Assembly (NCBI RefSeq): GCF_027889715.1
Contig: NZ_JAPJZH010000004.1
Location: 248,001 to 312,000, forward strand
DNA from: Allohoeflea poritis
Lineage (GTDB): Bacteria; Pseudomonadota; Alphaproteobacteria; Rhizobiales; Rhizobiaceae
Direction: 5' to 3'
Length of the DNA: 64,000 bases
The notes beneath the pieces were generated by a model. The model did no database searches. It was not told the origin of the DNA and saw only the letters and a program-made list of their open reading frames with translations. A program made the translations under genes and the position numbers. Shown here in pieces: positions 1 to 64,000 of this stretch (position 1 is its first letter; each line of letters starts with the position of its first letter).

Positions 1-9
1 ATCGCGGCG

Positions 10-1626
10 TCAGTGCCTGAAATGGCGCATGCCGGTCAGCACCATGGCGATGCCGGCCTCGTCGGCGGCCTTGATGACCTCGTCGTCGCGCATGGAACCG
101 CCGGGCTGGATGACCGAGGTCGCGCCCGCTTCAATGGCCGATAGAAGGCCGTCGGCGAAGGGGAAGAAAGCGTCGGATGCCACGGCGGAACCCTTTGTCA
201 GCGGCTCCGAAAGCCCTTGCGCCTCGGCAGCGTCCTGCGCCTTGCGGGCAGCAATCCTGGCCGAATCCACGCGGCTCATCTGACCGGCGCCAATGCCGAC
301 GGTCGCACCGTCCTTGACGTAAACAATAGCATTGGACTTGACGTGTTTGGCGACGCGGAACGCGAATTTGAGATCGTCCAGTTCCGCCGCGGATGGCCCG
401 CGCTGCGTCACCACTTTCAGGTCAAGATCGTCGACAACGCCATTGTCGCGCGATTGCACCAGCAGGCCGCCGGAAACTGTACTGGCGGTCAGCCCGGCGG
501 CGCGGGGGTCCGGCAGGTCGCCCGTCGTCAGAAGGCGCAGGTTCTTCTTTGCCGCGATGATGGCTTTTGCCTCGTCGGTGACCTCCGGCGCGATGATGAC
601 TTCGGTGAAGACCTTGACCACCTCTTCGGCGGTTGCCGCATCGAGAATGCCGTTGAAGGCCACGATGCCGCCGAAGGCCGAGACCGGATCGCACGCCAGT
701 GCCTTGTGATAGGCGCCGAGCAGGTCTTCGCCCATCCCGACGCCGCACGGGTTCGCATGTTTGATGATGGCGCAGGCGGCGCCCTTGTCCGGTGCGAACT
801 CGGCAACCAGTTCGAAGGCGGCGTCGGTATCGTTGATATTGTTGTAGGAAAGCTGCTTTCCCTGATGCAGGGTTGCGGTGGCGACGCCCGGCCGGTTCTC
901 GCCACTCACGTAAAAGCCCGCCGTCTGGTGCGGGTTCTCGCCATAGCGCATGACGTCTTTCAAGGTTCCCGCGACGGCGCGGTGTCGGGGATTTTCGATA
1001 GCAAGTTCGTCGGCAAACCAATTGGAAATCGCCGCATCGTAGGCAGCGGTGCGCGCATAGGCTCGGGCCGCCATTTGCTGGCGGAAGGGATATGAAACGG
1101 AGCCGTTGCGTTCTTCGAGTTCGGCAATGACGGCATCGTAGTCGGCAGGATCGGTGACGACCGTGACATAGGCGTGGTTCTTCGCCGCGGCGCGGATCAT
1201 GGCCGGGCCGCCAATGTCTATGTTCTCGACTGTGGTCGGATAGTCGCCGCCGGCAGCCCGCACATCCTCGAATGGGTAGAGATTGATAACGGCGATATCG
1301 ATGGCGGCAATGTCGTTGGCCTCCATGGCCGTGCGGTGGTCGTCATCATCGCGGATCGCCAGCAGGCCGCCATGCACGCCGGGATGCAACGTCTTGACGC
1401 GGCCGTCCATGATTTCGGGAAAGCCCGTCAGTTCCGATACGTCGCGCACCGCAATACCGGCATCCGCGATCGCCGCCGCCGTTCCGCCCGTCGAGACCAG
1501 TTCGATGCCGCGTTCCGACAGCGCGGCGGCGAAGGCGACGAGGCCGGTCTTGTCGGAAACCGACAAAAGGGCGCGTCTCGGCGTGACCAGTTCGGGTGCG
1601 GGAATTTTTTTGGAGGCAACGGCCAT
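10..1626 (-). CDS. purH: Bifunctional AICAR formyltransferase / IMP cyclohydrolase PurH
   Basis: PurH carries out the last two steps of de novo purine synthesis in the cytoplasm: formylation of AICAR with 10-formyl-THF, then ring closure to IMP. The 538-residue product has the usual family length. An N-terminal MGS-like domain opens with [13 protein letters not shown], and the C-terminal transformylase domain contains RYGENPHQ and IKHANPCG. I chose the ATG at 1626 because AGGAG lies just upstream and the protein then starts as in related alphaproteobacteria; a longer reading to 1716 would add about 30 unconserved residues. It is the last gene of the minus-strand run htpX-rsmB-heparinase-purH. 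Confidence 0.97.
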
Positions 1627-1773
1627 TTCGGGCTCCTGGAAGGTCCAAGACGTGACGGAGGGCGCCATCGGCGCATGTCCGGTCGTATCGGGTGGATTGT
1701 GCCGTCCGCCTAGCATAGGGAGCCTTGAGATAAAACAGCTAAGCGTGAGTGATTTTCCGGCAACCGGCCTGTG

Positions 1774-3483
1774 TCAGCCTTTCCTGGCCTTGGGAACGGT
1801 GCGCACCATGCTCCAGCTGACCTCGGACTGCTGGGCGATAATGAAATGCAGGCAGATCTGCTGGGAACGGCGTGGGCCGGCGAGGTCGGCGAAAAAGATG
1901 TCGTCCTCGATCTCCGCACCTACGTCCGGCGAGAAGAATGTCCAGATCTCGCCGTCCGGCGCGGTCAGCACGATATCGTTGTTGTTGTCGCGGGAGATGG
2001 CGATCTTGGGATGGACGTGGAAGCGGATGACGGCAGGCGTCTCTCCGTCGATCAGCAGCTTGTGGTTCGCCGATTTGGCGATGCGGTCGCGGCCGGTCAC
2101 CATATTGCCGTCAGCGCTGAGCTGAACCGAGCGCTCGTGAATCAGTCCGAACAGTTCCGAATAGCCATCGTGGCGCGCAATGAATCCTTGGCGTCCATCG
2201 GCTTCATCCCGGCGCTCGAGGTCGACTTTTTGCGGACCGTTGGTGACGATCGGCCCCAGGAAGCTGGAACCCGAAATGGTCGCCGAGGAGGTGTCGTCGA
2301 CGACAAGGGTCGAATGGGCCGCCGTCGCGCGGGCGAGCCGCCGGTATTCCGCGTGATAGAAGGCCGGCGATCCGGCATTGACGATGAAACGGTGGTGACC
2401 GGACGACAGTTCGAAGGACAGGCATCCGGCATGTGCGGTCGCCGAAAGCTCGCCGGCCGGATAGGGACCGGTGTCAGCAATGATGACCGTGTTATGGTTG
2501 GACAGGCGCTGATAGTTCATCTGCGGCGTGGTTCGTGGCGGTTCGCCGGTCGATTCATCATAGCGAAGCACCGACAGGAGCCGGTCGGCCGGTTGCGCGG
2601 TGCAACCGTTGAACAGTGCCAGCGTTCCATCCACATGGCGGAAGAAGCGCAGCGCCTGGAACATCCGGTCGATGCTGGAAACCAGCCCTTTCGGCGGCGT
2701 CTGGCCGAGATTGAGATAGGTCTGGCGCAACGGCAGCATATCGGCAAGCAGCGTCATCGCAACCTGCGGATTGCGCGAGATGTGCCCCCCGTCAGGCAGG
2801 ATCTGCTTGTCGATTTCCTGATCGAGATACCGGGCCGCATGGCGGATCGCGGTCGGCGTGGCCGGAAGGGCCAGCGTCGCCATGGCGAGCGCGATGCGCA
2901 CACGAAAGCGCTTTTCCCCGTCGCGCATGGCCGGAGCGATTTTCCTCAGATAGCGGATCTGCAGCGCCAGGCTGCGGATAAAGCGCCGGTAGAAACCGCG
3001 ATCCTGATTCTTCAGAATGATCGGCGAATGCGAAAGCCAGGCGATCACGCGTTGCGCCGTGACATTGGCATCCCAGCCGACACCGGAATAGCGGCGGCCC
3101 CAGATGTTGATCCAGTCTTCGGTCAGCGTGCGGGCATCGGCGAATGACTGCTCGGTATTGGCGGCACGCAGATGGCGCAGCCAGCGAAAACTGTGCAGCA
3201 TCTCGTCAAAGCCGAGCGAAGGGCCGGTATACATGAAAGGCGATTCATTGTCGGTTTCCAGAACACGCCCCGCGAGCGGAAACCGGCCCTGATGGATCTC
3301 GTGCGCGATATAGGGATCTGCGATCCGCAGATCCGTGGGCGCGACGACCAGTCGGTCTGGAGACGAGCCCATGAAACGCCACGGGCTTGCGCGGCCGACA
3401 GCAATCTGGCGGGAAACCCGGCGCCAGCTTTCACGGAAATACAGTGGCAAAAACTGCCGGAAATGCAACAAAACTGCTGCCAA
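1774..3483 (-). CDS. Heparinase II/III family protein
   Basis: The 569-residue protein looks like the heparinase II/III-like family common in Rhizobiales next to purH. It has an alpha-helical N-terminal part (WINIWGRRYSGVGWDANVTAQR near residues 125-145, then LPDGGHISRNPQ) and a beta-rich C-terminal part with HNTVIIADTG and RFIVNAGSP followed by HSTLVVDDT. Family members include polysaccharide lyases, but the substrate of this purH-linked subgroup is not established, and a role in envelope or exopolysaccharide metabolism is inference. No classical signal peptide is visible at the chosen start. It lies 147 bp upstream of purH and 94 bp downstream of rsmB on the same strand. Confidence 0.88.
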   Translation of the reverse strand: MAAVLLHFRQFLPLYFRESWRRVSRQIAVGRASPWRFMGSSPDRLVVAPTDLRIADPYIAHEIHQGRFPLAGRVLETDNESPFMYTGPSLGFDEMLHSFRWLRHLRAANTEQSFADARTLTEDWINIWGRRYSGVGWDANVTAQRVIAWLSHSPIILKNQDRGFYRRFIRSLALQIRYLRKIAPAMRDGEKRFRVRIALAMATLALPATPTAIRHAARYLDQEIDKQILPDGGHISRNPQVAMTLLADMLPLRQTYLNLGQTPPKGLVSSIDRMFQALRFFRHVDGTLALFNGCTAQPADRLLSVLRYDESTGEPPRTTPQMNYQRLSNHNTVIIADTGPYPAGELSATAHAGCLSFELSSGHHRFIVNAGSPAFYHAEYRRLARATAAHSTLVVDDTSSATISGSSFLGPIVTNGPQKVDLERRDEADGRQGFIARHDGYSELFGLIHERSVQLSADGNMVTGRDRIAKSANHKLLIDGETPAVIRFHVHPKIAISRDNNNDIVLTAPDGEIWTFFSPDVGAEIEDDIFFADLAGPRRSQQICLHFIIAQQSEVSWSMVRTVPKARKG

Positions 3484-3577
3484 TTCTAGTCCCCGTACAC
3501 CCCATTACTGAGGCCCCTTCGCGCGACTATAGCATAACACCCAAATGACCGCAGACATAAATTTGGCGTGTCAACAG

Positions 3578-4897
3578 TCATCCCATCCGCATGAGGACGG
3601 AGGCAAAAAACCCGTCCATTCCCGATAGTTGCGGTGTTTCGCATTCGAGCATGGCCGGATGGGTGCGGACGTCTCCGCTCGCGGTTATGGCGAATTCGAG
3701 GCCCTGTAGACCGATCGTCTCGACGGGCTTGCGTGAGATTTCCGGCAGCGAACTCAGCACGCGTTCGACCATATTTTCCCCCTCGCGCGGATCGAGGGAG
3801 CAATTTGAGAAAACCACCATGCCGCCCGGACGTATCAGCGTCACGGCATGGCGCAGCATGCGCTCTTGCAGCTCGGAGAGCTTGTCTATGTCGGCGGGGC
3901 TCTTGGTCCACGGAATATCCGGATGGCGGCGGACCGTTCCGGTCGAGGAGCAGGGCGCGTCAAGCAAAACGGCGTCGAATGCCTCGTCCGGCCGCCATTT
4001 CAGCAGATCGGTCTGGACGATCTCGGCCTCAAGCTTGAGGCGGTCCAGGTTCTCGGCCAGGCGTCGCAGACGGTTCCGCGAAAGGTCGACAGCAGTCACC
4101 CGGGCGCCGGCGGCGACCAGTTGCGCAGTCTTTCCGCCGGGTGCGGCGCACAGGTCGGCGACCCGAACACCGGCCAGATTGCCGAACAATTGGGCGGGGA
4201 TCGAGGCGGCGGCATCTTGCACCCACCATTCGCCTTCGGCAAAACCCGGCAATTGGGTAATCGGCCCTTCAAAGGGTCTGAGCCGGACGCTGCCCGTCGG
4301 CAGGAAAATACCGCCGAGACGTTCGGCCCAGCCCCGGGGGTCGCTTTTGACGGTAATGTCTATCGGCGGAGCCAGTGCCTGGGCCGCGAGGATTTTATCC
4401 GCATCCGCGCCATATGCCTCCTGCAGGCGTTCGTAAAACCAGGGAGGAGCATTGACCGTCTTTGCCTCCATTTGCGGCAGGAGGCCGGATTTTTCGCGGA
4501 TCAGGCGGCGAAGCACCGCATTGACGAGCGCCGTATAGCGGCGGTTGCGCGGATCGCGGCTCGCCTGTTCCACGGCCAGGTCGACTGCCGCGTGGTCCGG
4601 CGTATCGAGATAGAGGATCTGGGCCGCGCCGACCGTCAAAACGTGAGACAGGGCGCGTGCGCCGCCCGGCAGGGGACGATTCACCAGCCGTGCCAGCATG
4701 GCCTCGATAACCGGCAGCTGCCGCAATGCGGACAACAGGATGGCGCGAACCAGGGCCTGATCGGCGGGTTCGAGATTGCGGAAAGCCGGATTGCCGCCGG
4801 ACGGATCGAGCAGCCCGTCGAGCGGCGTCTTCTTGTCGACGACGGCGGCGAGAAGCTTGGCGGCCGCCTGACGCGCCTCGAGACCCGGTTTGACCAT
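3578..4897 (-). CDS. rsmB: RsmB/NOP family rRNA (cytosine-C5) methyltransferase
   Basis: This SAM-dependent RNA methyltransferase is predicted to make m5C in 16S rRNA. The 439-residue product has an N-terminal NusB-like helical domain (about 1-140) followed by a Rossmann methyltransferase domain. SAM-binding motif I is in VADLCAAPGGKTAQL. Two catalytic cysteines are visible: LLDAPCSSTG and FSNCSLDPREGEN. The ATG at 4897 was chosen because it clears the end of htpX by 38 bp and removes a basic, unconserved 29-residue extension. The GGAGGG before it is unusually close to the start, so a nearby alternative start is possible. Confidence 0.93.
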   Translation of the reverse strand: MVKPGLEARQAAAKLLAAVVDKKTPLDGLLDPSGGNPAFRNLEPADQALVRAILLSALRQLPVIEAMLARLVNRPLPGGARALSHVLTVGAAQILYLDTPDHAAVDLAVEQASRDPRNRRYTALVNAVLRRLIREKSGLLPQMEAKTVNAPPWFYERLQEAYGADADKILAAQALAPPIDITVKSDPRGWAERLGGIFLPTGSVRLRPFEGPITQLPGFAEGEWWVQDAAASIPAQLFGNLAGVRVADLCAAPGGKTAQLVAAGARVTAVDLSRNRLRRLAENLDRLKLEAEIVQTDLLKWRPDEAFDAVLLDAPCSSTGTVRRHPDIPWTKSPADIDKLSELQERMLRHAVTLIRPGGMVVFSNCSLDPREGENMVERVLSSLPEISRKPVETIGLQGLEFAITASGDVRTHPAMLECETPQLSGMDGFFASVLMRMG

Positions 4898-4935
4898 CCC
4901 TCCGTCGCCTGCGTTGTGGACGGTTTTCGGCCGGC

Positions 4936-5895
4936 TCACGACCAGGGGCCCTTGGGTTCCCGTTTGCCGCCGTTTCGGCCCCATGGGCCGCCATGCGTTT
5001 CCGGCTGGTGTTCCTGCGGATCCGGTCCGGGCATGTTGACATCATCGCCCTGACCGCTGAACTCGGCCTCCATCTGCCGGAGGGCGGCGATCCGGTTCTC
5101 CGTTGCCGGGTGGGTGGAGAACAGCCCGTCCATGCGCTGGCCCGACAGCGGATTGATGATGAACATGTGGGCGGTTGCCGGATTGCGTTCGGCATCTTCA
5201 TTGACAATACGGGGTGCGCTGCCGGCGATCTTGGCGAGTGCGGAGGCCAGCCACATCGGATGGCCGCAGATTTCAGCGCCGCCGCGGTCGGCGGCATATT
5301 CACGCGTCCGGCTGACTGCCATCTGGACAACCGCGGCTGCCAGGGGCGCAAGGATCATGGCGGCGAGCATGCCGATCAGGCCGAGCGGATTGTTGCGGCC
5401 GCCCCGGAAGAAAAAGGCGAAATTGCCGAGCATGGAAATCGCACCGGCAAGCGTCGCGGTGATTGTCATGGTCAGCGTGTCGCGATGCTTCACATGGGCA
5501 AGCTCATGCGCCATGACGCCGGCGACTTCCTCATGGGTCAGGCGGTGCAGCAGGCCCGTGGTCGCGGCAACGGCCGCGTTTTCCGGATTGCGGCCGGTGG
5601 CAAAGGCATTGGGTTGATCGTTCTTGATCAGATAGACCTTCGGCATGGGCAGATCGGCGCGCTCCGCCAGCTGCCGGACGATACCGTAGAATTCCGGCGC
5701 CGAGCGCTCGTCCACTTCCTTGGCGTGGTGCATGCGCAGCACCATCTTGTCCGCATTCCAATAGGAAAACAGGTTCATCGCGGCGGCTATGGCAAGCGCA
5801 ATAAGCATGCCGCCAGTGCCGCCGATCAGAAATCCGATCGCCATGAACAGCGCCGTCATGAACGCAAGCAGCATTGCTGTCCGCACCAGATTCAT
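4936..5895 (-). CDS. htpX: Membrane zinc metalloprotease HtpX
   Basis: HtpX is an inner-membrane M48 protease for quality control of membrane proteins. The 319-residue product begins with two adjacent membrane segments (about 4-24 and 29-47). The zinc motif HELAH is at residues 130-134, two further hydrophobic segments follow (about 145-162 and 172-192), and the third zinc ligand is expected in [13 protein letters not shown] polar proline/glycine-rich tail ends the protein. The start at 5895 has GGAG eight bases upstream; the upstream in-frame ATG lacks such support. It is divergent from the SdhAF4-type gene. Confidence 0.95.
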
Positions 5896-5996
5896 GCCAT
5901 GTACTCCATTGTCGGGGCGGTGGGTCAACCGTCATTACTCCCTATATGTTGGGAGTGGCAATCGATAGTTCAATGTGCGCACGGGCCGGTGGTGTC

Positions 5997-6233
5997 ATGG
6001 GTGATAAATCTCCTTCCGAAACGGAAATCCGAGACGATACGGACTTTCCGGAAACGAAGCGTCGTTTCGAGGATCTGCCGCCGGCGGCACAGCGCGCGCT
6101 GCAGGAAGCCGAGGCGCGCCGATTGGCGCGTGGCGCGGATAAAAAACAGCCCAGGGAGATCGGTGGCCGTGGCGGCGAGGACCCGGCCCGCTTTGGAGAC
6201 TGGGAAATCGACGGCCGCGCCATCGACTTTTGA
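5997..6233 (+). CDS. DUF1674 / SdhAF4-type succinate dehydrogenase assembly factor
   Basis: The 78-residue polar protein ends in the hallmark DUF1674 tail GRGGEDPARFGDWEIDGR followed by AIDF. Mitochondrial homologues (Sdh8/SdhAF4) bind flavinylated SdhA and protect it before assembly of complex II; the same role here is inference by family. The N-terminal half is charged and probably disordered. The start is uncertain: ATG 5997 gives a compact protein but has only a weak GGTGG upstream, and ATG 5973 in the same frame is an alternative. It is divergent from htpX. Confidence 0.85.
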   Translation: MGDKSPSETEIRDDTDFPETKRRFEDLPPAAQRALQEAEARRLARGADKKQPREIGGRGGEDPARFGDWEIDGRAIDF

Positions 6234-6668
6234 ACCCGGCGGCAACGGGCGCCTGTTAACCTCGCATTAACCATGTCGGCACAGGCGCCGCCCGCTGCGT
6301 CCGCGTGATCCTGTTTCAGCGACCGGATTAACCTTTGGGCAATGTCGATCCGATACACCTGATGACATTGGATATTTAGATCAGTCGATAATGGCGGGAA
6401 GCAGTCCCGCATATGTTCAAAAGTCTATTGCGAAACAGTCATTGAGGTTCCCGCAGGCAACAAACAGAGCCGAAAACCAGATACAGTTGTACCGAGATAT
6501 ATTTTGCAGCCCGGAATGATGGGTCCCGGGATGCGGTTACACAAGGTCCTTTGCGGCCGAAAATCCTGAGAGCAAGTGTATTCCTGCAGACGCGGTCGCT
6601 TCGGCGCAGTATGCGTGCGGTGGATGCATCGGGGCGAATGTTCTTCAGAGCTAAGGAGTTAGCTGAAG
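6234..6668. other. 435-bp intergenic leader of the first TadG-like gene
   Basis: No convincing gene is visible. The stretch contains a perfect CtrA-type box at 6256-6271 and an AAGGAG ribosome-binding site close to the ATG at 6669. I see no tRNA, riboswitch or clear terminator. The length is similar to the leaders of the two downstream paralogues. Confidence 0.6.
6256..6271 (+). promoter_or_regulatory. Candidate CtrA-binding box
   Basis: The sequence TTAACCTCGCATTAAC fits the alphaproteobacterial CtrA consensus TTAA-N7-TTAAC exactly. It lies directly after the SdhAF4-type gene and about 400 bp upstream of the first TadG-like gene. CtrA control of pilus genes is known in Caulobacter; control here is inference. 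Confidence 0.5.
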
Positions 6669-8291
6669 ATGAACATCGATTCCGTTATTCCCACATGCCG
6701 TCGCCTGACAGGGGACCGGCGCGGCAATTTCACAATGATATTCGGTCTTGGCGTCGCGGTCATATTTCTGGCGGCGGGCGTTGCCGTGGACTATTCGACC
6801 GCGCTGATGAACAAGACCCGGGTCAACAATGCGCTGGACGCCGCAACGCTGGCGACGGCACGGGCTATTGCCTCCGGTGACGTCGATCCAGGCGTTGCCG
6901 ATGAAGCCGAGGACTATCTGGAAGCTGTGTTCATAGCCAATCTGGGTGTCGACGATCTCGACGCAAGCAACTATTCGCTCGACAGCATCACGATCAATAC
7001 AACCGACCAGTCGGTTGCCGCCACGGCAAGCATTGCACAGCAATTCAAACTCCTGCAGGTCGGATCGAGCGAAGATACGATAACGGTGTCCAGTTCCTCG
7101 GCGGTCAGCTACGGCGTGTCCGACATCGAAGTGGCCATGGTGCTTGATGTGACCGGATCGATGAGAGGCACCAAGTTGTCAGCGCTTGAAGATGCGGCGG
7201 AGCTTGCGGTCAAGGATCTGTTGAGCATCAACACCGACGCGAAGGATTATGTGCGCATAAGCCTTGTCCCCTATGCGATCGGGGTCAATGTCGGTCCCGA
7301 CCTTCAGCAATATGTCTATGCCGATGCCTATTGCGAAACGAGCGATGCGCCGACCTATAGCGCCTCGCTCCATTCGAATACCGGCGTTGCCTATGACTGG
7401 GCGACCTTTCAGGCCAACAATGCATCGTGTGACGGCGGGTCCGCGTTTCTCGATGAGGATCAGGGTATCCGGTTTGCCGGCGGCTTTCGGTTCGGCGGTG
7501 GCGCCGGAATCGGAAGCAGCTACGGCTTTGACGGCTACACCTTTGGCGACGCCCATGTCTATCTGGCAAAAAAAGGCGGCGGAAGCGGCGACGACGACGA
7601 CAGCGACGACAGTTGGGATTTCGTCACCGAAAGCGACGGCACGAACTCAGACTATTGTGCATCCGACCGCAAGGCGCCGGCCAGCGGCGGGACCTCCTAC
7701 CAGTACACGGACGCCAACCCGTCCTACGGCATGATCAGTCGCGACGCCCGGCTGGAGGAGGATTACTGCCCCGACTCCGAGATCATCACACTGACCAGCA
7801 ACGAGACCACACTGACGGATGCAATCAGTGCCTTTACGGCAAACGGATATACGGCCGGGCATATCGGATTGCAGTGGGGCTGGTACACGATTTCCCATGA
7901 CTGGGCGAGCTTTATGCCGACCGGCTCTGAACCGGGCGACCACAAGGATCCGGATGCGGAAATCGCCAAATACATCATCATGATGACCGACGGCGTTTTC
8001 AACACCGCCTATGCCGATGTGGAATCGGACGGTTTCAAGACCGGTAAGCAGTCAACGCGGTCCTATACGCATTTCGATGCGCTGTGCACGGCGATCAAGA
8101 ACGACGACATCACGATCTTCTCGATCGGGTTTCAGCTTTCCAATTCCACGGCACAGGACGCGCTGGACAATTGCGCCACGGACGATACTGCCAACGTGAC
8201 CTATTACTACGACGTCGACAGCGCCTCGGAACTGGAGGATACGTTCCGGGAAATCGCCGCGACGATCCAGAGCCTGCGGCTGACGCACTAG
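6669..8291 (+). CDS. TadG-like protein with von Willebrand A domain, paralogue 1
   Basis: The 540-residue protein starts with a Tad/Flp-pilus type N-terminus: a short basic cytoplasmic end, GNFTMIFGLG, and one membrane segment (about 22-44). It then has the conserved NNALDAATLATARA stretch and a vWA domain with MIDAS motif DVTGS at residues 160-164. Proteins of this class are anchored in the inner membrane with the vWA domain outside and are linked to tight-adherence pili, but no other tad gene is in the window, so the exact role is unknown. A variable central loop contains a Gly/Phe-rich stretch and an acidic run (GDDDDSDDSW). AAGGAG precedes the start. It is the first of three tandem paralogues. 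Confidence 0.85.
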   Translation: MNIDSVIPTCRRLTGDRRGNFTMIFGLGVAVIFLAAGVAVDYSTALMNKTRVNNALDAATLATARAIASGDVDPGVADEAEDYLEAVFIANLGVDDLDASNYSLDSITINTTDQSVAATASIAQQFKLLQVGSSEDTITVSSSSAVSYGVSDIEVAMVLDVTGSMRGTKLSALEDAAELAVKDLLSINTDAKDYVRISLVPYAIGVNVGPDLQQYVYADAYCETSDAPTYSASLHSNTGVAYDWATFQANNASCDGGSAFLDEDQGIRFAGGFRFGGGAGIGSSYGFDGYTFGDAHVYLAKKGGGSGDDDDSDDSWDFVTESDGTNSDYCASDRKAPASGGTSYQYTDANPSYGMISRDARLEEDYCPDSEIITLTSNETTLTDAISAFTANGYTAGHIGLQWGWYTISHDWASFMPTGSEPGDHKDPDAEIAKYIIMMTDGVFNTAYADVESDGFKTGKQSTRSYTHFDALCTAIKNDDITIFSIGFQLSNSTAQDALDNCATDDTANVTYYYDVDSASELEDTFREIAATIQSLRLTH

Positions 8292-8800
8292 CCGCGCAGC
8301 GGCCTGATTGAGACTTTGGTTCAGGGAGCGGCGCCCTAAAATACTCGCCGCTTCCGGCCCGATACACGAAAAAGGAAGCATATCTGCCCCTATAGGTAGT
8401 ATTTCCGGTGTAAACAATAATTAAGTGTATCCATAAAGCCTGTGTTCAGCATATGGCTTGAAGATTGCCGGTTAAAGCACCCTTTGGCCGGCGCATTAAC
8501 CATTGTGCAATCTTCAAAACAACAATGGGTCCCCGTGCAGGTGTAGTGCGGCCGATGAGCGGCCACACGCAACTGCATCGGAAGCAGGTATCTGCGGTCG
8601 CCGACATTCATGCGGAATGAGACGGGCGTCCGGTTGGGGTCCTAGTGGTAGTCGGGTCGCGGCAATGATGGGTTGGCCGCGCAGTCCGGATACAGGCAAC
8701 TCCCAAACAGATCGTCGAGGCCCTGGGCCACTGCTTCAGGCCGACGCCGAACAGCAATCATTGCTGCGCGGATGACGGTTTCGAAAAGGGGGTAGCAACG
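8292..8800. other. 509-bp intergenic leader of the second TadG-like gene
   Basis: No supported gene. It holds a CtrA-like sequence at 8410-8424 (GTAA-N7-TTAA, one mismatch), a further TTAACC half-site near 8496, and an AGGGGG ribosome-binding site before the ATG at 8801. Short reading frames here have no recognisable features. Confidence 0.5.
8410..8424 (+). promoter_or_regulatory. CtrA-like box with one mismatch
   Basis: GTAAACAATAATTAA matches TTAA-N7-TTAA except for its first base. It lies about 390 bp upstream of paralogue 2, a distance close to that of the perfect box from paralogue 1 (about 400 bp). On its own the match is weak. Confidence 0.25.
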
Positions 8801-10369
8801 ATGTTCAACCGCAAATTCCGCCATGCCGTTCGCCGTTTTGCGCACGACCGAAGCGGCAATTTCATGATGATGTTCGGACTGGGTGTCGGAGTCATCTTCC
8901 TGGCCGCCGGTATTGCCGTGGACTATTCCATGGCGTTGGCCGGCAAGACACGAGTCAACAACGCACTGGATGCCGCAACGCTTGCCACGGCGCGCGCGCT
9001 GTCTGTGGGTGAAGTCGACCCGGACGATGCGGAAGACTATCTGGAGAGGATCTTCGCGGCGAATGTCGGCACCGCGATCGATGATCTCGATGACAGCCCC
9101 TATTTCCTTTACGATGTCATCATCAATGAGACGACGGGCGGGGTCTCGGCCTCGGCACGCTACAAACATGACCTCAAGCTTCTGCAGGTCGCGACGGGGC
9201 GAGACGACATTCAGGTGGCGAGCAGATCCGCTGTTCAATTCGGCGCGTCGGACATCGAAGTTGCGATGGTGCTCGATGTGACGGGATCGATGAACTGGGA
9301 CGATGCCGACGGAAATCACAAGCTGACGGCGCTGAAAGCGGCGGCCAAGGGCGCCGTGGAAAAGCTTCTCAACAACGCCAACGGAGCCGTCAAGATCAGC
9401 CTCGTTCCCTATGCTGAATCGGTGAATGTGGGCCCCAATCTCGCCAAATACATCTATGCCGACTACAAAGAGTCCAAAAGCGACGCGCCCACCTACAATT
9501 CCGCGCTCTTCAATGAAACCGGCGTTGGCTACGACTACGAGGCGTTCCAGGAGCAGTATGTTGAAGAATACTGCGGATGGGAGTGGGTCCGGCGGCGCAG
9601 GCGCTGGCGGCAGGTGTGGCGGTGCTATTCCGGATTGCCGGACGACTTCCGGGTCGAAAATAACGGCACCAATGTGGACCAGTGCGCAACGGACCGCAAG
9701 GCGCCGAAAACCAACGGCCGCACGAACTATCAGTACACAAACGCCGATCCGAGCACCGGCGGCATGATCAGCCGGGATTCGCGCCTGCGTGAAAGCGATT
9801 GCATCGATGAACAGATTGTGCCGCTGACGTCCAACAAGACGACGTTGGACAATGCGATCGATGCGATGAGCTATAATGGCGGTACCGCCGGTCACATCGG
9901 GCTGCAGTGGGCCTGGTATACCATTTCCCACAGCTGGCGAAACTTCTTGCCGGTGAGCTCCCAGCCGGGCGACCACACCACGGACCCGGACCTCGACAAA
10001 TATGTTATCTTCATGACGGACGGTGTCTTCAACACAGCCTATGCGGATAATACGGGGAGCGAAGGCTGGACGGGCCACAACCCTGCCTACTCTGAGTCTC
10101 CGGACCATACGACGGCATTGTGTTCGGCGATCAAGGCTCAGAATATCAAGGTGTTTGTGGTCGGCTTCGATCTGGATGAATCGGTCGCGGACGGCAATGC
10201 CAATCTGGAAAGAAGCTGGGTCCGCAACGCGCAGACGCTGTTGAGCAATTGCGCGACGCCGAATTCGACGAATGTCACCTATTTCTATCTGGCGGACGAC
10301 GCCGAGGCTTTGACCCTGGCGTTCGAGAATATCGCCCGGACAATCCGGAACCTGCGTCTGACGCTGTAG
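8801..10369 (+). CDS. TadG-like protein with von Willebrand A domain, paralogue 2
   Basis: The 522-residue protein has the same plan as its neighbour: SGNFMMMFGLG, one membrane segment (about 22-44), NNALDAATLATARA, and a vWA domain with MIDAS DVTGS starting at Asp159. The blocks CATDRKAP, AGHIGLQWAWYTISHSW and MTDGVFNTAYAD are shared with the other two copies. The central loop (about residues 258-283) is odd: an Arg/Trp-rich run GWEWVRRRRRWRQVWR sits in an otherwise acidic protein, and the next frame over the same DNA reads Gly/Ser-rich like the loop of paralogue 1. AGGGGG precedes the start. A strong hairpin follows the gene. Confidence 0.85.
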   Translation: MFNRKFRHAVRRFAHDRSGNFMMMFGLGVGVIFLAAGIAVDYSMALAGKTRVNNALDAATLATARALSVGEVDPDDAEDYLERIFAANVGTAIDDLDDSPYFLYDVIINETTGGVSASARYKHDLKLLQVATGRDDIQVASRSAVQFGASDIEVAMVLDVTGSMNWDDADGNHKLTALKAAAKGAVEKLLNNANGAVKISLVPYAESVNVGPNLAKYIYADYKESKSDAPTYNSALFNETGVGYDYEAFQEQYVEEYCGWEWVRRRRRWRQVWRCYSGLPDDFRVENNGTNVDQCATDRKAPKTNGRTNYQYTNADPSTGGMISRDSRLRESDCIDEQIVPLTSNKTTLDNAIDAMSYNGGTAGHIGLQWAWYTISHSWRNFLPVSSQPGDHTTDPDLDKYVIFMTDGVFNTAYADNTGSEGWTGHNPAYSESPDHTTALCSAIKAQNIKVFVVGFDLDESVADGNANLERSWVRNAQTLLSNCATPNSTNVTYFYLADDAEALTLAFENIARTIRNLRLTL

Positions 10370-10766
10370 GTGCACTGCTGCCGGCCGGGCAGAGCCGGTC
10401 AAACAAAGCGATTGGAACGGCGGCTCAGGCCGCCGTTTCCAGTTTCTGCGGCAATATCCGAGTATCCGCACCGTATCCCGAGCACTGCGCACCAGGTGGC
10501 CGGCCCGGCAAATTCTTAACGCGGTCCTGAAATCACTGTGCCTGTTCTTGTGCTTTTATCGTTTCCACTGATGATCTTGCGAACTGTATTTCCGATAAAC
10601 CTGTTTCGATTCAAAGCTTTGTTTTTTTTAGTAAAATTTGAGCGATAAAATTAAGCTGAATTCAATCCTGAACCCCTAAAAAGGCGGATGGGATACTGCC
10701 GGCGAGCTGTGCCCAGATATGCGCGGCCGGCCGTGTTGTGTCCAATGATCAACCTAACGGGTAGAT
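10370..10766. other. 397-bp intergenic leader of the third TadG-like gene
   Basis: Apart from the hairpin at 10416-10438, this holds an AT-rich stretch around 10550-10670 that could carry the promoter of paralogue 3. A TTAAC half-site lies near 10516. No gene is supported. Confidence 0.5.
10416..10438 (+). terminator. Hairpin after TadG-like paralogue 2
   Basis: A perfect 9-bp stem (AACGGCGGC / GCCGCCGTT) with loop TCAG lies 46 bp after the stop codon. Only a very short T-run follows, so it may stop transcription weakly or stabilise the mRNA 3' end. Confidence 0.6.
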
Positions 10767-10769
10767 GTG

Positions 10770-12188
10770 ATGGGTACGGTAAAGTTGAATAAGCTCTTCG
10801 CGGATTTCCAACGCGACGAAGGCGGCAATTTCATGATGATTTTCGCCTTTGCAACGGCAGCGATCTTTCTGACGGTCGGGATGGCCGTCGAGTTTTCGCA
10901 TTCGATCAACATGAAAACCCGCGTGACGAATTCGCTGGATGCAGCAACGCTGGCCACGGCGCGCGCCCTGTCTATCGGTGAGATTACCGAAGAGCAGGCG
11001 GAGGATTATCTGGAGGCTGTCTTCATTGCCAATATCGGCGTCGACAGTCTGGCCGATAGCGATTTCACCATCCAGAACATCACCGTCAATCCGACGAACA
11101 AGACCGTTTCGGCCAAGGCCGTATACGACCAGGATCTGAAATTCATCAGTGTCGGCGCTGCTGCCGACAAACAGGCGGTCGGCAGCAACTCGGCTGCCAC
11201 CTACGGAATTTCCGATATCGAAGTGGCCATGGTGCTCGACACCACGGGCTCGATGGGCGGCTCGAAGATCACGGCGCTCCGGGAAGCCGCCGAAATCGGT
11301 GTCGAGGAGTTGCTCAGCGTCAACTCGGATACGGATGAAAAGGTCCGCATCAGCCTCATTCCCTACAGCTATGCCGTCAATACAGGCCCGCTGGCCCAGT
11401 ATGTCTATGCGGATTTCAAGAGCAAGAAGAGCGATGCGCCTCTCTACAGCAACGAGTTCTTCGATGACACCGGGATCGGCTATGACATCGCCGCCTTCCA
11501 GGCAACCGGCAACATGTCCGACATGTATGCCAATGATGACGGCACGCCGATCGACGATTGCGCCACCGACCGGAAAGCGCCCAAGAGCGGCACGAACTAT
11601 CAGTATTCGGACGCCAACCCCTCCTACGGCATGCTGCCGCGCGACTCGCGGCTGCATACGGACTGGTGCCCGACCGCGGCGCTGATGCCGCTTTCAAGTA
11701 ACGAGACGGCTCTGAAGAACCGCATTGCCAGCCTGGGTGCAAGCGGCTGGACGGCCGGACATATCGGATTGCAGTGGGCGTGGTACACGCTATCCCACGA
11801 CTGGTACGACTACCTGCCTGCCGGCTCGAAGCCGGGCGATCCGGCCGCCGATGAGGACCTTCAGAAATACGTCATCCTGATGACGGACGGCGAGTTCAAC
11901 ACGGCCTATGCGGACGTGAAGAAGAAAAACTGGTCGGCCGGCAGTCAGGGCGGCAAGTCGCGCACCCATACGGGTAATCTGTGCGATAACGTCAAGGGCG
12001 AAGACATCAAGATCTTCACCATCGGGTTCCAGCTCTACGATTCCACCGCGCTGGCCATGCTGAAGAGCTGCGCGACGCCGGATGATGGCGACGTCACCTT
12101 TCACTACGAACCGGAAACCGGCGCGGAGCTGAAGGAAACCTACGAGGAAATCGCGCGCACGATCCAGAGCCTGCGACTGATCCAGTAA
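10770..12188 (+). CDS. TadG-like protein with von Willebrand A domain, paralogue 3
   Basis: The 472-residue protein is the shortest of the three tandem copies. It has the Tad-type N-terminus (GGNFMMIFAFA), a membrane segment (about 22-44) ending in EFSHS rather than DYS, and a vWA domain with MIDAS DTTGS from Asp157. The variable central loop is reduced to a short stretch (QATGNMSDMYANDDG), so most of the length difference to paralogues 1 and 2 lies there. The start is ambiguous: GTG 10767 and ATG 10770 are adjacent and no strong Shine-Dalgarno is visible. A strong intrinsic terminator follows at 12209. Confidence 0.84.
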   Translation: MGTVKLNKLFADFQRDEGGNFMMIFAFATAAIFLTVGMAVEFSHSINMKTRVTNSLDAATLATARALSIGEITEEQAEDYLEAVFIANIGVDSLADSDFTIQNITVNPTNKTVSAKAVYDQDLKFISVGAAADKQAVGSNSAATYGISDIEVAMVLDTTGSMGGSKITALREAAEIGVEELLSVNSDTDEKVRISLIPYSYAVNTGPLAQYVYADFKSKKSDAPLYSNEFFDDTGIGYDIAAFQATGNMSDMYANDDGTPIDDCATDRKAPKSGTNYQYSDANPSYGMLPRDSRLHTDWCPTAALMPLSSNETALKNRIASLGASGWTAGHIGLQWAWYTLSHDWYDYLPAGSKPGDPAADEDLQKYVILMTDGEFNTAYADVKKKNWSAGSQGGKSRTHTGNLCDNVKGEDIKIFTIGFQLYDSTALAMLKSCATPDDGDVTFHYEPETGAELKETYEEIARTIQSLRLIQ

Positions 12189-12208
12189 CGCGTCATCGCG
12201 GGGGCTGC

Positions 12209-12241
12209 AGCCGGTCGCCATGAAGGCGGCCGGCTTTTTTT
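12209..12241 (+). terminator. Intrinsic terminator after TadG-like paralogue 3
   Basis: GCCGGTCGCC pairs with GGCGGCCGGC (one G-T wobble, loop ATGAA), followed by seven T residues. It starts 21 bp after the stop codon at 12188 and is the clearest rho-independent terminator in the window. Confidence 0.9.
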
Positions 12242-12278
12242 GTTTCAGAACTGTCTTCCATGCTTCGGTTGACCGGCT

Positions 12279-12494
12279 TTGGCCAACTACGATGCCGCCG
12301 TCGACGTGGTCAAGACGCGCATGTGGCTGGCCTATCTGGGCGGCTGCTCGATCGCCTTCGAGCGCAATACCGCGCGCCTCTTCCAGACTGTTTCGACGCA
12401 CAAGCGGCGCGGGCCGAGCGGCCTGCTCCCGACACGCGCCGATCTTTATGTTCCGAAATCGGTCGAGCCGGGCGTGTGCGGTCCGGACGGATAG
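12279..12494 (+). pseudogene. Truncated C-terminal remnant of a cyclopropane-fatty-acid synthase gene
   Basis: The frame reads LANYDAAVDVVKTRMWLAYL and continues with GGCSIAFERN, KRRGPSG and PTRADLY, which matches the last about 60 residues of the intact cfa ending at 13878. No methyltransferase core precedes it; the similarity stops abruptly at about 12282, right after the terminator of the previous gene. It differs from the intact copy by substitutions and a small deletion (AAVDVVK against AAVAEVGEVK) and has about 12 extra residues at the end. It is best explained as the decayed 3' end of a second cfa copy. Confidence 0.85.
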
Positions 12495-12576
12495 ATCATT
12501 TTCCGCCTCGGAAGCTTCCATTTGCGCCCCATACGCTCTAGGTTCGCCCGGTTTTAACAGGAACGGAGCGGTCGAC

Positions 12577-13878
12577 ATGGGTGCCAAGGGCAGAGCGAAG
12601 TCCCTTCGCAAACTTCTCGCGCATGCGCGTGATCTGATGCAGATCGATGTGGGCTTCGTTCTTTGGGACGGATCGACCGTGCCGGACGATCTGGCCAAGG
12701 ATGCCTTTGCGATCAAACTGGCCGACGAGGGTGTTGTTGCAGCGCTTCTGCGCAAGCCGAAGATGGAGACGCTGGCCAATCTGTGGGTCTCCAAGCGCAT
12801 CGATCTCGTCAACGGAGACATATTCGATCTGACGGCGCAGAAGCCGAAGGTGCGCACCCGCGAGATCCGCAAGAAGCTGAGCAAATGGACGGCGTTCAAT
12901 GCGTTGCGCAAATTCGCGTTTGTCGGGCGCGGCGGTCCGTGGCCGCTGGAAGAGCAGTCCGACGAGAAACCCAGCGACGGCAGCCGCGAGGAAAACGAGA
13001 AGAACATCCAGTATCACTACGATGTCTCCAACGCCTTCTATGCGCTGTGGCTCGACAAGGAGATGGTCTACACCTGCGCCTACTGTACCGACTGGGACAA
13101 CGACATCGACCAGATGCAGCAGGACAAGCTCGAGATGATCTGCCGCAAGCTGCGGCTCAAACCAGGCGAACACCTGCTCGATATCGGCTGCGGCTGGGGC
13201 GCCCTTTCATTCTACGCGGCGCAGAATTACGGCGTCACCACGCTCGGCGTATCACTGGCCACACAGCAGATCGAATATGCCAAGGCGAAGGCGGAACGGC
13301 TGGGGCTGACCGACCGGGTCAAGTTCGAACTGGCCGATTATGCGACCGTCGAGGGCAAATTCGACAAGGTGGCGGCGATCGGCATCCAGGAGCATATCGG
13401 CATCGCCAACTACCCGACCTATTACGGGACGGTCAAACGCGTGCTCAAGCCGGACGGTCTCTTCCTGCACCACGCGATCACGCGCCAGGCACGGAAGGAC
13501 GACAAGGACTTCAAAAGAAAGAACGAAGAAACCAAGCTGATCACCAAATATATTTTCCCCGGCGGGGAACTGGACCATATCGGCAACACGATCACCAGCC
13601 TTGAGCGGTTCGGGTTCGAGGTTCACGACGTGGAAGCCTGGCGCGAGCACTATCAGCGCACCTGCCGTCGCTGGCACGACCGTCTGCTGGCCAACTACGA
13701 TGCGGCGGTCGCCGAGGTGGGCGAGGTCAAGACACGGCTGTGGCTGGTTTATCTGGGCGGCTGCTCGATCACTTTCGAGCGCAATGGCATGAAGCTTTAC
13801 CAGACACTCGTATCGAACAAGCGGCGCGGCCCGAGCGGCCTGCCGCCGACACGGGCCGATCTTTACCGGCAGACATGA
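12577..13878 (+). CDS. cfa: Cyclopropane-fatty-acyl-phospholipid synthase family protein
   Basis: The 433-residue enzyme is predicted to transfer a methylene group from SAM to the double bond of membrane phospholipid acyl chains. The N-terminal about 130 residues form a lipid-binding-like region, then NIQYHYDVSNAFYALWLD, the SAM motif LLDIGCGWGALSFYAA, and the family stretch KVAAIGIQEHIG. The start at 12577 (MGAKGRAKSL) is preceded by GGAG; the open frame continues upstream, but that part includes the degenerate cfa remnant in another frame. It converges on acs. Confidence 0.93.
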   Translation: MGAKGRAKSLRKLLAHARDLMQIDVGFVLWDGSTVPDDLAKDAFAIKLADEGVVAALLRKPKMETLANLWVSKRIDLVNGDIFDLTAQKPKVRTREIRKKLSKWTAFNALRKFAFVGRGGPWPLEEQSDEKPSDGSREENEKNIQYHYDVSNAFYALWLDKEMVYTCAYCTDWDNDIDQMQQDKLEMICRKLRLKPGEHLLDIGCGWGALSFYAAQNYGVTTLGVSLATQQIEYAKAKAERLGLTDRVKFELADYATVEGKFDKVAAIGIQEHIGIANYPTYYGTVKRVLKPDGLFLHHAITRQARKDDKDFKRKNEETKLITKYIFPGGELDHIGNTITSLERFGFEVHDVEAWREHYQRTCRRWHDRLLANYDAAVAEVGEVKTRLWLVYLGGCSITFERNGMKLYQTLVSNKRRGPSGLPPTRADLYRQT

Positions 13879-13900
13879 AAAAGGGGGCTGGCGGCCCCCT
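13878..13900 (-). terminator. Terminator hairpin between convergent cfa and acs
   Basis: AGGGGGC and GCCCCCT form a 7-bp stem with loop TGGCG. Read on the minus strand the stem is followed by four T residues, so it best serves acs; on the plus strand it may also end cfa transcripts. Confidence 0.7.
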
Positions 13901-13923
13901 CAATCAACAATTAGCCGTCTCAA

Positions 13924-15873
<1,950 letters not shown>

Positions 15874-16117
15874 GTACTCCTCCATTACAGGCATCCGGCG
15901 GCCGACTCCCGTCCGGCAATGCCGGTCCGCTGCCCATGTCGTTGTTCTTCATAGCAGTTGTTTTCGTTGAGGCAATTAGACTTAGAGCCCATTCGGACGA
16001 TCGCGGGCGGTTTGATTGCAATTGGCCGCGATTGGCGTTATAGAGGCGCCAATTCCCGGAAAATGTGGTAATGCCCACGGCCCGCCCCCGGAGCGGGCGG
16101 ACAGGAGAAATTTATCC

Positions 16118-16831
16118 ATGGCTCAACAATTGCTCATGCCGAAGGCCACGGCCGTATGGCTGGTCGACAACACGGCGCTGACCTTCGAACAGATCGCGCA
16201 ATTCTGCAAGCTGCACACGCTGGAGGTCAAAGCCATTGCCGACGGCGAATCGGCGCAGGGCATCAAGGGCCTCGACCCGATCCAGACCGGCCAGCTGTCA
16301 CGCGACGAGATCGCCGCGGGCGAAGCCGATGCGGCGCACAAGCTGAAACTTTCGAGCCCGAAGGTGCATGTGCCCGAGCTGAAGCGAAAGGGGCCGCGCT
16401 ATACGCCCGTGTCCAAGCGGCAGGACCGGCCGAACGCCATTTTATGGCTGGTGCGCAACCATCCCGAACTGCGCGACGCGCAGATCTCGCGGCTTGTCGG
16501 CACGACCAAATCGACCATCGAGCAGATCCGCGAGCGCACCCACTGGAACTCGGCGAACCTGACGCCACTCGATCCGGTGACGCTCGGCCTGTGCACGCAG
16601 ATCGACCTCGACATGGAAGTGGAAAAGGCCGCCAAGGACCGTCCGGCGGACGTGGTGGTGCGCGAGGACGAGACCCTGCTTCCGGCGCAGGAGACCGAGG
16701 GCTTTGCCTTCGATACAACGCCGCCGGCGCCCAAGAAGGAAGAGGACGAAATCGACGCCGATGCCGTTTTCGCCAAGCTCAATTCGCTGAAGACGGACAA
16801 GCCGGAAGAATCGGAAGAGCCAAAGGAATAG
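16118..16831 (+). CDS. trcR: DUF1013 protein, probable cell-cycle regulator TrcR
   Basis: The 237-residue soluble protein matches the DUF1013 family, almost confined to alphaproteobacteria and reported as the transcription-associated cell-cycle protein TrcR; the name is from memory. The N-terminus AVWLVDNTALTFEQIAQFC and the segment AILWLVRNHPELRDAQISRL followed by VGTTKSTIEQIRER look like two helix-turn-helix-like modules. The tail (about 185-237) is acidic and probably disordered. AGGAG precedes ATG 16118. Confidence 0.8.
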   Translation: MAQQLLMPKATAVWLVDNTALTFEQIAQFCKLHTLEVKAIADGESAQGIKGLDPIQTGQLSRDEIAAGEADAAHKLKLSSPKVHVPELKRKGPRYTPVSKRQDRPNAILWLVRNHPELRDAQISRLVGTTKSTIEQIRERTHWNSANLTPLDPVTLGLCTQIDLDMEVEKAAKDRPADVVVREDETLLPAQETEGFAFDTTPPAPKKEEDEIDADAVFAKLNSLKTDKPEESEEPKE

Positions 16832-16919
16832 GCCGGTTGGCCGGACTTTTCGGCAAGGGCAGTCCCGCCTTGCGGCATCCGGGGCAGGATATGCGGCAGG
16901 CGACGACGCAAAATACCGA

Positions 16920-17333
16920 ATGAAGCGATTTATCAAGCGCAACGCGCTTTGGGGCGCCTATATCGTTTTCCTGGTCCTTGCCGCGACCTTCGGCGCCCGT
17001 GAGGGCGCTCTCGATTTTTCCGGGCCGGGCGCCACGGGAAAGGCCGCGATATGGGCGGTCTTTATCGCCTTCCTGATCTATTCCATTCAGGCCCATCGGA
17101 AGGAAGTGTTCCTGCGATCCGTCGCCAAGGTGAACCAGCTCTGGTGGGGCCTTCAGATCGGCCTCGACCTTTATATCAGCGTGTTTCTGTCGCTGGCCCT
17201 GATCTACCTCGTCGAAGGTTCGCTTGCGGTGATGCTGCTTTGGGCTTTGCCGGTCCTGGTTTTTGCCAATCTTGCGATACTCCCCTACCTGATCCTCAAT
17301 TTCGGGGCGGTCTTCAGCGCCTTTGCGGGCTGA
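16920..17333 (+). CDS. Small integral membrane protein of unknown function
   Basis: The 137-residue protein is not recognised. It shows about four hydrophobic segments (about 10-25, 42-58, 80-99, 103-132) linked by short basic loops such as IQAHRKEVFLRSVAKVNQ, so the basic loops probably face the cytoplasm. No signal peptide or catalytic motif is visible. It lies 88 bp after the trcR-like gene on the same strand and may be co-transcribed. A 13-bp hairpin lies between it and the convergent abgT-type gene. Confidence 0.7.
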   Translation: MKRFIKRNALWGAYIVFLVLAATFGAREGALDFSGPGATGKAAIWAVFIAFLIYSIQAHRKEVFLRSVAKVNQLWWGLQIGLDLYISVFLSLALIYLVEGSLAVMLLWALPVLVFANLAILPYLILNFGAVFSAFAG

Positions 17334-17347
17334 TCATTAACGCCGTG

Positions 17348-17378
17348 CGGGCATGGGCCGCAATACGGCCCATGCCCG
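17348..17378. terminator. Long hairpin between convergent genes
   Basis: A perfect 13-bp stem around GGGCATGGGCCG and CGGCCCATGCCC with loop CAATA lies between two convergent stop codons. There is no T-run on either side, so it probably works as a shared RNA 3'-end structure or rho-assisted terminator. Confidence 0.65.
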
Positions 17379-17388
17379 GCGAGGCACG

Positions 17389-18930
17389 CTAATTCAAACT
17401 GAAGTCGACCACGGCACCCGGGCCGAGCGGGATGTTGAAGCCGGCCCAGATGACGATGATGGCAACGCCGGTGATCATCAGCCAGATCGAGTAGGGGATC
17501 ATCACCGCCATCAGGCTGCCGATGCCGAAATTCTTGTCCCAGCGCTGGCAGAAGATCAGGATCAGCGGGAAATAGACCATCAGCGGGGTGATGATGTTGG
17601 TGGCCGAATCGCCGATGCGGTAGGCGGCCGTCGCGGTTTCCGGGCTGATGCCGAGCAGCATCAGCATAGGCACCAGGATCGGCGCGAGCAGCGCCCATTT
17701 CGCGGAGGCCGAGCCGACGAAGAGATTGATGAAGCCGGACAGGATGAGCAGGCCTGCCAGGAGCAAAGGCCCCGGCATGTTGGTCCAGCGCAGGAACTCG
17801 GCGCCGTCGATGGCGAGGATCAGCCCGAGATTGGACCAGACGAACATGACGACGAAATGGGCGGCGGCAAAGGCCAGCACCAGATAGTAACCCATCTCGG
17901 ACATGGAGGCCGACATCAGCTTGACCAGGTCGCGGTGGTTCTTGATGACGCCGGTGACATGGCCATAGACCCAGCCGCTCAACAAAAACAGCAGGAAGAA
18001 GCCGGCGACCAGCGACTGGTAGAACGGGGTGAGGCGCGCCTCCGGCCTTGCCTCCTGATCGATCAGCGGGGTTCCGGGACCGACGGTGAGGACGATCCAG
18101 ACGGCGATGACCGCGAGGATGGTCAGCGCGCCCCAGATAAGACCGCGTTTTTCGACGTCGGTCAGCGGGCCGGAGATCGGCTCGTCCGTATCGGTGACCG
18201 TGCCGCCGGTCCATCTGCCGAGGCGCGGCTCCACATACCGGTCGGTGACGTACCAGATGACCGGCAGGTAGATGAAGAACAGCGCCATGATCAGATACCA
18301 GTTGCCGGCGATGTTGGCGTTCCAGGCCGGATCGAGGATCTCGGCGCCGGCCTCGGTGATGCCGAAGAGCAGCGCATCGAGCTGGCCGGGAAACAGATTG
18401 GCCGAAAAACCGCCGGAGACGCCGGCGAAGGCAGCCGCGATACCGGCGACCGGATGGCGTCCGGCCGCGGCGAAGATGACGCCTGCCAGCGGGATGAGCA
18501 CCACATAGGCGGCGTCGGCGGCAAGGTTGCCGATCATGCCGACGGCGACGACGATGGGGGTGAGCAGCGCCTTGGGCGCATTGCTGACGCCGGCGCGCAT
18601 GGCCGCGCCCAAAAAGCCGGTGCGCTCGGCGACACCGGCGCCCAGCATGACGACCAGCACGTAGCCGAGCGGATGGAAATGGGTGAAGGTGGCCGGCATA
18701 TCGGTAAAGAGGCGGCGCAGGTTCTCCGCCGACAACAGGCTCATGGCCTTTACCGGCTCGTCGGTGACCGGGTGAATGGCCGACAGGCCGATGAAGGAGG
18801 CAAGAACGCTGACGGCCATCAGGATCGCGATGAGCCAGAAAAAAATGAAGACCGGATCGGGCAGCCGGTTGCCGGTGCGTTCGATGGCGGCGATGAAGCC
18901 TCTGCTCGCCTGGGAGGGGGTATCCGACAT
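17389..18930 (-). CDS. AbgT family transporter
   Basis: The 513-residue polytopic protein belongs to the AbgT/MtrF family, whose members import p-aminobenzoyl-glutamate or export sulfonamides. Family stretches seen include RLPDPVFIFFWLI near residue 23, the HPLGYVLVVMLGAGVAERTG segment, GNLAADAAYVVLIPLAG, and INLFVGSASAKWALLAPI followed by VPMLM and SPETATAAYRIGDS. Around 12 hydrophobic segments are expected. AGGAA precedes the ATG. It stands alone, so no neighbour suggests the substrate. Confidence 0.9.
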   Translation of the reverse strand: MSDTPSQASRGFIAAIERTGNRLPDPVFIFFWLIAILMAVSVLASFIGLSAIHPVTDEPVKAMSLLSAENLRRLFTDMPATFTHFHPLGYVLVVMLGAGVAERTGFLGAAMRAGVSNAPKALLTPIVVAVGMIGNLAADAAYVVLIPLAGVIFAAAGRHPVAGIAAAFAGVSGGFSANLFPGQLDALLFGITEAGAEILDPAWNANIAGNWYLIMALFFIYLPVIWYVTDRYVEPRLGRWTGGTVTDTDEPISGPLTDVEKRGLIWGALTILAVIAVWIVLTVGPGTPLIDQEARPEARLTPFYQSLVAGFFLLFLLSGWVYGHVTGVIKNHRDLVKLMSASMSEMGYYLVLAFAAAHFVVMFVWSNLGLILAIDGAEFLRWTNMPGPLLLAGLLILSGFINLFVGSASAKWALLAPILVPMLMLLGISPETATAAYRIGDSATNIITPLMVYFPLILIFCQRWDKNFGIGSLMAVMIPYSIWLMITGVAIIVIWAGFNIPLGPGAVVDFSLN

Positions 18931-19137
18931 TTTTTGTTCCTATACGCTTTCCAGCGTCATGCGTGATGTCCCCGGCGCGCCCTATTGTGCGCGCTTTGGG
19001 GCCAGATTGCGGCGGGAAGCCGGCGCCTTTGGTCTTACAACTTTAGTTGGCAGTGCGGTGCGAATACAAACAAAACTTCCGAAAAACACGGGCAAGGGCT
19101 TGCTTGACTCTGTGTTTGTTTTTTGGAATCTATATTA

Positions 19138-19152
19138 GAACAAAACAAGAAC
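19138..19152 (-). promoter_or_regulatory. LexA box of the imuA-imuB-dnaE2 cassette
   Basis: GAACAAAACAAGAAC is GAAC-N7-GAAC, which on the other strand is the alphaproteobacterial LexA direct repeat GTTC-N7-GTTC. It lies 19 bp before the imuA start, the expected place for an SOS operator. Confidence 0.9.
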
Positions 19153-19170
19153 ATACGGAAGTAATGAACC

Positions 19171-20013
19171 ATGCAGGGCACGCATGTGCGGCACAGAATG
19201 GAGGCATTGCAGGACGCGGTCGCCAGGGTCGACCGGCGCCACGCTTCCTTCGCGCGCCATGCCCGCCTGCGCGAAAAGGACGGGTTTGTCCGTTTCGGCA
19301 TCGATGCTCTCGATGCGGTTTTCAAGGACGGTTTCCCGGTCTTTGCCCTGCATGAGGTGCGTTGCACCTTGAGTCGCGACATCGGCGCCGCTAGCGGTTT
19401 TCTCGCCGGGCTGCTCGCCGGTTGCATGAAAAACCGTGCGGGGCGGATCGTGTGGATTTGCGATCCGGCCTGCCGGCTTGACGGCGGACAGCTCTTCCCG
19501 GCCGGGCTTGCCATGTTCGGGCTCGATCCCGCGCGGCTTCTCATGGTCCGGCCCGCGGATCTCAAATCGGCGCTCTGGGCGAGCGACGAGGCGGCGAAAT
19601 GCACGGAGCTCGCCGGCGTCGTCTTCCAGGTCAAGGGCAATCCGGCGCGTTTCGACATGACGGCAACGCGCCGGCTGATGCTCAAGGCACAGCAGAACGG
19701 GCTCTTCGTTTCCATCCTGCGGCAGGGCGGCGAGGAGGAGGCCAATGCGGCGGCAACCAGGTGGTGCGTCGATGCGCGCGCCTCGGCGGCCGATCCGCAT
19801 CTTGAAAAGGGCATCGGGCTTTTGCGGCTGAGCCTTGTCCTTGAACGCAACCGCAACGGTCAGACGGGGCAGTGGACCGTTGCATGGAACCAGCACGAAC
19901 ACGGTTTTGAACATGTCCCAGAGGATCATGTCGATCGCCCTGCCGCAGCTCTCCACCGACCGGACGGCGCGCCGCAAATGGGGCAGGTCATGGCGTTTGA
20001 ACGGGCGTCCTGA
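19171..20013 (+). CDS. imuA: ImuA, SOS mutasome accessory protein
   Basis: The 280-residue protein is a RecA/SulA-related member of the SOS-induced translesion synthesis cassette and is thought to help load ImuB and DnaE2 on damaged DNA. Family features are GIDALDAVFKDGFPVFALHE near residue 45, GRIVWICDPA, GLDPARLLMVRPAD and LWASDEAAKC. No intact Walker A is visible, as is common for ImuA. The last about 33 codons overlap the start of imuB in another frame. A perfect LexA box precedes it. Confidence 0.92.
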   Translation: MQGTHVRHRMEALQDAVARVDRRHASFARHARLREKDGFVRFGIDALDAVFKDGFPVFALHEVRCTLSRDIGAASGFLAGLLAGCMKNRAGRIVWICDPACRLDGGQLFPAGLAMFGLDPARLLMVRPADLKSALWASDEAAKCTELAGVVFQVKGNPARFDMTATRRLMLKAQQNGLFVSILRQGGEEEANAAATRWCVDARASAADPHLEKGIGLLRLSLVLERNRNGQTGQWTVAWNQHEHGFEHVPEDHVDRPAAALHRPDGAPQMGQVMAFERAS

Positions 20014-21520
20014 CGCCCCGCCCCTTGCCGCGACGGCCAAAGTCAAGAACGCCATGCGTCTCGTCGCGGTGGACGGGCATGGCCATGAAGCGGGGCTGCG
20101 TGTCGGGCAGACGTTGAGCGACGCGCGGGCGCTGTTTCCCGATCTCGACGTCTTCGACGACGACCCGGATGCCGATGCGGCGATGCTCGAGGCGATTGCC
20201 GCCTGGTGCGACCGCTACACGCCGCTGGTGGCGGTGGAAAGGCTTGCCGAAACCATTGCCGGGAGCGCGCCCGGCCTGTTCCTCGATATTTCCGGCTGCG
20301 CCCATCTGTTCGGCGGGGAAGAGGCGATGCGCGGCGATCTCGTCGCCCGGCTGCGCGCCGCGGGCATCCTTGCCCATGCCGCCATTGCCGATACGCCCGG
20401 TGCCGCCTGGGCCTTTGCCCGCTACAGCGACCGGGCGGCGGTCGCGCCGGGCCGGCATCAAGAGGAACTGCTCGACCTGCCGCTCGCGGGACTGCGTCTC
20501 GAGACGCAGATGCTCGACATGCTGCGCAAGCTCGGCCTTCGCACTGTCGGCTGCATTGCCGCCCTGCCGCGCGCGCCGCTTGCCGCCCGCTTCGGCAACG
20601 GCCTGCTTCTGCGCCTCGACCAGGCGCTGGGGCGCGAGGAGGAGGCGATCTCGCCGCGCCTGCCGGTGCCGGAACTTTCCTCGGAGCGCATTTTTGCCGA
20701 GCCGATCGCCCTGGTGGAGGACATCGAGCGCACCGCCCTGCAGCTTGCCGGCAATCTGAAACCGCGGCTCGATGCGCGTCAGCTGGGCGCGCGGACGCTG
20801 GAACTGAAGCTGTTCCGTGTCGACGGCCATGTCACGTCGATTTCGGTGCGCGCGGCAAGCCCCGTCTACCAGCCGGAGCGCATCATGATGCTGTTCCGCG
20901 AGCGCATTGCCGGTTTCCACGAGGACATGGATGCCGGTTTCGGCTTCGACCTCATCCGCCTCAACGTCACCGAGAGCGAGACGCGGCCGGTGGAGCAGGC
21001 CGATCTCGGCGGCGGTCAGGCGCGGGGCGAGGCGTTCATAAACCTCGTCGACAAGCTCGGCGCGCGCCTTGGCACGGACCGGGTGCTGCGCTTTGCCGCT
21101 GCCGACACCCATATTCCCGAACGCAGTTTCGGCCTTGTGGCGCAGGCTGGCGCCGGCAATGCCGTCGAGACGCTTTTGTGGAGCGACAATCAACCGGCCC
21201 TCGACGGTCAGGGCAGCGCCGCCGTGCTGACCCGGCCGGTGCTGCTGTTCGACCGGCCCGAGCCGGTCGAGGCCGTCGCCGAGGTGCCGGACGGCCCGCC
21301 GATCCGCTTCCGCTGGCGCAGGACGCTCTACCGGGTCGTGCGCTCGGAAGGCCCGGAACGTATTGCCTGCGAATGGTGGCGCGACGGGCGCGGCGGCCAA
21401 AGCCGCGACTATTTCCGGATCGAGGACGACGAGGGTCACCGATTCTGGATCTTCCGGCTGGGGCTGTTCGAGCGCGAAACCCATAATCCGGCATGGTTCA
21501 TGCACGGGCTGTTCGCATGA
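19913..21520 (+). CDS. imuB: ImuB, Y-family polymerase-like protein of the SOS mutasome
   Basis: The 535-residue protein is a Y-family polymerase homologue acting as adaptor between the beta clamp and DnaE2. It begins [17 protein letters not shown], where active Y-family enzymes carry catalytic acidic residues, consistent with a non-catalytic Imu[15 protein letters not shown] marks the palm region, and [17 protein letters not shown] resembles the thumb helix-hairpin. The start at 19913 gives the usual N-terminus and overlaps imuA by 101 bp. The stop overlaps dnaE2 as ATGA, so the genes are translationally coupled. Confidence 0.93.
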
Positions 21521-24500
21521 CGGATCCTTCCTTCGGCTATGTGGAGCTTGCCGCCACCAGCAATTTTTCCTTCCTGCGCGGTGCCTCGCATCCGGAGGAG
21601 CTGGCCGTTGAGGCCGCCCGGCTCGGCCTCAAGGGCCTGAGCGTTGCCGACCGCAATTCACTGGCTGGCGTGGTGCGGGCCCATATGGCCGCCAAGGAGG
21701 CGAAGCTGCCTTTCGCGCCGGGCTGCCGGCTGGTCTTTTGCGACGCCACGCCCGACATCCTGGTCTGGCCGCGGGACCGGGCCGCCTATGGGCGGCTGTG
21801 CGAGCTGCTGACGCTCGGCAAGCGGCGGGCGCCGAAGGGCGAATGTCATCTCGGTCTTGCCGACCTGCTGGATCATGGCGACGGGCTGATCATGGCCGTG
21901 GTGCCGGAACCGGTGTTGCCGCTCGCCGCGCCCGCCTGCCTGGAGAGCCTCGGGCAGCGCTTTGCCGGCGCCGTCTATCTCGCCGCCGCCTGGCGCTATG
22001 GGGCCACCGACCAGCGCCTGCTTGCCGCCATCGCCGCGCTTGCCCGGCGGTCGGGCCTTCCGATGCTGGCGGTGGGCGACGTGCTCTACCATGCCCCCGA
22101 GCGGCGCTTCCTGCAGGATGTGCTGACCTGCATCCGCGAACATCTGACACTGCGCGCGGCGGGGCGGCAGCTCGAGCCCAATGCCGAACGCCATCTGCGC
22201 GGCGCGGCGGAGATGCGGCGCCTCTTCAAGGGCTATGAACAGGCGGTCACTGAGACCGAGAAGCTTTTCAGCCGGCTTTCTTTCTCGCTCGACGAGCTCC
22301 GATACCTCTATCCGGAAGAGCCGACCGGAAGCAGCACGCCGCCGCAGGAAACGCTGGAGCGGCTCACCGCCGAGGGCCTGAAGGAGCGCTACCCGCATGG
22401 CGCGCCGCAGAAGGTGCTGGCGGCGCTTGACCATGAGCTGGCGCTGATCAGGAAGCTCGATTACGCGCCCTATTTCCTGACCGTCTACGACATCGTGCGC
22501 TTTGCCCGCGATCAGGAGATCCTGTGCCAGGGGCGCGGGTCGGCGGCCAATTCCGCTGTGTGCTACTGCCTGCGCATCACCGAGGTGGATCCGGAAAAGG
22601 TCGACCTGCTTTTCGAGCGCTTCATTTCGGAAGAGCGCAACGAGCCGCCCGATATCGATGTCGATTTCGAGCATGAGCGGCGCGAGGAAGTGATCCAGTA
22701 TATCTATGAAAAATACGGCCGTGACCGCGCCGGGCTCGCCGCCACGGTGATCACTTATCGCGGCCGCTCGGCGCTGCGCGAGGTCGGCAAGGTGTTCGAG
22801 CTTTCCGACGATGTCATCACCGCGGTCTCCGGCACGCGCTGGGGCTCGTCTTCCTCGAAGCTCGATGCGGAGGATGCGCGCCGCGCCGGGCTCGACCCGG
22901 ACGACAAGCACCTCATGCAGATCCTCGACATGGCGAGCCAGATCATCGGTTTTCCGCGCCACCTGTCCCAGCATGTCGGCGGCTTCGTGATCACCCGCGA
23001 CCGCCTCAGTTCGGTCATCCCGATCGAGAATGCGGCGATGGAGGACCGCACCGTCGTCGAATGGGACAAGGACGACCTGGAAAGTCTCGGCATGCTGAAG
23101 ATCGACGTGCTCGCTCTCGGTATGCTGAGCTGCATCCGCAAGGCATTCGCATTCCTGGAAAACCATTACGGCCGCAGCGAGACCCTGTCCTCGCTGCCGG
23201 ACGGCGACAGCAATGTCTATGACATGATCTGCCGGGCCGACACGATCGGCGTCTTCCAGATCGAGAGCCGGGCGCAGATGTCGATGCTGCCGCGGCTCAA
23301 GCCGCGCTGTTATTACGACCTCGTCATCGAGGTGGCCATCGTGCGGCCGGGCCCCATCCAGGGCGACATGGTGCATCCTTACCTCAGGCGCCGGCAGAAA
23401 AAGGAGCCGGTCTCCTATCCCAAGCAGGAACTGAAGAATGTGCTCGCCAAGACGCTCGGCGTGCCGCTGTTCCAGGAGCAGGCGATGAATATCGCCATCG
23501 TGGCGGCGAATTTCGAGCCCGGCGAGGCCGATAAGCTGCGCCGGGCCATGGCCACCTTCCGACGGGTGGGCACGATCCACAATTTCCGCATCAAGATGGT
23601 CGAGGGCATGGTCGCCAACGGCTATGAGCGCGAATTCGCCGAACACTGTTTCAGCCAGATCGAGGGGTTCGGCGATTACGGCTTTCCTGAAAGCCACGCC
23701 GCCAGTTTCGCACTGCTCGTCTATGTGTCCTGCTGGCTCAAATGCTATTATCCGGACGTCTTTTGCGCGGCGATCCTCAATGCGCAGCCAATGGGCTTTT
23801 ACGCGCCGGCGCAGCTGATACGCGACGCGCGCGAGCACGGCGTCGAGATGCGGCCCGTCGATATCAACCATTCAGAGTGGCTGTCGACGCTGGAAAAAAC
23901 GGATGCCGGCAAGCAGGCAATCGCCAAACGCCATGCCGAGATGGCGCCGGTGTTGAAGAACAGCCATGCGGTGCGCCTCGGTTTCCATCGCATCAAGGGC
24001 ATCGGCGAGGATGATGCGGAGCTGATCCTCAAACATCGCGGCGAAGGCTATGACAGCGTGCGCGATCTGTGGATGCGTTCGGGCCTGTCGCGCCGGGCGA
24101 TGGAAAAGCTCGCCGAGGCGGATGCCTTTTCCTCCATCGGCCTGTCGCGCCGCGACGCGATCTGGGCGGTGCGGGCGCTCGATCCGCTGGGCGCCGCCGA
24201 GCGCCTGCCGCTGTTCGCCGCCGCCGGCAGCCGCGACCTGCAGCGCGAACCGGAGGTGGTGCTGCCGCCCATGCCGCTCGGCGAGCAGGTGATCAACGAC
24301 TATCGCAGCCTGACCTTCTCGCTAAAGGCCCATCCGGTCTCTTTCGTGCGCCACCGGCTGGAACGGGACGGCTATGTGCCGAGCGCCAGGCTGCCGGATC
24401 TGCGCGCCGGCCGCTTCGTGTCGGTTGCCGGGCTTGTTCTGGTGCGCCAGCGGCCGGGTTCGGCCAAGGGCGTGGTGTTCGAGACGCTGGAGGACGAGAC

Positions 24501-24870
24501 GGGCGTCGCCAATGCGATCGTCTGGCCGAAGGTTTTCGAGCGCTACCGCACCATCGTCATCGGCAGCCGCTTCATCGGCGTGCGCGGCCCGCTGCAGTCC
24601 CATGACGGGGTAATCCATGTGGTTGCCCGCGAGCTTTATGATCTGACGCCGATGCTTGGCGATCTTTGCGACGCGGAGGGGCCGATCGACGGGCTGGCAC
24701 GCGCCGACGAGGTCAAGCGCGAGCCGGTGGACCCGCGCGAGCGCGAGCGCAGCAGGCCGGCGATGAAGCTTCGCAATCTCTTCGAGCAGGTGCCGCAGAT
24801 GCGCACGAGCGGCAACCAGCATTATGCCTCGACCCGCAAGGTGCTGCCCGGCGGGCGGAATTTTCACTAG
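21517..24870 (+). CDS. dnaE2: Error-prone DNA polymerase III alpha subunit DnaE2 (ImuC)
   Basis: This C-family polymerase performs mutagenic translesion synthesis after SOS induction. The 1117-residue product has an N-terminal PHP domain ([20 protein letters not shown] onward), the polymerase core with PPDIDVDF whose acidic residues Asp379, Asp381 and Asp383 form the active site, and a C-terminal OB-fold region ([18 protein letters not shown]). The ATG at 21517 overlaps the imuB stop as ATGA. It closes the LexA-controlled three-gene operon. Confidence 0.96.
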
Positions 24871-24948
24871 TTATGTCCTCACGCCGTACGCGCCTTCGGC
24901 GCTGGCTCCGGACGGGGCGGCCAATACCGGCGGGTAAACCCGCCGTGG

Positions 24949-24983
24949 CCGACGCGCAGTCGCGCTTGCGGTGCTTCGCACCG
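24949..24983 (+). repeat. Left arm of 35-bp inverted repeat
   Basis: The arm includes GCGCAGTCGCGCTTGCGG and the internal palindrome CGGTGCTTCGCACCG. It pairs with 25126-25160 with a single mismatch; the arms are separated by 142 bp, so the transcript could fold into a large hairpin. Confidence 0.85.
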
Positions 24984-25125
24984 GCTCCTTTTTCCTTGGA
25001 AGATTTCGAGGAAAAAGAGTTCGAAGTGCAAAGCGCTTCGCAAGGCCGACCGGCCGTCGCCGCTTATGCGGCGCGCCCGCGCAGGCCAGCCGCGCAGCGG
25101 CGGTGCGGCCGTGAGCGCAATTAAA

Positions 25126-25160
25126 CGGTGCGAAGCACCGCAAGCGCGACTGTGCGTCGG
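25126..25160 (-). repeat. Right arm of 35-bp inverted repeat
   Basis: This is the reverse complement of 24949-24983 except for one C-to-T difference near its 3' side. It begins CGGTGCGAAGCACCG, itself a palindrome. Confidence 0.85.
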
Positions 25161-25256
25161 GCCCAGTGGCCCGCCCTCGCGGAGCATAGGCCCGAAGGGC
25201 CGCTCATGCGTGAGCGCAAAATAAATAGCAGCGGCGGTGCGACCGTCAGCGCACAA

Positions 25257-25646
25257 CTATCTCTTCTCATGCGGCGGGTGCGGGCGGGTCAGGATGAAAA
25301 TGCTGACGGCGGACAGGACCACGGCCTGGATGGCGATCACATAGGTTGCGACGCCGGCGAGGATGCTGATTACAAAAACCGCCACGATGGCGATCATCGC
25401 CATGACCTTTCCGCGCTTCGATATGGCGCGGTAGGTCTCCCAGTCGCGGATCGGCGGGCCGAGGCGCGGATGATTGACCAGCCAGGAGTGCAATTTCTCG
25501 GAGCCGCGGGCAAAGCAGAAGGCGGCAAGAAGCAGGAACGGCGTCGTCGGCAAGAGCGGCAGCACGATGCCGATGATGCCGAGCGCAAGGCTGATGCAAC
25601 CGGCGGCAAGCCACAGATAGCACTGCAGCCGGTTGCGCCTGAGCAT
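25257..25646 (-). CDS. DUF454 (YbaN) family inner-membrane protein
   Basis: The 129-residue protein matches the YbaN/DUF454 family of small membrane proteins of unknown function. The signature is seen in GIIGIVLPLLPTTPFLLLAA followed by FCFARGSEKLHSWLVNHPRLGP and IRDWETY. About three to four membrane segments are visible (about 10-45 and 72-115). ATG 25646 lies one base after the stop of the decarboxylase gene, so the two are probably co-transcribed and coupled; an upstream in-frame start would overlap that gene by over 30 bp. Confidence 0.88.
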   Translation of the reverse strand: MLRRNRLQCYLWLAAGCISLALGIIGIVLPLLPTTPFLLLAAFCFARGSEKLHSWLVNHPRLGPPIRDWETYRAISKRGKVMAMIAIVAVFVISILAGVATYVIAIQAVVLSAVSIFILTRPHPPHEKR

Positions 25647-25647
25647 G

Positions 25648-27072
25648 TCAGCCGGCCTCGGACTCGAGGCCGCGGGCAATGCCGCAGATGGTGTCGAAGG
25701 CGATCTCGGCGTCCTGCTCTTCCATCTCGAACGGGCCGGCGGTGAAGCGGATCACCTGCCTGCCGTCATGAAGCGTCTGGGTAAGATAGATACGGCCGTC
25801 ATCGTTGATCGCATTGACCAGCCGGCGGTTGAGTTCATCGAGATCGCCGGCATGGCCCTTCGGGGCATAGCGGAAGGAAAACAGCGACAGGACCGGCTGC
25901 GTGGTGATCTCGAAATCGGGTTCGCCCGCGAGCCGTTCGGCGAGACGCTGCGACCAGGCGACGTGGTTGCGGATCATGGTCCGCAGGCCGTCGAGGCCAT
26001 AGGCGCGCAACAGGAACCAGATTTTCAGTGCGCGGAAACGGCGGCCGAGCTGCACCGACCATTCGCTGAAATTGACCAGCCCTTCCTTGCCGTAGGTCTT
26101 CAGATATTCGGGCTGGATGGCGAGCGTCCTGACAAGCGTTTCGGGATCGCGCACGAAATGGGCCGAGCATTCCATCGGCGCGCCGAGCCATTTGTGCGGG
26201 TTGAAGACGATGCTGTCGGCCTGTTCGACACCGGCCCAAAGGTGGCGGAACTCGGGGCAGATCATCGCCGAGCCCGCCCATGCGGCGTCGACATGAATAT
26301 AAAGACCCTCCGCGCGCCCGACGGCGCAGGCGGCGGCGACATCGTCCGTCGCGCCGGTCGAGGTGCCGCCGACGCAGACGACGAGGCCGGCCGGCTGATA
26401 TCCCGCCTCCCGGTCGGTCAGAATGGCCGTCTTCAGATCGTCAATCCTGATGGCGCCGTTCTCGTCGACCGGAATATGCACGAGGTTGTCCTGGCCGAGG
26501 CCGGCAACCCACATCGCCTTGTCGATGGAGCTGTGCGTTCCCTTCGAGGCATAGACGCGCAACGGTTTCTGGCCGAAAAGGCCCGCCTTGTTGCCCTTCC
26601 AGTCGAGCGCCCGCTCGCGCATCGTCAGGACGGCGCACAAGGTCGCGGACGACGCGGTGTCCTGGAACGTTCCCTTGAATTCCTCCGGCAGGTCGAGCGC
26701 CTGGCGCAGCCAGTCGATCATCCGCACCTCGAGTTCGGTCGCCGCCGGCGATGTCTGCCACAGCATGCACTGGGCGCCGATGGCGGTGGCGAGCTGTTCG
26801 GCGATCACGGCGGCGGGCGCCGCGTTGCTCGGAAAATAGGCGAAGAAACGCGGGTGCTGCCAATGGGTCATGCCGCCGGGAATGATGCGTTCGAAATCGG
26901 CAAAAATCTCTTCCATCGCATGGGCGCTCTCCGGCGGGCTGTCGGCGATCATCCGGCCGATTTCGCCGGGCCTGACCTGCGCGCGCACCGGCCGCTCCGG
27001 CAACGATTCGAGATAGTCCGCGGACCAGTCACTGGCCCTGCGGGACCAATTGCGAAATTCGGATTTGTCCAT
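25648..27072 (-). CDS. PLP-dependent group II (aromatic-L-amino-acid type) decarboxylase
   Basis: The 474-residue cytoplasmic enzyme belongs to the fold-type I decarboxylases that include tyrosine, tryptophan and DOPA decarboxylases. Visible motifs are PGGMTHWQHPRFFAYFPSN, the IHVDAAWAGSA stretch with the Asp that contacts the PLP nitrogen, and FNPHKWLGAPM with the Schiff-base lysine. Substrate specificity cannot be read from the sequence. The start at 27072 (MDKSEFRNW) has AGGA at a good distance; ATG 27078 would be too close to it. Confidence 0.9.
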   Translation of the reverse strand: MDKSEFRNWSRRASDWSADYLESLPERPVRAQVRPGEIGRMIADSPPESAHAMEEIFADFERIIPGGMTHWQHPRFFAYFPSNAAPAAVIAEQLATAIGAQCMLWQTSPAATELEVRMIDWLRQALDLPEEFKGTFQDTASSATLCAVLTMRERALDWKGNKAGLFGQKPLRVYASKGTHSSIDKAMWVAGLGQDNLVHIPVDENGAIRIDDLKTAILTDREAGYQPAGLVVCVGGTSTGATDDVAAACAVGRAEGLYIHVDAAWAGSAMICPEFRHLWAGVEQADSIVFNPHKWLGAPMECSAHFVRDPETLVRTLAIQPEYLKTYGKEGLVNFSEWSVQLGRRFRALKIWFLLRAYGLDGLRTMIRNHVAWSQRLAERLAGEPDFEITTQPVLSLFSFRYAPKGHAGDLDELNRRLVNAINDDGRIYLTQTLHDGRQVIRFTAGPFEMEEQDAEIAFDTICGIARGLESEAG

Positions 27073-27347
27073 TGGCATCTTCCTCTTGAGGACCGGGCGA
27101 GCCTATAGGCAAAACGGGAGGCGAATCCATAGCCATGCATCGCATGCGGCAATATTCCCGGCTTGTGTGGAAATGAATATAGATAACATGTTAATTATAT
27201 TCAACGGTTTTTCGGGATGACAGCCGTGCCCGGTCATGCACAATTCACCGGTCTGTCACAAAACGGTCACCGGCCGATGACCAAAACGCTCAATTGGCGC
27301 CGGCAATACTGCATGGCCGGTTTGAGCGAACGATCCCGGAGGACAGC

Positions 27348-28184
27348 GTGGACCAGACAAACGACAATCCGCCCGTAATCGGCGCGGCCCTGCCCATGGA
27401 AAGCGTCGAGAAACTGCGTGACTGGCTTTTCGACAAGGACCGGGATCTGGAATTGCAGGACTTCGTCCAGCCGAATGTCCTGGATGGCGACTGGCAGGCG
27501 ATCGTCGGGCGCTACGGTTCGCTTCTCGACGGCTACCGGGGCCGGATCGGCATCCACGGCCCGTTTTTCGGCTTCGACATGAGCACCGTCGATCCGCAGG
27601 TCCAGGCGATCGCCCAGAAGCGCTTCCTGCAGGGCCTTGGCATCTGCGAGGCGCTGGGCGCCACCCATATGGTCGTGCACAGCCCGTTCACCCATTGGCA
27701 CCACGATAATTTCGACAATGGTACCTGGCTGAAGGATCATCTGTTCGAGGCGTGCCACACCAACCTGGCGCCGGTCGTCAAGCGGGCCGAGGACATCGGT
27801 TGCGAACTGGTGATCGAGAACATCCAGGATGTCGATCCGCGCGAGCGGGTGCGGCTTGCCGAATCCTTCGACAGCCACATGGTGCGCGTGTCGATCGACA
27901 CCGGCCACGCCCAGTGGGCGCACAAGGCCACGGGCGCGCCGCCGGTCGACTATTTCGTCAAGGCGGCGGGCAAGAACCTCGCCCATGTCCATCTTCAGGA
28001 TGCGGATGGCTGCGCCGACCGCCACTGGCTGCCCGGCGCCGGCACCATTTTATGGCCGGCCATTTTCGAGGCGCTGCGCGACTATGCCGACAATCCGCGG
28101 CTCGTCATCGAGGTGTTCGGCAAATATCACGCGCAGATTCCCGCCTGCGTCGCGCGGCTCGAGGCCGAGGGCCTGGCGCAATAG
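27348..28184 (+). CDS. Sugar phosphate isomerase/epimerase-like TIM-barrel protein
   Basis: The 278-residue protein looks like a xylose-isomerase-like TIM barrel (AP endonuclease family 2 fold). Supporting segments are RIGIHGPFFGFDMS, ATHMVVHSPFTHWH, CELVIENIQD, SIDTGHAQWAH and LAHVHLQDADG, which place Glu, Asp and His residues at barrel strand ends as in metal-dependent isomerases. The substrate is unknown. The GTG start at 27348 was preferred because CGGAGGACAGC immediately precedes it. Its end is one base from the stop of the convergent ferredoxin gene. Confidence 0.82.
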   Translation: MDQTNDNPPVIGAALPMESVEKLRDWLFDKDRDLELQDFVQPNVLDGDWQAIVGRYGSLLDGYRGRIGIHGPFFGFDMSTVDPQVQAIAQKRFLQGLGICEALGATHMVVHSPFTHWHHDNFDNGTWLKDHLFEACHTNLAPVVKRAEDIGCELVIENIQDVDPRERVRLAESFDSHMVRVSIDTGHAQWAHKATGAPPVDYFVKAAGKNLAHVHLQDADGCADRHWLPGAGTILWPAIFEALRDYADNPRLVIEVFGKYHAQIPACVARLEAEGLAQ

Positions 28185-28185
28185 C

Positions 28186-28506
28186 CTACTGCATTTCGGG
28201 AAGCGTCACGGTGATGCCGTCCAGCGCTTCCGTCACCTTGATCTGGCAGCTCAGGCGGCTGCCGGACCTGCGCTCGCAGGCGGCAAAATCGAGCATGTCG
28301 TTCTCGTGCTCGGCCATGGCGTCGAGGCTGTTCAGCCTGTCTTCCTCGAAATAGGCGTGGCAGGTGGCGCAGGCCGCCGAACCGTTGCATTCGGCGGTAA
28401 TGCCGTCGACATTGTTGGCGAGCGCTGTCTCCATGACCGATGTCCCGGGCTCCGCCTCGATCTCGCGGCTGCTGCCGTCCGGCTGGATGAAGGTGATCTT
28501 GACCAA
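28186..28506 (-). CDS. 2Fe-2S ferredoxin, adrenodoxin type
   Basis: The 106-residue electron carrier has cluster ligands Cys40, Cys46, Cys49 and Cys87 in the adrenodoxin-type C-X5-C-X2-C-X37-C spacing, with ACATCHAYF in the middle and RRSGSRLSCQI at the end. It starts 3 bp downstream of the P450 gene on the same strand, so it very likely delivers electrons to that P450. No dedicated ferredoxin reductase gene is adjacent; the flavoprotein at 36.9-37.8 kb is of a different type. Confidence 0.94.
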   Translation of the reverse strand: MVKITFIQPDGSSREIEAEPGTSVMETALANNVDGITAECNGSAACATCHAYFEEDRLNSLDAMAEHENDMLDFAACERRSGSRLSCQIKVTEALDGITVTLPEMQ

Positions 28507-28509
28507 CTT

Positions 28510-29691
28510 TCAGACCTCCCAGCGAACCGGCAGGGATACGGGTCCGCGAAAGACCCAGCCCTTCATGATTGCCGGCCGGTCTTCGTCAAGCCGCAGTTTC
28601 GTCAAACGGTTGAACAGCTTCGGAACGGCGATCTCGCCGACCATCTGCCGCGCGACCCATGTGCCGGCGCAGAAATGCGGTCCGGCGCCGAAACCGAGAT
28701 GCGCGTGGCGGTCGCGGAAAACGTCGTAGGCATCCGGATCGGAAAAACGCGTCTCGTCGCGATTGGCAGCGCCGACGCAGATGCCGAGCTGATCGCCTTG
28801 CTTGAGCTGTGTGTCGCCCAGCACGGTGTCGCGCGTGACCCGCCGGGGATACATGCCGATGGGCGAGACCCACCGAACCGCCTCCTCGAAAGCGGTGCGG
28901 TACAGTTTCGGATCGGCCGTGACGCGGGCGCGCTGGTCCGGGTTGAGCAGGAGCCCGTAGACGGTGGTGAGGATCGAATCGCGCGGCTCGTTCAGGCCAC
29001 CGCCGATAATCACCTTGATATTGGCGCGGATCTGCTCCACCGAGTGCGGATGCTCCGCATGCAGCATCGAAGACAGGATCGTCGGGCCCGGCCGGTTACG
29101 GTGATGGTCGAGCACGGCATCGATCGCCGCGTTCACGGCCTGCGATGCCGCGGCGGCCCTCTGTGCCGTGTCCGGCTCGGTTCCATAGTTGCTGACGCCA
29201 TCCATCAGGGCCTGCGACCAGGCGGCGAGATCCTGCCAGGAAACATCCTTGAAACCGATCATCTCAGCAAGGCACAGGGAGGCCATCGGCGCGGCGAAGC
29301 TGCCGAACAGGTCCGTTTCGCCGCCATTCGCGAAGCCGTCGATCAGCCGCTCGGCGATCCCGTCGAACACCGGGGTCCATTGGTTTTTGACGACACCCGG
29401 CCGGAATGACGGCTCGATCGCCTTGCGCTCCACCTGGTGGTCCTCGTCGTCCTTGCGCATCAGGGAATGGCCCATGACCTTGTTCATCAGCGAGCCGGGA
29501 TTGGTCGAGGCAAAGCGTTTATGATCGCGCTCGATGGTCATGATGTCTTCGAAACGGGTGACGAGATTGATGCGCGCATCGCTGACCCAGACCGCCGAAG
29601 CGGCTTCGCGCATGCGGCGGAAGCTCGGATAGGGATCCGCCGTCAGCGCGGCGAGGGAAATATCGTCCATGACGGGAACAGGTGAGGCCAT
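28510..29691 (-). CDS. Cytochrome P450
   Basis: This 393-residue soluble bacterial P450 has the heme-binding loop FGAGPHFCAGTWVAR with ligand Cys341, an ExxR segment in FEEAVRW, and an I-helix reading IGGGLNEPRDSI. The I-helix lacks the usual acid-threonine pair and carries Asn-Glu-Pro-Arg-Asp instead, a variant I recall from some proteobacterial P450s. The substrate is unknown. It forms a two-gene unit with the ferredoxin, and the LysR regulator is divergent. Confidence 0.94.
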   Translation of the reverse strand: MASPVPVMDDISLAALTADPYPSFRRMREAASAVWVSDARINLVTRFEDIMTIERDHKRFASTNPGSLMNKVMGHSLMRKDDEDHQVERKAIEPSFRPGVVKNQWTPVFDGIAERLIDGFANGGETDLFGSFAAPMASLCLAEMIGFKDVSWQDLAAWSQALMDGVSNYGTEPDTAQRAAAASQAVNAAIDAVLDHHRNRPGPTILSSMLHAEHPHSVEQIRANIKVIIGGGLNEPRDSILTTVYGLLLNPDQRARVTADPKLYRTAFEEAVRWVSPIGMYPRRVTRDTVLGDTQLKQGDQLGICVGAANRDETRFSDPDAYDVFRDRHAHLGFGAGPHFCAGTWVARQMVGEIAVPKLFNRLTKLRLDEDRPAIMKGWVFRGPVSLPVRWEV

Positions 29692-29773
29692 GCGTCACTC
29701 CAGCAGGTTGGTGCGATCACGCCTAGGATGTCCGAGCCGGGTTACTTGTCAATCAAATGACCTCAATCTAATC

Positions 29774-29790
29774 TATCGAAAAATTCGATA
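29774..29790. promoter_or_regulatory. Inverted-repeat operator between P450 and lysR genes
   Basis: TATCGAAAAATTCGATA is a perfect 7-3-7 inverted repeat placed 21 bp before the LysR start and 83 bp before the P450 start. The position fits an autoregulatory LysR-type site. Nearly the same sequence occurs at 33657-33673. Confidence 0.6.
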
Positions 29791-29810
29791 TCAGTTTTCG
29801 AGAGACGCAG

Positions 29811-30731
29811 GTGACAGACGGTCAGGACATCCTCAAGGTCGATTTCGCGGCGCTTCGGACATTGCAATATGTCCACGATTTCGGCTCTTTTTCAAAGGCG
29901 GCGCAACGGCTTGGACAGAACCAGTCGACGGTCAGCTATACGATCGGGCGGCTGCGCGAAGTATTCGACGATCCGCTTTTCGTACGCGAGGGAAACGGTG
30001 TCGCCGCGACGGATCGGTGCCGCGTCATCGTCGAGCATGCGGCACGGTTCCTCGAGGAGTTCCAGGGCGTGGCGCGGCGTCCGACCTTCGATCCGGCGAC
30101 GGCCCGGGGTTCGGTCACCATTTCATGCAATCATTGGGAGCGCGTCATCGTCCTGCCGAAGCTGATCGGCCGAATGCGTTCGCTTTCTCCGGGGATACAT
30201 TTGCGGGTGCTGAGCTCATCCGCCGTGGGCGAGGAGCAGCTCAAACGCGGTGAGTGCGACATATTGCTGGGACCGGTGCAGATCTCCGGCGAGCAGCTCT
30301 TCAAGCGCAAGATCGGCATGGACCACTATGTCTGCATCATGGACCGCGGCAATCCGCTGCTATCCGACCCGTTCGACTTCGCGGCCTATCAGTCGGCCAA
30401 ACATGTGGTGGTGACCTATATGGGCAACTGGCGGCCATTCTATCTCGACGCGCTCGAAGCGCGGGGCGGAACGATCGACAAGGTGTTCGAGCTCACCGAA
30501 TATGGCGATCTCGAGAACTGCATTGCGGGAACCGATCTGATTGCCACGGTGCCGAACCGGCTGGCCGAGAAATTCTCCGACCGGATTGTCCGCCGTGCCC
30601 TGCCTTTCAAAGTATCGCTGGAGGTCGATATGTTCTGGACCGTGCGTACCCATCGGTCGGCCATGCAGAAATGGATCCGCGAGCTTGTCGTCGATGCGGC
30701 CGACGACAGTCTTTCGCCGGCTAACGGCTGA
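29811..30731 (+). CDS. LysR family transcriptional regulator
   Basis: The 306-residue regulator has an N-terminal winged HTH (GSFSKAAQRLGQNQSTVSYT and IGRLREVFDDPLFVREG, residues about 22-65) and a C-terminal periplasmic-binding-like effector domain (about 95-295). The start is GTG 29811 with only a weak GAGA/GCAG stretch before it. It is divergent from P450/ferredoxin, which it probably controls through the inverted repeat at 29774-29790; the effector is unknown. The last 11 bp overlap the convergent secreted-protein gene. Confidence 0.92.
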   Translation: MTDGQDILKVDFAALRTLQYVHDFGSFSKAAQRLGQNQSTVSYTIGRLREVFDDPLFVREGNGVAATDRCRVIVEHAARFLEEFQGVARRPTFDPATARGSVTISCNHWERVIVLPKLIGRMRSLSPGIHLRVLSSSAVGEEQLKRGECDILLGPVQISGEQLFKRKIGMDHYVCIMDRGNPLLSDPFDFAAYQSAKHVVVTYMGNWRPFYLDALEARGGTIDKVFELTEYGDLENCIAGTDLIATVPNRLAEKFSDRIVRRALPFKVSLEVDMFWTVRTHRSAMQKWIRELVVDAADDSLSPANG

Positions 30732-31218
30732 ACTCGATTTCGCTGAGTGTCGCCGGAGGCGCGGTGTCCGCATCCGCCGATGCGATGACGAACCGGTCGG
30801 GCGAAATGGTCCACAGCATGATGCCGTTCGACTTTTCTTCCGTTTTGGGATCGCGCACGCTGTAGCGGAAGGTGATCGTGTTGTCGCGGCTGACGCCGTT
30901 GACCATGGTGCTGCCGGCGCCGAAAGGATTCGACCAGCGGCCGGTGAAGCGGCCGGGCCTGTCCAGCGGCTCGACAAAACCGTCAATGCGGCCGGTCCTG
31001 CCGGGCGATGCGCATTTGCCGGACAGCGTCAGGCGGTCGATGTCCTTGCGGTAGGTGCCGGTCACCCTGCAGCGCACCGATTCCCGTTCGGAACCGGCAG
31101 CCTGGCGCGCCCATCCCGAGCCCGTCCACTTGCCTGACAGGACTTCCAGCGAATCGACCGCCCAGGCCGCATCAAGCGGGGCCAGGCAGACAAGCAGAAC
31201 GGCCAGTGATTTCTTCAT
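30721..31218 (-). CDS. Small secreted protein of unknown function
   Basis: The 165-residue protein has a clear signal peptide (KKSLAVLLVCLAPLDAAWA, cleavage expected after about residue 20). The mature part is predicted to be beta-rich, with LSGKWTGSGWARQAAGSE near its start and FTGRWSNPFGAGSTMVNG in the middle; two cysteines could form a disulfide. I do not recognise the family. The ATG overlaps the stop of the MMPL gene as ATGA, so it is translationally coupled to that exporter and may work with it in the periplasm. Confidence 0.8.
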   Translation of the reverse strand: MKKSLAVLLVCLAPLDAAWAVDSLEVLSGKWTGSGWARQAAGSERESVRCRVTGTYRKDIDRLTLSGKCASPGRTGRIDGFVEPLDRPGRFTGRWSNPFGAGSTMVNGVSRDNTITFRYSVRDPKTEEKSNGIMLWTISPDRFVIASADADTAPPATLSEIEFSR

Positions 31219-33455
31219 GAACGCATCCATTTCAGGCGCATGAGGACCGGCAGGAGCAGCAGGTCGGCAAGAAGCGCCGTAACAAAGGTCAGGATCAGCA
31301 TAATGCCAAACAAACGCACCATGATGAAGGGGCTGAGCAGCGTGACGAGCAGGCCGCCGGAGATCAGCAGTGTCGTCGCAATCATCACCCGCCCCGTGCG
31401 GTTGATGGCAAACTGGATGGCTTCATCGACCGAGTGACCGTTGAGCCGCTCGAGCCGGTACCGGTTGATGAAGTGGATACAGTCGTCGATCGCAATACCG
31501 AAGGCGATGGTCAGCGCCATCATGGCGGTCGGGTTGAGCAGGCCGCCGGTGAGCAGATGCAGTGCGGATGCCGTAACGAAGAGCGGCAGCGTGTTGGGTA
31601 TGATCAGCACAAGGAACAGCGCCGGCCAGCGAAATGCGGCGGCGACGACAAGGATCGCGATAATGCAGGCGGCGACGAGGCTGAGGCCGAGCTGGCCGAT
31701 AACGACAACCGGTTCATGCCGCAGGATTACCGGGAACCCGACAGTGCGAACGGCGCCGGCCTCGCGCGCGGTGCGCTCGATACGGTCATGGGTCTCAAGC
31801 GTCTGCCGGCTGGCCATCGGTTCCGGCGCAAAGGTGACGACGCGCGCCGTCTTTCCGTCAGGCGACAGGAGTTGGGTCAGTATATTGTCCGGAAGCTCGC
31901 TCAGGTCCTCCCGTTGCGGCATGGTTTCCGGCTCGCCGATCCACCTTGCGATGGTGACCAGCGATACGATGGCGTATTCGGGCGCCGCCGAGGCAACCGC
32001 ATCGTTGAGCGCGGTCAGGCGCGCCCAGTCATTCTGCTCATCTTCTTCGCCCGCAAGGGTCATCTCGTGCCAGATCGGGAAGAAGCCGCCAAAGGTCTCG
32101 TTGATATGCGCGTTCGCTTGCCGGATTTCGCTGTCCGCCGGCAGATAGCCGTCAAAGTGATACCAGGGCTCGGTGCGCGAAAATCCCCAGATGCTGGCCA
32201 CGGCAATGACCGCGCTGACCGTCACAACCAGCCGGCTGCGCGAAAAGACCAGGTGACCGAAGAACGAGGGAACCCGCAGCCATTCCGATTTCCCGCTGCG
32301 GCTCTTGTGGCGGATGGCCACCGGGGCCATGACCGCAAATGTCATGATGACGATGACATAGGAAACCAGGACGCCGAGGGCGCCGATCAGGGCGAACTCG
32401 CGCAGCGGCACGTTGTCAACGGCCGCAACGGCGGCGAAGGCGATGGCCGTCGTCACCGCCGTCAGGCCGCAGGCCGGACCGATATCACGCACGCTGATCG
32501 CCGTTCGCTCCTTGGCCGGCAGTTTGGCCGATGTCTTCAGATAATGCATCACCAGGTGAATGCTGTCGGCCAGCCCGAGGACAAGGACGAGCACCGGTAT
32601 GGTGTTGCTCATCACCGTCACCGGCAGGCCAAGCAATGGAAACAGGGCGATCGAGGACATGGCGCCGAAGATCGCCGGCACGATTGCCGTCAGCGCGATG
32701 ATGAGGTTGCCGAAGACAAAAAACGCGATGATGAGCGCGAACAGGCAGCCGATCGCATTCAAGGTGATCAGATCGCTTCTCATGCCGCCGACGATTTCAA
32801 AGGCAATCGCGTCCTCTCCGGTCACCGCATGGGTGAAACGGTCGTCGACATAGTCGTCGACCACATCGCGGATGTCGGCATACATCCGGCGCTGACCGGC
32901 CCGATCGACCGCCGGGTCCACCGAGACGGAGATCAGGATGGTCCGGTTGTCATCGCCAAGCATCGATGGCTGGTTGGCGGCTCCCGAGCGGTAGGCCTGC
33001 AGCCGGTCTGTCAGCGTGTTTTCGGTAATGTCATCGGGAAAGACGGGTTCGCCGGGATAGCGGTCATGCGTTCTTGAAAACCGCGCAGAAAAGGGCGACA
33101 GCACGGTCAGCACATCATCCATCAACGCAAGATCGAGGGTCATCTCGCGAATCTGATTGAGGTCTTCCGGCAAGAAGTCGCTTTCGGCCGATATCAGGAC
33201 AATGAAGTCCGTCGTCCTGGCGCCCATCGTCTGTTCGAACTGCCTGTAATTATTGGCATGGACGCTGTCCGACGACATGCTGCGCTCGATGTCGTCGTCG
33301 AACCTGATGTGGTTCATCGAGGCGACGGTGACCGCCATGGCCACGAACAGGAAAATGGCCGACAGGACTGGCCAGCGCACCGCGAACAGGCCCGGATAAT
33401 CCAGCCCGAAGCCGGATATCGCCCTGCGCTGTATTCCGGAAATCTCCTCCGTCAT
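31215..33455 (-). CDS. MMPL/RND family transporter
   Basis: The 746-residue inner-membrane protein has the duplicated RND plan: one membrane segment near residues 30-48, a periplasmic loop of about 200 residues (DDDIERSMSSDS onward), five grouped segments (about 235-395), a segment near 420, a second periplasmic loop, and a final group (about 610-740). ALTIAFGIAIDDCIHFINRY and VLVLGLADSIHLVMHYL carry the conserved acidic residues of the proton path. Proteins of this type export lipids, hopanoids or other hydrophobic compounds. It is coupled to the small secreted protein; no membrane-fusion protein or outer-membrane channel is adjacent. Confidence 0.9.
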   Translation of the reverse strand: MTEEISGIQRRAISGFGLDYPGLFAVRWPVLSAIFLFVAMAVTVASMNHIRFDDDIERSMSSDSVHANNYRQFEQTMGARTTDFIVLISAESDFLPEDLNQIREMTLDLALMDDVLTVLSPFSARFSRTHDRYPGEPVFPDDITENTLTDRLQAYRSGAANQPSMLGDDNRTILISVSVDPAVDRAGQRRMYADIRDVVDDYVDDRFTHAVTGEDAIAFEIVGGMRSDLITLNAIGCLFALIIAFFVFGNLIIALTAIVPAIFGAMSSIALFPLLGLPVTVMSNTIPVLVLVLGLADSIHLVMHYLKTSAKLPAKERTAISVRDIGPACGLTAVTTAIAFAAVAAVDNVPLREFALIGALGVLVSYVIVIMTFAVMAPVAIRHKSRSGKSEWLRVPSFFGHLVFSRSRLVVTVSAVIAVASIWGFSRTEPWYHFDGYLPADSEIRQANAHINETFGGFFPIWHEMTLAGEEDEQNDWARLTALNDAVASAAPEYAIVSLVTIARWIGEPETMPQREDLSELPDNILTQLLSPDGKTARVVTFAPEPMASRQTLETHDRIERTAREAGAVRTVGFPVILRHEPVVVIGQLGLSLVAACIIAILVVAAAFRWPALFLVLIIPNTLPLFVTASALHLLTGGLLNPTAMMALTIAFGIAIDDCIHFINRYRLERLNGHSVDEAIQFAINRTGRVMIATTLLISGGLLVTLLSPFIMVRLFGIMLILTFVTALLADLLLLPVLMRLKWMRS

Positions 33456-33933
33456 GCGATGTCCGGTGAAATCCGGGTTGTTTCCCCCGAGTCGGCGATG
33501 CCGCTCATATGCTTGTTATCCTTGTCAAACCCCTACCGCATATCGCGGCAGTCATCAAAGCTGCCCACGGAAACTATTGGCACACTGTTTGTCCGACGGA
33601 AAGTCCGGACAAATAAAAACCGGCATTCCAAGTTCAATTGTGGGTGAGAGAGAAGTTATCGAATAATTCGATGGGTCACATCAAACCCATCCGGTTGACA
33701 AGTCAGCGGTGCGGACCGCACCAATTCCAAGCCATGGGCGAAGTCATTGCAAATTGTCCGTTTGGCGGACAGGACCGGGAGGGTCTTTGCCACCTTGTGG
33801 CGACAGCAAGTAGCAATGGTGGTTGTTCTTGGGGCTTTATTTGGTTTAGCGTAACAACAAGGCCCTCAAAAAGAGGGTGTGTTGTGCGGATCCGCGGGCA
33901 GAAAGCGCCGGGTCCGCGAAAGGGAGGATACAG
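33456..33933. other. 478-bp divergent promoter region between the MMPL and dctP genes
   Basis: No gene is supported here. It holds the inverted repeat at 33657-33673 and a small hairpin CCCTC-AAAAA-GAGGG at 33863-33877 in the dctP leader. Promoters for both divergent operons must lie here, but I cannot place them with confidence. Confidence 0.55.
33657..33673. promoter_or_regulatory. Second copy of the LysR-type inverted repeat, upstream of dctPQM
   Basis: TATCGAATAATTCGATG matches the operator candidate at 29774 in 15 of 17 positions and keeps a perfect 6-3-6 inverted repeat (ATCGAA-TAA-TTCGAT). It lies about 200 bp before the MMPL gene and about 260 bp before dctP. Confidence 0.5.
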
Positions 33934-34950
33934 GTGAACAGACTTTTCAAGCTTGCCGCGTCCGCGGCAATTTTCGTCAGCGCGACAGCCGGTGCACTAG
34001 CAGCGGATTACAATTTCACCATCGCCGGATGGGCACCGCCGACGCACGGGCTCAATTCGATCATGTGGCCGAACATGGTCAAGATGATGGAAGAAGCCTC
34101 GGACGGCAAGGTGACCGCCGAAATCAAATACGGCCTGGCGCCGCCGCCGGCCATGATGGACCTTGTCCTCGACGGAGCCGCCGATTTGACGGTCATCTTC
34201 CACGGCTATCAGCCCGGTCGTTTTGTCGGCACCAAGCTGATCGAACTGCCCGGCTATGAGGGCAATGCCGAACAGGCCTCAGTCGCCTATTGGCGGGTGC
34301 ACGAAGAGCATCTGGCGAAACTCGATGAGCACAAGGGCGTCAAGCTGCTTGCGCTGCACACGCACGGGCCGGGGCAGATGCATACCAATGAGAAAATCGG
34401 CTCGCTGGCCGATCTCGACGGTCTGAAGACCCGCATTGGCGGTGGCGTGGCCGGCGACGTCGGCGCTGAACTCGGCCTGGTGGGCATCCGGGTTCCGGCG
34501 CCCAAGGTCTATGAGACACTGGCGTCGGGTGCTGCCGACGCGGTGGCCATGCCGATGGAATCGCGCAAGGGCTTCAAGCTCACCGAGGTGGCGAAGAATG
34601 TCTACGAAATGCCTGGCGGTTTTTACCGGGGTTCCTTTGCGATGATCATGAACCAGGAGGCCTTCGACAAGCTCCCGGACGACGTCAAGGCGGTCTTGGA
34701 GAGTGAAGTCTTCGGCGAGGTTGCCAGCCGCATGCTCGGCAAGGCCTGGGACCAGATCGACAGCGAGGGTATCGCTGTGACCAAGTCTTCGGAAGACAAC
34801 AGCATCAGTGTCGCATCGGATGCGGATGTCGCTGCCTACCAGCCGATCATCGACAAGGTAACGACCAGCGTGCTTTCCGAGCTCTCCGACAAGGGCGTCG
34901 ATGCCAAGGCCGCCCATGAGATGATCCAGAAGGAGATGTCGGCCAACTAG
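33934..34950 (+). CDS. dctP: TRAP transporter substrate-binding protein (DctP type)
   Basis: The 338-residue periplasmic binding protein captures an organic acid for the TRAP membrane complex. It has a signal peptide ending ATAGALAAD and conserved DctP segments (DLDGLKTRIGGGVAGDVGAE; AKNVYEMPGGFYRGSFAMIM). The Arg in KTRIGG is expected to bind the carboxylate of the ligand. The GTG start at 33934 is preceded by GGGAGGA; the open frame extends 19 residues upstream without support. It is first in the order dctP-dctQ-dctM. Confidence 0.95.
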   Translation: MNRLFKLAASAAIFVSATAGALAADYNFTIAGWAPPTHGLNSIMWPNMVKMMEEASDGKVTAEIKYGLAPPPAMMDLVLDGAADLTVIFHGYQPGRFVGTKLIELPGYEGNAEQASVAYWRVHEEHLAKLDEHKGVKLLALHTHGPGQMHTNEKIGSLADLDGLKTRIGGGVAGDVGAELGLVGIRVPAPKVYETLASGAADAVAMPMESRKGFKLTEVAKNVYEMPGGFYRGSFAMIMNQEAFDKLPDDVKAVLESEVFGEVASRMLGKAWDQIDSEGIAVTKSSEDNSISVASDADVAAYQPIIDKVTTSVLSELSDKGVDAKAAHEMIQKEMSAN

Positions 34951-35048
34951 CGCCGGTTCACCGGCAGAATGCCGTTCATCAGCAAGCGTCGGCGCGGCCA
35001 GGGGCCGCGCCGTCCGCGATCAGCGAGGGGCCGTTCGGGGAAATCAGC

Positions 35049-35555
35049 ATGAGCAAAACCGTGCGCTGGGCAAGGCGGGCTACGCAACTGCCGGTGCTTT
35101 TGGCCTGTGCCGCTCTCTTCACATTGATGATCATGACCTTCGCGGACGTCGTCCTGCGTTCGGCGCTCAATGCGCCCATCGAGGCGGCGACCGAACTGAC
35201 ACGGATGCTGATGGCAATCGTCGTCTTCTCCGTGCTTCCCGTGCTGTCCGTCCGGGACGGGCATATTGTCGTCGACCTCATGGACCCTTTCTATATGAGC
35301 GCATTCGTGGAACGCATGCGCGATGCCGCCATATCGCTCGCCTGCGGTGCCATGCTCATCCTGCCCGCCGAGCGGGTCCTGGTGCTTGCCGAAAGAGCCC
35401 GCTCTTACGGCGATCTCACCGAATATCTCAACATTCCGCAGTTCTATATAGGCTGGTTTATCGCCATCATGACCTATCTGACGGCCCTTGTGCTGATCGT
35501 GCGCGGCGCCCTGATCCTGTTTGCGCCGAAACTTCTGGAAGATGGCGATGCTTGA
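35049..35555 (+). CDS. dctQ: TRAP transporter small permease subunit (DctQ type)
   Basis: The 168-residue inner-membrane protein has four hydrophobic segments (about 14-36, 52-68, 90-108, 132-155) and the family stretch FADVVLRSALNAPIEAATEL. It joins the large permease DctM to form the membrane part of the transporter. It lies 98 bp after dctP, and its end overlaps dctM by 8 bp. Confidence 0.93.
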   Translation: MSKTVRWARRATQLPVLLACAALFTLMIMTFADVVLRSALNAPIEAATELTRMLMAIVVFSVLPVLSVRDGHIVVDLMDPFYMSAFVERMRDAAISLACGAMLILPAERVLVLAERARSYGDLTEYLNIPQFYIGWFIAIMTYLTALVLIVRGALILFAPKLLEDGDA

Positions 35556-36864
35556 GGCCGGTATCGGATTTGCGGCTGTCCTCGTCCTGGTGCTGCTGCG
35601 TATTCCCATTGCCTTTGCGATGGGGCTGGTCGGCATGATCGGTTACATGATGGAGACCAGCTATCGCGGTGCGATCTCGATGGTGGCGCGGCTGATCATC
35701 GATGCGAGCCAGGACTATGGTCTCAGCGTCGTGCCGCTGTTCATCCTGATGGGGCTGTTCGTCAACAAGGGCGGCATCAGCCGCGAACTCTACCAGGTGT
35801 CCTACGCTTTCCTGGGCCATCTGCGCGGCGGCCTCGCCATGGCGACCATTGTCGCCTGCGGCGGGTTTGCGGCCGTCTGCGGTTCGTCCCTGGCCACGGC
35901 GGCGACCATGTCCAAAGTGGCCATGCCGCAAATGCGCAAATACGGCTATGCGGACAGCCTGTCGACGGCGTCGATCGCCGCCGGCGGCACGCTCGGCATC
36001 CTGATCCCGCCATCGGTCATTCTCGTCATTTACGGCCTGCTGACGGAAACCTCGATCGGCAAGCTTTTTATCGCCGGCATCATTCCCGGAATGCTCGGTA
36101 TCCTCTTCTACCTTTGTGCGGTGGCCTTCACCGTGACCCGCAACCCCGATGCCGGTCCGGCCGGCCAGCGCACCGTCTGGCGCGACCGGTTGCGGGCGCT
36201 CAACGGCGTCTGGGCCGTCCTGCTGCTGTTCTTCCTGGTTATCGGCGGGCTCTACGGCGCGCTCGATTTCTGGCCCATCTACCTTGCGTTCTCCCCGACG
36301 GAGGCTGCCGGCATGGGCGCGGCGGGGGCTTTCCTGATTGCCCTGTCGCGGCGCAATCTGAGCTTCCGCGACACGCTGGAGGTGCTGAGGGAAACCGCCT
36401 TTACCACCGCTTCGCTGTTCAGCGTTCTGATTGGCGCCTGGATCTTCTCCAATTTCGTCAACATTGCCGGATTGCCGGAGGCGCTGCTGGGCGCGGTCAC
36501 CGCCTATTCCGTCTCGCCCTGGGTGGTGATGGTGCTGATCCTGCTGATCTATATCGGCCTTGGCTGTATCTTCGAAAGCCTGTCCATGCTGCTGCTGACC
36601 GTGCCGATCTTCTTTCCGCTGGTCCGCGATCTCGGCTTCGATCCGGTCTGGTTCGGCGTTGTCGTCGTGGTGGTGACGGAGATCAGCCTGATCACGCCGC
36701 CCGTGGGCATGAATGTGTTCGTGCTCAAGGGCGTGGTCGGCGATGTTCCGACGAGCACCATCTTCAGGGGTGTGACGCCCTTCTGGGTTGCCGATATCTT
36801 CCGACTGGCGCTGCTGGTGGGGATTCCGGCGCTGGCGCTGTATCTTCCAAGCCAGATGGGCTGA
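35548..36864 (+). CDS. dctM: TRAP transporter large permease subunit (DctM type)
   Basis: The 438-residue polytopic protein is the sodium-driven permease of the TRAP system. Hallmarks are VPLFILMGLFVNKGGISREL, GGFAAVCGSSLATAATMSKV, ASIAAGGTLGILIPPSVILV and EISLITPPVGMNVFVLKGV. I chose ATG 35548 because GGAAG lies seven bases upstream and it gives the usual N-terminus; ATG 35542 is an alternative. It overlaps dctQ by 8 bp, which suggests coupling. Confidence 0.95.
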   Translation: MLEAGIGFAAVLVLVLLRIPIAFAMGLVGMIGYMMETSYRGAISMVARLIIDASQDYGLSVVPLFILMGLFVNKGGISRELYQVSYAFLGHLRGGLAMATIVACGGFAAVCGSSLATAATMSKVAMPQMRKYGYADSLSTASIAAGGTLGILIPPSVILVIYGLLTETSIGKLFIAGIIPGMLGILFYLCAVAFTVTRNPDAGPAGQRTVWRDRLRALNGVWAVLLLFFLVIGGLYGALDFWPIYLAFSPTEAAGMGAAGAFLIALSRRNLSFRDTLEVLRETAFTTASLFSVLIGAWIFSNFVNIAGLPEALLGAVTAYSVSPWVVMVLILLIYIGLGCIFESLSMLLLTVPIFFPLVRDLGFDPVWFGVVVVVVTEISLITPPVGMNVFVLKGVVGDVPTSTIFRGVTPFWVADIFRLALLVGIPALALYLPSQMG

Positions 36865-36891
36865 ACACCACGCTGTGTGGCCGGATCGGGC

Positions 36892-37836
36892 CTATTGCGC
36901 CGCCACGATCCGGTCTTCCGGATAGATCTCTTCGCGGGCACGTGCCTGGCACAGGTCGAAGACCAGCCAGGCGGCGGCCATATTGCCCATATGGATTGCC
37001 GTGTTGGTGTTCTGATGCCCGCCATAGGTCAAATCGCCGGCGGCGAAGATGCCGCGGCGCCCGGTGCGGTAGCATTCGTCGATCTTGACATATCCGTCGT
37101 CGCTGATCGGCAGGTCGAGCGACTTCACCAGCTCACCCTGGGTCTGGTGGGGCCAGACAAGCAGGATATCGCGCGGGACGCGCCGGCCGGAGCGCAGCAC
37201 GACATGTGTCAGTTTTTCGCCGTCTCCCTCGAGCGTCTCGATCCGGCCGGGAATGAGCCGGATGCCAAGCGCCTCGATGGCCTCGGCGCGTTCCGGCGGG
37301 ACATCGATCCCCGGTTCGATGAACATGACAAGGTCATCGGTCCAGTTGCGGTAGATTTCGGCGGCGGCGAGAATTTCCGGCCGATGCACGTAAATGCCCC
37401 AGGACTGATTGCGAACCTCGTAGCCCTGGCAGAACGGGCAATTGATCACCGAGGCGCCCCAAAAATTCTTCAGGCCCTCGATGTTGGGATAAAGGTCCAC
37501 CATTCCGGTCGTCATCAGCAGGCGCCTGGCGCGATAGGACGAGCCGCCCTGGGTCGAGAGCACAAATCCTTCGTCTTCCTCGACGACCTTGGCAATCTCG
37601 GCCGATTTCAGATCCGCGTAGCCATAGGGCCGGATGTTGGCTGCGATGCTCTCTCGAACATCCTCGGGCTTCGCCAGATCCATGGACGGAAAGGCGCCGA
37701 CATGCGGCGATGCCGCATTCCTGGCAGGAATGGGCGAATCAAAGACTATGGTGCGCATCATCGATCGCGACAATGTCAAAGCCGCCGCCAGACCCGCCGG
37801 TCCGCCACCGATGATCGCAACCTCGTATTCCGTCAT
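36892..37836 (-). CDS. Thioredoxin-reductase-like FAD/NAD(P) oxidoreductase
   Basis: The 314-residue flavoprotein has an N-terminal FAD-binding GGGPAGLAAAL motif (residues 10-20), a redox disulfide CPFC at Cys133/Cys136 and a C-terminal FAD motif GIFAAGDLTYGG. This is the layout of thioredoxin reductase, but the NADPH-domain glycine motif is hard to see (SWGIYVHRPE in its place), so the electron donor may differ. AAGGAGG precedes ATG 37836. It converges on dctM with a 27-bp gap; no thioredoxin gene is near. Confidence 0.88.
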   Translation of the reverse strand: MTEYEVAIIGGGPAGLAAALTLSRSMMRTIVFDSPIPARNAASPHVGAFPSMDLAKPEDVRESIAANIRPYGYADLKSAEIAKVVEEDEGFVLSTQGGSSYRARRLLMTTGMVDLYPNIEGLKNFWGASVINCPFCQGYEVRNQSWGIYVHRPEILAAAEIYRNWTDDLVMFIEPGIDVPPERAEAIEALGIRLIPGRIETLEGDGEKLTHVVLRSGRRVPRDILLVWPHQTQGELVKSLDLPISDDGYVKIDECYRTGRRGIFAAGDLTYGGHQNTNTAIHMGNMAAAWLVFDLCQARAREEIYPEDRIVAAQ

Positions 37837-37971
37837 GGTGAGGACCTCCTTGACGTCATTGCAGGTGCGTGATTCGAAACTAGGATAGCATTGAGAACGC
37901 ACAAAGTGCGGCCCGCCTGTGGATAACGGGGATTGCGGGACTAAACGGTGCTTAAAGGCCTCATTCGGCCG

Positions 37972-38004
37972 CCGGATCGGCCCGAATATGGCGGACCGAT
38001 CCGG
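37972..38004. other. Hairpin downstream of the large secreted-protein gene
   Basis: CCGGATCGG and CCGATCCGG form a perfect 9-bp stem with a 15-base loop, 12 bp beyond the stop of the minus-strand gene ending at 38016. There is no T-run, so a terminator function is only possible. Confidence 0.35.
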
Positions 38005-38015
38005 TCAACAGCTGA

Positions 38016-40223
38016 TTACCTGCGACGCTGGAAGCGCCGGGTCGTCGGGCGCTGCAATTCGCTGCGGCCGCCCCTTTCCACCTGACGCCGGCTTTCCACG
38101 CGCTGGATGCCGCGATCGCGCGAGGCGCGCTGGCGGTCAAGCGACTGGCGAAGTTCCTCCACCCGCTGCGTCCGGTTGGTTCCGGTTTCGCGGGAACGGA
38201 TGGATTTCCACTGGCCCTTTTCGTGCTGCTTCCACTCACCGTTCTCCTTGCGGAAGACGTTGCCGTCGCGATTGGCGATCAGGTCGTTTTTGCGGGCGTC
38301 GGAAATGGCGCTCGTGTCGCGCTTCTGCCAGCGGTTTTGCGCGTTGGTCTTGACGTTGTCGCGTGACCACCGGTTTGTCGTCGTCACGCCCCGATCCCAG
38401 GATTTGTAGATGTTTCCGTTGACGTCGGCGACCCAGTAGCGGTTGCCGGCCGGTCCGCGCACGGAGACGAAACCGGCATTGTTGTAGGGGCCCCAGGCTC
38501 GGCCGCCGCGGATATAGGCGCCGGTGTTCTGGTTGTAGATGCCGCCGGCGGCAATGCCGCCATAGGGGCCGTAGGCCCGGCCATAATGGGCGGTGAAGGT
38601 GCCGCGTCCCGGAAGGTAGTAGGTTCCCGAGCCGTAGGTTACCCGCCACGGCCGGTAGATCGGCGGATAGCCGGGGCGATAGACCCAGTAGGGCGGATAG
38701 TACCAGCCGGTGCCGTAGATCAGCGTGCCCCATGCCAGGAACGCCCACAGATAGCCGGATGTGTAGCCGTAGACGACATATTCGGGCGTGGTCTCGTAGA
38801 CCCGCACATAGGTCACATTGTAGACCGGCGAGGACGGGGGAATGGAATAGATGTCGTCCGGAACCGTATCGGCGACCGCGAACGGGCCGGTCGGCGTATC
38901 GCCGACGAACCAGACGCCGTTGTAAAGGACGAAATATTTGCCGCCGACCCGGATGACCGTGAAATTGGTGTTGACCGCGTAGGCCATGTCGGTTCCGGTG
39001 ATGCGTTCGAATTTCGGATCGCCGAAATAGGTGACATCCACGGAGACGCCCGTGCGGCTGACGCGTGCCGTGGTCGGGATGGATGCCTGCAGTCGCGCCT
39101 CTTCGCTCTCCGATGTTCCGGGCACCGAGGCGCGCACGATCGAATAGGGCTGACCGTCCGGAATATTGCGGAAATCGTCCGGCAGGTTTTCCGACGCAAA
39201 GGCCCAGGGCCCCTTCAGGTCCGTGGCGCTGAACCAGCGTCCGGAGGCAAGGAAGTACCAGGTGTTGTTCGCCGAATCGAAGAACAGGTCGGAATTGGCG
39301 TTGGCGACCCATTGCAGATCGGTGTTCTCGACCGGCTGCAATTGCGGCTGTCCGTCAATGACCACAAGCTCGGCCGGCTTGTCACTGTAATAGACCACCG
39401 GAACGCCGTCTTTCGAAGCTTGCGGCGGTATGGCGGCGCGCGCTTCCTTCCAGTTGTCGTCATCCGGCAGCTTGCCGAAGATCGCCGGCAGTTCGCTGAC
39501 CGCGGTCCACGGCCCCTCGATCCTGGCGGCCGAGACCCAGGAATTTTCGATGCGCAGATAGTAAGTTGCCGGATCGCCGGTTGCCAGCAGGTCCCAGTTC
39601 GTGTTGACGACGAATTCCAGCCCGTCGGCGCCCTTGACCGGCGCCGTCGTCGGCTTGCCGTTGGTCTGCAGCAGGATGGCCGGCTTTTCGGAAACGAAGA
39701 TCGCTGGCGCGTCGGCGCCGAAGCCCTTGGCGTCCTGCAGTTGCTCGTAATTGTCGAGGCTGGCGGTCAGGCGGGTCAGGGAGACGGTGATCGGAGCGGT
39801 CGGCAGCAACTTGCCGATCTCAAGCGACGTGTCGGCCAGCTGTTCGCGACCAAGGGTCGAAAAGTTGATGTTGGCGACCTCGATGTTCGACAGCGTGACC
39901 TCGTCCGCCTCCCGGTCCGCCGCCGTGTCGGCGGTGACCTCGATGACACCATAGGCCGGATCGCTGCCGCCCTTGGGGCTGTATTCGCTGGCGATGAGCG
40001 CCGTGAGCTTGGAAAACCCCGTCCATTCGGTGACCTGCGGCTGGTGCAGGGTTATCGTCGCGCCTGCCGGCGACTCAAAGCTGCGCGGCCATTCGGCAGT
40101 GGATTGCTGCTGCTGTTCGGTGCCCGAGGAGGCTGACTGGGCAAAGCCGTGCGCGGTCCAACTGAAGGACAGTGCAGAGGCCAGAGCGATGCGCAGGAAG
40201 GACGATGCGGTGACGCGATTCAT
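38016..40223 (-). CDS. Large secreted protein with repeated WY/GPW modules, function unknown
   Basis: The 735-residue protein has a signal peptide (about 1-29, ending HGFAQS). The middle contains at least three related modules built as FxVNTNxD..., a Tyr/Trp-rich strand, then W.SA or W.GD and GPW/GPF: WVSAARIEGPWTAVSELP, WFSATDLKGPWAFASENLP and WFVGDTPTGPFAVADTVP. A Tyr/Gly/Pro-rich hydrophobic stretch follows (about 495-590), and the last 100 residues are strongly basic with many Arg and Gln. Similar proteins are sometimes labelled carbohydrate-binding family V/XII; I could not confirm that. AAGGAGAG precedes the start. Confidence 0.75.
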   Translation of the reverse strand: MNRVTASSFLRIALASALSFSWTAHGFAQSASSGTEQQQQSTAEWPRSFESPAGATITLHQPQVTEWTGFSKLTALIASEYSPKGGSDPAYGVIEVTADTAADREADEVTLSNIEVANINFSTLGREQLADTSLEIGKLLPTAPITVSLTRLTASLDNYEQLQDAKGFGADAPAIFVSEKPAILLQTNGKPTTAPVKGADGLEFVVNTNWDLLATGDPATYYLRIENSWVSAARIEGPWTAVSELPAIFGKLPDDDNWKEARAAIPPQASKDGVPVVYYSDKPAELVVIDGQPQLQPVENTDLQWVANANSDLFFDSANNTWYFLASGRWFSATDLKGPWAFASENLPDDFRNIPDGQPYSIVRASVPGTSESEEARLQASIPTTARVSRTGVSVDVTYFGDPKFERITGTDMAYAVNTNFTVIRVGGKYFVLYNGVWFVGDTPTGPFAVADTVPDDIYSIPPSSPVYNVTYVRVYETTPEYVVYGYTSGYLWAFLAWGTLIYGTGWYYPPYWVYRPGYPPIYRPWRVTYGSGTYYLPGRGTFTAHYGRAYGPYGGIAAGGIYNQNTGAYIRGGRAWGPYNNAGFVSVRGPAGNRYWVADVNGNIYKSWDRGVTTTNRWSRDNVKTNAQNRWQKRDTSAISDARKNDLIANRDGNVFRKENGEWKQHEKGQWKSIRSRETGTNRTQRVEELRQSLDRQRASRDRGIQRVESRRQVERGGRSELQRPTTRRFQRRR

Positions 40224-40640
40224 CGATACTCTCCTTCGTTAAAAGGTCTCGTTCGACACCATTTGCACGAACTATAGCGCAATTATGATCTGTTGTTACT
40301 TTTGTGCTGAATTAGTATTAGCCGATTATGTATTTTGTATTTCTGCATTAACGCCAAGCGGCCTCCGTCCGCGCAAGACTGGAGTATCGCGCGGACAGAG
40401 GGCTTGGGAGTCGACCAAGGCGGGGGCCTGACCTGCTCCGGCCGGGTGCAGGGTGGTCAAAAACCCGGCTTGCGCATCAGGTCTTCCGACCGCTGCCGCT
40501 GTCTTGCGTTTGGGCCCGCAAGAGTGCTGTCATCGCGGTCCGAAGTCCCCCCATCACGATGCGCGACGAGATTGGCCGAACGGGATCGCAACGGATGTGG
40601 CGAATCCCACAATGCAGTGAAATACCGCCGCCGCGCCGGC
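40224..40640. other. Intergenic region with the promoter of the large secreted protein
   Basis: The part next to 40223 is AT-rich (about 40255-40350) and probably holds the promoter for the minus-strand gene. Farther on, CCTCCGTCCGCGC and GCGCGGACAGAGG (40362-40401) form a 13-bp stem with one mismatch. Beyond that I see no gene or motif before the MITE-like element. Confidence 0.5.
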
Positions 40641-40945
40641 TTAGAGCGTATCTGGTTTAGATTGAAGCATTTGATGGCGGAAAATCGGTTCACTCGGCTA
40701 GGCGCGTCGCGCAGCGCGATGCAGGGCATCGGGCAAGCGGCGCAACGACGTCCGATGGGTCGATTTTCCCCACCCTGGCGAAGTCTATCGTGTTGAAATT
40801 CAGAGATGACCGGGCCGGGCGATTTTGGCCCCTGGCGTCGTTGGTCCGCGCTTGTGGTGGGCTGGCACCACGGCGCGCAATCCGCCTAGCCAGCGACCAA
40901 AATCGCCTCGGTCAAATGCTTCAATCTAAGCCAGATACGCTCTAA
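40641..40945. mobile_element. MITE-like element with 34-bp terminal inverted repeats
   Basis: The ends 40641-40674 and 40912-40945 are inverted copies with one mismatch; they begin TTAGAGCGTATCTGG and end in its complement. The 305-bp element has no coding capacity. GAGCG at the left and CGCTC at the right are each flanked by TA, as expected for a TA target duplication of the IS630/Tc1-mariner group; that family assignment is inference. It sits 15 bp beyond the stop of the crp-type gene. Confidence 0.8.
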
Positions 40946-40960
40946 TACACTGACTTTACT

Positions 40961-41653
40961 TTAATAAATGCCTGATTGCGCCAGCTGTCGAAGGCGTTCC
41001 AGATCCAGGACTTCGATCTTGCGCCTGCCGGAACTGACGATGCCGAGCTTGGACAGCCGCGCCAGTTCCTTGCTGACCGCCTCGCGGTGGGTGCTCAGCT
41101 TGGTGGCGATCTGGTAGTGAGACGGCGCCGGTTCGATCAGGTGCTTGCCGTCCGCATTGCCGGCATCGACCATGCGCAGGAGTTCGGTGCAGATGCGCTG
41201 ATGCACCGCCATCGTGCTGTATTCGAACATGCGGTCCGTCAGGCTGCGGTTTTTGCGCACCAGAAGCTCCGCCATTTTCAGCCCGATCACCGGGTAGTCA
41301 ACGATCAGGGCGCGGAACTGGGTGGAGTCCATGCGGGCGAGATAGCTGTCTTCCAGGGCCTCCACGGCCGCCGAGCGGGGCCGCTGGTCGATCGCGGAAA
41401 ACTCGCCGAAGACCTGGCCGGCCGAGATTTCCGCGTAGGTGACCTCTTTTCCCTCGATGGAATAGCCCTTTGCGGCGACGCTTCCTTCGACAATGAAATA
41501 GGCATCGGTGGTCAGCTGATTCTGGCTGATCACCTCCTGTCCCTTCGAAACGCGGATCCACTCGCAGTTTTCGCCGATTTCATTAAGCTGAACCACATCG
41601 AGATCCGCCAGCAAGTCGACGAGATACAAAAGATTTCTTGCGCCCGATTTCAT
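40961..41653 (-). CDS. CRP/FNR family transcriptional regulator with cyclic-nucleotide pocket
   Basis: The 230-residue regulator has an N-terminal cyclic-nucleotide-binding beta roll (about 15-125) and a C-terminal winged HTH (about 150-225). The phosphate-binding cassette VFGEFSAIDQRPRSAAVEA keeps Glu84, Arg93 and Ser94, which contact cAMP in E. coli CRP. There is no N-terminal cysteine cluster as in FNR. The recognition helix STHREAVSKEL keeps the Arg-Glu pair that reads TGTGA. The frame stays open far upstream, but that is antisense to the protease gene; ATG 41653 has GGTGGAA before it. Confidence 0.9.
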   Translation of the reverse strand: MKSGARNLLYLVDLLADLDVVQLNEIGENCEWIRVSKGQEVISQNQLTTDAYFIVEGSVAAKGYSIEGKEVTYAEISAGQVFGEFSAIDQRPRSAAVEALEDSYLARMDSTQFRALIVDYPVIGLKMAELLVRKNRSLTDRMFEYSTMAVHQRICTELLRMVDAGNADGKHLIEPAPSHYQIATKLSTHREAVSKELARLSKLGIVSSGRRKIEVLDLERLRQLAQSGIY

Positions 41654-41765
41654 CAATTCCACCCTTGGGCCTGAAGCCGGATCAAGAGTAGCGCCATTAC
41701 CCTGAACTTGCAGCAAGTTTTTCGCCCGGTGGCAAGTTTGCAACGTCGCCGATCCGATCGGCCTC

Positions 41766-41785
41766 AATGTGGGTAATCTCACATT
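41766..41785. promoter_or_regulatory. CRP-type operator in the divergent promoter
   Basis: AATGTGGGTAATCTCACATT is a perfect AATGTG-N8-CACATT palindrome and differs from TGTGA-N6-TCACA at one core base. It lies 113 bp upstream of the crp-type gene and 97 bp upstream of the protease start, so it could control both. Confidence 0.75.
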
Positions 41786-41861
41786 TGCGCTGCCCGCGTT
41801 GTGCCATAGCTCGCCCTTGTGATGCCGACCGCAAGAATCGGCGTACGGAATGTGAGGTGGA

Positions 41862-41885
41862 ATGGCAGCCGGAACCAAGCAATGA
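41862..41885 (+). other. Possible 7-codon leader ORF coupled to the protease gene
   Basis: GAGGTGG followed by ATG opens a short frame reading MAAGTKQ. Its TGA overlaps the protease ATG at 41882 as ATGA. The Shine-Dalgarno here is better than the one directly before the protease start. It may be chance. Confidence 0.3.
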
Positions 41886-43540
41886 TGCCGATCAGAACCC
41901 TCAATCACTTGCTGGTCAGGCCGGAGGTGAGCCGCAATCCGACGGCCGGTGAAACGTGCCGGAGCGCGTTGCCCGCCGATGAACTCGGATTTGTCCTGCA
42001 ATATGCGGTCAAGCCCGATCTGAGCCGCGCGCGCAGGGAATTGGCGGCGATCCTCGATATGCTCGATTTCACACTCGACCCGCTGTTTCCGCGCAGCGCC
42101 GACGAACTGGCCCATTTCGTTGTCCTGAGGTTTCCCGGCGTTCCGGCGGGGCGGGCGTCCGATGCGCTTTTTTCCATTGCCTATGAACTGCGCGACAAGA
42201 TGGACCTTATCTCCTGCGAGCCTTGCATCGGCGAGCACATCATGACCGTTCCCGAGCCGCCGGACGGGAAAAGCCAAGGCGGTGCGGTTGCGGGAAGCCT
42301 TTGCTGGGTCAACGGGCCGGCGCCCGCGGACAAGAAGTGGGCGCTGGAGAATACGCGCGTCGTGTCGGCTTGGCACCTTTCGCCGGATCAGGGCAAGGGA
42401 ATCTTCATCGCTCAGCCGGATACGGGTATCGCCCGGCACGATCAGATCGAATCCGAAAGCCTGCGCCTCGACCTTGCAGCCGACGTCCTGGAGGGCGGCG
42501 GCGATCCCACGGATCCGCTGGATCCGGAACTGGCCGGTGCCGGTCATGGGAGCGGCATTGCAAGTGTCGCCGTCGGACGCAATTCCGATGAGATGAGCGG
42601 TGCCGCGCCAGGGGCGCATCTGGTCCCGATCCGCTGTGTGCACGACGTGCGCATCGTCAATCCCGCACCGATCGCGCGGGCAGTCAACCACGCGCGGCTG
42701 TCGGGTTGCCATATTATCTCCCTGAGCCTGGGCGGGCTCGGCAGCGAAGCGCTGCGGAAGGCCATCGCGAAGGCCGTCGAGGCAAATCTCATTGTCGTCG
42801 CGGCTGCGGGGAACTGTATCGGGCTGGCTGTCTACCCGGCCCGCTACAGCGACGTGATCGCGGTCGGCGGAACGAATGTCAACGACCGCAAATGGCGCGG
42901 CAGCTGCGCCGGGCCGACGGTTGATCTTGCCGCGCCGGCCGAAATGGTGTGGCGCGCCAAGCACGACGTGAATGATGGTGGCCGGCCGTTCGTTGCGGAA
43001 GGGCAAGGCACGTCCTATTCGGCGGCGCTGGTTTCGGGAATAGCGGCCCTCTGGCTTGACCGGCACGGCAGGGACAACCTTATCGCCGAAGCGCATAGGC
43101 GCGGCGTGCCGCTTCAGCAGCTCTTCAGGGCGGCGGCTTGTCACACGGCGCGGGTTCCCACGGGCTGGAACAGCAGTCGCATGGGTGCCGGTATCATTGA
43201 TGCCGAGGCTCTGCTGCGTCAGAACCCGGCGGATATCCCGATCGAGCAACACGACCACGAACAGGAGACGGCGGACCATACGGATATCCAGCGCCTGGTT
43301 TTCGAGGTGACACGGCGCAAGCCCGCAGACGATAGGTTCGACTGGTCGCGCTACGGCGCGGAAATCGCCAATCTGGCGTTGCGGCTGGCGCATGTCAGGG
43401 CGCAGTGGAACGGCATAACCCGGCAGGACGGCGGTCGGCGGATTGCCGTTTCGGGCGCGCTGGAACAGGCTGTCCGGCGATCCGGAGACCCGGCGCTGGA
43501 AGCTTTGATGGAGAGCTTCCAGGGTATTTTGAACGAATGA
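41882..43540 (+). CDS. S8 family (subtilisin-like) serine peptidase
   Basis: The 552-residue protein has a complete subtilisin triad: Asp180 in AQPDTGI, His222 in GAGHGSGIA and Ser378 in GQGTSYSAALVSG, with the oxyanion-region AAAGN near residue 315. About 150 residues of unknown fold precede the catalytic domain and about 110 follow it. There is no signal peptide, so it probably acts in the cytoplasm. The start is uncertain (41819-41885 are options); ATG 41882 is chosen because of the overlap with a short leader. It is the first gene of the protease/277-aa/DyP-P450 cluster. Confidence 0.9.
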   Translation: MMPIRTLNHLLVRPEVSRNPTAGETCRSALPADELGFVLQYAVKPDLSRARRELAAILDMLDFTLDPLFPRSADELAHFVVLRFPGVPAGRASDALFSIAYELRDKMDLISCEPCIGEHIMTVPEPPDGKSQGGAVAGSLCWVNGPAPADKKWALENTRVVSAWHLSPDQGKGIFIAQPDTGIARHDQIESESLRLDLAADVLEGGGDPTDPLDPELAGAGHGSGIASVAVGRNSDEMSGAAPGAHLVPIRCVHDVRIVNPAPIARAVNHARLSGCHIISLSLGGLGSEALRKAIAKAVEANLIVVAAAGNCIGLAVYPARYSDVIAVGGTNVNDRKWRGSCAGPTVDLAAPAEMVWRAKHDVNDGGRPFVAEGQGTSYSAALVSGIAALWLDRHGRDNLIAEAHRRGVPLQQLFRAAACHTARVPTGWNSSRMGAGIIDAEALLRQNPADIPIEQHDHEQETADHTDIQRLVFEVTRRKPADDRFDWSRYGAEIANLALRLAHVRAQWNGITRQDGGRRIAVSGALEQAVRRSGDPALEALMESFQGILNE

Positions 43541-43630
43541 GGAATTGCCTGTTTGCATCCGCCGTATACGGCTATTGTTGAAATGCGAGATTGCTTGCCC
43601 GGCGACTGATATTATTTGAGGGGAGATATT

Positions 43631-44464
43631 ATGGAACGCGAGCTGTTGGACTGGTCGATGTCCGCAACCATGGGCGGCGTCACCGAAATCGCCGTGATGT
43701 CGCCGATCATCCGGGGGCGAGCCCCCGGCGAGAGACTGACCTACGAGGAGAAGCTGCGGCGCGTCATTGAATCGATCGCCACCCGTGCGGATCGCGGCAT
43801 TCCCCATCAGCTCAACACGATTTCAAGCATCCATTTCGGCCGGATGATGATTATCCGTCCGGAACAATATCTGACCAATTCCAGATCGGACGATGTCGAC
43901 TATTACGATGCCAAGGGCTCAACCGGCGGGCCGCAAGGCAGTTTCAACGTCCCGAGGCCCATGGACGAGTTCGAGATCAGCGTGCTCGGCACAGACGGCA
44001 ACATCATCGATGCGGGCGCATGGGGAAACACAGCGGTTTCCGACAGGCCCGGATTCCATTCCTGGCTGCTTACGATCGTGTCCTTCGACGGGGACCTGAA
44101 AGTCTATTTCAGGGACATCGCGCAATTTCTCGCGCGTGATTTCGACGATGTTTTCGTCAATTGCGTCGATTTTCCATCGACGCGGGATTTTGAGAAGTTC
44201 TGGCAGTGGATCCGGCGCTACCAGGTGCCGGTCGATCTGTTTCTTTGCGCCTATCCCGACCTAACGGTCGCCCGGATCAAGCAACTGGAAGACTTCAAGC
44301 GATGTTTCGACGCTTTTGTCGACAAGGTGCACTCGCCGACGGGCCGCAAGGTGGAGAACATGGAGGAGCTGTTCGACGAGTTCCTGCGCGAGACCGGACA
44401 ATATGCCTCCGATTTTCCGACACCGGGCGGCACATATCGCATGAAGAGCGGTAAGGGAGCCTGA
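43631..44464 (+). CDS. Unrecognised 277-residue protein of the DyP-P450 operon
   Basis: No family is recognised with confidence. The protein is soluble, without signal peptide or membrane segment. Segments such as VTEIAVMSPI, SSIHFGRMMII and VSFDGDLKVYFRDIAQFLA suggest alternating strands and helices of a ferredoxin-like or dimeric alpha-beta fold, with similarity in style to DyP-associated domains; this is an impression. The region RDFEKFWQWIRRYQVPVDLF and AYPDLTVARIKQLE may be a second half. GAGGGGAGA precedes ATG 43631. The stop is only 2 bp before the DyP-P450 start, so the products probably act together. Confidence 0.7.
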   Translation: MERELLDWSMSATMGGVTEIAVMSPIIRGRAPGERLTYEEKLRRVIESIATRADRGIPHQLNTISSIHFGRMMIIRPEQYLTNSRSDDVDYYDAKGSTGGPQGSFNVPRPMDEFEISVLGTDGNIIDAGAWGNTAVSDRPGFHSWLLTIVSFDGDLKVYFRDIAQFLARDFDDVFVNCVDFPSTRDFEKFWQWIRRYQVPVDLFLCAYPDLTVARIKQLEDFKRCFDAFVDKVHSPTGRKVENMEELFDEFLRETGQYASDFPTPGGTYRMKSGKGA

Positions 44465-44466
44465 TC

Positions 44467-47400
44467 ATGACCAACACATATGCTCAAGCACCCGACCATG
44501 CCGGGTCCGATACCGCCGCACGCATCCAGGCGCATCTCGGCCAGCCGTCGAAATTCGCCAACGGCAAGACACGAAACTGGTCGCTGTTCGTTTTTTTCCG
44601 CATTCTCAGCAAGACCGAGATGGAGACCTCGCGGGCGCTTTTCGCCAGGCTTGCAAAGGAGGTGCTTTCTTCTAAACCCGCGAAAAGAGGATCGGCCGGA
44701 GCAACCGATTATGGCAGCGAACTTGCCTCGCCGCACCTTGCCAGATCAGCAATGCCCGGGGCAGCGGCGCCGGGTGCCGAGGCGGCGGCGCTGCCGGAAG
44801 ATCCGCTGGCCGAAAACCTTGCCTGCGACGAATTCAGGGCCTGGCTGAAGCTCCTTTCGACCGGCGACCACGGTGAGCTGCTGAAACAACTGGATGGTTT
44901 TCTTCAGTTGGATGCGCGCAAGGCGCCCAGCGCGAAGATAATGAAACTGGTGAGCACGTTTGCCGGAGCTCTCAGAAAGGGCAACGGCATTTTCGGCGCG
45001 ATCGAGCTGGCTCAGAAGAAATTCAGCCGCGGTCTCGGCAATGAACGCGACCTCGTCGCGGTGATCCTGGCGCTGACGGTGTTCCTCAAGAGCAGAGATC
45101 CCAGGATCCGCAGGGCCGTTGCCAGAATCTTCGACCTGAGCGCTTTCGGCAAAGACGCGGGCGAGGCGGGCGTCAACGTGGTTTCGCACCGGCTTGTCGC
45201 TCTGTGCGCCTACGAGCTCTTGCGCCAGACCAAGCTGGCGCGCGATTCAGCGGCAGAGGCCGGGGACGCCTCGCCGGTGCGCAATGAGCGGGCCGAGGCC
45301 GGTTCCGCCGCTCACGCCGACGGCGAGGGATTGAAAAAACAGGTCTTTGACCCGGTTCCCGTCAACATAGCCTTCACTTTTCCCGGGCTGGAAAAGCTGA
45401 ATATCGATGCGAACACGCTCCGTTCCTTCCCGGATGTGTTCAAGGAAGGCATGGCGGCCCGTGCCAAACGGCTCGGCGATACCGGTGCGAGCGCTCCGGA
45501 AAACTGGGACGGCGAACTCGGACTGAAAAACGTTCATGGCTACTTCACCGGCGGTTTCCAGGTCGGCGACGTCATTGGCGGCGGCAAGTGGGACATGGGT
45601 CCCGAGGAAAGCTGGGAAGCGCTGCGCCGGGACATTGACGATTTCAACCACAGAAACGGCGAGCGCGGAAAGGCGCTGCGCACGATGCTGGGCGGCCTGT
45701 TCCGGTTCCTCGGCATGGAGATCGTCCATATCGAGCTGGGACAGGATCCCTATTCGGTCGAGAACGGCAGGGCCGTCACCTCCGGCTACCGCAAAGAGCA
45801 TTTCGGCTTCCGGGACGGTATCAGCCAGCCCTTTGTCGACATGAAGCTCGGCAAACCGATGCCAGGCGGCGCCACGCCCGGACCCAACGGAACCTGGGCT
45901 CCGGTTGCGCCCGGCGAGATCTATCTGGGCTTTCCCGACGAGGACGGCAATTACGCCAGGCAACCGGCCAACAAGGTGCTGCGCGACGGCGCGACATTCG
46001 TTGTCTTCCGCAAGCTCGAGCAGGACGTCGCAGGATTTCGCGATTTTCTCGAAAAACAGCGTCCCGGCGACGCGCAGGCGCAGACCAAGCTGGCGGCGCA
46101 ATTCATGGGGCGTTGGCACAACGGAACGCCGCTTGTGCTGCAGCCGGACAGCCCGCGCCCCCTCGGACCGGAAAGCGACCGCAAGATCAACGACTTCCTT
46201 TTTGTCAGGGACGATCCGAACGGTGACAGATGCCCGCTCGGCTCGCATGTGCGCCGCACCAATCCGCGTGATATCGGCGGACGCAACGACGTGCGCCGCC
46301 ACAGGATATTAAGGCGCGGCATCGGCTATGGCGGTCCGCTCATGGCGGATGGATCGCGCGGAGACGGCAAGAAGCGCGGGCTGTTGTTCATCGCAGCGAA
46401 CGCACGCCTCGATCTCCAGTTCGAGGTCATACAGGCCGACTGGATGAATGGCGGCGAGTTCCTCGGCCAGGCCGGGCTGGACCGATGCCCGGTCGCCGGC
46501 ACCAATTCGGGCGGTCTTGAAGACCGTTTCCACGAATCGGGCGCTGCGGTTCCCATCACGCATATTCCGAGTTTCGTGACGACACGCGGCGGTGACTATT
46601 TCTTTGCGCCGAGCAAGGAAGCGATCGCCGGCATGGCATCGCGCGACCGGTTCGAACTGGATCCGTCGGAACTGCTCTCGCAGGGTCACAGCATGAGCGA
46701 TCCGGAAACGCCGGGTCTGTTCACGGAGACCCGTATCCGCGGCTTTGTCGGCCGGTTCCTAAAGGACAAGAGGGTTTCGCTTATCCGCGCGAAGCTGCCG
46801 GATATTCCGACCGATTCGCCCTATAATGACGGCACGACGCTGCATGAACCGTCCGGCCTGGACCATCCGGTTTGTTTTGTCGGCAGGCACGGCGACGTCG
46901 CTGATGTTCTGAAACTTGTCGACGACAAAGGGGACGGCCGGTTCTCGGTCGACCACTACAGCCTTGCTGGACGACGGGTCCTTCGCGGCGACGACATGCT
47001 GATCGGTACGGCGCAGTTCCCGGCGGACAGCGGGAAACGCCGTAAACTGCTCTATACAATCCTGATGGAAGCATGGAAGGCGCTCGATGCTGCCCATCGG
47101 GCCGGCAATGCGGGCACCGGAGTCCGTGGCCGCCTGGAAGATATCGTTTCCACACGCATCGAAATGGCGCTGGCGCGAACCGGAGACAGCCACCGGATCG
47201 ACCTCGTCCGCGACCTTGCAAGCGACGTCTCCTATGCCGTTCTCAAGGATCTGCTCGGGACGCCGGGACCGGCCTGGATCACGGAACTGGGAATTTCGCT
47301 GCCCTTCGCGCGCCAGCATGTCGGTCATCTTCATCCCGACTGGCTGAGTGTTTCAAAGGGCAAGATGCCGCAGGATCCGGGCCTTGCGACCATGCAGATC

Positions 47401-48273
47401 TGGTCGATCCTGACGCTTGGCGACGTCTTCGGAAACGTCCTGTCCTACAAGACGCTGATGCACCTGTCCGAACAGGCGGGGGCGGAGTTGCTCAACCATC
47501 TCAACCGGCTGATCATGGACGCATGGTCCGCCAGGCCCTCCAGGACACGCACGCTGGTCGATGCGTTCATCGCCATCGAGGACCAGATGTTGCGCGACAA
47601 CAAGGGTTATACGAGAGCCCAGTATCATGCGGATGTGGCGGCGATCCTGTTCGAGCTGATCGCTTCGACAATGGCCGCCATACCGTCAACCTTCGGCAAT
47701 ATCATGGATACGCTGCTGACGTTCCGGATCAGCCTTCCGAGCCTGTTCGATCTGATCAGGAAGCAGGGCCTGGAACCGGACGGTGCGGATAAATGCGGAT
47801 ATTCGCTGGCGACCCAAATCATCTATGAGTCCGAAAGGCTGCAACCCAATTTCAAGCTCCTGATGCGCCGTTGCGTCAAAGGAACCCAATTGGAAAGCGG
47901 TGCGCGGCTCGATGCCGGCGAATGGGTTGCGGCACTTATTCCCGCCGCCAATCTGGACGGGTCGGTCTTCGATGACCCGTACCGCTTCTCGCTGTATCCG
48001 TTTGTCCAGGAACATCCGCAACGGTCGCTTGAGAAGTATCTGCTGTTCGGCAGCGCCACGAATTCCGTCGGCACAGATGTCGATGCGCGGGTCGGCGCAC
48101 GCCATTGCTGGGGCCGCGATGCCATCGCCCTTTATATACTGGAGCGGTGCCTGTTGGCCGCAGGCCGGCTCGAGGGGCTTCGCAAAGTCGCGGGCGAGGC
48201 AGGCGAAATGCAGGAGATTGCCAAGGCGGCCACCGGCCTTTGGGGACGCTTCAACCAGCTCCGGCCGCGATAG
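44467..48273 (+). CDS. DyP-type heme peroxidase / cytochrome P450-like fusion protein
   Basis: The 1268-residue protein joins two heme domains. Residues 1 to about 290 are helical and unrecognised, with a disordered Ala/Glu-rich linker. A DyP domain (about 295-760) begins VNIAFTFPGLEKL and has GFRDG at 447-451 with catalytic Asp450, and proximal heme ligand His594 in LGSHVRRTNPRD. A P450-like domain (about 830-1268) has the ExxR motif ESER at 1121-1124 and heme-ligand Cys1214 in VGARHCWGR. The usual Phe of the heme loop is absent, and the I-helix-like segment LIASTMAAIPSTFGN lacks the acid-threonine pair for oxygen activation. There is no signal peptide. The layout recalls fungal dioxygenase-P450 fusions that make oxylipins; the substrate here is unknown. 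Confidence 0.88.
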   Translation: MTNTYAQAPDHAGSDTAARIQAHLGQPSKFANGKTRNWSLFVFFRILSKTEMETSRALFARLAKEVLSSKPAKRGSAGATDYGSELASPHLARSAMPGAAAPGAEAAALPEDPLAENLACDEFRAWLKLLSTGDHGELLKQLDGFLQLDARKAPSAKIMKLVSTFAGALRKGNGIFGAIELAQKKFSRGLGNERDLVAVILALTVFLKSRDPRIRRAVARIFDLSAFGKDAGEAGVNVVSHRLVALCAYELLRQTKLARDSAAEAGDASPVRNERAEAGSAAHADGEGLKKQVFDPVPVNIAFTFPGLEKLNIDANTLRSFPDVFKEGMAARAKRLGDTGASAPENWDGELGLKNVHGYFTGGFQVGDVIGGGKWDMGPEESWEALRRDIDDFNHRNGERGKALRTMLGGLFRFLGMEIVHIELGQDPYSVENGRAVTSGYRKEHFGFRDGISQPFVDMKLGKPMPGGATPGPNGTWAPVAPGEIYLGFPDEDGNYARQPANKVLRDGATFVVFRKLEQDVAGFRDFLEKQRPGDAQAQTKLAAQFMGRWHNGTPLVLQPDSPRPLGPESDRKINDFLFVRDDPNGDRCPLGSHVRRTNPRDIGGRNDVRRHRILRRGIGYGGPLMADGSRGDGKKRGLLFIAANARLDLQFEVIQADWMNGGEFLGQAGLDRCPVAGTNSGGLEDRFHESGAAVPITHIPSFVTTRGGDYFFAPSKEAIAGMASRDRFELDPSELLSQGHSMSDPETPGLFTETRIRGFVGRFLKDKRVSLIRAKLPDIPTDSPYNDGTTLHEPSGLDHPVCFVGRHGDVADVLKLVDDKGDGRFSVDHYSLAGRRVLRGDDMLIGTAQFPADSGKRRKLLYTILMEAWKALDAAHRAGNAGTGVRGRLEDIVSTRIEMALARTGDSHRIDLVRDLASDVSYAVLKDLLGTPGPAWITELGISLPFARQHVGHLHPDWLSVSKGKMPQDPGLATMQIWSILTLGDVFGNVLSYKTLMHLSEQAGAELLNHLNRLIMDAWSARPSRTRTLVDAFIAIEDQMLRDNKGYTRAQYHADVAAILFELIASTMAAIPSTFGNIMDTLLTFRISLPSLFDLIRKQGLEPDGADKCGYSLATQIIYESERLQPNFKLLMRRCVKGTQLESGARLDAGEWVAALIPAANLDGSVFDDPYRFSLYPFVQEHPQRSLEKYLLFGSATNSVGTDVDARVGARHCWGRDAIALYILERCLLAAGRLEGLRKVAGEAGEMQEIAKAATGLWGRFNQLRPR

Positions 48274-48284
48274 TAAGACACGCT

Positions 48285-51209
48285 CTATACCAGCTGCTTG
48301 AAACCGTGCCTGTCGCACAGCGTCCTGTGCTCATCGATATCCGGCTGTATCAGCGGGCTGTCGGACTTGATCGCCATGGCGAGCTTGGCCCTGATGGCCA
48401 GTCCCTGAACAATCAGACCCGGATTGTTGATGCTGCGGCCGATCTCGATGGCCTGGTCGATCGCCGGAAGGCAGCGCTCGACGGCGCCGGACCGGAAGAG
48501 CGCTTCCGCATAGCCGGCGTAAAGATAATATATCTCCAGCCTGCCGGTGCGCAGGTGAAGCGCTTTCCTGAAGCAGTCATCAACGCGTTCTATGGCCTCC
48601 TCGGCGCGACCGTTGCGCGCCAGGGCCGTCGCCAGAAGACCCGTGATATGGGGTTTCGGCGCGTCATAGCCGTGCTGCTCGATCAGGTCCATCGTGGTTT
48701 CCAGGCACGCGACGGCTTCGTCGGTCCGTTCCATCATGATGAGGACCCTTCCGAGTGCGTTGAGCGCCACGACCTCGGTATAGGGATCCTTGCACGATCG
48801 CGAGATATCAAGCGCCTTCTGAGCGTGTTGAAGGCTTTCTTCATACGCTCCGATGTCGATCAGAAACCACCCCAGAAATGCGTGTGAAATGGCGCCTGGA
48901 ATGCCGGCTGCTCCAAGCCGCTTGGTCTCAAGGTCGCCGGAGAGCCGCTGACACAGGTCGCGCGTGAAGTCGAGTGCTTCATCCATGTTGCCCATGGCGT
49001 GGTTCAGGACCGCAAGCAGGTGCTGCGCGGCAAAGATGTGCGGCAGGCTATCCAGTTCCCGCGCCATCTGGAGCGCTTCATCGACAGTCCTTATGCCGTC
49101 TTCATAGCGGCCTTCAAACCAGTCGACCATGCCCAGATTGCACTTGGCCGCGCATATCTGGTTGGTCCGGTTCTGCTTTTTCGCCAGAGCCAGTACCTTC
49201 GGCAGATGATCGTGCATCTTGGAGAACTCGCCGAGCTGCAGCATCGTGGTGCAGACCATGATCGTCAGATCGACAAATGCTTCTTCGGCCGGTTCACCGA
49301 TTCGATCGATGCAATCGAGTGCGCGGTCAAACAGAAGCTGAAGCGATTTGCCGGCATAATTTTTCATGGCGCCGCGGGCCGCCTTCGACAAATACTCCAG
49401 CGCCAACCGGTCATCGCCGGCTGCCTCGGCGTGATACGCAAGTCTCTCATACTGGCCACCGAGATCGTCATAGGTGGCGGTAATCACGTCGATGGCCGTA
49501 AGGTGTATGTCCTTGCGCCGCGCGCGCGGCACCGTGTTCTGGCAGGCTTCGGCGATGATGGCATGGCAGAAACGTACGGAGCGGCCGGAAATCACTCTGG
49601 TGATGGCCAGGTGATTAAGCTGGGCGAGGTTTGCCATCAGCTCCTCGGTGCCGATGCCAAGCACCTTGCGGGCGAAATCCAGTTCAACCTGCTCACCAAG
49701 GATGCTGAGTGATTGCGCGCAGTGTTTGGCGGCGCGCGGAAGCCGGTTGAGCCGGGCATGGATCATGGACTGAACGCCCTGCGGAATGGATTGCAGGGGA
49801 TCGACGCCCTGCGCATCCACGGAACAGACAAGCTGCTCAAGCACGAAGGGGATGCCGTCGGCCTGGTCGAGCGCCTTTTCTATGTCCAGCTCATCCGGAA
49901 TGTTCTTCGTCCACAGGCGTCGCGCCAAGAGGCGCATCTTGTCGCGCGACATCGGCTCCAGGCGCAAGACGGTGTCGGCAATCTGCTGCGCGTCGAAGGC
50001 GGCTTCCGGGCGCCCTGTCAGCAGCAGGTAAAGCGCGTGGCCGTCATTGCCGCCGCAAAGCAGCTCAAGACACAGCTGGCTTTCCGGATCGACCAGATGC
50101 AGGTCCTCAAGAAGCAGCAGTGTGCGGTCCTTGAGGGCCAGCCGCGCGAAGATATCGACGAGCCCCTGAGCAATCTGCTTGAGGGACAGTCGCGGGCCGG
50201 ATTGCGCCGAATCGCTGCGCCCGTCGGACAGGAGGATCGCGTGAAGGGCGCCGCCACCGTCCGCCTCAAAGCCGGCATCGCAAAAGGCAGCCTCGATCTG
50301 TGATTGCGTTGCCTGCTCGTCCAGTTTCAGGGCGTCAAGAATGAGGCTGCGAAAGACGGCGAAAGGTGTCGTGCGCTTTTGAACATCGCCACGGTAAACC
50401 AGCAATCGGTCGACCGCGTTCTGCGACAGTGCCTCATCGATGGCCGCGGCGGCGAGACGGCTCTTGCCGATGCCGGGCTCGCCAATGATCGCAAAGGCTG
50501 CCTTGGCGTGCGAATTGCGTGTAATGGATTTCCGCAATATCGCCCGTTCCATGTCACGGCCGACAATCGGAAAGGCATATTCGTGGAGTGCGTCGTTCGC
50601 ACGGCGCCGCTTCGGCGGGGCGCTGAGCTGGTAGACCGTGGAATTGATCTCCTCCAAAATCGCCAGATCGGGCCGCGCCGTGTGTTCGAAATCCAGCCTG
50701 CAAAGCTCCAGTGTTTCCGCGCTGAGGAGAATCTGTCCCGGTTGCGCGCTCTTTTCCAGGCGCGCGGCGAGGTGCACGGTGCCGCCGACGAGATCGATCT
50801 GCGAGCCGCGCTCGAGTTCGAGGTGGCGCAGGCCCACAAGCCCCGAATGGATGCCGACCCGAAACTGGACCTCGTTCTTTTCGGGATCGAGTATGGGACT
50901 GTCGCCGCCGGTGAAATGCTGGATGTTCCAGGCCGCCTCGCAGGCCCGGTCTGCGTGGTCTTCCAGCGAATCGGGCCAGCCGAACACGGCAACGCCGCCG
51001 TCGCCCGCAAAACTGACCAGAAGCCCGCCGGCGCGTTCCACCGAGTGACGGATGTGGGCGAGGACATCATCTACCATGAGTTGTGCGTCATCCGGGTCGA
51101 CGGAGGCTATTCGGCTTGTTGAGCTCACGGCGTCGACGACCAGGACGGTCACGACGCTGCGTTCTGGATACGCCATCAAATGCAATGCCTGCGCCCCTAC
51201 GTCCGGCAT
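48285..51209 (-). CDS. Class III nucleotide cyclase domain / AAA ATPase / TPR protein
   Basis: The 974-residue protein starts with a class III cyclase domain (about 15-195): metal-binding Asp26 in VVDAVSST, Asp70 in FAGDGGVAVFG and Arg150 in AARLE. The Asn that normally precedes it (VNxAARL) is His146, so activity may be changed or lost. An AAA/NTPase module follows with P-loop GEPGIGKS at 243-250 and LLLLEDLHLVD as Walker B, then about 350 residues of TPR-like helices. GAGGTG precedes ATG 51209. It converges on the DyP-P450 gene with 11 bp between the stops. Confidence 0.88.
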   Translation of the reverse strand: MPDVGAQALHLMAYPERSVVTVLVVDAVSSTSRIASVDPDDAQLMVDDVLAHIRHSVERAGGLLVSFAGDGGVAVFGWPDSLEDHADRACEAAWNIQHFTGGDSPILDPEKNEVQFRVGIHSGLVGLRHLELERGSQIDLVGGTVHLAARLEKSAQPGQILLSAETLELCRLDFEHTARPDLAILEEINSTVYQLSAPPKRRRANDALHEYAFPIVGRDMERAILRKSITRNSHAKAAFAIIGEPGIGKSRLAAAAIDEALSQNAVDRLLVYRGDVQKRTTPFAVFRSLILDALKLDEQATQSQIEAAFCDAGFEADGGGALHAILLSDGRSDSAQSGPRLSLKQIAQGLVDIFARLALKDRTLLLLEDLHLVDPESQLCLELLCGGNDGHALYLLLTGRPEAAFDAQQIADTVLRLEPMSRDKMRLLARRLWTKNIPDELDIEKALDQADGIPFVLEQLVCSVDAQGVDPLQSIPQGVQSMIHARLNRLPRAAKHCAQSLSILGEQVELDFARKVLGIGTEELMANLAQLNHLAITRVISGRSVRFCHAIIAEACQNTVPRARRKDIHLTAIDVITATYDDLGGQYERLAYHAEAAGDDRLALEYLSKAARGAMKNYAGKSLQLLFDRALDCIDRIGEPAEEAFVDLTIMVCTTMLQLGEFSKMHDHLPKVLALAKKQNRTNQICAAKCNLGMVDWFEGRYEDGIRTVDEALQMARELDSLPHIFAAQHLLAVLNHAMGNMDEALDFTRDLCQRLSGDLETKRLGAAGIPGAISHAFLGWFLIDIGAYEESLQHAQKALDISRSCKDPYTEVVALNALGRVLIMMERTDEAVACLETTMDLIEQHGYDAPKPHITGLLATALARNGRAEEAIERVDDCFRKALHLRTGRLEIYYLYAGYAEALFRSGAVERCLPAIDQAIEIGRSINNPGLIVQGLAIRAKLAMAIKSDSPLIQPDIDEHRTLCDRHGFKQLV

Positions 51210-51734
51210 TTCACCTCAGCACAATTTCGGACATTTCCCGAATATGCGCATGCAGAAGTCGGGGATTCCGTAATTCGTGTGAAACGGAGATCTTCCCCGT
51301 CAAAAATCATAATCTTGCAATTATTGACCCTAGCAGTTGACTATATCAGATTTTTGTAAGTTGCGACAGTTGCTTAGGTCCCACCGGCCTTTGCTCTTGC
51401 CTGGCCAAGCGCAGGTTGTACCCCTTTATTTGCAGGTGAAGGGCTGTCCGAAGGCGAAATAAGCCGGCTAAATTGCAGAAAAATACGATTTGAGCGGCCG
51501 TTATTGGTCATTATGCGCCAAAAGCACGCGTATTGCTCGACGGTTTCGGCGGGGCAACGTCATTGCGCCAGACGCGAAGTTTCCATTGCAATTATTCGTT
51601 GTTAATTGATCATTTGCATTTGCACCATAATTTGACCTTGCCGGTCATTCGCGCCTGTAGCGCGGACAGCATGATGCCGCTGACCGGTCTGCCGCCCTGG
51701 CATAATACTTCATTCCATTTTTCGGACGCGCTTC
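51210..51734. other. 525-bp divergent region between cyclase and chemoreceptor genes
   Basis: The stretch is relatively AT-rich, especially 51290-51360 and 51590-51660, and should hold promoters for the two divergent genes. I see no gene, CRP-type site, terminator or repeat in it. Confidence 0.5.
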
Positions 51735-54032
51735 ATGCTTATTTCAAGGAAACTGCCCCTGGCAGCCGCCATCCTGACGGTTGTTTCGATCGCCGCTTCA
51801 AGTATCGGCGGCCTGATGATCAGTTCCAAGGCCCTTACACGCGAATATGACGAGAAACTCTCGGCAATCGCGGATGGCCGGCGCAATCAGATCGAGACCT
51901 ATCTGGAGGCGACCAAGAAGGATATCGAGGAAATTGCCGTCACGCCGAACGTGGCCGCGGCGCTGAATCTGTTCGGTATCGCGCTGACGATGGTCAAGGA
52001 GGGCATGGAGAGTGAATTCCTGTCGCTGGTGACCGACCAGACACTCAGCCAGCAGGAAAAAATGGATCAAAGCACACCAAGCGGCGCCCGCGTCTATCTC
52101 AACCACGAAGCGAAGTTCAGTCCGGTCTTTGAGAAGATTGCGCAGGAAAATGATTTCGAGGACATCTTCCTCATCAATACCGACGGCCAGGTCGTTTACA
52201 CGCTTCGCAAGAAGAACGATTTCAACGTCAATGTCCGTGACGATGCATGGAAGGATACGGCGCTCGCGCAAGTCTTCGACAAGGCTGCCGCCATGGGCGA
52301 TGCACAGGGCGTGGCTTTCCTCGATTACCGGCCCTATGCGACGGGCAGCCGCCCGCTGACGGCTTTTGTCGCCAAGCCGGTGATCGTCGCCGACGAAATC
52401 AAGGGTGCCTTCGTCGTCGCGCTTCCGACCGGCCGTATCGAATCGATCATGAGCAACCGGACGGGCCTTGGCGCGACCGGTGAGACCGTGCTTCTGCGCT
52501 CCGACGGATTGCTGTTGACCGATTCGCCGCTGACGGAGGCCAATGACGTTGCCGAGGCGCAGCTCGACCCGCAGCAGTTCCGAGCCCTTGAGGCGCGCGA
52601 GATCCTGACCGGGAAGACGGACAATTACCGCGAAATGAATGCGACGGTTGCCTTTGCCCGCGTCGATTTTCTCGATTCGGGCTGGGTTGTCGCGGCGCTG
52701 GTCGACAGCCGGGAGGCCGGACAGGCCGTTGCCTCCATGCGGCAGATCGTCATCGTCGTGTCGCTGGTTCTGCTGGCCCTGGCACTTGGCGGAGCGCTGC
52801 TTTTCTCCCGTAACCTGACCGGTCCGATCAACGCGCTTGTCGCCAATATGCGGCAGCTCAGCGAAGGACGAACGGATTTCGACATGGGCAACACGGAGCG
52901 CAAGGACGAGATCGGCGACATGGTACGCTCAGTGGCGGTCTTCAGGGATGCGGCCATTGAAAAGGACCGGCTGGAACAGGAAGCAGAGGAAACCCGCGAA
53001 AGCTCGCAACGCGAGGCGGCCGAGCGCGCATCGGAAAAGGCCGAGGAGACAGCCCGCATGCAGGCTGATGTCGACGCGCTTGCCGGTGGCCTGACGCGGC
53101 TTTCCGAGGGCGATCTGTCGGTGCGGCTGGACGAACCCTTCATGGACAGCCTCGACCGTCTGCGGGTCGATTTCAACGCGACCGTCGAAAAGCTCAACTC
53201 GACGCTTCACCGCATCCAGGACAATTCCGGCTCGATCGACGGCAATGCAAGGGAAATGCGCGCCTCGGCGGACGATCTTTCACGGCGCACGGAACAACAG
53301 GCCGCATCGCTGGAGGAAACGTCCGCGGCGCTTGAGGAGATTACCTCGACCGTTCGGGAAACCTCGGAACGGGCCGCCGAGGCCGAGCAGATGGCCAATG
53401 CCGCAAAGGACGACGCGGACCGTTCCGGCGGTGTCGTCGCCGAAGCCGTCTCGGCGATGGAGGGCATAGAGAACGCGTCGCGGGAAATCTCCAATATCAT
53501 CAATGTGATCGACGAGATTGCCTTTCAGACCAACCTGCTGGCGCTCAATGCCGGGGTCGAGGCGGCACGGGCCGGCGAGGCAGGCAAGGGCTTTGCGGTA
53601 GTCGCGCTGGAAGTGCGGGAACTGGCCCAGCGCGCGGCGGGTGCGGCTACCGAGATCAAGGAGCTGATCACCAAGTCGGGCACGGAGGTCGCAAATGGCG
53701 TCAGCCTGGTCAAGGCGACGGGCGAGGCGCTCGACCAGATCTCCAATCATGTGGCCGATATCAACGGTCGGATCGCGACCATCGCGACCGCGGCGAAGGA
53801 ACAGCTGACCGGCGTCCAAGAAGTCAACTCGGCCGTGACGCAGATGGATCGCATGACCCAGCAGAACGCCGCCATGGTCGAAGAGACCAATGCCGTCATC
53901 CACAAGCTCGCCGACGATGCCGGTGGCCTTTCGGAAGTGGTTGCGGAATTCCGGCTTGCCGGGGAGGATGCGGCGGCCGGGCTGTCGCCGGATCACGATG
54001 AACCGGCGGAGGACCACCGTCTGGCGGGTTAG
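51735..54032 (+). CDS. Methyl-accepting chemotaxis protein
   Basis: The 765-residue chemoreceptor has a first membrane segment (about 7-29), a large periplasmic sensor of Cache-like type (about 35-335, with IFLINTDGQVVYTLRKKNDF), a second membrane segment (about 340-358), two HAMP-like stretches (about 360-410 and 450-500) and a cytoplasmic signalling coiled coil. The kinase-control hairpin is EIAFQTNLLALNAGVEAARA followed by GEAGKGFAVVALEVRELAQR. The ligand is unknown. No CheW-binding pentapeptide tail for CheR is obvious. It is a single gene ended by a strong terminator. Confidence 0.95.
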   Translation: MLISRKLPLAAAILTVVSIAASSIGGLMISSKALTREYDEKLSAIADGRRNQIETYLEATKKDIEEIAVTPNVAAALNLFGIALTMVKEGMESEFLSLVTDQTLSQQEKMDQSTPSGARVYLNHEAKFSPVFEKIAQENDFEDIFLINTDGQVVYTLRKKNDFNVNVRDDAWKDTALAQVFDKAAAMGDAQGVAFLDYRPYATGSRPLTAFVAKPVIVADEIKGAFVVALPTGRIESIMSNRTGLGATGETVLLRSDGLLLTDSPLTEANDVAEAQLDPQQFRALEAREILTGKTDNYREMNATVAFARVDFLDSGWVVAALVDSREAGQAVASMRQIVIVVSLVLLALALGGALLFSRNLTGPINALVANMRQLSEGRTDFDMGNTERKDEIGDMVRSVAVFRDAAIEKDRLEQEAEETRESSQREAAERASEKAEETARMQADVDALAGGLTRLSEGDLSVRLDEPFMDSLDRLRVDFNATVEKLNSTLHRIQDNSGSIDGNAREMRASADDLSRRTEQQAASLEETSAALEEITSTVRETSERAAEAEQMANAAKDDADRSGGVVAEAVSAMEGIENASREISNIINVIDEIAFQTNLLALNAGVEAARAGEAGKGFAVVALEVRELAQRAAGAATEIKELITKSGTEVANGVSLVKATGEALDQISNHVADINGRIATIATAAKEQLTGVQEVNSAVTQMDRMTQQNAAMVEETNAVIHKLADDAGGLSEVVAEFRLAGEDAAAGLSPDHDEPAEDHRLAG

Positions 54033-54084
54033 GTCTGCGCCTGGAAGGGGCGCTTTCAAATCCCAAATACGAGCATTTGCGAAC

Positions 54085-54119
54085 GGCCGGGATGGGGTCA
54101 TATCCATCCCGGTCTTTTT
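54085..54119 (+). terminator. Intrinsic terminator after the chemoreceptor gene
   Basis: CCGGGATGG and CCATCCCGG form a perfect 9-bp stem with loop GGTCATAT, extended by G-T and G-C pairs and followed by TCTTTTT. Confidence 0.88.
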
Positions 54120-54192
54120 GGTGGATCGACAGCGTTTTTGCAGATAGTTTCGCCTGAAGCCTGTGGTTGTAGAAAGAGTAAAGCGGAGCGCC

Positions 54193-55704
54193 GTGAAGCC
54201 TGTAGTTCTCTTTGTGGTATTCATGTTCGCTGTGAGTATTCCCGCCTCGGCGGACAGCGGCGCAGAATTTGACCGGATTTACACGCCGGGTGATTGCGGA
54301 TCGGGTTGGAACTCCGACAAAAGAATGCGCTGCGGCACGTTGCGAGTCCCGAGCAATCACTTCGATCCGGACGGAACTTATTTTGAACTGCCCGTCGTGC
54401 GGATAAGTATCGACGATTATGACAACCCGTCGCCGCCGCTTGTCTATCTTGATGGAGGTCCCGGCTCAACGACCAATCTGAAAACTGGCGAAGGCCTGGC
54501 GTATTGGGTCAATATCGCCAATGGCATTCTGTTTCGACGGGACCTCATTGTATTGGAGATGAGGGGCTCCAAGTATAGTCAGCCCGCACTGGATTGCCCG
54601 TCGTTTAGTGACCCGGCCATCTATATGGGAATACTGCCCTTTGGGCAGGCCCGAACAGATCCGCAAGTCGATACCAAGGAACTGTGGCGGAGGTGTTTGG
54701 AAAAATTGCGGGCGCACGGCGTCGATCTGTCCGTAGTCAACCGGCACCAGGTTGCCGAGGATGTTAAGCTTCTGGCTGATGGTTTGGGCGCTGAAAAAAT
54801 ATCCCTTTACGGTGCGTCCTACGGAACCACATATGCAATGACTGTTATGGAGGAGTTTCCGGATCTTGTGGCTGATGCCGTATTGGATTCGGTGTTTCCG
54901 CCCGAGGCTACCAGCGATATCCGGCACACGCTCACATTGCGAACAACGCTGGCGAAGTATTTTTCCGCTTGCAGCGAAGATCCGGTCTGCAATGCGAGTT
55001 ATCCGGATCTGGAGCACGGCTTTTTTGAAGGGGTAAAAAGGCTCTGGGAGGACCCGGTCGAGATCGTTTTCATCGGCTATAGTGATCTGCAAGCCAAGAC
55101 CGTGATCGTTGATGCAGCACTTTATCTGACGGCTCTGCGTGACGTTATGGGATGGCCCGGTTGGCAGGTGCACGTTCCCTTTTTCATCAACGCCGCCGAA
55201 TTTCCAAGTGATTTCGCAATGGCCTATCTGATGTCGCTCCACCTTGAATATGGATTTCACAATTCAGTCAGTACCGGGGCCAGCTTTTCATCCATGTGCT
55301 ATGACCTGCCTGCTGAGATTGCCGCGCCCGACACCTATGCGGACAATGAGAACGAAACAGTATTTGTTCGCGCCGAAATGGAAAGCTGGGGCCTGGCTGA
55401 ATGCGAGTACTGGAGTGAACTGAGAGCTCCGGACAATCAACGCCGGAAGCTAGTTTCCTCTATTCCGACATTGGTGCTAGCGGGTGAATTGGATCCGGCG
55501 ACACCGCCCTATCAATCGCGGATGGCAGTCTCCGGATTAAAGCATGCCTATTATTTCGAGTTTCCATCGGCCGGCCATGCGATTTCCTTTTCCGACAGTT
55601 GTGCAAAGCAGATCATTTGGGATTTTCTGCGCGACTCCGATGAGCGGCCGCATCGGAACTGTCTGAAAGAAACGACAAAGCTCGAGTTCGTCGAGCCAGG
55701 ATAG
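54193..55704 (+). CDS. Secreted alpha/beta hydrolase (S33 peptidase-like)
   Basis: The 503-residue protein has a signal peptide (KPVVLFVVFMFAVSIPASADS) and an alpha/beta-hydrolase core. The oxyanion segment is YLDGGPGS, the nucleophile elbow is GASYGT, the acid lies in LAGELDPATPP and the catalytic His in PSAGHAISF. This set is typical of tripeptidyl-aminopeptidase-like S33 hydrolases, but peptide or ester specificity is not decided. The GTG at 54193 was chosen because GGAG precedes it and it gives a clean signal peptide. The base composition looks more AT-rich than that of its neighbours, which hints at transfer. Confidence 0.87.
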   Translation: MKPVVLFVVFMFAVSIPASADSGAEFDRIYTPGDCGSGWNSDKRMRCGTLRVPSNHFDPDGTYFELPVVRISIDDYDNPSPPLVYLDGGPGSTTNLKTGEGLAYWVNIANGILFRRDLIVLEMRGSKYSQPALDCPSFSDPAIYMGILPFGQARTDPQVDTKELWRRCLEKLRAHGVDLSVVNRHQVAEDVKLLADGLGAEKISLYGASYGTTYAMTVMEEFPDLVADAVLDSVFPPEATSDIRHTLTLRTTLAKYFSACSEDPVCNASYPDLEHGFFEGVKRLWEDPVEIVFIGYSDLQAKTVIVDAALYLTALRDVMGWPGWQVHVPFFINAAEFPSDFAMAYLMSLHLEYGFHNSVSTGASFSSMCYDLPAEIAAPDTYADNENETVFVRAEMESWGLAECEYWSELRAPDNQRRKLVSSIPTLVLAGELDPATPPYQSRMAVSGLKHAYYFEFPSAGHAISFSDSCAKQIIWDFLRDSDERPHRNCLKETTKLEFVEPG

Positions 55705-55734
55705 TCAGCGGAACTGAATTCCGACAATCTTTCG

Positions 55735-56583
55735 TCATATCCGATAGACGTTCAGATCCTCGACGATCTCGGCAGGACCTGCGAAATACGCGCGCAGGTC
55801 CTTGCGGGCGCTTTCATGGCCTTCTTCTGAATCCATATGAATGCGAAAATGGCTGATCAGGAGGCGTCTGGCGCCGGCGCGGGCCGCCATTTTCGCAATG
55901 TCCTGCGGGGTCGGGCACTTTTCCGACAGCGCCGGATGGACCGCTTCGCCGCTGAGGCGATAGCACCAGTGCAGCAGCAGGTCGGCATCGGCGCTGAGGT
56001 GTTCGAGGTCATCGCAAATGGCGGCGTCGCCGGAATAGACGAATTTCTTGCCGCCGCTCTCCACCGAGAACGCCATGCAGTCGAAGGCCGGCTGCGCATG
56101 CGGCACCTCGCAGGAATTCAGTCGCCAGCCGTTTCCTTCAAAGGAAAAGCCGGGTTTGATTTCGAAGACCTCGGGGGCAGGCCACGGGCGCGGCAGCGTG
56201 CCGCCGCGCGCCAGCCACACCTCCTGGCTCGGTTTGAGCTCGGTGCGGGCGTAAAGATCGGCGGACAAGACGCCATCGCGGCCGAAATAATCCTCGGTGA
56301 TCCTTGCGATCGGTGACGGACCCCAGACCTTCAGCGGCGGCGCACCCTCGTCCCAGGCGGCATGCACCAGCCGGGCGTAGTCCATCATGTGATCCGTATG
56401 CAGATGCGAGAAGAACAGATGGGTGATGTCGGAGGGCAGGCGTCCGGAGCGGACCAGATTGTCGAAGACGCCGCCGCCGCAGTCGAACAGGATACGGTCG
56501 TTGCCGATTTCGAGGAGATAGCCGGTCGAGGCGCGGCGGGCATAGGCTTCCGGCGAGCCGGATCCGAGGATGGTCAGTTTCAT
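55735..56583 (-). CDS. MBL-fold metallo-hydrolase (RNase Z / AtsA-like)
   Basis: The 282-residue enzyme has the zinc motif H60-L-H62-T-D64-H65, a later YSGDAAICDD with the bridging Asp, and LLISHFRIHMD with a final His. The N-terminus KLTILGSGSP is typical of the RNase Z/ElaC-like branch, which also includes the MBL-type arylsulfatase AtsA. Its ATG overlaps the stop of the sulfatase gene as ATGA, so a metabolic role on the same substrate is more likely than tRNA processing; this is inference from context. Confidence 0.88.
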   Translation of the reverse strand: MKLTILGSGSPEAYARRASTGYLLEIGNDRILFDCGGGVFDNLVRSGRLPSDITHLFFSHLHTDHMMDYARLVHAAWDEGAPPLKVWGPSPIARITEDYFGRDGVLSADLYARTELKPSQEVWLARGGTLPRPWPAPEVFEIKPGFSFEGNGWRLNSCEVPHAQPAFDCMAFSVESGGKKFVYSGDAAICDDLEHLSADADLLLHWCYRLSGEAVHPALSEKCPTPQDIAKMAARAGARRLLISHFRIHMDSEEGHESARKDLRAYFAGPAEIVEDLNVYRI

Positions 56584-58019
56584 GGTTTCAGTTCCGGTGG
56601 AGGTGTGGCGCCGGGCGCGCCGAGGCCAAGCGCGGCGTCGCGGCCGCCCATGCGCTCGATCAGCGCCGCCTGGTCGTCAAAGGCCCGGGCGTCGGTTTTT
56701 TCCGGGTCGCAGATTTTCCGAAGTTCGGCGCCCATCATGGCCACGACATCCCGGAAGGCCGGGTCGTCGGCCAGGTTGGTTGTCTCTTCCGGATCTTCCT
56801 GAAGATCGAAGAGCTCGGGCGGGAAGCCGATATAGTGGTGGTATTTCCAGCGGCCCTTCTTCAGCATGAAGGCACCGGAAACGGCGCCGGCGGCATGATA
56901 TTCGCTGAAGATGACGCGCTCCGGATCATCCGGCTCGCGGGCGATGGCATCAAGGGGGCGGATGCCGGCGGCGCCGTCGATCCCGGCGCCGAACAGGGCG
57001 GGTATCGTTGCCGAAAGATCGATGAGGCTGACCGGCGTGCCGCACGTTCCGACGGGAATGCCGGGACCGGCCATGATCATCGGAACGGCAACGCTTTCAA
57101 GATAGAGGTTCGATTTGCCCCACAGGCCGCGCGCGCCGACATTGTCGCCGTGGTCCGAGGTGTAGACGACGACCGTGTTGTCCGCCTGGCCCGAAGCGTC
57201 CAGCGCCTTGAGGATCTGTCCGACATTGTGGTCGAGCCAGGTGCACAGCCCGTAATAGGCAGCCATCGCACGCAGGCGTTCCTCTTCATTTTCGAACTTT
57301 GCTTCCGAATCGTTGAAGCCGTTCTGCTTTTCCACCCATGGATGGCGCGGATGACCGTCGCGGGGGTTCAGTTTCGGGCGCGGCAGGCCATCCAGCGGAT
57401 AAAGGTCGTAATATTCCTGCGGCACGACCAACGGGAAGTGCGGCGCGACCAGTCCGACATAGAGGCACCAGGGGCGCCGGTCATTTGCGGAAGCGCGGTC
57501 CGTCAGCCAGTCAACGGTGCGCCGCGTCACCGCGGCATCATAGTCGGTGTATTTGCTGTCGCCGGGGCCGATATAGTCGCCGAGCATCCGGCCCTTGCCG
57601 CTGACACGTTCGTCCTCCTTGCGGATCGAGGCCCAGACCATGCCGACGCCACCGGCGACCATCATCGGGATGTGTTCGATGTCGAAGCCGGCGGGATCCT
57701 CCTCGGAGCGGTAATGAAGCTTGCCGATGGATTCCACCGGAACGCCCTTCTCCTGCAGGGCATGGCCCCAGCCCGGGATCGAGCCGTCATAGGGCATGGC
57801 ATTGTCCCACATGCGCGTCTGGTGCACATAGCGGCCGGTGGCGAAGCTGGCGCGCGCCGGAACGCAGATGGAACTTGGCGTATAGGCGTCGGCGAAGCGG
57901 GTGCCGCGTGCCGCCAGGGCGTCCAGATTCGGCGTGCGCACGAATGGATGGCCGGCGCAGCCCATGGCACGCGCCTGGTGCTCGTCCGACATCAGTACAA
58001 GGACATTGGGCGCGTCCAT
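56580..58019 (-). CDS. Sulfatase (alkaline phosphatase superfamily), first of two
   Basis: The 479-residue enzyme has the formylglycine motif SSICVPARASFATGR with Cys52 as the residue to be oxidised, N-terminal metal ligands in MSDEHQ and the second metal site in VVVYTSDHGDNVGARG. It could act on sulfate esters or phosphonate monoesters. No signal peptide is present, so it acts in the cytoplasm on imported substrate. It starts with a TGATG overlap on marR and ends with an ATGA overlap on the MBL gene, making a tightly coupled three-gene operon. No formylglycine-generating enzyme is in the window. Confidence 0.92.
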   Translation of the reverse strand: MDAPNVLVLMSDEHQARAMGCAGHPFVRTPNLDALAARGTRFADAYTPSSICVPARASFATGRYVHQTRMWDNAMPYDGSIPGWGHALQEKGVPVESIGKLHYRSEEDPAGFDIEHIPMMVAGGVGMVWASIRKEDERVSGKGRMLGDYIGPGDSKYTDYDAAVTRRTVDWLTDRASANDRRPWCLYVGLVAPHFPLVVPQEYYDLYPLDGLPRPKLNPRDGHPRHPWVEKQNGFNDSEAKFENEEERLRAMAAYYGLCTWLDHNVGQILKALDASGQADNTVVVYTSDHGDNVGARGLWGKSNLYLESVAVPMIMAGPGIPVGTCGTPVSLIDLSATIPALFGAGIDGAAGIRPLDAIAREPDDPERVIFSEYHAAGAVSGAFMLKKGRWKYHHYIGFPPELFDLQEDPEETTNLADDPAFRDVVAMMGAELRKICDPEKTDARAFDDQAALIERMGGRDAALGLGAPGATPPPELKP

Positions 58020-58495
58020 CACAGGAACTCGTGGTTCTGCGCGGCGACTTCCAACTTGTCGAGGGCGGAGAAGATCATCCTGCTTTCCGATTTCGACAGT
58101 CTGCCGATCAGATAGGACTGCCGCTTGCGCATTTCGGGCAGCGTCTTGTCGAAGATCCGGCGGCCCTTCTTCGTCAGTGACAGGCGTTGCTGGCGCTGGT
58201 CCGCCGCGTCTTCCTGCGTAACCACGAGGCCCTCGTCGACCATGCCTTTCAGGCAGCGGCTCAACTGACCCTTGTCCATGGCGATCTTGCGGCGGATCTC
58301 GGAATGCGTCGTGTTGCCGTCGGCGCCGATGCACAGCATTACCCGCCAGTGGGCGAGCGCTATGCCGGAGGTCTTTTCGAGGAATTTCGCCGCATGCACG
58401 TTGAGCCTGTTGTGCACCTGATGGATGCGCCAGGTCAGGACGTTCTGAAGCGGCGTATCGCTGTCGAACTCGGGTGGGTAAATCGCGGTTTCCAT
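58019..58495 (-). CDS. MarR family transcriptional regulator
   Basis: The 158-residue protein has the winged-helix MarR fold: THSEIRRKIAMDKGQLSRCL as the DNA-reading HTH and EDAADQRQQRLSLTKKGRRI as the wing. It is the first gene of marR-sulfatase-MBL and is divergent from tctCBA. Two palindromes in the 109-bp divergent promoter are its likely operators. An intermediate of the transported compound is the probable inducer; this is inference. Confidence 0.93.
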   Translation of the reverse strand: METAIYPPEFDSDTPLQNVLTWRIHQVHNRLNVHAAKFLEKTSGIALAHWRVMLCIGADGNTTHSEIRRKIAMDKGQLSRCLKGMVDEGLVVTQEDAADQRQQRLSLTKKGRRIFDKTLPEMRKRQSYLIGRLSKSESRMIFSALDKLEVAAQNHEFL

Positions 58496-58530
58496 GCGGT
58501 CCTCTTTTCAGCCAATCATAGGCGTATTGG

Positions 58531-58542
58531 TTGACATGTCAA
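58531..58542. promoter_or_regulatory. MarR-type operator 1
   Basis: TTGACATGTCAA is a perfect 12-bp palindrome in the divergent marR/tctC promoter. Its centre is 20 bp from that of the second palindrome, about two helical turns. Confidence 0.7.
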
Positions 58543-58547
58543 CATTT

Positions 58548-58565
58548 TAGTTGACCTATCAACTA
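58548..58565. promoter_or_regulatory. MarR-type operator 2
   Basis: TAGTTGACCTATCAACTA is a 7-4-7 inverted repeat sharing the TTGA...TCAA half-sites of operator 1. It lies 39 bp before the tctC start, where binding would block transcription. Confidence 0.7.
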
Positions 58566-58604
58566 AACTATGAGAGCCTTTGCACAGTTGAATGGGAGGA
58601 ACCA

Positions 58605-59558
58605 ATGAAAAGATTAATTCGACTTGGGATCGCCGCGCTTGTCTCCGCCGCCACGGCAACGGGCGCTCTGGCCGCCGAATGGACGCCGCCCGGCCCGATC
58701 AAGCTGCTGATTGCGTTTCGCGCCGGCGGCGGTGCCGACACGCAGGCCCGGCTGATTGCCGAGGAACTGGAAAACCGGCTCGGCTGGAAATTCATTCCCG
58801 AACAGGTCACCGGCAAGGGCGGCATGAACATGGCGGCCGCGCTGAAAGACATGCCCAATGACGGGACGGTGATTGGCATGGCCGTCACCGAGACCTTCGG
58901 CTACAACATGGCCGCGGCACCGAAGTCCGGCATGTCCCCGGCAGATTTTACGGGTCTTTCGACAACGGCCGGGTTCCAGATGGGCGTGGTCGCCCTGTCC
59001 TCCAAGGGCTGGACGTCCTTCGAGGATGTGGTCGCGGCTGCCAAGGGCGGCGAGGAGCTGCGTTTCGGCGCCATGAGCCCGCGTCTTGCGGACCTTGCCT
59101 ACCTGCTTGGCAAGGCGCAGGGCGTCGATTTCAACATCGTTTCCGTCAAGGGCGGCAAGGCTGTCATGGACGGCGTCAATGCCGGCGACCTCGATCTCGG
59201 TTTCATGGCCGGCATCCAGCAAAAGGGCGTCGCGGCCGGCGATCTCGTCAATCTCGCATCGGCGCTCTCGGCGCCGCTTGTCCAGACACCGGACGCGCCG
59301 ACTTTTGCCGATCTCGGGGTTGAATTCGATTCCGACGGCCAGTTTGTCTTTGTCGGACCGGCCGGTATGCCGGCGGAGGCCCGCGAGGCGCTGGCAAACG
59401 CCATAGCCGAAGTCGCTTCCGACGAGAACACCAAGGCCGGCGGCCTCATCAAGAAGAATTTCGGCGGCGCCACGGTGGTCACGGGCGATGATCTGACGGT
59501 GCTGTTGCAGAACGGCTATGAAAGTGCCGGCAAACTCCTGGACGCCGCATCCGAATAG
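58605..59558 (+). CDS. tctC: Tripartite tricarboxylate transporter substrate-binding protein (TctC type)
   Basis: The 317-residue periplasmic binding protein has a signal peptide (RLIRLGIAALVSAATATGAL then AAEW) and the Bug/TctC fold. Conserved segments are IKLLIAFRAGGGADTQAR, VTGKGGMNMAAALKD and TPDAPTFADLGVEF. GGGAGGA precedes ATG 58605; the frame is open upstream but crosses the operators. It is first in tctC-tctB-tctA. The ligand is unknown, and the linked sulfatases suggest a sulfated or similar organic acid. Confidence 0.94.
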   Translation: MKRLIRLGIAALVSAATATGALAAEWTPPGPIKLLIAFRAGGGADTQARLIAEELENRLGWKFIPEQVTGKGGMNMAAALKDMPNDGTVIGMAVTETFGYNMAAAPKSGMSPADFTGLSTTAGFQMGVVALSSKGWTSFEDVVAAAKGGEELRFGAMSPRLADLAYLLGKAQGVDFNIVSVKGGKAVMDGVNAGDLDLGFMAGIQQKGVAAGDLVNLASALSAPLVQTPDAPTFADLGVEFDSDGQFVFVGPAGMPAEAREALANAIAEVASDENTKAGGLIKKNFGGATVVTGDDLTVLLQNGYESAGKLLDAASE

Positions 59559-59599
59559 CGTCCTTTGCGGGCCCCTCCACAGCCCAGGGAGGAGAGACC

Positions 59600-60166
59600 A
59601 TGTCGCATGATTCCCGGTCCAATCTCATCCTCGGCATTTGTTTCGCCGCTTTCGCGCTGCTTCTGATCTTCATCTGGATCCCGTTCGATACCGATACCGG
59701 GCTGATCGAGAAGGTCCGGCGGCAGATAACGATCGGCGACGCGCTGGCGCCGACCGTCGCGGGAATCTTTCTTTTGCTCGGCGGTCTCATCCTGATCCTG
59801 TTCGAGCGCAACGCACCGGACCAGCCGGAGGTCGATCCGGTCAATCTCGGCTTCATGGCGGTGGTGTTCGTGCTTCTGGCGGCAAGTTTCCTGGTCATGC
59901 GTTATGGCGGGCCGGCTGTTGTGGCGCTCGTCAATCTGAGCCGCGAGACACCGCTTGAATACCGGCTTTTGCGCGACAGCGCACCGTGGAAATACACCGG
60001 CTTCTTTTTCGGCGGCACGCTGATGATCGGCGGACTGATCAGCCTTGTCGAAGGCCGCATCACGCTGCGCGCCGTGTTGATCGGCATTGTTGCCGTGCTG
60101 GCGATGATCGCTGTCTACGATCTTCCTTTCGACGATCTTCTGCTGCCGCCGAACGGTGATGTCTGA
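59600..60166 (+). CDS. tctB: Tripartite tricarboxylate transporter small membrane subunit (TctB type)
   Basis: The 188-residue inner-membrane protein has about five hydrophobic segments (about 9-27, 48-67, 83-101, 130-147, 153-172), in line with the TctB family. GGGAGGAGAG precedes the start. Its TGA overlaps the ATG of tctA (TGATG), so the two permease subunits are coupled. Confidence 0.9.
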   Translation: MSHDSRSNLILGICFAAFALLLIFIWIPFDTDTGLIEKVRRQITIGDALAPTVAGIFLLLGGLILILFERNAPDQPEVDPVNLGFMAVVFVLLAASFLVMRYGGPAVVALVNLSRETPLEYRLLRDSAPWKYTGFFFGGTLMIGGLISLVEGRITLRAVLIGIVAVLAMIAVYDLPFDDLLLPPNGDV

Positions 60167-61773
60167 TGGGTGCGCTCGACTATATCTGGGCGGGCGTGCT
60201 GGCGGTTTTTCTCGGGCCGGAGCTGTTTTCGGTTTTCGGCGTGCCGGTGCCGGTGACCATCGTGATGATCTTCGCCGGGTTCTTCCTTGGCATTGCCGTC
60301 GGGGCGACGCCGGGTCTTGCCGGGCCGATCGCCATGGCCATCGCGCTGCCGATCCTGATCTCGATCTTCGGCTATACGCCCGATGCGCTGCTGCCGGTGA
60401 TGGGGTTTCTGATCGGCGTCATGAAAGGCGCGACGATCGGCGGCGCGGTGCCGGCGATCCTGTTCAACACGCCGGGCACGCCCGACGCCTACATGACGAC
60501 GCTGGACGGCTATCCGATGACCCAAAAGGGTCAGGCGAAGAAGGCCCTGCGCGTCGCCCATCTCTCCTCCGTCACCGGCGACACATTCTCCGACATGGTA
60601 CTCTTTATCTGCGCGCCGTTCCTGGCGTTGCTCGTCGAGGGGTATCTCGATCTGCCGGAAAAGACGGCGCTGCTGATCCTGTCGCTGTCCTTCATCGCCG
60701 CGGTGATCGGCGGCTCGCCCGCCAAGGGCCTGATTTCGACGGGTCTCGGCCTGCTCTTTGCCTATGTGGGCACCGGCGAGGATTTTTATCCGCGCCTGTC
60801 GATGGACAGCAAGGTGCTGGCGCAGGGATTTCCGCTGGCGACCGCGATCCTGGGGGTCCTGATCGTTGGCGCCGTGTTCAAGGAACTCACCGATCTTTGG
60901 CGCGAGAAACGCGAAAGCGGTTTGCTTGCCGGGACCATCGAGGACAGTGGCGACCAGCGGCTGCACATGCGGGAAATCCGCCGGCTGGTTCCCTATATCG
61001 GCCGCTCGGCGGTGATCGGGACGGCCATCGGCGCGCTGCCCGGTATCGGCTCGACCCTTGCCGCCACCATCGGCTATACGGTCGGCAAGGCGCGCTACCA
61101 GCGCACCAAGTCGCCCGAGGCCCCTGATTTCGGCAAGGGCGCGCCGGAAGGGATCGCGGCGACCGAAGCGGCCAATTCCTCCGTATCGGGCGCCAATCTC
61201 ATCCCGGTGCTGTCGCTGGGCATTCCGGGCAATGCCGCCGCCGTCTTCCTGATCCTTGCCGCCGACAGTATCGGCGGCTTCAATCCCGGCCCCTCCGTAT
61301 TCCGCTTCACGGCCGATGCGGTTAATCCCGAACTCGTCATCGCCTTCGGCCTGTTTACCGCCATGCTGATCGCCAATCTCCTCAACTGGACGATTGGCGG
61401 CGTGTTCATGCGCTCGATGGGCATCATGACGCGCATTCCCAAACAGGTGCTCTTGCCGACCGTCCTGTTGCTGACCCTGACGGCCATCTATGTGCAGGAA
61501 ACGCGCATGGAGGCGATCTGGTTCACCCTCGGTTTCGGCCTGCTGGGCTATGTCATGCGGGTGGTCGCCATTTCGCCGCTGCCCTTCGTCATCGCCTTCA
61601 TCCTCGGCGGCAAGCTGGAGGAAAGCGCCCGGCAGGCCTTCGCCGCGACGGGCGGCGATCCCTGGTTCCTGTTTACCCATCCGATCGCGGCCGTCTTCAT
61701 GGCGTTGTCGGTCGGCGTCATCTTACTTACGGCGCGCAACAACCGGGTCCGCGCATCGCGGGCATCGGCATAG
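60166..61773 (+). CDS. tctA: Tripartite tricarboxylate transporter large membrane subunit (TctA type)
   Basis: The 535-residue permease has the TctA signatures GATPGLAGPIAMAIALPI, GAVPAILFNTPGTPDAYMT and IPVLSLGIPGNAAAVFLIL, with about 11-12 membrane segments. It completes the secondary transporter with TctB and TctC. The gene is followed after 9 bp by the universal-stress-protein gene. Confidence 0.96.
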   Translation: MGALDYIWAGVLAVFLGPELFSVFGVPVPVTIVMIFAGFFLGIAVGATPGLAGPIAMAIALPILISIFGYTPDALLPVMGFLIGVMKGATIGGAVPAILFNTPGTPDAYMTTLDGYPMTQKGQAKKALRVAHLSSVTGDTFSDMVLFICAPFLALLVEGYLDLPEKTALLILSLSFIAAVIGGSPAKGLISTGLGLLFAYVGTGEDFYPRLSMDSKVLAQGFPLATAILGVLIVGAVFKELTDLWREKRESGLLAGTIEDSGDQRLHMREIRRLVPYIGRSAVIGTAIGALPGIGSTLAATIGYTVGKARYQRTKSPEAPDFGKGAPEGIAATEAANSSVSGANLIPVLSLGIPGNAAAVFLILAADSIGGFNPGPSVFRFTADAVNPELVIAFGLFTAMLIANLLNWTIGGVFMRSMGIMTRIPKQVLLPTVLLLTLTAIYVQETRMEAIWFTLGFGLLGYVMRVVAISPLPFVIAFILGGKLEESARQAFAATGGDPWFLFTHPIAAVFMALSVGVILLTARNNRVRASRASA

Positions 61774-61782
61774 GAGGTAAGG

Positions 61783-62613
61783 ATGGCCATCAAGAACATT
61801 CTCGTCGCCTATAATGGCTCCGAATCCTCCGATGCAGCGGTGCATGCCGCCGTTCTGGCGCATGAGAAATACGGTGCGCACGTCACGGGCCTTTTCGCCC
61901 ATGCCAGCGCGACATCGCGGCTGGGCCGCTATACCTGGGTTCCGGACACGGTGAGGCAGACACTGGATACGCTCGAGGCCGACGCCCATGCGGGCATCCA
62001 TGAACGCTTCACAAAGGCGATCGCCGGCCGCGTGCCGGACGATCGGCTGCACTGGATCGAAAGCAGCGGCGAATCGGATACGGCCGTCGCCGATTACGCC
62101 CGCATGTACGATCTGACCATTGTCGGTCGCCGCGATATCCTGCAGGGCGCAAAGCGACTGGAGCTGCATCCGGACCGCATCGCCATGCGCAGTGGCCGGC
62201 CGGTGCTTGTCGTTCCGCGCGACTACCGGCCCGAACAGATCCATGAGCACGCCGTGCTTGCCTGGGACGGCCACCGCACGGCCACCCGCGCCATGAACGA
62301 CGCGATGCAGATCCTCGAGACCAAGCAGAAGGTGACGGTTCTGAGCATTGACGACGGCGAGCGCGGAGAAGCGCTCGACGGCATCGACGTGGCGACGGCG
62401 CTTGCGCGCCACGATATCGATGTGGAGGTGGCCGAACCGCCGCTCGGCAAGAAAAGCGTCGGGCAGGCCATTCTCGATTTCTGCGACGAAGCGGGCGCCG
62501 GGCTGCTGGTCATGGGCGCCTATGAGCACAGCATGTTCCGCGAAGAGCTCTTTGGCGGCGTCACGCGCTTCGTGCTGGAAAATGCCAAGCTGCCGATCCT
62601 TATCTCCCATTAG
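61783..62613 (+). CDS. Tandem universal stress protein (UspA family)
   Basis: The 276-residue protein contains two Usp domains. The first starts IKNILVAYNGSESSDAAVHA and the second near residue 153 with AVLAWDGHRTATRAM, ending in LLVMGAYEHSMFREELFGGV followed by TRFVLENAKLPILIS, which carries the G-x9-G-S/T-like ATP-binding end. Usp proteins next to TRAP or TTT transporters are common and may tune transport, but this is not established here. GGAGGTAAGG precedes the start. Confidence 0.9.
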   Translation: MAIKNILVAYNGSESSDAAVHAAVLAHEKYGAHVTGLFAHASATSRLGRYTWVPDTVRQTLDTLEADAHAGIHERFTKAIAGRVPDDRLHWIESSGESDTAVADYARMYDLTIVGRRDILQGAKRLELHPDRIAMRSGRPVLVVPRDYRPEQIHEHAVLAWDGHRTATRAMNDAMQILETKQKVTVLSIDDGERGEALDGIDVATALARHDIDVEVAEPPLGKKSVGQAILDFCDEAGAGLLVMGAYEHSMFREELFGGVTRFVLENAKLPILISH

Positions 62614-62636
62614 AAAGAAACCCGGACGCGACACAG

Positions 62637-64000
62637 ATGACCAGACCGAACTTCCTCATCATATCGGCGGACCAGCAGCGCGGCGACTGCATCGGCGTGG
62701 AAGGCCGCGGCGTCAAGACGCCCAATCTCGACCGGCTTTGCCGGGATGGTACGCGGTTCTCGGCCTGCATCACCTCATGCGTCGTGTGCCAGCCGGCGCG
62801 GGCGTCGATCCTGACCGGCCAGCTCTGCCGGACGCATGGCGTGCACGACAACGGCATCGATCTCGATCCGGAGACCGGCGAGAAGGGCTTCGCTGGGGCG
62901 CTGGCGGCAAGCGGCTACCAGACGGGCTTTTTCGGCAAGGCGCATTTTTCCACCTATCACGCCCGCCACAAGACCGGTTCGCCAGAGAGCGTGCTTTCGT
63001 CCGAGGATTTCGGCGACGACTGGTACGGCCCCTATATGGGCTTCGAGCATGTCGAGATGATGCTTGTCGGCCACAACTGGTTCGCCCCGGAAAAGCCGCC
63101 GCGCGGCCAGCATTTCGAACGCTTCTTCCATCGCGGCGGACGCGGCGACGAACTGCAGGCGCTTTATTGGAAGAACGGCGGCGATACCAGGGACGCGGCG
63201 CAGACCTGGCACTCGCAACTGCCGCTCGCCTATCACAATACGCCGTGGACGGCGGACCGGGCGATCGAGTGGCTGAAATTCGGGCGCGACAGGGACCGGC
63301 CGTTCTGCGCATGGGTCAGCTTTCCCGATCCGCACCATCCGTTCGACTGCCCGGAGCCCTGGTCGCGGCTGCACGATCCCGCCGAAATCGCTCTGCCCGA
63401 ACACCGCACCCGCGACTTCGGCAACCGTCCCTGGTGGCACGCGGCGGCGGTGGAAAACGAGCCGGAGGGCGATGCCGAGAACGTCAAGATGCGCAAGGCC
63501 TACAGCCGCATCCAGGAGCAGAGCGACGGGCAGCTGCGCGAGATCATTGCCAACACGTTCGGCCAGTTGTCCTTCATCGACGACAATGTCGGCCGGCTGA
63601 TGAATGCGCTCGCAGACGCCGGGCTCGATGACAATACCTTTGTCATCTACATCTCCGACCATGGCGACTGGCTCGGCGATCACGGCCTCGTTCTGAAAGG
63701 TCCGATGCACTATGAAGGGCTGCTGCGGGTGCCGATGATCGTGCGCGGGCCGGGCGTTATGGCGGACGCGGTTGTCGACGAGCCGGTCTCGACCCTTGAT
63801 ATCGCGCCGACGCTTTTCGATCTGTCCGGCGCGGAACCGCTGCTGGCGCAGCACGGGCAGAGCCTGCGACCGCTCATGGAGGGCGCGGACGCGCCGCGCG
63901 ATTTCGCGCTGAATGAGTGGGAGTTGCTGCCGGCGCGGGTCGGCGTCGGGCTATCCTTGCGCACGGTGCGCACGAAGACCCACAAGCTGACCATGGACCT
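62637..64000 (+). CDS. Sulfatase, second of two (cut by the window edge)
   Basis: The frame is open from ATG 62637 to the right edge, giving 454 codons of a longer gene. It has the metal-binding start NFLIISADQQRGD, the formylglycine motif CVVCQPARASILTG with Cys51, GKAHFSTYHAR, and the second metal site IYISDHGDWLGDHG. It belongs to the same superfamily as the sulfatase at 56.6-58.0 kb but is clearly divergent from it. No signal peptide is seen. It follows usp by 23 bp in the tctCBA operon, so it likely acts on the imported compound. Confidence 0.93.
   Translation, partial: MTRPNFLIISADQQRGDCIGVEGRGVKTPNLDRLCRDGTRFSACITSCVVCQPARASILTGQLCRTHGVHDNGIDLDPETGEKGFAGALAASGYQTGFFGKAHFSTYHARHKTGSPESVLSSEDFGDDWYGPYMGFEHVEMMLVGHNWFAPEKPPRGQHFERFFHRGGRGDELQALYWKNGGDTRDAAQTWHSQLPLAYHNTPWTADRAIEWLKFGRDRDRPFCAWVSFPDPHHPFDCPEPWSRLHDPAEIALPEHRTRDFGNRPWWHAAAVENEPEGDAENVKMRKAYSRIQEQSDGQLREIIANTFGQLSFIDDNVGRLMNALADAGLDDNTFVIYISDHGDWLGDHGLVLKGPMHYEGLLRVPMIVRGPGVMADAVVDEPVSTLDIAPTLFDLSGAEPLLAQHGQSLRPLMEGADAPRDFALNEWELLPARVGVGLSLRTVRTKTHKLTMD

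Follow-up and report, generated by a model that had tools for sequence, protein, structure and literature searches.

We find that a DyP-type peroxidase is joined in a single reading frame to a divergent cytochrome P450 in Allohoeflea poritis, within the 64,000-nucleotide stretch of DNA analysed here (the window). Judging from its sequence, we put the chance that the locus codes for a peroxide enzyme of three modules and two haems under Crp control slightly above even (probability about 0.52). The DyP-P450 protein differs from known peroxidase-P450 fusions by a peroxidase half unlike that of fungal PpoA. Furthermore, the same parts are reordered in related bacteria and mostly have their own regulator gene next to them, an indication that the enzyme system has not been described before. 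Our literature search found no description of a DyP-P450 system. The locus comprises the following features:

40961..41680, minus strand: Crp/Fnr-family regulator (cNMP_binding and HTH_Crp_2), about 239 aa
41768..41783, no strand assigned: predicted Crp-type operator TGTGGGTAATCTCACA, one mismatch, between the Crp and S8 genes
41819..43540, plus strand: protein of the S8 subtilase family, whose gene may be the first of an operon; its start codon is uncertain
43616..44464, plus strand: MID protein, 282 aa, with no Pfam family; P450-MID-DyP proteins have a homologous middle domain
44467..48273, plus strand: DyP-P450 fusion protein, 1268 aa (ATG-started single ORF; domain matches; seven genomes)
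44467..46656, plus strand: DyP part, residues about 1-730, with D450, H594 and R613 (Pfam, PDB and alignment comparisons)
46786..48270, plus strand: P450 part, residues 774-1268, with ExxR at 1121-1124 and Cys1214, and no acid at the I-helix acid column
48285..51209, minus strand: protein of 974 aa with a class III cyclase-like domain, an AAA_16 ATPase and TPR, convergent with the fusion

The original prediction placed one reading frame at 44467-48273, and an ATG-started ORF of 1268 aa lies at exactly those coordinates on the plus strand. The residues it named are also present: D450 in FGFRDG (from 446) and H594 in GSHVRR (from 592) in the DyP half, and E1121 and R1124 in YESER (from 1120) and C1214 in RHCWGRD (from 1212) in the P450 half. 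The proposed bacterial DyP-P450 fusion is conserved, with the same domain order in six further genomes (G199, whose locus is L009, G085, G064, G366, G677, and G772, whose fusion, L082, is N-terminally shorter at 1015 aa). Seven genomes from four families thus have both domains in a single frame, and therefore the frameshift or assembly join that might have produced the fusion is ruled out. An artefact could be argued from the P450 score of the window protein, which as a single sequence falls below the Pfam cut-off, but the in-frame orthologs refute this reading and leave it a negligible chance.

In a phylum-wide draw of genomes, the DyP-P450 type occurred in 1 of 398, that one being the window's own. 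There is no sign of plasmid carriage. Neither MID nor the P450 half gave a tblastn match at E 1e-3 in 72,556 plasmid records. The full fusion protein had matches in 81 records, no match covered over 80% of the protein, and among the 40 of these 81 that were listed the matches cover the DyP region only.

The DyP half has a first strand at residues ~36-48, a variable insertion at ~50-290 (placed from the alignment), and then the rest of the barrel and the catalytic half at 290-730. It matches Pfam DyP_N above the cut-off (36.2 bits versus 27.5) and Dyp_perox_C below it (18.5 versus 20), while NCBIfam TIGR01413 matches residues 443-718 at E 8.6e-22, with 77.9 bits against a cut-off of 100.5. Matches to PDB peroxidases reach E 1e-49. 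The half shares the Asp/His/Arg set and the GFRDG motif with DyP-type peroxidases such as 8re3 (“peroxidase, putative”), 7anv (ancestral D-type) and 4au9, and differs from these in its long variable insertion in the N-terminal half and its fused P450. The catalytic Asp (GxxDG), proximal His and distal Arg are kept in all seven DyP-P450 proteins and in 28/28 proteins of the other domain order (P450-MID-DyP).

The window protein alone scores 17.3 bits against Pfam p450 (PF00067), below the cut-off of 22.8. Among its orthologs, L074 passes (24.0), and L073 (12.9) and L009 (13.9) fall below. Searched with a profile of the seven P450 sequences, the PDB gives 411 distinct sequences at E ≤ 0.01, the best of them at 1.3e-16. 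The best 60 of these bear P450 names or the names of known P450s, and the Cys loop is present in both PDB alignments inspected. The P450 assignment is firm because the relatives' scores and the seven-sequence profile add to the sub-threshold single match. Structure prediction is of low confidence: two AF2 models, built on alignments of 6-7 sequences, are both weak, with the model of residues 774-1268 poor at a mean pLDDT of 57.6 and a pTM of 0.63. The best 50 of the 649 Foldseek matches to this low-confidence model are P450s (probability 0.98-1.00, TM 0.32-0.48), including CalO2, OleP and a Rothia decarboxylase, which we take to be P450s; the E values listed run from 1.3e-3 to 1.4e-2, and 0/649 lie at E ≤ 0.001. 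ExxR and the haem-thiolate Cys are kept in 36/36 P450s of both orders. These sequence comparisons support the identification of this half as a divergent haem-thiolate P450. Together with the DyP residues, both haem-site sets are kept in 7/7 members, which at the level of sequence supports the two-haem design originally proposed.

The P450 half could serve as a scaffold or activator without catalysis of its own, as the P450-derived activators of glycosyltransferases do. TIGR04515 is its best NCBIfam match (E 1.4e-9) and its I helix is unusual. However, the TIGR04515 score is 37.8 against a cut-off of 343, and the invariant haem Cys is, to our knowledge, lacking from those activators. We regard a scaffold role as very unlikely.

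The I helix bears on chemistry. An acid there normally helps to protonate iron-bound O2. At this column, D or E occurs in 0/36 fusion-system P450s versus 25/31 ordinary P450s (the 31 include L090, a fragment 17% filled in the P450 tree, with a gap at the column). Loss of this acid does not prove peroxide use, and some P450s work without the canonical acid. An ordinary monooxygenase, with redox partners encoded elsewhere and a DyP that only removes leaked H2O2, is thus conceivable. A Pyr_redox_2 flavoprotein, also kept in L074, is encoded at 36892-37902, at a distance of 6.6 kb from the start of the fusion. The Crp gene and further genes nevertheless lie between the two, and among the stretches of six relatives, which are of unequal reach, the flavoprotein is present only in that of L074. 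No ferredoxin family was found among 15 window proteins scanned. With the acid column lost in every fusion-system P450, we consider a monooxygenase improbable; the P450 probably works without redox partners.

CYP152 peroxygenases (OleT) also lack the I-helix acid-alcohol pair, according to the available parts of PMC5377825 and PMC10988616. The pair is missing from the DyP-P450 proteins as well, which differ from CYP152 in carrying DyP and in the absence of its Arg-Pro dipeptide (absent from 7/7 members in the alignment). The other 29 P450s have the Pro without a preceding Arg. No CYP152 name occurs among the best 60 of the 411 PDB matches.

The MID gene ends 2 nt upstream of the fusion. Its product shares homology with the central part of the P450-MID-DyP proteins (probability 99.4, E 3e-21), which are 1400-1640 aa long and were found at 28 loci. 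In Skermanella rosea, MID, DyP and P450 are three adjacent genes, and in some loci MID adjoins a DyP without a P450. MID had no significant match among PDB sequences (best E 0.14) or in Foldseek (best E 1.2); a few alpha-beta barrel proteins occur among the insignificant matches. Two P450-MID-DyP proteins, WP_011907039.1 (“Dyp-type peroxidase domain-containing protein”) and WP_180829462.1 (“cytochrome P450”), have the same three modules as the window, and differ in their order and in holding MID and hydrophobic segments within the chain. The annotation of each names a single domain.

The P450s of both orders form one group in the tree (SH-aLRT 95) and align with each other in hhalign at E 8.6e-31. 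Of the P450s of the P450-MID-DyP order, 10/29 were omitted from this tree as near-copies, and 8 from another tree. From the P450-MID-DyP side this kinship is not special, because the profile of that order gives ordinary P450s higher scores (medians 63 and 50 bits) than it gives those of the DyP-P450 type (best 138, with a median of 33). In the DyP tree the two orders form no common group; L052 is labelled there as having no fused P450, and its contig begins inside the gene. By these homologies the window fusion is one of two arrangements of a shared set of three modules, MID being the third.

Among the closest known designs are eukaryotic ones. Fungal DOX-CYP enzymes (PpoA/CYP6001 and linoleate diol synthases) and oomycete CYP5619 likewise carry a haem peroxidase or dioxygenase and a P450 in one chain, and the portions of the sources available to us describe no counterpart of MID, the Crp operator or the cyclase-like gene. 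The DOX-CYP peroxidase half is related to cyclooxygenases, and DyP is an unrelated family. The Pfam families found in the window protein (DyP_N, Dyp_perox_C and p450) bear out the earlier claim that its peroxidase half differs from the animal-type dioxygenase of PpoA. By analogy, the DyP might make a lipid hydroperoxide that the P450 isomerises, giving a PpoA-like oxylipin or signal synthase. The P450 partners in DOX-CYP are self-sufficient, with no electron-transport chain (PMC13049297, in the part available), and eukaryotic fusions exist in both domain orders, as in CYP6001 and CYP5619 (PMC5919972, likewise in part). The missing I-helix acid would fit such a synthase, as would the hydrophobic segments between P450 and MID in 28/28 P450-MID-DyP frames (simple hydropathy scan), the acyl-CoA dehydrogenase and MaoC genes close to the locus in Novosphingobium, and a PDB match to CYP74A that spans the Cys region but falls short of significance (E 0.13). 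Against this, no lipid genes were seen among the window genes scanned, and we know of no DyP that acts as a fatty-acid dioxygenase. We therefore consider an oxylipin synthase unlikely.

The fusion locus fits an operon under the neighbouring Crp-type regulator. The predicted operator follows the consensus TGTGA-N6-TCACA; no other sequence in the 64-kb window matches this consensus with ≤1 mismatch, and L009 and L074 have a perfect operator in the corresponding position. Across DyP-P450 loci (L082 included), an operator lies beside the Crp gene in 4/5, with none in the two stretches that have no Crp gene. In P450-MID-DyP loci (28 in total), one precedes the fusion in 23/23 with a neighbouring Crp gene and 0/5 without, counting operators that lie ≤350 bp ahead of the start of the P450 domain and Crp genes in the retrieved stretch; the background was 15 sites in 484,911 bp. 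L080 has a regulator and no site with ≤1 mismatch, while L041 and L071 have no regulator in their stretch, yet carry a site ahead of the cyclase/TPR gene. At 2 mismatches, Crp sites in the window are not enriched (10 versus a mean of 14.9 in shuffles), and FNR-type sites gave no lead (22 versus 17). A GE...R[ST]A cassette occurs in 29/29 Crp proteins examined.

In the Crp-regulated peroxide enzyme that we favor, MID and DyP would form the core, and the DyP haem would react with H2O2 or an organic peroxide. The P450 would use a peroxide shunt or rearrange a hydroperoxide, either on the DyP's own substrate or on what the DyP makes, and would therefore need no ferredoxin or reductase. The active site suggests peroxide-driven over NAD(P)H-driven chemistry. 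The neighbouring cNMP-type Crp protein would switch transcription through the operator, and the cyclase-like/TPR protein encoded next to the fusion is a candidate for a sensor acting upstream of it. More tentatively, and with somewhat less than even likelihood, this sensor and the cNMP-binding Crp protein may switch on a two-haem MID-DyP-P450 enzyme that needs no electron-transfer partners to form or break down one particular small molecule derived from a peroxide, and that arose in bacteria independently of fungal oxylipin synthases, with both domain orders as in eukaryotic fusions. If true, this would be a second route, from an unrelated peroxidase, to the coupling of a haem peroxidase and a P450 in one chain. 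P450s tied to DyP and MID also offer concrete proteins for asking how P450s leave O2 activation, and the operator offers a direct handle on the timing of the system's production.

The cyclase-like domains look incomplete, to judge from the roles of their motifs. The S8 gene is present in 3/7 fusion loci, all of one genus. A 948-aa ORF at 40961-43807 on the minus strand was rejected as a single gene: the Crp gene accounts for its last ~239 codons, and the remainder runs antisense to the S8 gene. We also considered whether the locus might be a defence or conflict system. PADLOC gave no match for the fusion or MID, and the neighbouring genes matched subtilase, TPR, Pycsar-cyclase, TIR-effector (via the cNMP-binding part) and a few weaker models.

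The fusion, a DyP peroxidase domain followed by a divergent P450 (DyP-P450 order), is an intact, ATG-initiated frame of 1268 aa, and every haem-ligand residue named in the original prediction is found at its position. The window features discussed here are as follows.

28510-29691 (-), separate P450, 393 aa
36892-37902 (-), Pyr_redox_2 flavoprotein
40961-43807 (-), 948-aa frame containing the Crp-family regulator gene
41768-41783, Crp-type site flanked by the divergently oriented Crp and S8 genes
41819-43540 (+), S8 subtilase-like gene
43616-44464 (+), gene for MID, a module without a Pfam family
44467-48273 (+), DyP-P450 fusion

By sequence, the identity of the DyP half is clear: it scores 36.2 bits for DyP_N in a Pfam scan, matches TIGR01413 at E = 8.6e-22 (yet below the model cut-off), and matches PDB peroxidases at E values as low as 1e-49. 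Searched in Pfam as a single sequence, the P450 half scores 17.3 bits, below the cut-off of 22.8. A profile of the seven P450 halves of this order retrieves 411 different PDB sequences with E of 0.01 or less, the best at 1.3e-16. The best 60 of the 411 are P450s by name or recognized name, and the Cys loop appears in the two alignments printed. The predicted structure of this half is of low quality (pLDDT 57.6, pTM 0.63); the 50 Foldseek matches listed for this low-confidence model are P450s (TM 0.32-0.48, none at E ≤ 0.001). Structure prediction gave no sign that a P450 fold is absent, the outcome that would have spoken against the fusion, and fell short of a confident model. We judge that the sequence evidence decisively places this half among the P450s, and the predicted structure is consistent with it.

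The fusion is rare and scattered across four families. A whole-fusion search of genome contigs returned a single match (Nitratireductor sp. XY-223, 83%). We also searched taxonomic genome draws, which are samples that overlap each other. In the family draw, 45 of 199 genomes have some match to the fusion, and DyP-P450 proteins occur in the window's own genome, G085 (67%), and G064 (52%). Three of eight genomes of the genus carry one (own, G085, and G199). The P450-half profile identified a DyP-P450 protein in G366 among 397 genomes of the order, in G677 and G772 among 385 of the class, and in the window's own genome alone among 398 of the phylum. The domain order that was to be sought elsewhere recurs: the chain runs DyP then P450 in 7/7 genomes. 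This recurrence, in seven genomes and four families, rules out an assembly join as the origin of the fusion. Neither a DyP-P450 nor a P450-DyP protein is named in the titles or abstract starts among the matches listed from open-licence literature.

The same modules also occur in another order. Open frames of 1398-1574 aa account, via their DyP part, for 26 matches (25 genomes) of the family draw. The 35 flanked stretches fetched comprise these 26 long-frame loci, two DyP-P450 loci, and seven DyPs with no fused P450 visible. Every one of the 26 long frames reads P450-MID-DyP, as do two further, plasmid-borne loci in Novosphingobium aromaticivorans and Sulfitobacter pontiacus. Of their P450s, two were scored, and both exceed the Pfam cut-off (48.2 and 47.5 bits). 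The ~280-aa gene directly 5' of our fusion is homologous to the middle one of their modules (99.4 probability and E = 3e-21 in hhalign). Pfam scans assigned no family to the window protein or to the four relatives or middle regions scanned. A MID gene lies 5' of the DyP-P450 fusion in 6/7 genomes, the seventh (locus L081) having a contig end there. In Skermanella rosea, MID, DyP, and P450 are three adjacent genes. DyPs lacking an attached P450 have MID as a neighbour or fusion partner in loci L048, L049, L050, and L054 and in Nostoc, Bradyrhizobium, and Rhizobium leguminosarum. The simplest history would be an old MID-DyP pair that gained a P450, later fused at either end. DyP catalytic residues are conserved in 7/7 DyP-P450 and 28/28 P450-MID-DyP proteins. 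In the DyP tree, DyP-P450 members form a clade (100) and other-order DyPs cluster with Skermanella, R. leguminosarum, and L052 (87); the two groups stay unjoined, which argues against a single fused ancestor.

We scanned 28 P450-MID-DyP frames for hydropathy (family loci L040-L047 and L055-L072, plus L084 and L087). All 28 show one or more hydrophobic segments in the region joining P450 to MID (borderline in L070 and L084); proteins of this order may therefore be membrane-anchored. The same simple scan found none in the window's fusion or MID, and borderline segments at other places in 4/7 DyP-P450 proteins. Three loci show further arrangements: a MID-DyP chain without P450 on a Rhizobium leguminosarum plasmid, with a trypsin-like peptidase and a DNA/RNA non-specific endonuclease nearby (L089:3621-10859); MID and DyP genes without P450, adjoined, as in the window, by a convergent cyclase-like/AAA/TPR gene (L050:4856-10343); and a tandem pair of MID genes 5' of a DyP gene in Bradyrhizobium sp. 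CB82 (L088:5701-6984).

Regulatory genes accompany both orders. A Crp-family gene lies beside the fusion in 5/7 DyP-P450 and 23/26 family P450-MID-DyP loci. A cyclase-like/AAA/TPR gene does so in 6/7 of the former, and a cyclase/TPR gene in 24/26 of the latter (L041, L047, and L071 matched via the C-terminal TPR part only). In 23/28 P450-MID-DyP genes, a Crp-type site (TGTGA-N6-TCACA, ≤1 mismatch) lies no more than 350 bp 5' of the P450 domain, against a background of 15 sites in 484,911 bp of the same loci. These 23 are exactly those whose fetched sequence includes a Crp gene; the five loci without one (L041, L047, L071, L084, and L087) have no site upstream of the P450 (Fisher 1e-5, with independence overstated among related loci). 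L041 and L071 have a site directly ahead of their cyclase/TPR genes and thus may be served by a Crp protein coded elsewhere. Crp genes carry a site in their own upstream stretch in 6/29 cases.

The site at 41768-41783 is the window's only one with ≤1 mismatch, and allowing two mismatches gave no enrichment within the window. Among the other DyP-P450 loci, perfect sites adjoin the Crp gene in L009, L074, and L081 (between Crp and cyclase-like gene in L081). None with ≤1 mismatch was found in L080, which has a Crp gene, or in the stretches of L073 and L082 (the latter counted with this order and left out of the 28 above), which lack one. A second site (1 mismatch) lies immediately 3' of the Crp gene at L009:4401-4416 and L074:5056-5071. 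Both a GE...R[ST]A cassette and, within the recognition helix, an RE pair are conserved across the 29 Crp proteins analysed. In the cyclase-like domains read beside DyP-P450 genes (window, L009, L074, L080, and L081), His or Ser replaces the usual Asn and Lys is absent, which makes it doubtful that they synthesize nucleotides; those of P450-MID-DyP loci mostly keep Asn and Arg.

The 948-aa frame at 40961-43807 joins a ~239-aa Crp gene to ~700 codons that run antisense to S8, and naive annotation would give a giant fusion. The S8 gene, co-oriented with MID and the fusion, is present at three loci, all within a single genus. A P450-MID-DyP locus also has an S8-domain frame nearby, one of 1255 aa (L063:8092-11856).

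Kinship of the P450s from both orders is probable, not certain. In a tree of 57 rows (10 near-copies omitted), both orders fall in one group (SH-aLRT 95), apart from 29/31 ordinary P450s. Two depart from this: L090, a fragment filling 17% of columns, falls within the group, and L110 is its weakly supported sister (75), has the normal AGVET motif, and shows neither MID nor DyP in its 3.4-kb stretch. The DyP-P450 profile recovers 29/29 P450s from Skermanella and the other order, at a median of 52 bits, along with 21/31 ordinary P450s (medians of 34 and 32 bits in two sets). Comparison of the two orders' profiles gave E = 8.6e-31 (hhalign, with no control comparison with ordinary P450s). Kinship is rated no higher than probable because ordinary P450s outscore DyP-P450 ones against the other-order profile (medians of 63 and 50 bits versus 33, with a DyP-P450 best of 138). 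ExxR and Cys are conserved in 36/36 P450s of both orders and Skermanella. The I-helix acid column holds D/E in 0/36 of these versus 25/31 ordinary P450s, and is Pro in all 29 from the 28 fused other-order proteins and Skermanella. CYP152 peroxygenases carry Arg-Pro instead of the acid-alcohol pair (PMC5377825).

Modules, residues, neighbourhood, and operator sequence can be read directly from the DNA. They suggest, with a probability of roughly 0.52, a Crp-regulated three-module (MID, DyP, and P450), two-haem peroxide enzyme. The fusion would hold two haems, DyP and P450 would both use peroxide, MID would be a stable partner, and Crp would control the system. More tentatively, a self-contained cyclase-like/TPR sensor and Crp switch might act on a partner-free MID-DyP-P450 enzyme whose bacterial origin, in both domain orders, would have been independent of fungal oxylipin synthases. 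Both estimates are tempered by the other-order profile scores and by the Pyr_redox_2 flavoprotein at 36892-37902, 71% identical in L074 and a conceivable reductase. These same two observations give some weight to an ordinary P450 monooxygenase dependent on redox partners, with DyP clearing leaked H2O2; we consider this unlikely, and the flavoprotein does not adjoin the fusion. A PpoA-like oxylipin synthase, suggested by analogy, seems similarly improbable. The CYP partners of fungal dioxygenases work without electron transport (PMC13049297), and eukaryotic peroxidase/dioxygenase-P450 fusions have both domain orders too (PMC5919972), a likeness of layout. The separate P450 at 28510-29691, ~15 kb from the fusion, has a GGLNEPRD I helix and falls among ordinary P450s in the tree.
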